From IMG/VR virus record IMGVR_UViG_3300050821_006074, positions 1 to 26,291 of that record: DNA of 26,291 nucleotides; one strand, 5' to 3'. The position numbers and the translations under genes are program-made. Source of the DNA: a virus. The notes under the pieces were generated by a model. That model searched no databases, had not been told where the DNA came from, and saw nothing but the letters and a program-made list of their open reading frames with translations. Every line of letters starts with the position of its first letter. The first letter of the stretch is position 1. Shown piece by piece: positions 1 to 26,291 of this stretch.

Positions 1-52
1 AAATTATACCTATTTCTTCATTCTCGATAATTTATATAGTTATAACGTTTTA

Positions 53-436
53 TTAAGCTGCTGTAAAATGCACGATGAGTGTAACCGTTGCTCCAAGAAG
101 CGCTGTTGTAAGATTACTCAATATCAATGTCTTATTATTAGCTACGGTTTGCGCGACTGAACTGTTTTGTGGTGCCGGTTTTTGCACTTGGGATTCAATA
201 TCACGTAATCTACTTTGATTTTCACGATCATGTGCCGCTTGTATTGATTGCAAAAATGTTGCTTCTTCTTCAGGAGTAACATTTACGATCCTAATATCCT
301 GAGTAGCATAATGAGATTCAAGAATTGCAGGAGAATATGGTCGTAATTCAGGCGTGTTTGGCATAGTATTTGGTCGAGAATCAGACATACCTATAAGAAA
401 TAGGGGAGAGAATGTGAGAAATAGCATTTTATTCAT
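53..436 (-). CDS. small protein with signal-like N-terminus and C-terminal membrane segment
   Basis: A 127-residue protein with no family I recognise. The first 16 residues (MLFLTFSPLFLIG core) are hydrophobic like a signal or anchor. Residues about 55-90 are polar and rich in Glu, Gln and Arg. The C-terminus (about 104-124, LILSNLTTALLGATVTLIVHF) is a second membrane-spanning stretch. The start is supported by a strong GGAGGTG ribosome site seven bases upstream. It is the last gene in the window on the leftward virion operon. A role in lysis or in the virion membrane interface is possible, but nothing in the sequence decides it. Confidence 0.7.
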   Translation of the reverse strand: MNKMLFLTFSPLFLIGMSDSRPNTMPNTPELRPYSPAILESHYATQDIRIVNVTPEEEATFLQSIQAAHDRENQSRLRDIESQVQKPAPQNSSVAQTVANNKTLILSNLTTALLGATVTLIVHFTAA

Positions 437-490
437 ATAACACCTCCATAGTTATATAAATCATAACTCTCTGAGGTTTTAATAGATAGA

Positions 491-520
491 GTATAGAGGG
501 CAAGAAGCAACCCCCTATAC
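491..520 (-). terminator. hairpin in intergenic gap, possible weak terminator
   Basis: GTATAG-GGG and CCC-CTATAC form an imperfect stem around a loop of about 10 bases in the 96-bp gap between two leftward genes. Read leftward, it is followed by TCTATCTATTAAAA, which is only moderately U-rich. It could terminate or attenuate transcription, or process the message. Confidence 0.35.
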
Positions 521-534
521 CCAAAAGCAGTAGA

Positions 535-738
535 TTATTCTACCACTGATTCTTTTTTATTTTCAACACAATCAGAACAATCTTTTTGTTTAGCCAATGT
601 TGCAGATCGTAACTTACATGTAACCTCAGTTAGATCCTGCATATAAGCAATATTTTGAGCTTGAGAATCTTTAAGTTGCTCTTTAAGTGATTCTATCTCT
701 TTCTTACATGCGCCATTAAAATGAGAAAGTATATTCAT
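535..738 (-). CDS. small coiled-coil protein
   Basis: A 67-residue hypothetical protein. Residues about 12-50 have heptad-like spacing and many Glu, Lys and Gln residues, suggesting a short coiled coil. A C-x2-C pair (CSDC, about residues 54-57) lies near the C-terminus. Its ATG overlaps the stop of the scaffold-like gene in a TAATG arrangement, so translation is probably coupled. I do not recognise a family. Its position directly after the scaffold candidate suggests a virion assembly or accessory role, which is inference only. Confidence 0.6.
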   Translation of the reverse strand: MNILSHFNGACKKEIESLKEQLKDSQAQNIAYMQDLTEVTCKLRSATLAKQKDCSDCVENKKESVVE

Positions 739-1730
739 TAGTAACCCCTTCTAGACTGTGACATCTCCCTACGTAATTGTTCTTGTAGTTGTGGTGTCAG
801 ACCTTCAGAAAACATATTTGCTTTTGATAATGGAGTATCACCAGATTGAGTTGAAATTGCCGCAGGCGATAAACGAGGTTTATTTGCATTTTCTTGCATA
901 CGTTTACGCTCAGGCGTCATAGGAATTTCTTCTTTATGTATACCCAGATTCTTAATCATCGTATATGCGCTTACTGCTTTACTATAAAGATCGGGGTTAG
1001 AATTAAGCGAATTTGCTAATTCTGGGTAAGTATACGAAAGAAGATCTATATTATCTTTTGAAACAACTTTATCAAAATCAGAAAATTGAGCTTTGAGTTT
1101 AGACTCAGTCACGATGTTCTCAATTTGTTGCTTATAATCGCGTAATTCTTGTTGTTGCTGCTTGAAACTTTTCTTAATCTTATTAGCTACTTTACCATCT
1201 ACAAGATCATCATCATTCACATTGAAATCAAGATCTTCTTGTGTAGGCTGTTCAATTTTCATCTGTTGTTTTTGTGCTTGTTGATTGAAATTCTCACGTT
1301 CAATTAACTTACGCATCAGTTCTTGGTTTTCACGCTCAATACGTTCTTTAGCAGCTTTGAGTTCACTAAAAGATTCTGCTGGTGTCTTGCGGTGTGCCAT
1401 TGCCGGTGGAGTTTGAACTGGCGCTATCTCTTCTTGAACTTCTTCTTCGTGATCGTGATCATGTTCTTCAGAGTTCGAATCCGATTGGGGTTCCTGTTCA
1501 ACTTGTGTTTGTAATTGCCAATTTGGGTGTTGAGTAGGTTGTGAAACAGAGTAAGTTTGTTCCGGTTCAGGAGTAACCTGTCCTCGTGGCTGCGTGGTAG
1601 ACATCTTCGCTACGGGATTAATTTCTGGGTGAGGTACTATGACTCCAGCTTCTTGCATCATTTTATCTGCGTTCTTTTGCATGGCTTGCATTGCTGAATC
1701 TGAAACATGTGGTAGTGAATTGATATCCAT
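738..1730 (-). CDS. putative capsid scaffolding protein
   Basis: A 330-residue acidic, low-complexity protein. Residues 1-110 are disordered and rich in Pro, Gln and Glu, including an HDHDHEEE tract near 90. Residues about 115-160 and 180-215 look like long charged coiled coils. The C-terminal third has a helical region (FSDFDKVVSKDNI, YPELANSL, then AYTMIKNLGI) of a kind common in podovirus scaffold-like proteins, and a basic tail ending MSQSRRGY. An AGGAG ribosome site precedes the ATG, which overlaps the upstream stop. In P22-like phages the scaffold lies between portal and coat genes, which fits here if the coat gene is beyond the left end. The call rests on composition, length and position, not on a diagnostic motif. 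Confidence 0.55.
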   Translation of the reverse strand: MDINSLPHVSDSAMQAMQKNADKMMQEAGVIVPHPEINPVAKMSTTQPRGQVTPEPEQTYSVSQPTQHPNWQLQTQVEQEPQSDSNSEEHDHDHEEEVQEEIAPVQTPPAMAHRKTPAESFSELKAAKERIERENQELMRKLIERENFNQQAQKQQMKIEQPTQEDLDFNVNDDDLVDGKVANKIKKSFKQQQQELRDYKQQIENIVTESKLKAQFSDFDKVVSKDNIDLLSYTYPELANSLNSNPDLYSKAVSAYTMIKNLGIHKEEIPMTPERKRMQENANKPRLSPAAISTQSGDTPLSKANMFSEGLTPQLQEQLRREMSQSRRGY

Positions 1731-2236
1731 TAGGCTCCTAATATTATTTTTTTATCGTCTAGTAATACTGAATCTACTTTTTCACCATTAAATTTCTTCA
1801 TGAGTCTCCATAGATCTCCACGAGCATACATGGCGCAATAGTTAAGAAGTTGCTGTTCTGATGCATGCACTTGCTTAAAGTTCTCTAAAAGATGAATGAT
1901 TGCATCCTCTGGGGGCAATACCCAGATAAGGTCTATGCGACCATCTCCTTGTCTATATTTAAACAGCGTTTGATCTGGAGCAGGCTGAGGACAAGCTTTA
2001 TGCACAATCATAATATGCGGCCGGAAGGCTTGCTGAAGAACACGCTCATGTTTTTGAAGAACCTCAATATAGAAATCTTCTTTAGTATATTGGCATTGTT
2101 CATCTATGGTGCGCATGAGTTTAGGCATATAATCTTCGCACATGGCGGCGGCAAGCTCCATTACGGGTATATTACCTGTTTCTTTATTAGTGGCATTATC
2201 GATTATCTGCTGACCAACGGTCTTTTTTACAGTCAT
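1730..2236 (-). CDS. conserved-looking hypothetical protein before scaffold
   Basis: A 168-residue soluble protein with no signal or membrane segment. It mixes helical segments (MELAAAMCEDYMPKL, about 26-40; LLNYCAMYARGDLWRLM, about 130-146) with a central part holding HIMIVHKACPQP and DLIWVLPPEDAI. I do not recognise the family. It starts after a terminator-like hairpin with an AGAGAG ribosome site, and its stop overlaps the ATG of the scaffold candidate, so the two are likely co-translated. A structural or assembly role is inferred from position. Confidence 0.65.
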   Translation of the reverse strand: MTVKKTVGQQIIDNATNKETGNIPVMELAAAMCEDYMPKLMRTIDEQCQYTKEDFYIEVLQKHERVLQQAFRPHIMIVHKACPQPAPDQTLFKYRQGDGRIDLIWVLPPEDAIIHLLENFKQVHASEQQLLNYCAMYARGDLWRLMKKFNGEKVDSVLLDDKKIILGA

Positions 2237-2283
2237 ACTCTCTTTCGGGGATAAGATTATGACGGTATATTAGCACGATGTAG

Positions 2284-2322
2284 ATATAAATAGAAACCCA
2301 CATGATTTTTAGGCCATGTGGG
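2284..2322 (-). terminator. intrinsic terminator, leftward
   Basis: CCCACATG (2297-2304) pairs with CATGTGGG (2315-2322) in an 8-bp stem with a 10-base loop. Read leftward, it is followed by TTTCTATTTATAT. It lies between the lysine-rich mini-genes and the 168-residue gene, splitting the virion operon. Leakiness is likely because no clear strong promoter follows it. Confidence 0.55.
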
Positions 2323-2349
2323 AAAGTAATAAAGAGAGGAAAATAGAAT

Positions 2350-2544
2350 CTATTTCTTCTTGCGAGATTTCTTTTTAGATTGACCGCTTTCTGAAAGACC
2401 GATAGCAATAGCTTGCTTAGGGTTGTTCACAATAGGACCTTTTTTGGATCCACTACGAAGTTCACCTTCTTTAAACTTATGCATTTCTTCTTTCATGCGT
2501 TTCTTTTTAGCCTTTTTAGGCGCTGATTTAGTTAAGATGGGCAT
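2350..2544 (-). CDS. DUF6496-like lysine-rich small protein
   Basis: A 64-residue, strongly basic protein. The core (MKEEMHKFKEGELRSGSKKG, then NNPKQAIAIGLSESG) matches the pattern I know as DUF6496, a short family in phages and bacteria with no established function. Both ends are runs of Lys (KKAKKKR and KKKSRKKK). Its ATG overlaps the stop of the preceding basic protein (TAATG). It belongs to a trio of tandem lysine-rich mini-genes. DNA or RNA binding is plausible from charge but unproven. Confidence 0.7.
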   Translation of the reverse strand: MPILTKSAPKKAKKKRMKEEMHKFKEGELRSGSKKGPIVNNPKQAIAIGLSESGQSKKKSRKKK

Positions 2545-2735
2545 TATTTGCCTTTCTTCTTACGAAGTTTACCCAGCGTTTCGGCCAAGCGAGCACGTTT
2601 ACCTTCTTTTCCGCCAGCTTTTTCAGCTTTTTTAAGCTTAGCTTTAGGAATTTTCTTACCTTCTGGAATATGTAGTTCTTCGTGAAGGGCGCCAGGCTTC
2701 TTTATAGCGTCGGCTATCCAATTCTTCTTTGCCAT
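2544..2735 (-). CDS. small basic protein, WIADAIKKPGAL type
   Basis: A 63-residue basic protein starting MAKKNWIADAIKKPGALHEE and ending with Lys/Arg-rich helices (GKEGKRARLAETLGKLRKKK). The W-I-x-x-A-I-K-K-P-G-A-L opening recurs in phage and bacterial mini-proteins of unknown function; I know no accepted name for it. Start and stop both overlap neighbours as TAATG. The charge suggests nucleic-acid contact, for example inside the capsid, but this is inference. Confidence 0.65.
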   Translation of the reverse strand: MAKKNWIADAIKKPGALHEELHIPEGKKIPKAKLKKAEKAGGKEGKRARLAETLGKLRKKKGK

Positions 2736-2848
2736 TACTTACATCCGCAATCGCTATGTTTTTTCATAGGCATTTTAGATTTTTTATCTTTTTTTTCTAC
2801 TTTTTCGATCTTAACGATCTTTTCTTTTTTGATCATTGGTTTTTTCAT
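2735..2848 (-). CDS. 37-residue lysine-rich mini-protein
   Basis: An ORF of 37 codons plus stop that fills the gap between its neighbours. The ATG lies just after the preceding stop (TAATATG) and its own stop overlaps the next ATG (TAATG). Fifteen of 37 residues are Lys, alternating with Glu and hydrophobics (KIVKIEKVEKKDKK), and it ends in DCGCK, a possible metal or disulfide tail. The exact fit in a chain of coupled genes argues that it is translated. Function is unknown. Confidence 0.6.
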   Translation of the reverse strand: MKKPMIKKEKIVKIEKVEKKDKKSKMPMKKHSDCGCK

Positions 2849-2849
2849 A

Positions 2850-3077
2850 TTATTCCCAATCGCTATCTAATTTTTTACCGGTGTTTTGATTATACATTGC
2901 TAAGCGCTCTGGGTATTCCCATGCGTTAAATTGCTTATTAATAACTTTTCCCGAAAGATTCGCCATCGCATTTGGATCTTCTTGGATTCTGCGCGAGTCC
3001 ATAAGTTCCTGCTTGCGGCGCGGGTCTACATTATCAATCGGATCAATGTAATTACCAGCGTATGCTTTAAATTTCAT
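2850..3077 (-). CDS. small virion-operon protein, RRxQE-ANL family copy 1
   Basis: A 75-residue protein. I chose the ATG at 3077 rather than a longer form because AGGAG precedes it by five bases and the longer form would overrun the neighbour. It contains DPRRKQELMDSRRIQEDPNA then MANLSGKVI, matching the pattern RR-QE-x2-D-x3-I-x-ED-x2-A-x-ANL shared with the gene at 3299-3556. I recall similar short proteins beside portal genes of uncultured phages but know no function. The product is soluble and charged, with no membrane segment. Confidence 0.65.
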   Translation of the reverse strand: MKFKAYAGNYIDPIDNVDPRRKQELMDSRRIQEDPNAMANLSGKVINKQFNAWEYPERLAMYNQNTGKKLDSDWE

Positions 3078-3135
3078 AGTATCTCCTATGGAGCGGGGCA
3101 CCACAATTGGCACCCCATCACCAGAAATATCAGTA

Positions 3136-3288
3136 TTAACGAACAAGTCGCGTATCTTCGTAAGCCAATCGGCGTTCGAGATCATCTTGCTTCTTACCAC
3201 CTTGGTAGATGAAATTTTGGGGTTTTCCCAACACTTTCCATGCTACTTTGGTTCCTACATTCTTTGGGTCTCGGGGCATCGCAGCCAT
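3136..3288 (-). CDS. 50-residue basic protein
   Basis: The ATG at 3288 follows an AAGGGGAT ribosome site, giving a 50-residue product (MAAMPRDPKNVGTKVAWKVL at the start, then GKPQNFIYQGGKKQDDLERR). It is basic at the start and mixed-charge at the end. No family is recognised. It sits between the two related RRxQE-ANL genes in the same orientation, followed by a 58-bp gap before the next start. Confidence 0.6.
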   Translation of the reverse strand: MAAMPRDPKNVGTKVAWKVLGKPQNFIYQGGKKQDDLERRLAYEDTRLVR

Positions 3289-3298
3289 TATAATCCCC

Positions 3299-3556
3299 TT
3301 AGTATTTGTGCGGATTGAAGGTTTTACGACGTTGTGAGTCATCGCCATTCATTTGCTTGTCAACCCCATTTATTGTGTCATCAAGATCTTCTGGCATGTA
3401 AGGGCCAGTTCTTGGATAAGCTTTAATCATCACTTCTTGTGGAAGATTAGCAATAGCTGAACGATCTTCGCGGATCATTCCACCATCTTGCATTTCTTGT
3501 GTACGACGACCTTCCATGCCCTCATACATTCCATCTGAATAATGTCTTTTTGCCAT
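3299..3556 (-). CDS. small virion-operon protein, RRxQE-ANL family copy 2
   Basis: An 85-residue protein with AGGAG five bases before the ATG. It contains RRTQEMQDGGMIREDRSAIA then NLPQEVMIKAYPRTG, and later DLDDTINGVDKQM. The first block matches the gene at 2850-3077, so the two are probably diverged paralogues. It is acidic to neutral, with no signal or membrane segment. Position downstream of the portal suggests a minor structural or assembly protein; function is unknown. Confidence 0.7.
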   Translation of the reverse strand: MAKRHYSDGMYEGMEGRRTQEMQDGGMIREDRSAIANLPQEVMIKAYPRTGPYMPEDLDDTINGVDKQMNGDDSQRRKTFNPHKY

Positions 3557-3606
3557 AGTGGCTCCTAGTTACTGCAAACACCCATATGGGCTGCAAGGGT
3601 AGTCCT

Positions 3607-4116
3607 CTAACTATCTTTAGAGTTCTCGGCTATCTTACCATCATGTAGTTGTTGCTCAAAATATTTTCTTCTCTCGATAAAATTGTGGTAGGGGGAAACA
3701 CAATGTTTAATCCCACATCGTTGGTTAAGCGTATCTTTTCTCGTCAAAGGGGAATGAAATAACTCATAAGTGATTCTATGGGGCGCCCTTAAAGAAAATG
3801 ATCGTACAGCTGTAGGAGCCGGAGTCCCATTTGGTCTAAGAGACCCCGTCCAGGTCCAACATTCTGTCAAAGAATTATAATTATTTACGTGGCAACCTAT
3901 ATAACATATCTCAGAACACCACGCTCCACTTATTCCATGATTTCTAAAGATTAATTTACCACAAATAATACATGGGAATTCTTTTATTCTTCCCGATTTT
4001 CTACACCATGCAGTAAAATTTGCATTCATACATTTTCTACATATATTATGACGCATTTTATTAGCAGTTGTTAACGGGTCATTGCACTTACTGCAATTAG
4101 TTTTCTTTATTTTCAT
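3607..4116 (-). CDS. HNH-type homing endonuclease-like protein with zinc ribbons
   Basis: A 169-residue protein. I chose the ATG at 4116. N-terminal Cys pairs (CSKC, then ICRKC, CIIC and WCSEIC) suggest treble-clef or zinc-ribbon modules over residues 1-70. The second half has CWTWTGSLRPNG, then HRITYELFH, then LNQRCGIKHCVSPYHNF. This layout matches free-standing phage HNH endonucleases, where the consensus is H-x-C-x4-C-(V/I)-N-P-x-H. Here the first His is replaced by Gln (NQRC) and the Asn by Ser, so activity is uncertain. The gene is bracketed by a 20-bp exact repeat, and its last 17 codons look like the captured tail of the neighbouring gene. Confidence 0.7.
   Translation of the reverse strand: MKIKKTNCSKCNDPLTTANKMRHNICRKCMNANFTAWCRKSGRIKEFPCIICGKLIFRNHGISGAWCSEICYIGCHVNNYNSLTECWTWTGSLRPNGTPAPTAVRSFSLRAPHRITYELFHSPLTRKDTLNQRCGIKHCVSPYHNFIERRKYFEQQLHDGKIAENSKDS
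3641..3660. repeat. 20-bp direct repeat, left copy, flanking HNH gene
   Basis: Identical to 4113-4132. Read leftward, both copies encode FEQQLH in the same frame of the 200-residue gene. This copy now lies within the 3' end of the HNH ORF. Confidence 0.9.
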
Positions 4117-4699
4117 GTAGTTGTTGCTCAAACTTTTTTGCTATAAATTCTTGGAACTTCTCTGGCGTCATATCAGGGCGTTGTGCATGGACATACTGTG
4201 AACTTAGATCAACTGCACGTTCGCGTGGAGCATCTGGGTCTTCTACGAGCGCGTAAACTTGGTCAGCAGTAATAGGTTCTTGTTGTTCCCATTTTGTAAG
4301 ATATTGTTCATCAAAAGATAAAATCATATGCCATTTAGTGCTCAGTTTTTTTTTAATCACTGAGTTAAGTGAATCTTTAAGGCAATCAGAAAGTAAAAGC
4401 TTTATGAACTTCTTCTTCTCGCGTTCATGTTGTTTCTGTTCTTCTTTAGTAGTTGGTGGCGTAAATTTATATTTTCTATCTTTGTAATCTATATCAAAGC
4501 CAATATGCATAAGAGATAGATTCTTATCAAGTGTTTCGTAAACTGACTCGATGCCGTCTTGTATATAATTAACATATTCTTCAAGAAGAGAAGAGTTCCT
4601 GTCGGGAAACTTTTCAAGTAATTCTTCATCGGTGAAATTGGGTGCCAATCTTTTTCTAACTTCTGAGGGCTTAAAAAATGAGGTTGTATTATTTTCCAT
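4097..4699 (-). CDS. hypothetical protein with C-terminus replaced by HNH insertion
   Basis: A 200-residue charged, helical protein with no family I recognise. It begins MENNTTSFFKPSEVRKRLAP and has Lys/Glu-rich helices around residues 80-100 and a WEQQEPITADQVYALVEDPD stretch near 137-156. It ends FEQQLHENKEN. An alternative ending, FEQQLHDGKIAENSKDS, survives at the far end of the inserted HNH ORF in the matching frame, so the original gene was probably about six residues longer. It lies just downstream of the portal, so a virion or assembly role is likely. Confidence 0.7.
   Translation of the reverse strand: MENNTTSFFKPSEVRKRLAPNFTDEELLEKFPDRNSSLLEEYVNYIQDGIESVYETLDKNLSLMHIGFDIDYKDRKYKFTPPTTKEEQKQHEREKKKFIKLLLSDCLKDSLNSVIKKKLSTKWHMILSFDEQYLTKWEQQEPITADQVYALVEDPDAPRERAVDLSSQYVHAQRPDMTPEKFQEFIAKKFEQQLHENKEN
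4113..4132. repeat. 20-bp direct repeat, right copy, flanking HNH gene
   Basis: Identical to 3641-3660, with 472 bp between copy starts. This copy lies at the 3' end of the 200-residue gene and contains the ATG of the HNH gene. The pattern fits insertion with duplication of a short target or template segment. Confidence 0.9.
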
Positions 4700-4725
4700 A
4701 AGTTCTTTCGGGTGAACTACTTAAT

Positions 4726-4911
4726 TCAAGAGGCTTGTTGAGATGCCGGCGAGGCTGAAACTGCTGGAGATGCTACTGCTGGAGCAACTGCTTGATTCTT
4801 GAAGACTGATTCTCCTAAAGAGATTAAATTCTCTGTAAGCGAAATGAATTCGTCAATGTTCTGTGCGTTGATATTTGAGGCTATCGACTCAATTAATTGT
4901 AAGAATGCCAT
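4726..4911 (-). CDS. small Ala-rich protein after portal
   Basis: A 61-residue protein. Residues 1-38 form an amphipathic helical region (MAFLQLIESIASNINAQNID), and the tail is low-complexity Ala/Ser/Pro/Val. A strong AGGAGATACC ribosome site precedes the ATG, and the gene lies 15 bp after the portal stop. No family is recognised. Confidence 0.6.
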   Translation of the reverse strand: MAFLQLIESIASNINAQNIDEFISLTENLISLGESVFKNQAVAPAVASPAVSASPASQQAS

Positions 4912-4926
4912 GGTATCTCCTAAGGG

Positions 4927-6987
4927 TTAGATGGCAGCCGCCGTTGGTTGCATCGGTTGGGCTGCCGGAGTAGTGATATTTTCTTTTTCTTCTGCTACTG
5001 AGTTTGCTTTCATTGCATTCGATAATGTCAGTAACTTTTCAATATTGGCGATGTCGAGCGAATCAAGCTCCTTAAGTGCTTTGACAAGATTAAGGAAGCC
5101 GATATCTTCGTCTTTAACCGCTTGAGCCCTACGCTCTTCCGCCAGCGCCTGATTCTCTTGAACACGAGACATTCTTTCAACGCCAAGTCCTTCATCTGCA
5201 ATAGAGCGAGCTTTAGCGAGTTGGGTATCAGCTTGAATCTTCTCCATTTGGACTTGCATTTGAATTTGTTGCATCTGTGCTTGTTTCTGCTCATCTTGCT
5301 TAATAGCATCAATAAGTTCTTTCTTATTAGTGATAGTACAGGCATCAAGCAATACGGAATTTGGAACCGGAACATTGAGTTCACGTAATTGTACAAGTTG
5401 TGCAAATTGCATCTGTTTTTGCGTAGTAGTGTTGAGGCCTTCCTCAACTGCTGCCCCATATTTACCAAATGCTTTTTGATAGAACTGTGCCGTGGGTTCT
5501 GCACCTTCTAAGATCTTCTTAACTTTACCGGGCATGTAATTAGCTTGGATGATATCTAAAATGACATTACCAAGCAGTTTCTGTGCAAAGTCTAAGTTAT
5601 CAAAAAGAACTTGGAGTGTAGTAAGACCTGCGCCTTGCCTAAGCATAGATAATATACCAGCTTTATCATCAATGGCTGCACCCAATAATTCCTCGTTAAC
5701 GCCACTGATCTTCATAATTTCATCAGCAAGAATTTTTGAAAGCTCAATCATCGATGGTGGTACTTGAGCCGGATCAATGCGTTCAACATCGGTCATCAAT
5801 GCGTCATCTTTAAGTGCAAGACCACGCCCCTGTCCCGTTAAGAATATATCCTTAGGATTGACGAGCGCGTTTTCTTTGTATTTAAACCCAGAGTTTATTT
5901 GAGACTCCAAAATATCAAGCTCAATTGCTTTACGCCTATTGTAAAGATATTGCGCATCGCGAAGTCCGCGAACGACCCCACAGACTCGATAAGGCATGTA
6001 GGGCATTTGCGGATTGTAGTACGAAAACACTGGAACGAATGGATATTTATCGATACCTAATGGATTTGGCCCATGGTAGAAAACTTTATTCTCAATAACA
6101 ATAGCTAATCTGACAGTTGGAATAGATTGCTTGATAACTGAAACCGTAGGATACATTTGAAGATAAAGTTTCAATGCCTCTTCATCTTTTCCAGTCCATT
6201 CCATAGATTCACCAGTTTCAGAATCAATCAACATTCGTTGTTCCCTGAAATCTTGGTACCAGAATTCGTCATAAGTAAGAAGATTATTTACTGACCAAGA
6301 ATAGCTCTCAGGCATAAATTGAAATTTGCCATCACGGCCAGAGCCTGAATCGTGTGTCATGAGACCAAGTATCTCATCTTCATATTGTGGCAATATAGAT
6401 ATAATTTGGCGCTTATTCATGAATTGTCTGCGTAAGACACCGCGACAGTCAGAAAGATCCATCTTACGGAAATAGGGATCAATTAAGAAGCTATTGTAAT
6501 CACAGTTATCAACTTTAATATTCCCTGAAACCGGATCACTTCGAAGATCGTTCCATACATATAATAAATTCATACCAGTTACTAAAGATCCATGGAAAGA
6601 TTTAGAAATAGTTTCTCCAAGTCCTTCGTTGCGGTCTATATGCATGAATATTTTAGTGAATTGATCTGCCGTTTCTGCATCACCATTTTCTATGGGAGTA
6701 GCGATAGTGGATTTCCGGTTTCTGCGTTGATAACCAGATATCATATTTATTACGGGTTTTATTCTATTGAAATTGAATTGACGCCTGCGATTTGCGGGTA
6801 AATTACCATAAAGATCATTGAAGAATGACTGGTCTCCTGCCTCGTATCGAGTGTCTGTATCGGCTTCTTGCCAAAATGCCTGGTTAATCGTTACAGATTC
6901 GGCATAAAATGTCTGAATACGCGCAAGAATGGACTTATCATCGCTATTTTGCTGTAGATACTCAGGCCCTAATTGGGGAAATATCAT
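4927..6987 (-). CDS. phage portal protein, P22-like
   Basis: A 686-residue protein that would form the dodecameric portal ring through which DNA is packaged. I start it at the ATG at 6987 (MIFPQLGPEYLQQ) because AGGAGAG precedes it; an in-frame upstream extension of 17 codons runs into a hairpin. The N-terminal half has the pattern of P22-type portals: a helix with FYAESVTINQAFWQEADTDT, then RRQFNFNRIKPVINMISGYQ and RRNRKSTIATP, then a wing region with DYNSFLIDPYFRKMDLSDC. Residues about 560-650 are a Gln/Lys/Glu-rich coiled coil (QQIQMQVQMEKIQADTQLAK), and the tail is Ala/Pro-rich. The length suits P22-like portals (about 700). It is the first gene of the leftward virion operon. Confidence 0.88.
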   Translation of the reverse strand: MIFPQLGPEYLQQNSDDKSILARIQTFYAESVTINQAFWQEADTDTRYEAGDQSFFNDLYGNLPANRRRQFNFNRIKPVINMISGYQRRNRKSTIATPIENGDAETADQFTKIFMHIDRNEGLGETISKSFHGSLVTGMNLLYVWNDLRSDPVSGNIKVDNCDYNSFLIDPYFRKMDLSDCRGVLRRQFMNKRQIISILPQYEDEILGLMTHDSGSGRDGKFQFMPESYSWSVNNLLTYDEFWYQDFREQRMLIDSETGESMEWTGKDEEALKLYLQMYPTVSVIKQSIPTVRLAIVIENKVFYHGPNPLGIDKYPFVPVFSYYNPQMPYMPYRVCGVVRGLRDAQYLYNRRKAIELDILESQINSGFKYKENALVNPKDIFLTGQGRGLALKDDALMTDVERIDPAQVPPSMIELSKILADEIMKISGVNEELLGAAIDDKAGILSMLRQGAGLTTLQVLFDNLDFAQKLLGNVILDIIQANYMPGKVKKILEGAEPTAQFYQKAFGKYGAAVEEGLNTTTQKQMQFAQLVQLRELNVPVPNSVLLDACTITNKKELIDAIKQDEQKQAQMQQIQMQVQMEKIQADTQLAKARSIADEGLGVERMSRVQENQALAEERRAQAVKDEDIGFLNLVKALKELDSLDIANIEKLLTLSNAMKANSVAEEKENITTPAAQPMQPTAAAI

Positions 6988-7009
6988 TACTACTCTCCTG
7001 TTTTTTATA

Positions 7010-7050
7010 TCCAGGTGGGGAAAAAGGATAGGGGACAAACCCCACCTGGA
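7010..7050 (-). promoter_or_regulatory. GC-rich leader hairpin before portal
   Basis: TCCAGGTGGGG (7010-7020) and CCCCACCTGGA (7040-7050) form a perfect 11-bp stem with a 19-base loop. Read leftward, it lies between the proposed promoter and the portal ribosome site, ending about 10 bases before AGGAGAG. There is no U-tract, so it does not look like an intrinsic terminator. It may stabilise the message or modulate portal translation. Confidence 0.6.
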
Positions 7051-7063
7051 TTAATTAACAGCT

Positions 7064-7092
7064 AGTGTAGATTTATGTAGATTTAGAAGCAA
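7064..7092 (-). promoter_or_regulatory. candidate promoter for the portal operon
   Basis: Read leftward, TTGCTT (complement of 7087-7092) and TACACT (complement of 7064-7069) are separated by 17 bases, a sigma-70-like arrangement. The 11-mer ATCTACACTAG around the -10 box also occurs upstream of the RusA gene (14455-14465). This suggests a shared late-operon element. Confidence 0.4.
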
Positions 7093-7124
7093 GTATTTGT
7101 TATCATTTAGGAACCAGAAATAAC

Positions 7125-7130
7125 TATAAT
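7125..7130 (+). promoter_or_regulatory. perfect -10 box upstream of tRNA island
   Basis: A consensus TATAAT lies about 24 bp before the first tRNA-like gene. The -35 region is weak (ATCATT at 17-base spacing). It is the best candidate for expression of the rightward tRNA island. Confidence 0.35.
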
Positions 7131-7153
7131 AAAAAGAAAAGCGCAGACGTGCG

Positions 7154-7225
7154 TTAGGTATCGCTTAACACATAAAGCACCGCCCCTTCAGGAGCGGAGA
7201 TCCGGGTTCGAGTCCTGGTGCCTAT
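7154..7225 (+). tRNA. degenerate or unusual tRNA-like gene
   Basis: A cloverleaf can be drawn. The acceptor is TTAGGTA with TGCCTAT (first pair mismatched), the D stem is GCTT with AAGC, and the T arm is perfect (CCGGG, loop TTCGAGT, CCTGG). The anticodon arm is abnormal. CCGC pairs with GCGG, but the middle gives an 8-base loop (CCTTCAGG) or needs a bulged A. Bulging the A yields anticodon TTC (Glu) with C at position 33; other registers give TCA. The D loop lacks GG and no CCA is encoded, unlike the two good tRNAs downstream. It may be a decayed tRNA-Glu or a tRNA mimic. Confidence 0.55.
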
Positions 7226-7338
7226 TAAAATGTACATCAAGGTGGGTAAGCATGTTTAATATCGAGACACGCCCTTAAAGACTGAGAGTCTCCAGCGCCT
7301 TGAATAATTTATCATTGATATGGGCGGTTAAAAATTAA
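7226..7338 (+). other. 113-bp spacer with weak tRNA-like fragments
   Basis: CAAGGTG (7238-7244) can pair with CGCCTTG (7296-7302), and a GACT-GAG-AGTC mini-hairpin lies at 7280-7290. A tRNA-Leu-like string (GAGACACGC then CTTAAAG) is present, but no anticodon or T arm can be closed. I call no gene. It may be a decayed tRNA. Confidence 0.25.
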
Positions 7339-7414
7339 CGGGAAATGGAGTAGTAGCTATCTCGCATGCCTTGGGCGCATGAGACCGCAAGTGCAAGTCT
7401 TGCTTTCCCGACCA
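7339..7414 (+). tRNA. tRNA-Pro (anticodon TGG), CCA encoded
   Basis: The acceptor CGGGAAA pairs perfectly with TTTCCCG and is followed by ACCA, so CCA is encoded. The D stem is GAG with CTC. The anticodon stem CATGC/GCATG is perfect around CTTGGGC, giving TGG at 7372-7374. The variable loop is AGACC. The T stem GCAAG/CTTGC holds the loop TGCAAGT, a variant of TTCGAGT. A C1-G72 pair with discriminator A is typical of bacterial tRNA-Pro. The D loop lacks the usual GG, as is common in phage tRNAs. Confidence 0.88.
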
Positions 7415-7438
7415 GATATGTTGATATGAGAATTAACA

Positions 7439-7954
7439 ATGACAATAAAATACAACCATTGGACTTTTCTTGAAGATTTAGGAGAGGATCCAAACAAGAA
7501 ATATCGTTATCTATGGAAAGTTCAATGCGACTGTGGATATATTGGCGTAAGAGTTAAGCGCGATATAATCAAAGGTAATTCAAAACAATGCAAGTCTTGT
7601 ACTTTAATATCATTATGGGCAACAAGAGTTTATAAAGAATGTAAACCAGTTAAACCGATTGAAATAGGTCATAAATTTGGAAATTGGATTATTGTTTCTA
7701 AATCCCACTTCAAAGAAGGTCACTGGGAGTGCAAATGCGATTGGGGGAAGATAAAAGTTCACCCAGAACGATATATTAGATCAGAACTTTCTTCAAAATG
7801 CCAGCAGTGCGAAACAAAAAGACGGCGCAAGATTATTATCCAGCGCAAGAGTATATCATTCGCTAAGAAATCGCCTTTAGACGAAGAAGAAGTGGAAGCG
7901 TATAATAATAAGATATCCCCCATAAATAATATAAATAGACGATACCTTAAATAA
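7439..7954 (+). CDS. double zinc-ribbon protein inside tRNA island
   Basis: A 171-residue basic protein with two copies of a Cys module. The first is WKVQCDCGYIGVRVKRDIIK then GNSKQCKSC (about 26-55). The second is WECKCDWGKIKVHPERYI then SSKCQQCE (about 96-124). The same module occurs singly in the gene at 12903-13187. Such ribbons are common in phage HNH and homing proteins as DNA-binding parts, but no HNH triad is visible here. The start is the ATG at 7439; the ribosome site is weak. The gene fits exactly between tRNA-Pro and tRNA-Glu on their strand. It may be a DNA-binding remnant of a mobile endonuclease or a regulator. Confidence 0.7.
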   Translation: MTIKYNHWTFLEDLGEDPNKKYRYLWKVQCDCGYIGVRVKRDIIKGNSKQCKSCTLISLWATRVYKECKPVKPIEIGHKFGNWIIVSKSHFKEGHWECKCDWGKIKVHPERYIRSELSSKCQQCETKRRRKIIIQRKSISFAKKSPLDEEEVEAYNNKISPINNINRRYLK

Positions 7955-7970
7955 TTATAATCTTGAGTTG

Positions 7971-8045
7971 GCTCTCGTCGTCCAGTGGTTAGGACACCAG
8001 GTTTTCAATCTGGTAATCTCAGTTCGATTCTGAGCGAGAGCACCA
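7971..8045 (+). tRNA. tRNA-Glu (anticodon TTC), CCA encoded
   Basis: A textbook cloverleaf. The acceptor GCTCTCG/CGAGAGC is followed by ACCA. The D arm has the Glu-type CAGTGGTTAGG loop. The anticodon stem CCAGG/TCTGG holds the loop TTTTCAA with anticodon TTC at 8004-8006. The T arm CTCAG/CTGAG holds TTCGATT. Its 3' end abuts the stop of the convergent 58-residue membrane gene. Confidence 0.95.
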
Positions 8046-8046
8046 A

Positions 8047-8223
8047 TTATCTCTGCATAAATTGGCTTAAATCGAAAATATTTCTGATATATTCTTTATG
8101 ATCATCATCTCCAATGAAAAATGTAATGAATAAGAAGGGCAACGATAACTCGGTTGCTAGAAGCAATATAAGAGCAAAAGGAGCTAGTATTGCCATACAT
8201 AAATAATATCGCAAATTAATCAT
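8047..8223 (-). CDS. 58-residue membrane protein
   Basis: An ORF of 58 codons starting directly after the preceding gene (its ATG at 8223, the upstream stop ending at 8225). A long hydrophobic stretch (MAILAPFALILLLATELSLP then FLFITFFIG, about residues 10-38) predicts one or two membrane passes, followed by an acidic soluble tail (GDDDHKEYIRNIF). It is the last gene of the leftward packaging operon and ends one base from tRNA-Glu. A holin-like size and topology is possible, but no partner lysin is visible nearby. Confidence 0.55.
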   Translation of the reverse strand: MINLRYYLCMAILAPFALILLLATELSLPFLFITFFIGDDDHKEYIRNIFDLSQFMQR

Positions 8224-8224
8224 A

Positions 8225-8608
8225 TTATCTCAATGCTGGATGTAAAAAATCTTTATCTTTTCTTCTATCTTTAGATTTACCACAATCACATAGTGGTTCG
8301 CTCATAATAATTCCATAAAAATGGACACAGCTCTTCTTATGCTTAACGATCTTATCAGGCTCAGGTATATAGCATGGTTCCTTACGGCACGTCCAATTAT
8401 CTTCACAAGAGGATGAATGTATCTTCATGGCGCGTATGCGCATTTCTTGTTCTTGCTGAGCGAATGCTTTACGCACTGCTTCAACTTGCTTCTTATGATC
8501 AACTTCTTTGACAGTATCTGGGATAGCCGTAATAGTATTCTGCGGTTTGTAATTAGCTTTGAAACCTATATTCGCAAGTGATTCTCTAATGAATTTAAAT
8601 AGTGTCAT
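8225..8608 (-). CDS. Cys-rich hypothetical protein
   Basis: A 127-residue product starting at the ATG at 8608 (MTLFKFIRESLANIGFK), which has GAGGAAG just upstream; an in-frame TTG slightly earlier is less likely. The middle is helical and charged (KKQVEAVRKAFAQQEQEMRI). The second half has many possible metal ligands (SSSCEDNWTCRKEPC, then KKSCVHF, then LCDCG). No family is recognised. It overlaps the preceding gene by 14 bp and is followed closely by the membrane mini-gene. Confidence 0.6.
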   Translation of the reverse strand: MTLFKFIRESLANIGFKANYKPQNTITAIPDTVKEVDHKKQVEAVRKAFAQQEQEMRIRAMKIHSSSCEDNWTCRKEPCYIPEPDKIVKHKKSCVHFYGIIMSEPLCDCGKSKDRRKDKDFLHPALR

Positions 8609-8939
8609 TTTCTTCCTCAAAAGACATAAACCAGCCTTTTTTCTTCATCCAACCATATATTGAAGTTATGATGGGTATTCTGCTTTCTATTTTAATTAAT
8701 CTATCTTCAATATAAGATATTCTTCTTATATTTTCATTTACTGTATGTATAACAGTATCTGAAATTTTTTGTTTATTAATCAGTAACACAATAGAATCGC
8801 ATCTTTCAGAAAGTCCTTTTAATTTATCTTCAGTCTTCGATAATTCTTCCCTTATATCGCGTTTAATTATTGCGACATCTTTTTTCCATTTTTCAGAACA
8901 ATCACATTTGAAATCAACTTCAACAAGATGTTTCTTCAT
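8595..8939 (-). CDS. coiled-coil protein with N-terminal CDC motif
   Basis: A 114-residue protein. It opens MKKHLVEVDFKCDCSEKWKK, then has long charged helices (REELSKTEDKLKGLSERCD and NENIRRISYIEDRLIKIES) with heptad character, and ends in a short hydrophobic-aromatic patch (IYGWMKKKGWFMSF). No family is recognised. It overlaps both neighbours, as do most genes of this array. Confidence 0.6.
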   Translation of the reverse strand: MKKHLVEVDFKCDCSEKWKKDVAIIKRDIREELSKTEDKLKGLSERCDSIVLLINKQKISDTVIHTVNENIRRISYIEDRLIKIESRIPIITSIYGWMKKKGWFMSFEEENDTI

Positions 8940-9099
8940 ACGTCTCTCTTTTTATAGTCTTATTATGTGTGGTACATAACGTATAAGTAGCTTCTTCGAA
9001 TCCGCTGTAAAAGTTATAATAGTTATCTTTGCACTCGGTACAATAGATTGGAGTACCGTATATATCCACTGCGTCTTTTAATTCTTTAAATGGATTCAT
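8920..9099 (-). CDS. 59-residue zinc-ribbon-like mini-protein
   Basis: The ATG at 9099 overlaps the preceding stop as ATGA, and the 59-residue ORF overlaps the next start by 20 bp. It has CTEC near residue 20 and CTTH near residue 42, a possible four-ligand zinc site, and ends TSC. Without it a gap would remain in an otherwise continuous chain of coupled genes. No family is recognised. Confidence 0.6.
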   Translation of the reverse strand: MNPFKELKDAVDIYGTPIYCTECKDNYYNFYSGFEEATYTLCTTHNKTIKRETYEETSC

Positions 9100-9284
9100 T
9101 TAATTCCCTTGAGGTTGTCTAGCCATTTAGGATTGGTGATACATCCCCAATTTCTTGAATAATTTGGATGTCTTGCACATGTCCATCTAGGCAGTTGTTC
9201 ATCAAAATAAATGTAATATAAATATTTTGCTTTATATGATTCAACTCCACAGTCGATACATTTTTCTAGTTCAACATTATTCAT
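9096..9284 (-). CDS. zinc-ribbon-like mini-protein
   Basis: A 62-residue protein starting MNNVELEKCIDCGVESYKAK with a C-x2-C pair, later WTCARHPNY and WGCITNP. The Cys and His residues could bind one zinc. Start and stop overlap neighbours as ATGA. The junction at its start contains a 17-bp sequence repeated at the next junction upstream (9420-9436). No family is recognised. Confidence 0.6.
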   Translation of the reverse strand: MNNVELEKCIDCGVESYKAKYLYYIYFDEQLPRWTCARHPNYSRNWGCITNPKWLDNLKGIK

Positions 9285-9424
9285 TCTGGTTTCTCTATTT
9301 TATTACATTCAATACACACATAGGGTGAATCTACTTTTTCTGCTAATGCCTTCTCTCGCTCCTCAGGTGAAAGAAAATAGTTGAGCATTCTCACAAAGCA
9401 TTTATTACATCTAGAACATTTCAT
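9281..9424 (-). CDS. 47-residue zinc-ribbon-like mini-protein
   Basis: A 47-residue ORF. It opens MKCSRCNKCFVRMLNYF and later has YVCIECNKIEKPE, so two C-x2-C pairs about 30 residues apart, a classic zinc-ribbon spacing. Both ends overlap neighbours as ATGA. Its last codons (KPE) match those of the upstream DUF551-like gene, at both protein and DNA level. Confidence 0.65.
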   Translation of the reverse strand: MKCSRCNKCFVRMLNYFLSPEEREKALAEKVDSPYVCIECNKIEKPE

Positions 9425-9624
9425 TCTGGTTTCTCTGGTAATAGCATCCAATGAGTTATATCTTTACTGCAATCAAATTCTCCAAAAACAACATTATCAT
9501 AGTCTTCATCGTATTTGCATATTTCTAGTATTTTTCCATCACAGTTGCCACACATGGGCTCACCATAACCTATGAATCTTTTATTCTTTGGCGTTTTTTG
9601 ATCAACTACCGATATCCAATTCAT
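9421..9624 (-). CDS. DUF551-like protein, copy 1
   Basis: A 67-residue protein with the DUF551 pattern: N-terminal MNWISVVDQKTP, a central beta-rich part, and C-terminal ITHWMLLPEKPE, where the family usually has HWMPLPEPP. DUF551 proteins are frequent in phage accessory regions and have no established function. This copy carries an added CGNC pair. It lies directly after a second DUF551-like gene with an ATGA overlap. Confidence 0.75.
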   Translation of the reverse strand: MNWISVVDQKTPKNKRFIGYGEPMCGNCDGKILEICKYDEDYDNVVFGEFDCSKDITHWMLLPEKPE

Positions 9625-9824
9625 TCTGGATCAATCGATGGTAATTCAGACCACATAATAGGATAATGAAGCAATTTATCTTCGAACTTCCATCCATCTC
9701 GACAACAATAATAGCCTAATGCATAGTAATTCGGATAATTCGGTGATCCCATACGACATCCACAAAGTATTAATACTTCTTTACCCGCCAACGGTAATTG
9801 TTCAGAAACTTTAATCCATTTCAT
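9621..9824 (-). CDS. DUF551-like protein, copy 2
   Basis: A 67-residue protein starting MKWIKVSEQLPLAGKEVLIL, a good DUF551 N-terminus, and ending MWSELPSIDPE, a diverged form of the HWM-LPE tail. Central Cys residues (CGC and YYCC) are extra. Same length and layout as the next gene downstream, so likely a tandem duplicate. ATGA overlaps occur at both ends. Confidence 0.72.
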   Translation of the reverse strand: MKWIKVSEQLPLAGKEVLILCGCRMGSPNYPNYYALGYYCCRDGWKFEDKLLHYPIMWSELPSIDPE

Positions 9825-10069
9825 AAGTTTTGTTCCTTTCTATCATTCCATTCGCATTCAGGACATTGCCAATAGCCCCCGTACCCCAATTCCTTAACAT
9901 GAATAATATTACTGAAATTCTTTTTATTTTCCGGCATCCATCCATAATGAGAACAATATTCTATCAATTCATCATGTGACTTTTCAGGAAATGTTTTCGA
10001 TATTTTTTCATAGATATCTCCACCATCAAAACTAATATTACAATTCGGGCAATGAGTTGGGAGTGCCAT
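9821..10069 (-). CDS. zinc-ribbon protein
   Basis: An 82-residue product from the ATG at 10069, which follows TTGGAGAAAATA and overlaps the upstream stop as TAATG; a longer in-frame start would overrun that gene. It has CPNC near residue 7 and CPEC near residue 72 (GGYWQCPECEWNDR), so one split zinc ribbon with a helical insert between. Ribbons of this kind bind nucleic acid or protein partners; the role is unknown. Confidence 0.7.
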   Translation of the reverse strand: MALPTHCPNCNISFDGGDIYEKISKTFPEKSHDELIEYCSHYGWMPENKKNFSNIIHVKELGYGGYWQCPECEWNDRKEQNL

Positions 10070-10233
10070 TATTTTCTCCAACAATGGCAACCATATTTGC
10101 ATTCGCCATCACATTTAATAGATTTAACTTTATCTAAGATATCTTGTTCATCTTTCTTGCGCTGGTTAGATAACTTCTGACACCAACCACATCCGCTATC
10201 CTGCGGGCACTTAAACAATATGGATTCTTCCAT
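10069..10233 (-). CDS. 54-residue Cys-rich mini-protein
   Basis: The ATG at 10233 overlaps the previous stop (ATGA) and its own stop overlaps the next ATG (TAATG). Eight of 54 residues are Cys: CPQDSGCGWC at the front and CDGECKYGCHCW at the back, separated by a charged helix. It could bind one or two zinc ions. No family is recognised. Confidence 0.62.
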   Translation of the reverse strand: MEESILFKCPQDSGCGWCQKLSNQRKKDEQDILDKVKSIKCDGECKYGCHCWRK

Positions 10234-10433
10234 CAAATTTTCATCCTGTCTTGTAAGATAAGTTTCTTCTCCGAAAAAGCCTGTAACGATTCAAGTTCAT
10301 CTATCGCACCCTTCTTACGGTCTGCCAATAGCTTTTCAAATGCTTGGGTAGTTATAATAACAATTCCCTTAACATTATTATTTAGAATATTTTGAACTTC
10401 GAGTTCAGAAGAACCCTTAACAAATATCTTCAT
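10233..10433 (-). CDS. small hypothetical protein after TerL
   Basis: A 66-residue protein from the ATG at 10433, just beyond the TerL stop, with GGAG seven bases upstream. It opens with a beta-like stretch (MKIFVKGSSELEVQNIL), continues GIVIITTQAFEKLLADRK, and ends in charged helices. No Cys pairs, unlike its downstream neighbours. No family is recognised. Confidence 0.6.
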   Translation of the reverse strand: MKIFVKGSSELEVQNILNNNVKGIVIITTQAFEKLLADRKKGAIDELESLQAFSEKKLILQDRMKI

Positions 10434-10434
10434 A

Positions 10435-11808
10435 TTAATACTCCGGTAAATCTTCACGGAAGAACCCACCCTGTGGCTTATCTCCGTAAACAGCTTCTTT
10501 ATAATTCTTTTCTATCTTAGCAGCGCTCGAATAGTTTCCACAGCGTGGAAGAGCTGCGCAAAGATATCTCATAGCATCTGCACCATGCGTATATTGATCT
10601 TTCCGTGGATAACCACGATATATCCTTCTTTTCGCATCATATTCTTCTTGATAATTCTCTAAACATTTAATAAGACGCGCGCACTTCTTCTCATCTATCC
10701 ATATCTTGCCTAGACTACGTCGAACACCTTCAATTCCGTCCTCTATGCCAATCTTAACTGGCTCTGTAAACTTCACACCAAGCTCCGCATAAAGCTCGCG
10801 TCTGGACAATCCTCGAGATTCTTCTCTTTTCATAACATCATGTGGCGGAAAATGACGCTCGAATATCATTCCATCAGCTTCTTTGTTAGCTATAAACTGC
10901 GCAAAGTGGGCAATGAGCTTATCACTCGCTTCGTAATAATCAAAAATTCTTACAATATCCCCAATAACCTGAAAAAATATGATAACGCATGGATCCTTGA
11001 GGCCGAAATCCCACGCCGTATATACTTTGTGATATGGTTCCCATGGGACATTGCCGATCTGGCCCTTAAGGTACATCTTAGCGATTAATTTTGCGTAATA
11101 TGAATGTTCGTCGCCATGGTCAAAACTACACCAATACTCTTGGAGAGCTAATGACTCAGATATCTCACCAGATTCTATTTCTCTTTGTACGTCATGTGAT
11201 GATATATGTCTTGTATCATCGATAGTTAAGAACTGAACAAACCAATCGGGATTATTTCTCGCGATTTCATGAAGTTCATACATATGGTTCTTGCCACGCG
11301 GCGTACTAATGAGCATAACGATACCGTTATTGCCTTTCATGATAGGCATAGCAGCAAGTTTATACGCATTTTCATCAGACATTGCGTACTCAGAGAACAC
11401 GATCATTTTCGGGTTGGAACCAACGATTGAACGATCATAGTTGTCACTACCAACAAAGCGAATAATTGATTGGTTAACGAGGTATATCGTCATTGTATCA
11501 TTACGCATTTTGAGTATTAGTTGTGGAGGTATAAAGTCTAAGAAGCCTTCGCCAGTATTGCTCTTACCTTCCCATATAACAGAACGCGATTGGTTCTGTG
11601 TAGGAAGACAATAAAGATATAAACCAACTTCTCTTATTGCTGCTCTCACTAAAAGTGCGAATGCACAGAAATCTTTTCCACTTCGCCTCGGATTTATCAC
11701 TAGAAGCTTACGATATTTGCCGCCTTCTGACGCAATCGCTTGGCATACTGGTAGCTGATATTCTCTAGGCTTAAACTTATTGAGATGTATGGTTATTTCT
11801 GTAGACAT
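10435..11808 (-). CDS. terL: terminase large subunit
   Basis: A 457-residue packaging motor ATPase and nuclease that acts at the portal of the empty capsid. The ATPase half has an Arg-rich Walker A (NPRRSGKDF, about 39-47), a Walker B ending in catalytic Glu (MIVFSEYA, about 135-142, with Ser where Asp is usual) and a coupling motif (STPRGKNHMY, about 168-177). The RNase H-like nuclease half has WDFGLKDP (D267), a central acidic motif near FPPHD (D324) and HGADAMRY (D411). Length is normal. The ATG overlaps the upstream stop as TAATG. It lies downstream of RusA and the TerS candidate in one operon. Confidence 0.93.
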   Translation of the reverse strand: MSTEITIHLNKFKPREYQLPVCQAIASEGGKYRKLLVINPRRSGKDFCAFALLVRAAIREVGLYLYCLPTQNQSRSVIWEGKSNTGEGFLDFIPPQLILKMRNDTMTIYLVNQSIIRFVGSDNYDRSIVGSNPKMIVFSEYAMSDENAYKLAAMPIMKGNNGIVMLISTPRGKNHMYELHEIARNNPDWFVQFLTIDDTRHISSHDVQREIESGEISESLALQEYWCSFDHGDEHSYYAKLIAKMYLKGQIGNVPWEPYHKVYTAWDFGLKDPCVIIFFQVIGDIVRIFDYYEASDKLIAHFAQFIANKEADGMIFERHFPPHDVMKREESRGLSRRELYAELGVKFTEPVKIGIEDGIEGVRRSLGKIWIDEKKCARLIKCLENYQEEYDAKRRIYRGYPRKDQYTHGADAMRYLCAALPRCGNYSSAAKIEKNYKEAVYGDKPQGGFFREDLPEY

Positions 11809-11996
11809 TAATCTTCTTCCAAAAAGAATATCTTCTTAGTCTTTGTAGGGATTATATTTCTTTTAATGACAAATGGCTTAGGTGGATATATCTCTATTGT
11901 GTTGTTCACTTGTAACAACTGAGGTTTATCTTTCTGAAGTCTGCCATCAAGAGACAACGCCAGTAGAACAACATGTAATGGTATATCTCCGATCAT
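11808..11996 (-). CDS. small hypothetical protein before TerL
   Basis: A 62-residue protein (MIGDIPLHVVLLALSLDGRL at the start; basic and Pro-rich middle, acidic FFLEED end). The N-terminus is moderately hydrophobic but not a clear membrane segment. Start and stop both overlap neighbours as TAATG, so it is translationally coupled to TerL. No family is recognised. Confidence 0.6.
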   Translation of the reverse strand: MIGDIPLHVVLLALSLDGRLQKDKPQLLQVNNTIEIYPPKPFVIKRNIIPTKTKKIFFLEED

Positions 11997-12457
11997 TACT
12001 CATCCATCCTACAGACAAGATCGCTTCCTTCTTTCATCTGAATATTTCCAGCCCTAATATCCATTAAACGATAAGCAGGCTTTTGCTTTGCCTGCCACCC
12101 GCCTTCTATACTATTGAGAGATATAAGTGCTGCATCAAGCGTATACTTCTCATATTCAGTGGTATCAATATCTTTAGACCATTTAATAGCTTCTTTAAGT
12201 AATCTCTTGTTGGTTCTATCGATACTAAACGTTTCTTTAGCGAGCTTATGAATATAATTAAGTACGCGCTTTATCTTGTATGGAGATAGCTTAAACGCGT
12301 TTCGATCAATTCTTATAATATCTACTGGCTCAAAGACTACATAGTTTCTTGGGTGAAACTTAAGAGTGCATCGCTTACGTGCTTTAACGCCTTCGTTATA
12401 CCAATACATTTCTGCCGGCGTGCGTCTGCGCTTCTTCATGCGTATTATTTTAACCAT
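11996..12457 (-). CDS. basic hypothetical protein in packaging operon
   Basis: A 153-residue basic protein. The N-terminus is Lys/Arg-rich (MVKIIRMKKRRRTPAEMYWY). The middle has VVFEPVDIIRIDRNAFKL and helical YKIKRVLNYIHKLAKETF, and a later helix contains LDAALISLNSIEGGW. It begins within the end of the preceding 49-residue gene. Its charge and position before TerL suggest nucleic-acid or terminase contact, as inference only. Confidence 0.62.
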   Translation of the reverse strand: MVKIIRMKKRRRTPAEMYWYNEGVKARKRCTLKFHPRNYVVFEPVDIIRIDRNAFKLSPYKIKRVLNYIHKLAKETFSIDRTNKRLLKEAIKWSKDIDTTEYEKYTLDAALISLNSIEGGWQAKQKPAYRLMDIRAGNIQMKEGSDLVCRMDE

Positions 12458-12599
12458 TAACTATATATCCTTCCATGCAGCAGTAACAGAACTCATCTTC
12501 AAAATAATATTCTTGTTCAAATACATCTGGGAAATCTACAGGAATAGCAGGATGTGATACAGGCATTAATACCACTATCACAAAGGGGATAATGTTCAT
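12450..12599 (-). CDS. 49-residue protein with hydrophobic N-terminus
   Basis: An ORF of 49 codons starting in the AGAATGAAC repeat right after the previous stop. Residues 3-20 (IIPFVIVVLMPVSHPAIP) are hydrophobic, like a short signal or anchor. The remainder is acidic with a CYCC cluster. It overlaps the following ATG by 8 bp, consistent with coupled translation. No family is recognised. Confidence 0.5.
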   Translation of the reverse strand: MNIIPFVIVVLMPVSHPAIPVDFPDVFEQEYYFEDEFCYCCMEGYIVNG

Positions 12600-12613
12600 T
12601 CTATTCTTTCGGG
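12594..12613. repeat. 20-bp direct repeat at gene junction, left copy
   Basis: Identical to 12901-12920. It spans the end of the coiled-coil gene and the start of the 49-residue gene. Read leftward it contains a purine-rich ribosome-site-like stretch (CCCGAAAGAATAG) and ATGAAC. Confidence 0.85.
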
Positions 12614-12906
12614 ATAGTAAGTGATTTTCTCAATATTTCAATTTCTTTTTCAAGAGTTTCTATTTTTTCAGCTACATATTTAGAGACGACATCTATTTTT
12701 TTAGATACAAGCATATTCAGATCAGAAAGCACGAGGATCTTTTTCTTACTTATATCTAATACTTCGTTAATTTTAGTCGCATGTTCTTCTAATCGTTTTT
12801 CATGTTCTTCAGCTATGTCTCGTAAGCTTGAAAGCATCTGGTTCTGAAGCTTAGTCATATCCTGATCAAGATTTATTATAAGATCTAAAAAATCATTACG
12901 GTTCAT
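12601..12906 (-). CDS. coiled-coil protein, possible inserted cassette
   Basis: A 101-residue protein that is almost all helix, with strong heptad character (RDIAEEHEKRLEEHATKINE, then SKKIDVVSKYVAEKIETLEK). No Cys and no membrane segment. Its ATG overlaps the preceding stop (ATGA). It is bracketed by two copies of a 20-bp sequence (12594-12613 and 12901-12920) that each carry the AGAATGAAC stop/start junction, as if it had been duplicated or inserted at a gene junction. Confidence 0.65.
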   Translation of the reverse strand: MNRNDFLDLIINLDQDMTKLQNQMLSSLRDIAEEHEKRLEEHATKINEVLDISKKKILVLSDLNMLVSKKIDVVSKYVAEKIETLEKEIEILRKSLTIPKE

Positions 12907-12920
12907 TCTATTCTTTCGGG
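12901..12920. repeat. 20-bp direct repeat at gene junction, right copy
   Basis: Identical to 12594-12613. It spans the end of the zinc-ribbon gene and the start of the coiled-coil gene. The two copies are 307 bp apart, one gene length. Confidence 0.85.
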
Positions 12921-13187
12921 GTCAAAATTATTGAATGGGTTATTAAAATCTAAAATTCTTATCCTTAGTTTGCCACGGCGAGGAGTCATAAACTTCTCGT
13001 TACCTCTTCTTCGTTTTAGCTCCTTAATGGAGCAAGACCTGCATCGCTTGGTGAATCCTGCAACAAGATCATAAAGCCGCATTTCTTTTTGGTGCCCACA
13101 TTCGCATTGGGCTTTTATCATTCTGAAGCCTCTCTTGCGATGGGGTAACTCTTCGATAATAGTCCAGCTATAATATTTCTTTTCCAT
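12903..13187 (-). CDS. single zinc-ribbon protein
   Basis: About 94 residues from the ATG at 13187, which has AGAAGG six bases upstream (an adjacent ATG at 13190 is equally in frame). It has YYSWTIIEELPHRKRGFRMI then KAQCECGHQKEMRLYD and FTKRCRSCS, the same module as the two repeats in the gene at 7439-7954. The rest is basic (KELKRRRGNEK) with a polar tail. DNA binding is likely from the module and charge. No catalytic motif is seen. Confidence 0.65.
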   Translation of the reverse strand: MEKKYYSWTIIEELPHRKRGFRMIKAQCECGHQKEMRLYDLVAGFTKRCRSCSIKELKRRRGNEKFMTPRRGKLRIRILDFNNPFNNFDPERIE

Positions 13188-13674
13188 CATCAGCCTTCTG
13201 TGCAAATGGAGGGATTACGATGTTAATCTTAGAAGCATGTTCAGTTTCTTCTTTAGAGAGCTTAGACTCCCATTCTCTGTGTTTCTTCCAGTCTTCATGG
13301 TTCTTCTCTAAATAACGAGAGGCAAATCTCTCTTTAAGCCTATGAAACTTCTTACTTGGATCCATCAAGAGAGCACCGGTTTCTTGCTTACTCTTTATAA
13401 TAGCTACTCGTGCTTCGTAAAGAGCTGAAAACTTCTTATTTCTCTTTTCCCATCTTTTTGTATCATCTCGGGAGTAACCCCTCTCTTCGAAGAATCTGCA
13501 AATGGTTATATCATCTTTATCATTTAAAGCAGATTCGACTGAATGTTGCCCTAATTGTTCAAGCATAGTATCAGAGATTGGTTTCATTTTGAGTGTAAAA
13601 ATATCGAAACGCTCTTCAAAAAGGTTTTTTGACGCATCTGAGGCATTTAGTTTAGTATGAGTAGTCTTTGCCAT
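13168..13674 (-). CDS. putative terminase small subunit
   Basis: A 168-residue, highly charged helical protein. The centre (ITICRFFEERGYSRDDTKRW then EKRNKKFSALYEARVAIIKS) resembles the helix-turn-helix and oligomerisation helices of small terminases that recognise the packaging site. A C-terminal coiled coil (KKHREWESKLSKEETEHASK) and hydrophobic tail (INIVIPPF) also fit. It is four genes upstream of TerL in the same operon. No diagnostic motif makes this certain; another DNA-binding accessory protein is possible. Confidence 0.55.
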   Translation of the reverse strand: MAKTTHTKLNASDASKNLFEERFDIFTLKMKPISDTMLEQLGQHSVESALNDKDDITICRFFEERGYSRDDTKRWEKRNKKFSALYEARVAIIKSKQETGALLMDPSKKFHRLKERFASRYLEKNHEDWKKHREWESKLSKEETEHASKINIVIPPFAQKADDGKEIL

Positions 13675-14000
13675 TATTTACTTTTAAGGTTAGAAAATTT
13701 ATCAAAAAATACTTTATGTTCTATTCCTCGGGGAGTGTAACCGCTATTGGTAAGTTGATAAGCATACAGGAAATTTGTTTCATTATTTTTCATAACATGA
13801 TAAAGCCATGCTTCTCCACCAACATCTTCGAGGAACTTTTTCATGTCTTTTTCTGCATTTTCTTTAAGTAGATCTTGTTCCGCAGCAGCTATTTTGTTTT
13901 TTTCGCGTTTTATGGCGTTTAATAGGTCAGCTACTTCATCTTGGAAGTATCTTTCAACACACCATAAAACAATACTAAGTATTAGTTTTCTAAAAATCAC
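13674..14000 (-). CDS. hypothetical protein with N-terminal hydrophobic helix
   Basis: A 108-residue protein starting at GTG, overlapping the RusA stop (GTGA). Residues 3-18 (FRKLILSIVLWCVERY) are hydrophobic, followed by a charged coiled coil (LLNAIKREKNKIAAAEQDLL) and a mixed C-terminal part (GEAWLYHVMKNNETNFLYAY). It may be membrane-associated. No family is recognised. Its stop overlaps the TerS candidate start as TAATG. Confidence 0.6.
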   Translation of the reverse strand: MIFRKLILSIVLWCVERYFQDEVADLLNAIKREKNKIAAAEQDLLKENAEKDMKKFLEDVGGEAWLYHVMKNNETNFLYAYQLTNSGYTPRGIEHKVFFDKFSNLKSK

Positions 14001-14422
14001 TTAAGCTCCGTTATAGTAAATTCTGTTCTGGGTATAAGATCATATATCTTCTTTACTGAAATTGAAGCGATAATACAATCGTCTTTTAATAATACAAATT
14101 CATCGTTAATAGTACGCATAGACGCTACATCTAATGTAAATTTACAAAGGTTGTCAGCGTCGGGCTTAAAAATGTGATAAGTGCCCACCATCTCATCTCT
14201 TTTCTTAATAGATGTCTTTGGTATACGCATATAATAGATAGCTTCTAAGTGGCATGGTCCAGAATATAATGGACGATCACCATGTTGACGGCGAAGATCA
14301 TTAATAATTACATGCTTAGTGTGCTTTTGGGAATCATACACAAATCGCCCAGGACCGCCGATACGTGGTCGAGCAAGTGGTACGGGTTCTCCAGATATAA
14401 CATAGGTAATAGCGGGCTTCAT
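13997..14422 (-). CDS. rusA: RusA-family Holliday junction resolvase
   Basis: A 141-residue endonuclease that cuts four-way DNA junctions. Family motifs are present in order: GEPVPLARPR (11-20), the catalytic KPDADNLCKFTLDV (86-99, D88 and D90) and LKDDCIIASISVKK (112-125, D114 and D115). Length is typical. AGGAG precedes the ATG, and this is the first gene of the packaging operon, after the terminator at 14474-14510. Its place beside terminase suggests it debranches replicated DNA before packaging. Confidence 0.92.
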   Translation of the reverse strand: MKPAITYVISGEPVPLARPRIGGPGRFVYDSQKHTKHVIINDLRRQHGDRPLYSGPCHLEAIYYMRIPKTSIKKRDEMVGTYHIFKPDADNLCKFTLDVASMRTINDEFVLLKDDCIIASISVKKIYDLIPRTEFTITELK

Positions 14423-14454
14423 TACTATTCTCCTAAAGGGATAAACGAATTGCC

Positions 14455-14465
14455 CTAGTGTAGAT
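14455..14465 (-). promoter_or_regulatory. candidate late promoter element before RusA
   Basis: Read leftward this is ATCTACACTAG, identical to the element upstream of the portal operon (7062-7072). TACACT could be a -10 box, but the -35 region here is only a T-tract of the preceding terminator. Sharing between the two late operon leaders is the main support. Confidence 0.35.
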
Positions 14466-14473
14466 CGGATTTT

Positions 14474-14510
14474 AAAAAAAAACCACTGGGGAAAGCGACT
14501 AACCCAGTGG
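14474..14510 (-). terminator. strong intrinsic terminator, leftward
   Basis: CCACTGGG (14483-14490) and CCCAGTGG (14503-14510) form an 8-bp GC-rich stem. Read leftward it is followed at once by nine T residues (A residues 14474-14482). It separates the replication/control block (14551-16739) from the RusA-led packaging operon. Confidence 0.88.
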
Positions 14511-14550
14511 AGTAGTAAGTAGTGCCATGCACGCGGGATCGATACGGCGA

Positions 14551-14886
14551 TTATTCTAGATCATCTGATTTTCTTTGTAAATCTATTTGATTCTGTGCCC
14601 TATCTTTTAATATCGTCCAATAAAGATGATCTCTGGGAAGATCATGAACAGATACTGAGTCTTTCACTTCCTTAGCTTTTCCATTTTTATAGAAATTAAT
14701 GATTTTACCATTCCAGCCGGTACTGACATGAACTTTAAATTCACCATTACTAGGCCAAATAAATATGTCGCATTCGCGGCAATATGGATTTAACCCGATA
14801 CTTTCTTTTTCGTCAAGCACCATATGACCAGACCATGGCGCTCCACAAATACATTTTAAAACATTTTCTTTTCTATTCTTTTCCAT
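14551..14886 (-). CDS. zinc-binding hypothetical protein
   Basis: A 111-residue protein with CICGAPW near residue 12 and YCRECDIFIWPSNGEF near 35, a plausible four-Cys zinc site. A beta-rich section (KVHVSTGWNGKIINFYKNGK) and a charged tail follow. The ATG follows GAAGG and overlaps the initiator-like gene by 14 bp, so they are co-translated. It is the last gene before the strong terminator. No family is recognised. Confidence 0.62.
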   Translation of the reverse strand: MEKNRKENVLKCICGAPWSGHMVLDEKESIGLNPYCRECDIFIWPSNGEFKVHVSTGWNGKIINFYKNGKAKEVKDSVSVHDLPRDHLYWTILKDRAQNQIDLQRKSDDLE

Positions 14887-15892
14887 AATTTCCTTCGTAA
14901 TAGTCTACAATTTCATCAAAATCTGTTGGTGATTGCATAGCCCACCATTTATCATCGTCATTAGATACTACAGTAATATCTATCCGTTCGGTAGTAGGTT
15001 GTTGTGGTTCAGTTATAAAAGCTGCAAGTAAGTTAGGCAATGATTGCCATGCGTTAAGCCTCTTAGCTTCTTGTTTAGTCTGCCCATAAGTAGTAGCGAT
15101 GCGTTCCTGAGTTCGTTTATTATACGCTTGCGTCTCTAACATTCTGACCTTTCGTGATTCAGGGCTATCAATTACGGGAACAAACGGCTTGTGTATCGGT
15201 GATGACTGTGTGTTAGTGTTATTACTTCGGTGCTTATTATCGGAAACGTAATTGTTGTGTTGTGTTTTTTGTAAAGAAGTAGAGGGATTTTGCATCTTTT
15301 TACGCAGAATACCAAAGAGATATCCCGGCTTATTTTCGATTTCAGTACTTTTCGCTAATATGCGTTCAGCTTCCAGTACCATATTTTCAGGATAACTACT
15401 AAGCTGTTCTTGTTGGTACGCATTCAAAGACAACTTTTCCACTAATCGTTTTGCAATAGGACTCAAATCACTCATACTAAACTCCTTTTTTTCTTCAAAA
15501 TTCTTATTACTAATTATTCCTTTAATAGTATTGTCTACAAATTTTGCATTTGAACCTGTAATTAGCATTCCAACAGACAAAATAATATTCATTAAAGTGG
15601 GTATATATTTCCTAAGGGCTACTCGTACCCAGAAATCCATTAGCGACGAGGATAGCCTATAAACGCACGAGGTAAAATCTCTCGAGTCTTTCTCTATAAG
15701 GCCAAGTTCAACGAGTTCTGTGGTGCATGTAGATACGTAATTGGGGGTACAGGAAACTTTATCGGCAATAGTTTCGCATGTCGGATAGACCACAACATAC
15801 CTGTTGGTATAATCGGCTATTTTTGTGAGGATTTTTCTTTTTGTCTTAGATAAAGACTTGACTTTATAAATCAATAAGTTAATATTGTTCAT
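14873..15892 (-). CDS. winged-helix replication initiator-like protein
   Basis: A 339-residue protein. Residues about 12-80 form a winged HTH (SLSKTKRKILTKIADYTNRY, then CETIADKVSCTPNYVSTCTT and ELVELGLIEK), as in phage replication O-like and HTH_36 proteins. A hydrophobic stretch (YIPTLMNIILSVGMLITG) follows near 95-112. The central region (NMVLEAERILAKSTEIENKP then GYLFGILRKKM) is a helical module often seen after such wHTH domains in phage and plasmid initiators. The C-terminal half is polar and Gln/Thr-rich, ending acidic. It probably binds an origin and recruits host helicase; no origin iterons were found nearby. Confidence 0.6.
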   Translation of the reverse strand: MNNINLLIYKVKSLSKTKRKILTKIADYTNRYVVVYPTCETIADKVSCTPNYVSTCTTELVELGLIEKDSRDFTSCVYRLSSSLMDFWVRVALRKYIPTLMNIILSVGMLITGSNAKFVDNTIKGIISNKNFEEKKEFSMSDLSPIAKRLVEKLSLNAYQQEQLSSYPENMVLEAERILAKSTEIENKPGYLFGILRKKMQNPSTSLQKTQHNNYVSDNKHRSNNTNTQSSPIHKPFVPVIDSPESRKVRMLETQAYNKRTQERIATTYGQTKQEAKRLNAWQSLPNLLAAFITEPQQPTTERIDITVVSNDDDKWWAMQSPTDFDEIVDYYEGNYGKE

Positions 15893-16017
15893 ATATAAAT
15901 GACCTTTCGTTGATTGAACTCTTGAAAATCGTTTATGTTACAGAGCGGTGGAAACATCGCTTTTTCTTTCTTTACTTTATCGCCCGTTTCAAGTTTGATA
16001 AAAGTTTAAAAATATAG

Positions 16018-16037
16018 GCTCTGGATAAAACCAGGGC
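16018..16037. terminator. hairpin with T-tracts on both sides, probable bidirectional terminator
   Basis: GCTCTGG (16018-16024) pairs with CCAGGGC (16031-16037), with a 6-base loop. Rightward it is followed by TTTTATTTT; leftward by TATATTTTT. It lies after the end of the leftward ORFs at 16040-16739 and before the initiator-like gene. The rest of the 225-bp gap to 15892 shows no clear gene. Confidence 0.65.
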
Positions 16038-16039
16038 TT

Positions 16040-16117
16040 TTATTTTAGTGTTATTTCGGTTACAAAATACTCAGTGTACTTTGCCATTCTGCCGTGCACG
16101 TCGCACGAACAAATCAT
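16040..16117 (-). CDS. possible 25-residue mini-ORF
   Basis: ATG at 16117 lies just after the upstream stop, giving a 25-codon product starting MICSCDVHGRMAKYTEYF. It ends directly before the terminator hairpin. The tight fit is suggestive, but there is no good ribosome site and the length gives little statistical support. Confidence 0.25.
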   Translation of the reverse strand: MICSCDVHGRMAKYTEYFVTEITLK

Positions 16118-16118
16118 T

Positions 16119-16469
16119 CTATTCTAGATCATTTGTAGTATTTAGCAATATATTGACCTCATATCGCCATTCCCTAAATATTATATGCTTCTCACATTTA
16201 GTTTTATCTTTTTTCCGGCATCGTTTTTTTGATTGAATATATTCTTTGTGTGTTATTACAATATCTTTAATAGATAAACTTTTGAGTAGATATTGTCCAT
16301 GATCGATCAGACAGCATTCATTGGCTCTTAACACCAAAAAAGTATCTCCATCAAATGCCACGAACATATTTATATCACTAAAATTAAAGAACCTTGTGGT
16401 GCTAACCCGTTTATTTTCGGGGAAATCTATGGCTCCAATTGTAATATCATTGTAAATAAGTTTTTTCAT
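16119..16469 (-). CDS. hypothetical protein next to regulator
   Basis: A 116-residue protein. The N-terminal two thirds look beta-rich (TTRFFNFSDINMFVAFDGDT then FLVLRANECC), and the C-terminal third is basic (YIQSKKRCRKKDKTKCEKH). No family is recognised. It follows the HTH regulator gene by 18 bp on the same strand with a purine-rich GGGGAAAG ribosome site, so the two probably form one small operon. Confidence 0.6.
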   Translation of the reverse strand: MKKLIYNDITIGAIDFPENKRVSTTRFFNFSDINMFVAFDGDTFLVLRANECCLIDHGQYLLKSLSIKDIVITHKEYIQSKKRCRKKDKTKCEKHIIFREWRYEVNILLNTTNDLE

Positions 16470-16487
16470 CTTACTTTCCCCAAAATA

Positions 16488-16739
16488 TTAAGGGTACAAT
16501 TGCTCTTGTTTTTTAATCCAGTCCTCTATTTTACATAAGACTAAATAAGATGTTTCAACTGTATTTAATCTAAATTGCTTCAAACTAAGAACATTGATAC
16601 CAATTTCGTTAGCTACTGCCATCCATGGTTTAGGGTTGGCTCTACGCGCTTTAATTAAACGCTCCCTTAATTCATTCTGTTCATTCATAATCATTTCCCT
16701 ATATTTCTGCTCTTCTATATATTTCTTAAAAACTTCCAT
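16488..16739 (-). CDS. small HTH DNA-binding regulator
   Basis: An 83-residue protein. Residues about 32-75 fit a helix-turn-helix (ANPKPWMAVANEIGINVLSL then KQFRLNTVETSYLVLCKIED), with the recognition helix around residues 48-55, as in short Cro- or XRE-like phage regulators. The N-terminus is a charged helix. AAGGGAG lies four bases before the ATG. It is transcribed divergently from the early operon through a shared promoter region with a dyad, so it is the likely autoregulator and switch for both promoters. Confidence 0.7.
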   Translation of the reverse strand: MEVFKKYIEEQKYREMIMNEQNELRERLIKARRANPKPWMAVANEIGINVLSLKQFRLNTVETSYLVLCKIEDWIKKQEQLYP

Positions 16740-16761
16740 AAAACTCCCTTTGGTTGTTAAT

Positions 16762-16783
16762 AATAGTATATATAAAGACTATT
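16762..16783. promoter_or_regulatory. operator-like dyad
   Basis: AATAGT (16762-16767) and ACTATT (16778-16783) form an inverted repeat with a 10-base centre. It overlaps the -10 box and spacer of the leftward regulator promoter. This is a typical position for autoregulation by a dimeric HTH protein. Confidence 0.45.
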
Positions 16784-16792
16784 TTAAGTCAA
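16765..16792 (-). promoter_or_regulatory. promoter of the leftward regulator operon
   Basis: Read leftward, TTGACT (complement of 16787-16792), a 16-base spacer and TATACT (complement of 16765-16770). It is a good sigma-70 match, located about 30 bases before the regulator ATG. Confidence 0.7.
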
Positions 16793-16820
16793 TTGACATT
16801 AGTTATGGTTATGTTAATAT
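16793..16820 (+). promoter_or_regulatory. strong early promoter, rightward
   Basis: Consensus TTGACA (16793-16798), a 16-base spacer and an extended -10 TGTTAATAT (TAATAT at 16815-16820). Its -35 box abuts the leftward -35 box inside the palindrome GTCAATTGAC (16788-16797). It drives the early operon starting at 16921 with a leader of roughly 95 bases. Confidence 0.78.
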
Positions 16821-16920
16821 ATATTAGTGATCTTTGATTGGATTGCATGGACTTGAAGGTGCCAATAGCGCAGACCCGCAACCTTCCGATATATTATTAT
16901 TACTAACTTATAGGATTTTT

Positions 16921-17418
16921 ATGAAAGTTATTTTTGAATTCAATGGCAAATCAAAAGAATTAGATTCAAATGACATCAAATCAGATGCGGATCTAAAAAA
17001 GGCGATATTAGAAGTAGCTAACTCCGAAGAAAAAGATGTAACGCAAGTCCTTGATAATGTTTCAAAGATGGAAAAATTGGTTAAAGAAACTGCTGAAGTA
17101 CGCGAACACAGAAGGCTAGAAATTGAAGCAGAAGCACGCCATATACAGCAACTATTTAAATCATTCTTAGAAAATTACAACGAATATGCATCATTTATGC
17201 AAGATAATGCTATAAAATTCGAAACGCAATCATATGAAACTCCCAATGAGGTCTTAAGTAAACGCAGAGAATATGAACACAATCTTTCTTATAGCTGGCA
17301 AAAAATAAAGATGAGCGGTCACCACAAGATATTCTTAAGCGATGTACCTCAACTTAAACCGTTCTGTAAGGCAATGGAACAAGTATATAAAGTTTTCAAG
17401 AAGCATAAGGGTGAGTAA
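16921..17418 (+). CDS. early coiled-coil hypothetical protein
   Basis: A 165-residue protein, the first gene of the rightward early operon. The ATG at 16921 is chosen over an upstream in-frame TTG because AGGA precedes it and it leaves a normal leader. A short beta-like start (MKVIFEFNGKSKELDSND) is followed by charged helices (VSKMEKLVKETAEVREHRRL then EIEAEARHIQQLFKSFLENY). The C-terminus is basic. No family is recognised. Confidence 0.68.
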   Translation: MKVIFEFNGKSKELDSNDIKSDADLKKAILEVANSEEKDVTQVLDNVSKMEKLVKETAEVREHRRLEIEAEARHIQQLFKSFLENYNEYASFMQDNAIKFETQSYETPNEVLSKRREYEHNLSYSWQKIKMSGHHKIFLSDVPQLKPFCKAMEQVYKVFKKHKGE

Positions 17419-17807
17419 TGTTCAATTCTAAAGAACTACAAGAACTCGATTTTACCATAGCGGCTCAGATCGAGGCTCGCCATGCAAAAGGCACACAGAT
17501 CAGCAACGATATAATTGCCCTCGAAAAAAGAATACGTTCGCTACCTATAACATATTATAAAGAAATAGTTCATGAAACTCCACTTATTAATGATGTTATC
17601 CAAAGAGAAAGCTTATCATGGGCAGCAGATAAGCACGGCAACAAAAGAATAATATATGATTGTTATAAGCTTCATCCAAATGGATCAACTGAAATCGTAT
17701 ACCGGAATTCGTTGAGTGAGGTACCCCTTCAAATACGTTTAGAATCAGAAAATTTCCTGCCAATATTTTATAAAGGATTGTTAGAATCGCTAAAGAAAGA
17801 AATATAA
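17418..17807 (+). CDS. early hypothetical protein
   Basis: A 129-residue protein. The N-terminal helix (FTIAAQIEARHAKGTQISND then IIALEKRIRSLP) is followed by a beta-rich middle (AADKHGNKRIIYDCYKLHPN) and a helical end. No motif is recognised. Its ATG overlaps the preceding stop (TAATG) and its stop overlaps the next ATG. Confidence 0.62.
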   Translation: MFNSKELQELDFTIAAQIEARHAKGTQISNDIIALEKRIRSLPITYYKEIVHETPLINDVIQRESLSWAADKHGNKRIIYDCYKLHPNGSTEIVYRNSLSEVPLQIRLESENFLPIFYKGLLESLKKEI

Positions 17808-17989
17808 TGAACGATAAAAATCTCTTACTGCTAGCAAATATGTTGCTAGGAATAATGGCAACAGGCATAACTGGCAATCAACTTTATCTATTCTTATCAG
17901 TTCAAACTGGAATAGTTGCTGTATTTCTAGATAGAAGTGAAATAAAAATAAAATTTAATGTTAATGGCAAACCTGTAGAAAGAGATTAA
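17807..17989 (+). CDS. 60-residue membrane protein
   Basis: A small protein with two hydrophobic stretches (LLLLANMLLGIMATGITG and LYLFLSVQTGIVAVFL, about 5-41), probably a membrane hairpin, followed by a short basic tail (DRSEIKIKFNVNGKPVERD). Coupled by overlap to both neighbours. Possible roles include an early membrane-associated or exclusion protein, but no evidence decides. Confidence 0.6.
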   Translation: MNDKNLLLLANMLLGIMATGITGNQLYLFLSVQTGIVAVFLDRSEIKIKFNVNGKPVERD

Positions 17990-18207
17990 TGATAAACATT
18001 TCAGCCATAATACATAAGTTAGATGCCGCAGGATTAGTGAAGAAGCACGCCAAGGGAATTGGTGGCGATTTCGATATTCAAGATCACGGACATATATTAA
18101 ACAAAGAAGAATTGAAGAGTTGGATAGAGACACTTCATGGATCGATGCCCGATTGCAATGATAAATGCACTGGCTTACATAGATGGAATATCGATTTCAT
18201 ACAATAA
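17989..18207 (+). CDS. small early hypothetical protein
   Basis: A 72-residue soluble protein (MINISAIIHKLDAAGLVKKH, then GGDFDIQDHGHILNKEELKS, then MPDCNDKCTGLHRWN). The late CNDKC pair with nearby His could bind metal. No family is recognised. Its ATG overlaps the preceding stop as TAATG. Confidence 0.58.
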   Translation: MINISAIIHKLDAAGLVKKHAKGIGGDFDIQDHGHILNKEELKSWIETLHGSMPDCNDKCTGLHRWNIDFIQ

Positions 18208-18221
18208 CATTAGGAGAAAAA

Positions 18222-18422
18222 GTGGAAGATTCATTACATAAATCAACAGAAAAGAGTATAGAGTGTGCTATTAAATTAGCACTATCTCTTTCAAGCACAT
18301 TTCCAAGCGAAGAATTTAAACGCATTAAATCAGTTTTAGAAATAATAAATGATAAATTTGAGATATATAAAGATGCTTTTAATGATGTCCTAAAGGATAA
18401 TCAAATTATAAAAATAGGATAA
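18222..18422 (+). CDS. small helical early protein, GTG start
   Basis: A 66-residue protein. I choose the GTG at 18222 because TTAGGAG precedes it by five bases, and the longer ATG form would overlap the previous gene. It is mostly amphipathic helix (KSIECAIKLALSLSSTFPSE then RIKSVLEIINDKFEIYKDAF). No family is recognised. It lies four bases upstream of the ERF gene. Confidence 0.58.
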   Translation: MEDSLHKSTEKSIECAIKLALSLSSTFPSEEFKRIKSVLEIINDKFEIYKDAFNDVLKDNQIIKIG

Positions 18423-18425
18423 AAA

Positions 18426-19178
18426 ATGGAAGTAGAGAAAATATTGCAATTTGTAGGCAAGATATATGAAGAAAAGCTCAATGCTTTACTTGCAACTGCA
18501 GAAACAATAAATAAAAGTGAAAAAGTACCACATAGATCTGAACAAATAAATGAACTTGCTACTGCATTAGCCGTTGCTCAAAGTCAGATGTCGGTTGCGC
18601 TAGAAGATAGCAATAACCCCTTTCATAAATCAAAATATGCTAACTTGGGTTCGATAATCAAAGCATCTCGACCTTATTTAACTAAGAATGGGTTGAGTGT
18701 GACCCAACAAGTTATTTCATATGATAATGGCTCAACTATGCTACACACGATCCTGATGCATAACAGTGGGCAATGGATAGAGAGCACCATGCGCCTATTG
18801 CCACCTAAGCCAGATCCACAATCTTTAGGGGCATATATAACTTATATGCGTCGTTATTCATATGGAGCGCTCATAAATACTTATCCAGGGAAAGATGAAG
18901 ATGATGACGCTGAGTCTTTAATGGGAGATTATAGGAATTCTTACGAGAAGGGAACCGCATTGCCAACGCCAGAAAGCTCAACCTTTGAGAATTATGAAAC
19001 CATTAGTAGAGATCAGCACCAAACGATTAGAAATGCTCTAGCTACTCATCCTGAAATAGGGGTTGAACTTCTTCCTCAATTAAAAATTAGTTCATTTGCT
19101 GATCTACCTCGTCATAAATATCAGGAGATTCTCGATTTTATTAATCTTCAGAAATCTATAAGGCCTAAAGCAAAATGA
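18426..19178 (+). CDS. erf: ERF-family single-strand annealing protein
   Basis: A 250-residue recombinase that anneals complementary single strands, used in phage recombination and genome circularisation. ERF core motifs are clear: LATALAVAQSQMSVALEDSN and NPFHKSKYANLGSIIKASRP (about 45-84), NGLSVTQQV, LMHNSGQWIESTMRLLPPKP (about 110-129), the DPQSLGAYITYMRRYS block (about 130-145) and an acidic DEDDDAE. The C-terminal part is diverged and probably protein-binding. AGGAT precedes the ATG. With RusA it gives the phage its own recombination pair. Confidence 0.9.
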   Translation: MEVEKILQFVGKIYEEKLNALLATAETINKSEKVPHRSEQINELATALAVAQSQMSVALEDSNNPFHKSKYANLGSIIKASRPYLTKNGLSVTQQVISYDNGSTMLHTILMHNSGQWIESTMRLLPPKPDPQSLGAYITYMRRYSYGALINTYPGKDEDDDAESLMGDYRNSYEKGTALPTPESSTFENYETISRDQHQTIRNALATHPEIGVELLPQLKISSFADLPRHKYQEILDFINLQKSIRPKAK

Positions 19179-19366
19179 TAAATCAAAGAGAATATGAATC
19201 ATTATTGGAAGAGATGGAAGAGTTCGACGATCTCAAGGAGATTATCTTTCATGAACTTATGACTCAAGGAATACTCATAAATAATATTAGATTGTTGCCT
19301 ACGGAAAGATATCCGTGGGCAATAACCAGAATGCGTGAAATTATACAAAAACGAAATGGAAAATAG
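19175..19366 (+). CDS. small acidic helical protein
   Basis: A 63-residue protein (MINQREYESLLEEMEEFDDL, then IIFHELMTQGILINN, then a basic end). ATGA overlap with the ERF gene implies coupled translation and perhaps a functional link to it. No family is recognised. Confidence 0.6.
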   Translation: MINQREYESLLEEMEEFDDLKEIIFHELMTQGILINNIRLLPTERYPWAITRMREIIQKRNGK

Positions 19367-19753
19367 ATGGGATATCTTATGTTTAATGTAGGTTTTTTAT
19401 GTGGTTTAACTCTCGGTATGTTATATACGCGTTATAAATTGAGCGGTTCCTCTTCTCGCGCTATGTATGGTTATACGTGGGACGAATACAATGCAATGAA
19501 TCATAGCCAGCAGGAAAATGCTCGTAGATTATGGAAGCTCGATAACGATAAAGAAGCTTTCGATAGTATTGAGAAAATGTATGAAGATATATTCAATGAA
19601 ACTCTAACGCTGCAAAAAGCTAAAGATCATCTAAAGAAATTAAAATTGTATGATTTCAAATATAATCATGATGAATTTAGCTTAAAATTTGAACTTCAAA
19701 AGTTTATAACAGATAACACACCTAAGGAAGTTGATGTCACAGAAGGAAAGTAG
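19367..19753 (+). CDS. membrane-anchored hypothetical protein
   Basis: A 128-residue protein. Residues about 3-22 (YLMFNVGFLCGLTLGMLYTR) are a membrane anchor; the remainder is a charged soluble domain with helices (TWDEYNAMNHSQQENARRLW, then DHLKKLKLYDFKYN). A second in-frame ATG at 19379 is an alternative start. No family is recognised. It overlaps the next gene by 20 bp. Confidence 0.6.
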   Translation: MGYLMFNVGFLCGLTLGMLYTRYKLSGSSSRAMYGYTWDEYNAMNHSQQENARRLWKLDNDKEAFDSIEKMYEDIFNETLTLQKAKDHLKKLKLYDFKYNHDEFSLKFELQKFITDNTPKEVDVTEGK

Positions 19754-20285
19754 CTTTGTAAAATTCGTAACTGATTACGAAAATATAAAGAATAAAGAAA
19801 ATTGGGGTCCTGGCCCTTGGGAAAATGAACCAGTTCAACAACATATTGAAGAATACCAAGGACATTTCCTCGTCTGTAGTCGTAATAGCCTCGGCGCTTG
19901 GTGCGGATATATAAATATTCCATCGAATTCAAAATATGTGGTCGAAGACGAATTTGATTCCGAACTGGAAATTCATGGTGGTATAACATGGTCTCAAGCA
20001 CGCCTACCCTTTCCTACAGGAAATCCTGAAATAGACGAAAAAGAATGGTTTTGGCTTGGATTTGATTGTGCTCATTATAATGACGATACACCAGTCAATG
20101 AACATCTGAGAAAATTTAGTGATCAATTAATGATTGATATAGGGAAGCCTGAATTGAATGAAGAAATGAATATGGCAACCAAAACCCTCTTAAGCAGAAC
20201 TTATAAAACTTTAAATTTTGTCATAAAAGAACTTAAGAATCTAGTTGATCAAGTAGAGAAAGGAAATAATGAAAATAAAAACTAA
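19734..20285 (+). CDS. conserved GPGPWENEP / HGG-T / GFDCAH family protein
   Basis: A 183-residue protein started at the ATG at 19734 behind AAGGAAG. It shows an ordered motif set I recognise from conserved hypothetical proteins in phages and bacteria: WGPGPWENEP (about 24-33), CSRNSLGAWCGYINIP (about 48-63), EIHGGITWSQA (about 79-89) and WFWLGFDCAHYNDD (about 104-117). The repeated Trp, Cys, His and Asp residues look like a conserved pocket, perhaps metal-binding, but no activity is established to my knowledge. The C-terminus is an added helix. It overlaps the SPFH gene by 17 bp. Confidence 0.7.
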   Translation: MSQKESSFVKFVTDYENIKNKENWGPGPWENEPVQQHIEEYQGHFLVCSRNSLGAWCGYINIPSNSKYVVEDEFDSELEIHGGITWSQARLPFPTGNPEIDEKEWFWLGFDCAHYNDDTPVNEHLRKFSDQLMIDIGKPELNEEMNMATKTLLSRTYKTLNFVIKELKNLVDQVEKGNNENKN

Positions 20286-21066
20286 TTATGGTTTCTTTAT
20301 AATACCAACATGGCCCTTATTGGTTGTGCCACTTGGAGTGTTCGCTTTAATTATGCTATTAAAATCATATTATATAGTTAACCCAGGAGAAACAGGTATT
20401 CATTTGCGCATGGGTTCCATGATAGATCAGCATGAAGTTTCAGGAGCTTACTTTAAGATACCCTTCTTTGATGAGGTTATTACTATCAATAATCGAATCA
20501 TAAAGTCACAGATCGAAACCCAAGCATTATCTCATGATCTCCAGTTTGTTTCTATTGGAGTGGCCATAAACTATAAGATAGAAAATGCTCTTGAGCTTTA
20601 TAAACTTATTGGCACTCAAATGGAAGAAAATATCATCGATCCATTCTCCCAAGAGAGTATCAAGGCTATCGTAGCACAGTATACCGCTGAAGGATTGATC
20701 CAAAATCGCCATGAAGCCAAGGAAAGAGTTGAGCGTGACCTACGACAACGCCTAGAGCCTTTCCATATAACCCTGGTCGATTTTAACTTCGTTCATTTAG
20801 ATTTCCATAGGGACTTCTTAACTGCTGTTGAAAACAAACAGATTGCCATGCAGTCGGCTATGACAGCTAAGAACCTTACTGAAAAGATCAAAGAAGAGGC
20901 TATCCAGGCAAAAACTCAAGCAGATGCCGAAGCTTATGCTATGAAGGTTAAAAGAGAATCAGTTAATAAAGAGACTATTATCCTCAAGATTATTGAAAAA
21001 TGGGATGGCGTTCTTCCAGTTACTATGACAGGAAATGCATTGCCCTTTTTAGACATCGCCAAATAA
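20269..21066 (+). CDS. SPFH/band 7 (prohibitin-like) membrane protein
   Basis: A 265-residue protein of the SPFH superfamily (prohibitin, HflC, stomatin), which forms ring or cage assemblies on membranes. Residues about 8-31 are a single membrane anchor (WPLLVVPLGVFALIMLLKSY). The SPFH core follows: VNPGETGIHLRMGSMIDQHE, the strand FDEVITINNRII, NYKIENALELYKLIG, and the helix RVERDLRQRLEPFHITLVDF. A coiled coil with the typical Ala/Gln/Lys pattern (EEAIQAKTQADAEAYAMKVK) comes near 205-225. The end (WDGVLPVTMTGNALPFLDI) resembles the prohibitin C-terminus. Length is normal. AAGGA precedes the ATG. In a phage it may act on host membrane proteases or shield the membrane. Confidence 0.88.
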   Translation: MKIKTNYGFFIIPTWPLLVVPLGVFALIMLLKSYYIVNPGETGIHLRMGSMIDQHEVSGAYFKIPFFDEVITINNRIIKSQIETQALSHDLQFVSIGVAINYKIENALELYKLIGTQMEENIIDPFSQESIKAIVAQYTAEGLIQNRHEAKERVERDLRQRLEPFHITLVDFNFVHLDFHRDFLTAVENKQIAMQSAMTAKNLTEKIKEEAIQAKTQADAEAYAMKVKRESVNKETIILKIIEKWDGVLPVTMTGNALPFLDIAK

Positions 21067-21080
21067 TGGAGAGAGAAGTA

Positions 21081-21236
21081 ATGGAGATTATAAAACGATA
21101 CTATAGACCAGGTGAATACGATCAACATGCAAAGGGAACTATTTGCCAAGTTTTAAGTAATCATGGTGATGAGATATATGTTGAATATATTCAACGTTCA
21201 GATGATCCAGAAAAACCTCGGTGGGAAAAGATTTAA
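21081..21236 (+). CDS. 51-residue early protein
   Basis: The ATG at 21081 is chosen because GGAGAGAG lies upstream; the ATG at 21066 is an alternative. The product (MEIIKRYYRPGEYDQHAKGT, then YVEYIQRSDDPEKPRWEKI) is a small beta-like, mixed-charge protein with no recognised family. It lies 14 bp after the SPFH gene. Confidence 0.55.
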   Translation: MEIIKRYYRPGEYDQHAKGTICQVLSNHGDEIYVEYIQRSDDPEKPRWEKI

Positions 21237-21250
21237 ATTTATGAGATAAG

Positions 21251-21373
21251 ATGAGTAAGGCAATAGAAGACTTAGTTGTATTACAGTTTATAAGAGTATT
21301 GCTAGAATCAGGCGATCATAACGAGAGAAAAATAGCCGAATATCTATGGAAAAAATATGAATTTGATAAATAA
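21251..21373 (+). CDS. possible 40-residue protein ending the early operon
   Basis: An ATG at 21251 opens a 40-codon ORF (MSKAIEDLVVLQFIRVLLES, then DHNERKIAEYLWKKYEFD), a plausible amphipathic helical mini-protein. The ribosome site is weak (GAGATAAG). It fills the space before the terminator, on the operon strand. Confidence 0.45.
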   Translation: MSKAIEDLVVLQFIRVLLESGDHNERKIAEYLWKKYEFDK

Positions 21374-21410
21374 TAAATAAAAAAACGCTTGAAGAACACT
21401 CTGCTGTGTT

Positions 21411-21453
21411 AAAAAAAGACCATGTATGCGACTCCTGTATACATGGTCTTTTT
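21411..21453. terminator. bidirectional intrinsic terminator
   Basis: GACCATGTAT (21418-21427) and ATACATGGTC (21439-21448) form a 10-bp stem with an 11-base loop. It is flanked by seven A residues on the left and five T residues on the right, so either strand reads hairpin plus T-tract. It stops both the rightward early operon and the leftward tail module. Confidence 0.92.
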
Positions 21454-21494
21454 AGAGAAGCTTATTAACATGCAATACATGCAATTATAGTATA

Positions 21495-23363
21495 CTAATT
21501 CCGTTCTAAAATTGCGATTCTAGCCTGTAGATCTGCAATTATCTTAGATTGCTTCTGTAACTCATTGAGAAGTAAAACGGGCAGATCCTGGTATTTCACA
21601 GAAAAAATTTCGCCTTCGCTATCATGAGCAACAAGATTCGGCATAACTTTATTAACTTCTTCCGCTATGAGACCAACCTGGATCTCGCTAGATGGACGTT
21701 CTTTGAAGTTGAATGCAACTGGACGTAGAGACATAATTGAAGAGCTTATATCGCCCATATCAGTTACATTTTCTTTGTATTTGATAGACGAGGAAACTGT
21801 TCCCAGTTGGCCCGCAGAATCTATAAGAACAGCTATAGCATTATTATTAACAGTTGTTATACCACGAATTCCCTGAATGAAAGCTTTGGTAAGTGGTCCA
21901 GTAAATGAACCTATGCGAAGTGTATTGCTTTCTCCAACTGTACCTCCTATATCACCCATTATCATATTATATGATTCTGAACTTGTATAAGAGCTCCCTG
22001 CGGTGTAACCAATGAGAATATTAAATTGTCCTGTGGTTATACCAGTTCCCATTGCTGAATTAAATCCTACTTCATGCCCCAGACCAGTGTTTGCAACACC
22101 AGAAGTCAAGAATCCCACAAAATGAGATCCTACGCCAACGTTTGCTCTGGCACCTGCAGTTATATTAGAGAGAGCCGAAGGTCCGACTGCCACATTTCCA
22201 ACATCTGTTGTACCAGTATTAAAATTACCAGCTGCTTCTCCCACATAAACATTTCGGCCATTTGATGCTGCTGCTCCAGGCCAATTGTGCATAAATGTAT
22301 TATTATCTGCCGATACAGCAATTAATCCGCTCGTTCCGGTGACGCCTGCGTGTGCTAATAACAGATTGTCCGATTCAGAACCAGTTAATGCACTTCCTGC
22401 TAGTTTACCTATAGCGATATTGCTTGTTCCCGTTAATAAAGAAGTTAAAGCAGTATCCCCAATGGCCGTATTTGAACTACCCGTTGTGAGCGCTTGCATT
22501 GCGACATATCCATATGAACAATTTCCAGATCCAGTAGTACATGACTGCAAAGCGGCATTACCGAAAGCACAGTTAGATGCTCCAATGGTAAGTTCTTGAA
22601 GTACTTGTTGTCCAATTCCTACGTTGAATATTCCAGAGCCAACGGTGAGAGTAGTATTACCTGCAGATGATCCCATGAAAATATTATTATCAAAGAAAGA
22701 TATGATATTATCAAAACTAGTCCAACGTATCATCTGATTCGTAGCTGGATTAGTAATATCACCACTAAAAACAAGATCCCCTGTAGTCATAGTTATCGCT
22801 GGACTACCTGCTGCTATAGGAGTTAAATCACCTAAAATTATTGCATTCTTAAGGTCAACATGAATAGTATTTCCAGAACCAGAAGTATTAATATCTCTTC
22901 CGGAGGTACCACCAAGAACATTTAGAACTCCAGCAATCGGTAAAGCTGTTCCAGAATCGGTGGGAAAACTTTGGGCAGCTTGCCCACCGCCAACAAGAGA
23001 AGCAGTCAATGTATGGGTTCCTGGATTTCCAGTTATAGTTATTCCAACTGTATCGCCGACAACGTTTATATTGCCGGATAATGGAAGAACAGGGCCACCC
23101 GAGTTGGCAGTTAATTCTATAACAGTGCCTGAAGATCCGGTAGATAACATCACCCATGTCGAAACGTTATTAGCTTTGCTTACAAGCATCCAAATTGCTT
23201 CTGATGCTGTATTGAGCCATATGGTCCCTAATATGAAATTTGCATAATCAGTAGGTGTAGGATCAAAAGCACGCGAGAAGAATGGCACCGGAGTCCGTGG
23301 GTTTACTCCCAAATATCCAAGTGGATTGAGGCCATTGAGTCTAAAATTTGAATTATTTTCCAT
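21495..23363 (-). CDS. tail fibre with S74 chaperone domain, copy 1
   Basis: A 622-residue fibre. The N-terminus (about 1-70) differs from the neighbour and contains DYANFILGTIWLNTASEAIW, perhaps a baseplate-binding head. The middle is Gly/Thr/Ser-rich beta repeats of the trimeric-adhesin type (NTAIGDTALTSLLTG, NIAIGKLAG). The last 99 residues are an S74 intramolecular chaperone (SSIKYKENV, LRPVAFNFK, VGLIAEEVNKVMPNLV, VKYQDLPVLLLNELQK, then a coiled coil). S74 domains fold and trimerise fibres and cleave themselves at the Ser that starts the domain. The ATG overlaps the stop of the other fibre. Confidence 0.85.
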   Translation of the reverse strand: MENNSNFRLNGLNPLGYLGVNPRTPVPFFSRAFDPTPTDYANFILGTIWLNTASEAIWMLVSKANNVSTWVMLSTGSSGTVIELTANSGGPVLPLSGNINVVGDTVGITITGNPGTHTLTASLVGGGQAAQSFPTDSGTALPIAGVLNVLGGTSGRDINTSGSGNTIHVDLKNAIILGDLTPIAAGSPAITMTTGDLVFSGDITNPATNQMIRWTSFDNIISFFDNNIFMGSSAGNTTLTVGSGIFNVGIGQQVLQELTIGASNCAFGNAALQSCTTGSGNCSYGYVAMQALTTGSSNTAIGDTALTSLLTGTSNIAIGKLAGSALTGSESDNLLLAHAGVTGTSGLIAVSADNNTFMHNWPGAAASNGRNVYVGEAAGNFNTGTTDVGNVAVGPSALSNITAGARANVGVGSHFVGFLTSGVANTGLGHEVGFNSAMGTGITTGQFNILIGYTAGSSYTSSESYNMIMGDIGGTVGESNTLRIGSFTGPLTKAFIQGIRGITTVNNNAIAVLIDSAGQLGTVSSSIKYKENVTDMGDISSSIMSLRPVAFNFKERPSSEIQVGLIAEEVNKVMPNLVAHDSEGEIFSVKYQDLPVLLLNELQKQSKIIADLQARIAILERN

Positions 23364-25746
23364 TGATTTTTTCCTCTAGCACTTCGATACGTTTTAAAGC
23401 TTTCTGTAATTCATTGAGTAACATTGCTGGAAGATCATGATATTTAACTGAAAATGGCAATCCATTAGCATCAAGATTAACAAGATCTGGTAGAACTTGG
23501 CTCACTTCTTCTGCAATCAATCCCATTTGTTGAACATTATTAGTATCTTTCTTCCAGGTAAATGTTACTGGACGCAGTTTAAGAACATCAGAAGAAGCAT
23601 CGCTCATGTCTTGTATATTTTGCTTGAATCTTTCTGATGATACTGTGATTCCCATTTCACCGGCAGATGTGATAAAAACAGCATTAGCCGATATAGGGTT
23701 ATTTGCGTTGTTAAAAATACCATTTATAAAAGTATCATTATTTGCAGTAGTACCTATAACGATAGGAGAAGATCCAGTAGGAGTAGTTAAATCTGCTGAG
23801 TTTCCTATAGCAATAACGTTGGTGTACCCATTAGGAGCATTACTTACGGAATTCCCAATAAGTATACAGCCAGTTGAACCACCATCACTTACTGAAGAAC
23901 CAATACCGATACCGTTTCCAGTTGGCATTCCTGCACTAGATCCAATTGAAATACAGTTATTATTTGCATTTGAGTTTGCACCTATGGAAATATTTCCCGC
24001 GGATGCTGGACCTGCAGCAGATGCATAACCGATCGCGATGCATGTAGAATTTGAACAAGCTGAACCTTCTCCAAGTGCAACAGATTGAGTTGCGGAATTA
24101 CACTGAGCTCCTTGACCAATAGATACACTACTAGAAGATGCAGCAGATTGATAGCCAATTGCTACACTATCCGTAGAGGTAGATACACCAGTTATAGATT
24201 GGCCAATGGCAGTATTACCATTAGCATCTGATGCTATAAATGACATTGTAGATCCTGATCCACTGAACTCTACGGTTTGGCCATCAGTTTGTAATCCAGT
24301 AAACGTTACCGTTGACCCGGTTACACTGCCTGAGTCGCCATCGATAGTTGATATTCCACCACCACCACCACCCGTAGCAGCTATTGTTATTGTATTAGCT
24401 CCTGGAGTTATGGTAATATTTGAGCCAGCAGTTAATACAGCTGTTCCAAGTTGATCGCCTGACTCTGTGACTACAGTTGCTACAGAACCGACGTTAACAC
24501 CAGCAATTCCACAAATAACTGCTTTGCCGATATTTCCTGCAGTACTTGATCCAGTTCCATTGCCAATACGCAATACATGTGATTCAGAAACGGTTCCCTG
24601 TGTATTATATCCGATGCAAATATTCGAAGATTCACTTGATGTATAATTGAATCCTGAAGATCCGCCAATAAATGTGGAAAAACTCCCGGTGGTGATTTGA
24701 AGCCCCGCGTTTTGACCATATGCGACATTATTTGACCCAGAGCTTAGAGAATTCAATGCGGCTTGGCCCATCGCCATATTACTAGCACCTGATGTCAATG
24801 AAGTAAGGGTCTCTAATCCTATTCCAGTATTGAATTGGCCGCTTAGAGTTGCATTGCCTGATAAATTTCCGATGAGAGTATTATCATTAGCATCGGTAAC
24901 ATTTAGCGTTGATGTTGCCCCTGAGTTTACAAATTTAACCGATGATCCACAATTTTGAGTCGAAACACCAGCTTTAATAGTTACAGTGGAACCAGTAATA
25001 GATCCGCTGTCCCCATCGATAGTAGTTATTCCACCTGAAGCAGCATTAGCCCATTGCGGTAATGCTCCGGCTCCCTGAGATGTCAGCACTTGGCCAGAAG
25101 TTCCTACTCCTGAAACATTCTGCAATGCTCCCGTACTTGTAGTACCACCGGTAATGACAGAATAGGCTGTAAAACTTGTATCTCCTGTGCCACCACCTGC
25201 TACTACTGCTGTGCCGAATATTGGTTGCGATGCTGAACCCTGAGATATTAAGGGGACACCCGACGTTGCGCTAGGGGCAACGTTATTTAGTGCGTTCGAT
25301 ACTCCACCAGTCTGAACATTGTATTGTGTTATACCGGTCAAGGATATCGTCGCTGTGTTTGGGCCAGATGTTCCTGTGGTAGTAAGGCTATTGCCACCCG
25401 AGATATTAATTACGCCTGCTGTGGGAGTGACGTTATTGCCATCCTGGGTATGTAATGTCATAACGGCACCTGAAGCGGATGCATTCTGATAAGTCGGAGC
25501 TGCACCAGTTCCATTACTCGTCAAAACCTGGCCAGCTGTTCCTGTTGCTGTTGTATGCAATAATTGAGTCCCCGTGTCCCAATAAACGGTACCATCAAGA
25601 ACGGTTAGATTTGTTTGATCAATAGTTGCCGTGCCAGTAGTTGTAACTGGGTCAGGCGTGCTTGTAAGACCCCCATTGAAAGTAATACTTGTAACCGTTC
25701 CAGAACCAGGGCCGGAAGTTGGTATTAGTCTGCTCAGTTGACTCAT
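23353..25746 (-). CDS. tail fibre with S74 chaperone domain, copy 2
   Basis: A 797-residue fibre. The start (SGTVTSITFNGGLTSTPDPV then TTTGTATIDQTNLTV) and repeated GQVLTSNGTG, TTIDGDSGSITGSTV and GNATLSGQFNTGIGLETL units are typical phage fibre and trimeric-adhesin repeats. The last 95 residues are an S74 domain (SSERFKQNIQD, LRPVTFTWK, MGLIAEEVSQVLPDLV, VKYHDLPAMLLNELQK). It shares the C-terminal domain with the downstream fibre but little else, so the two may bind different receptors. It overlaps the preceding small gene by 4 bp. Confidence 0.85.
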   Translation of the reverse strand: MSQLSRLIPTSGPGSGTVTSITFNGGLTSTPDPVTTTGTATIDQTNLTVLDGTVYWDTGTQLLHTTATGTAGQVLTSNGTGAAPTYQNASASGAVMTLHTQDGNNVTPTAGVINISGGNSLTTTGTSGPNTATISLTGITQYNVQTGGVSNALNNVAPSATSGVPLISQGSASQPIFGTAVVAGGGTGDTSFTAYSVITGGTTSTGALQNVSGVGTSGQVLTSQGAGALPQWANAASGGITTIDGDSGSITGSTVTIKAGVSTQNCGSSVKFVNSGATSTLNVTDANDNTLIGNLSGNATLSGQFNTGIGLETLTSLTSGASNMAMGQAALNSLSSGSNNVAYGQNAGLQITTGSFSTFIGGSSGFNYTSSESSNICIGYNTQGTVSESHVLRIGNGTGSSTAGNIGKAVICGIAGVNVGSVATVVTESGDQLGTAVLTAGSNITITPGANTITIAATGGGGGGISTIDGDSGSVTGSTVTFTGLQTDGQTVEFSGSGSTMSFIASDANGNTAIGQSITGVSTSTDSVAIGYQSAASSSSVSIGQGAQCNSATQSVALGEGSACSNSTCIAIGYASAAGPASAGNISIGANSNANNNCISIGSSAGMPTGNGIGIGSSVSDGGSTGCILIGNSVSNAPNGYTNVIAIGNSADLTTPTGSSPIVIGTTANNDTFINGIFNNANNPISANAVFITSAGEMGITVSSERFKQNIQDMSDASSDVLKLRPVTFTWKKDTNNVQQMGLIAEEVSQVLPDLVNLDANGLPFSVKYHDLPAMLLNELQKALKRIEVLEEKINGK

Positions 25747-26090
25747 AATGCACCTGCCCCAAAGAAGGTTGAAAGATATACCGTTCCTAATGTAGGCGCA
25801 CCTTTAACATAAACTCGTTGACCTTGAGCGATATTGAGTGCTCCGCCACTAAGTGTCATATTGGCTGTTATATCTATAAGGATATAAGACTGACTTGGTA
25901 TAACAAAATGATCATTTATTCCATCAAAGCTGAAGGTTAAAAGAACATCTGTCGTATTTACTATATAAAGTATACGGGAAGGATTAGAAAGCCCCGTTCC
26001 GATACCTGCGTATGTTCCAGAAATTGAGCCGAAGGCCAGTGACCTGAGCGTTTCTGGGTACAGCCTTACGGCTAAATTTGCTGAAGACAT
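25743..26090 (-). CDS. small tail-associated protein
   Basis: A 115-residue beta-rich protein (RILYIVNTTDVLLTFSFDGI, then DHFVIPSQSYILIDI, then GQRVYVKGAPTLGTVYLSTF). The pattern of short strands with DG-I-N-D and a VYLS end is seen in small phage tail or neck-fibre proteins. The truncated gene upstream at 26099-26291 ends in a related way. It overlaps the fibre gene as ATGA. Confidence 0.7.
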   Translation of the reverse strand: MSSANLAVRLYPETLRSLAFGSISGTYAGIGTGLSNPSRILYIVNTTDVLLTFSFDGINDHFVIPSQSYILIDITANMTLSGGALNIAQGQRVYVKGAPTLGTVYLSTFFGAGAL

Positions 26091-26098
26091 AATAATTC

Positions 26099-26291
26099 CT
26101 ATTTACTTGCTGCTTGTGGTTGATAATATCCGCTAAGATATACATTTCCTGACATGGCCGTTACACCGCCTACCCATACTTGAGTACCAGCCGCGAAGTT
26201 AGCGATTGAAGTATTGGGTTGAGCATTCGTTTGTGCTTGTAATTGAGCAGTAGTATTGGCTGGCACAACATCATTCAAAGTTGATCCATCA
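26099..26291 (-). CDS. tail protein, truncated by window edge
   Basis: An open frame of 63 codons running off the right end, with stop TAG at 26099-26101. The visible C-terminus (VPANTTAQLQAQTNAQPNTS, then NFAAGTQVWVGGVTAMSGNV, then YLSGYYQPQAAS) matches the neighbour in the G-Q/T-x-V-(Y/W)-V-x-G ... (V)YLS pattern, so the two are probably diverged paralogues. The start lies outside the window. Confidence 0.65.
   Translation of the reverse strand, partial: DGSTLNDVVPANTTAQLQAQTNAQPNTSIANFAAGTQVWVGGVTAMSGNVYLSGYYQPQAASK

Follow-up and report, generated by a model that had tools for sequence, protein, structure and literature searches.

A phage gene, here called p200, appears to have been interrupted close to its 3' end by a captured piece of an HNH gene, with duplication of 20 bp at the point of entry; we regard this as the best explanation of the locus as a whole and put its probability at roughly 0.6. 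The window (the entire stretch of 26,291 bases that was analyzed) belongs to a virus record that encodes a P22-like portal protein (4927-7038, minus strand), TerL (10435-11808, minus strand), an ERF annealing protein and a RusA resolvase. The 200-residue p200 (4097-4699, minus strand), identified from the ORF list and from a homologue in two related contigs, ends in FEQQLH-ENKEN and is followed by a chimeric ORF of 169 residues (3607-4116, minus strand), which consists of an HNH fragment, a second FEQQLH and the tail DGKIAENSKDS.

The arrangement is built around a direct repeat, TCATGTAGTTGTTGCTCAAA, which is exact at 4113-4132 (left copy, minus strand) and 3641-3660 (right copy, minus strand) and, when extended, covers 27 nt at 93%. 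On the minus strand, both copies read TTTGAGCAACAACTACATGA and encode FEQQLH in the frame of p200, precisely as the initial annotation had described; the stop of p200 after ENKEN, the DGKIAENSKDS end of the HNH ORF (RRKY-FEQQLH-DGKIAENSKDS) and the origin of the HNH start codon (ATG, 4116-4114) within the left copy were likewise borne out, so that the two ORFs overlap by 20 bp. When the flanks are joined at the repeat, a single open frame ending ...EFIAKKFEQQLHDGKIAENSKDS and a stop codon results. When the window was simulated 60 times with a third-order Markov model, direct repeats of at least 17 bp within 2.5 kb never arose, whereas the window itself contains three, two of them 20 bp long. 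These observations bear on the weakest alternative, an extremely improbable one, namely that two unrelated peptide ends share FEQQLH by chance or constraint: the shortness of the motif is all that speaks for it, whereas the identity extends to all 20 nucleotides, in the same frame and at both ends of one ORF, which the simulations never reached.

The unique part of the insert (3661-4112, minus strand), delineated by its match to phrog_826 and by comparison with family members, encodes two N-terminal zinc knuckles and a degenerate HNH domain. Nothing is encoded in the insert besides the HNH ORF, neither a transposase nor an integrase, and we found no terminal inverted repeats at its ends and no foreign base composition (36.1% GC, against 35.6% in p200). 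As in transposon-like insertions, a direct repeat of the target sequence is present at both ends. An integrase-type element would restore the 3' end of its target, whereas p200 is left without its last 11 residues; on this point the initial annotation, which held that the duplication restores the end of the target gene, has to be corrected, because the approximately 11 lost residues now end the HNH protein.

To shed light on the state of the locus before the insertion, we compared the window with 80 loci fetched via the portal protein; IMG/VR contigs of uncultured viruses came closest. One of these (L006, 9,386 bp) is 100% identical to the window over the overlap, this region included, which argues against misassembly, although, being identical, it does not represent an independent lineage. 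In two other, near-identical contigs (L009 and L010; portal 77% identical to that of the window), p200 is present and the HNH sequence is absent, which is the pattern of presence in one phage and absence at the same site in relatives that is typical of homing genes. In these contigs, p200 lies between the portal gene and a conserved 85-aa gene, as in the window, and is 31% identical to the window protein over residues 39-197. It ends ...QDDSMSGENSSS and a stop, directly followed by GTAGTTAGAGG..., and this stop is the same TAG, belonging to a leader element, that terminates the HNH ORF of the window (...DGKIAENSKDS, stop, GATAGTTAGAGG...). Thus, the HNH-free relatives that the initial annotation had proposed to look for do exist and share the frame, the stop and the leader, but the literal uninterrupted ending FEQQLH-DGKIAENSKDS was not found. 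HNH-free relatives that nevertheless end in ENKEN, which would have spoken against the insertion, were sought as well and did not turn up: the terminal residues in L009 and L010 are GENSSS.

The segment 3607-3640 (minus strand), now the tail of the HNH protein (DGKIAENSKDS and the stop), is the presumed original 3' end of p200, given the shared stop and the likeness to the L010 tail. The 45 nt upstream of the leader in the window have their best match in L010/L009 among the 59 places tested (score 14 against a mean of 7.3, sd 1.9; 28 of 5000 shuffles, p ~0.006), and the p200 sequence around the left copy, EFIAKKFEQQLH, resembles EFINKKYDVPVS of L010 (shuffle p=0.009). The CTCTA part of the tail match also stands upstream of the leader at a few unrelated loci. 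At the protein level, DGKIAENSKDS does not clearly resemble L010 (p=0.33) more than the native HNH continuation in another relative (L255; p=0.07). The sequence homology of the tail to L010 hence appears modest and, taken on its own, would not be strong evidence. In addition, p200 of L009/L010 has approximately 20 more residues before the tail than the window protein. Homologues of p200 located upstream of the portal gene in other phages stop before the tail, so the part that received the insert is dispensable. A profile search for further relatives of p200 returned only three contigs, all already found, and there was no match among annotated phages or in the 20 family records searched; the predicted model of p200 has a pLDDT of 63. 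Altogether, the proposal of the initial annotation that p200 received an insertion close to its 3' end, with 20 bp duplicated, is mostly supported, through the HNH-free contigs, with the reservation that these relatives are distant and the similarity of the tail is modest.

The HNH ORF matches PHROG 826 (phrog_826 HNH, 2.8e-10), and members of this family, or parts of them, were detected in 12 of the 69 related records searched (3 of 20 and 9 of 49). The full architecture, represented in L254 and L255, comprises two zinc knuckles, the HNH domain and a helix-turn-helix (named by eye) ending KRRIWKH; in these two relatives, the gene occupies another genome position, after a gene of 355-412 aa. 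The C-terminal helix-turn-helix is absent from the window protein. The zinc ligands C86, C134, C139 and H144, conserved in 8 of 8 family copies and in 81 of 81 other homologues, are kept, but the catalytic general-base histidine is replaced by Gln132. This substitution confirms the annotation of NQRC instead of H-x-C; the histidine is present in all 8 family copies compared, which include the nearly identical L256 and L261, and in 81 of 81 HNH_3 homologues, a set found partly through that very motif. The asparagine of the following helix, a metal ligand that is conserved in the family (...GTTQDN...), has no clear counterpart in the window, where the helix reads RRKYFEQQLH or, under an alternative alignment, includes AENS.

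Structure prediction had been suggested as a way to see whether the active site survives. The model (pLDDT 68.5, confident over residues 91-150) retains two strands and a helix (152-158), the latter formed mostly by the repeat-encoded FEQQLH; the position of the general base is occupied by Gln132. A fold search with this model yielded weak matches only, to the MH1 domains of NFI and SMAD and to I-PpoI (best E=0.19), and I-PpoI was also the only solved sequence relative found (E=0.08). The window protein shares the zinc-binding pattern C..HxC(4)C..PxH with His-Me endonucleases of the I-PpoI/HNH_3 type and differs from I-PpoI in having Gln132 at the equivalent of His98. Given the loss of both the general-base histidine and the C-terminal DNA-binding helix-turn-helix, the HNH protein is, judging from its sequence, most likely a dead remnant. 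The I-PpoI mutants H98A and H98Q have weak residual activity only (PMC11325842), so some residual activity is conceivable here too; homing, however, is unlikely because the helix-turn-helix has been lost and no asparagine of the helix can be clearly assigned.

In the reconstruction that we favor, the starting point would be an uninterrupted p200 ending ...EFIAKKFEQQLHDGKIAENSKDS. Into the non-conserved tail of p200, 34 bp before its end, a fragment of an HNH gene from a family resident in related phages would have been inserted, and the 20 bp at the site of entry would have been duplicated. At the left copy, p200 would then extend into the insert for a few codons before stopping at ENKEN, and the HNH start codon would overlap the end of p200, so that translation of the HNH ORF is probably coupled, like that of T4 homing genes that overlap the upstream gene; at the right copy, the HNH frame would continue into the old tail of p200 and its stop codon. 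Capture by break repair or short-homology recombination seems preferable to ordinary homing because the truncation of the piece coincides exactly with the repeat and HNH genes elsewhere leave no long repeats; the ERF annealing protein and RusA encoded by the phage can be cited in support of such a mechanism. Since the gene is truncated and probably dead and its family is resident in these phages, it need not have entered by its own homing. If this reconstruction is correct, a close HNH-free allele of p200 should read FEQQLHDGKIAENSKDS in one piece, and a close full-length HNH homologue should be without FEQQLHDGKIAENS as its own continuation.

The most serious alternative, although we consider it unlikely, is ordinary homing followed by decay, in which an intact HNH enzyme nicked the two strands 20 bp apart, fill-in duplicated the 20 bp, and the helix-turn-helix and the histidine were lost later. 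The family is indeed mobile, as indicated by its scattered presence in the related records and by its other genome position where this was compared, and in T4, HNH homing enzymes nick DNA and free-standing homing genes insert in a transposition-like manner or overlap the upstream gene (PMC2988022). Against such a history, the longest exact flanking repeat is 9 bp at the 8 family copies and 11 bp at 74 HNH_3 genes of other phages; HNH genes do not as a rule have long repeats beside them. Furthermore, decay would have had to remove the C-terminus and fuse the remainder precisely to the repeat copy at which the truncation is found.

More doubtful still is the possibility that p200 and the HNH gene already shared the 20-bp stretch, which served as a recombination joint, with GKIAENSKDS being native HNH sequence. 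The tail can be aligned with the native GTTQDNKKDQ (the p=0.07 given above), but this explanation requires twenty identical bases in unrelated genes beforehand, does not account for the left copy abutting the HNH start, and is at odds with the coincidence of the HNH stop in the window with the p200 stop of L010.

The insertion of Aeh1 mobE in nrdA was reportedly described by Friedrich et al. in 2007. Known free-standing homing endonuclease genes include segC, segF, mobA and mobC of T4, and mobE of Aeh1 is inserted in nrdA (PMC2988022). The window resembles these systems in that a homing-type gene lies in or beside a phage gene, with its start overlapping the upstream ORF by approximately 20 bp, and in the transposition-like insertion into a gene; unlike them, it has a 20-bp direct repeat flanking the insert, a C-terminus derived from the old end of the target, and no general base. 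Neither 'duplicat-' nor 'direct repeat' occurs in the main text of PMC2988022. In the HNH-AP2 genes of the Xanthomonas phages Xp10, OP1 and Xop411, stages of truncation after insertion are seen, as in the window, but no conserved flanking sequences were found, in contrast to the 20-bp repeat described here (PMC2248197). In the first 50 kb of T4, segF, segA and mobB have no clear flanking repeat. T4 mobC, whose start shares 21 of 24 bases with that of nrdG, was considered as a second example and dropped, given that the shared stretch looks like the MNYxxIY motif, which we take to be the native start of Mob proteins.

Two further duplicated junctions, around non-nuclease genes, show the same repeat architecture within the window. 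A second exact 20-bp repeat (12594-12613 and 12901-12920) encloses a 101-aa coiled-coil-like ORF (12601-12906, minus strand), and a 17-bp repeat (9280-9296 and 9420-9436) encloses a 56-aa zinc-knuckle ORF (9281-9451, minus strand); in both cases, the repeat covers the junction at which one gene ends and the following one begins. In a related locus, the last 57 bp of TerL (EAVLGEESSIPYIFRHRQ, stop) recur, apart from a few changes, at the end of an inserted 101-aa ORF that is DUF551-like by eye (L049:1736-2100); the final 19 residues of this ORF duplicate the C-terminus of the terminase encoded upstream of it. In a high-GC phage (L125), a 58-bp repeat encloses an unrelated gene adjoining an HNH gene. 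Across 74 family loci, 3'-end matches scoring at least 20 were found in 7 of 857 adjacent gene pairs versus 0 of 1835 non-adjacent pairs (p=3e-4), compared with 0 of 497 and 1 of 642 in two control sets. The difference is 5 versus 0 (p=0.003) after removal of tandem paralogues (two pairs in L168, L014, L007) and 3 versus 0 (p=0.03) when the window is left out as well. This enrichment, from few cases, suggests that gene acquisition with duplicated junctions is a more widespread process, but the counts are small and the hypothesis came from the same data, so we treat it as a lead rather than a result. It is possible, albeit doubtful, that genes of any kind are gained in this phage group by insertion at gene junctions, each insertion duplicating the last 17-60 bp of the upstream gene, stop and ribosome-binding site included; the incoming gene and the downstream gene that it displaces would then each retain a translation start. 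We entertain just as tentatively the corollary that the HNH case is one of several, along with the terminase tail and the two other junctions in the window. Among the papers searched, none described duplicated junctions where phages have gained genes, which does not prove that no such account exists.

The interval between the portal gene and the 85-aa gene contains other extra genes in relatives, by eye a homing-type nuclease-like ORF (L059:8106-8612) and a DNA methylase (L080:6139-6879), and is thus a hot spot of gene gain. Ahead of the 85-aa gene lies a conserved leader RNA that the insertion left intact (3554-3615, minus strand; GUAGUUAGAGG..AACCUUGC..GCAGUUUCUAC..GGAGCC..AUG), supported by covariation and by a covariance model and also present in relatives, e.g., L058:7637-7697. 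The leader is predicted to form a three-way junction, with compensatory changes in 3 of 3 stems, 96% standard pair cells and a covariation of 0.314 versus 0.105 in shuffled alignments (0 of 500). The covariance model gave 70 matches in 77 family sources, about one per locus, and 0 in 32 control loci; a comparison with Rfam gave no match, and the leader is possibly a new phage RNA family by these sequence comparisons.

Two short ORFs with zinc knuckles, similar to a portion of phrog_374 HNH proteins, are present at 7439-7954 (plus strand), between tRNA genes for Pro (7339-7414) and Glu (7971-8045), and at 12903-13205 (minus strand); an additional tRNA match from Rfam lies at 7154-7226. A search for relatives with the scaffold-like 330-aa gene produced no match. 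The portal protein has four matches in bacterial and archaeal genomes, all within MAGs, and two of the four (L167 and L170) are in MAGs named Chlamydiia and Parachlamydia. As a pointer to the host, such labels are weak evidence, depending as they do on the binning of a phage contig; tailed phages of Chlamydiae, if true, would be notable.

The window is a clear example of phage gene insertion and fusion rather than a new machine. The leader RNA is perhaps of more interest than the HNH insertion, which provides a readable record, from uncultured phages with a P22-like portal, of a mobile nuclease gene inserting into a coding sequence, taking over a start as well as a tail, and degenerating. Gene gains in phages are usually visible only as presence or absence; if junction duplication holds more widely, it would offer a sequence signature for dating and polarizing them.
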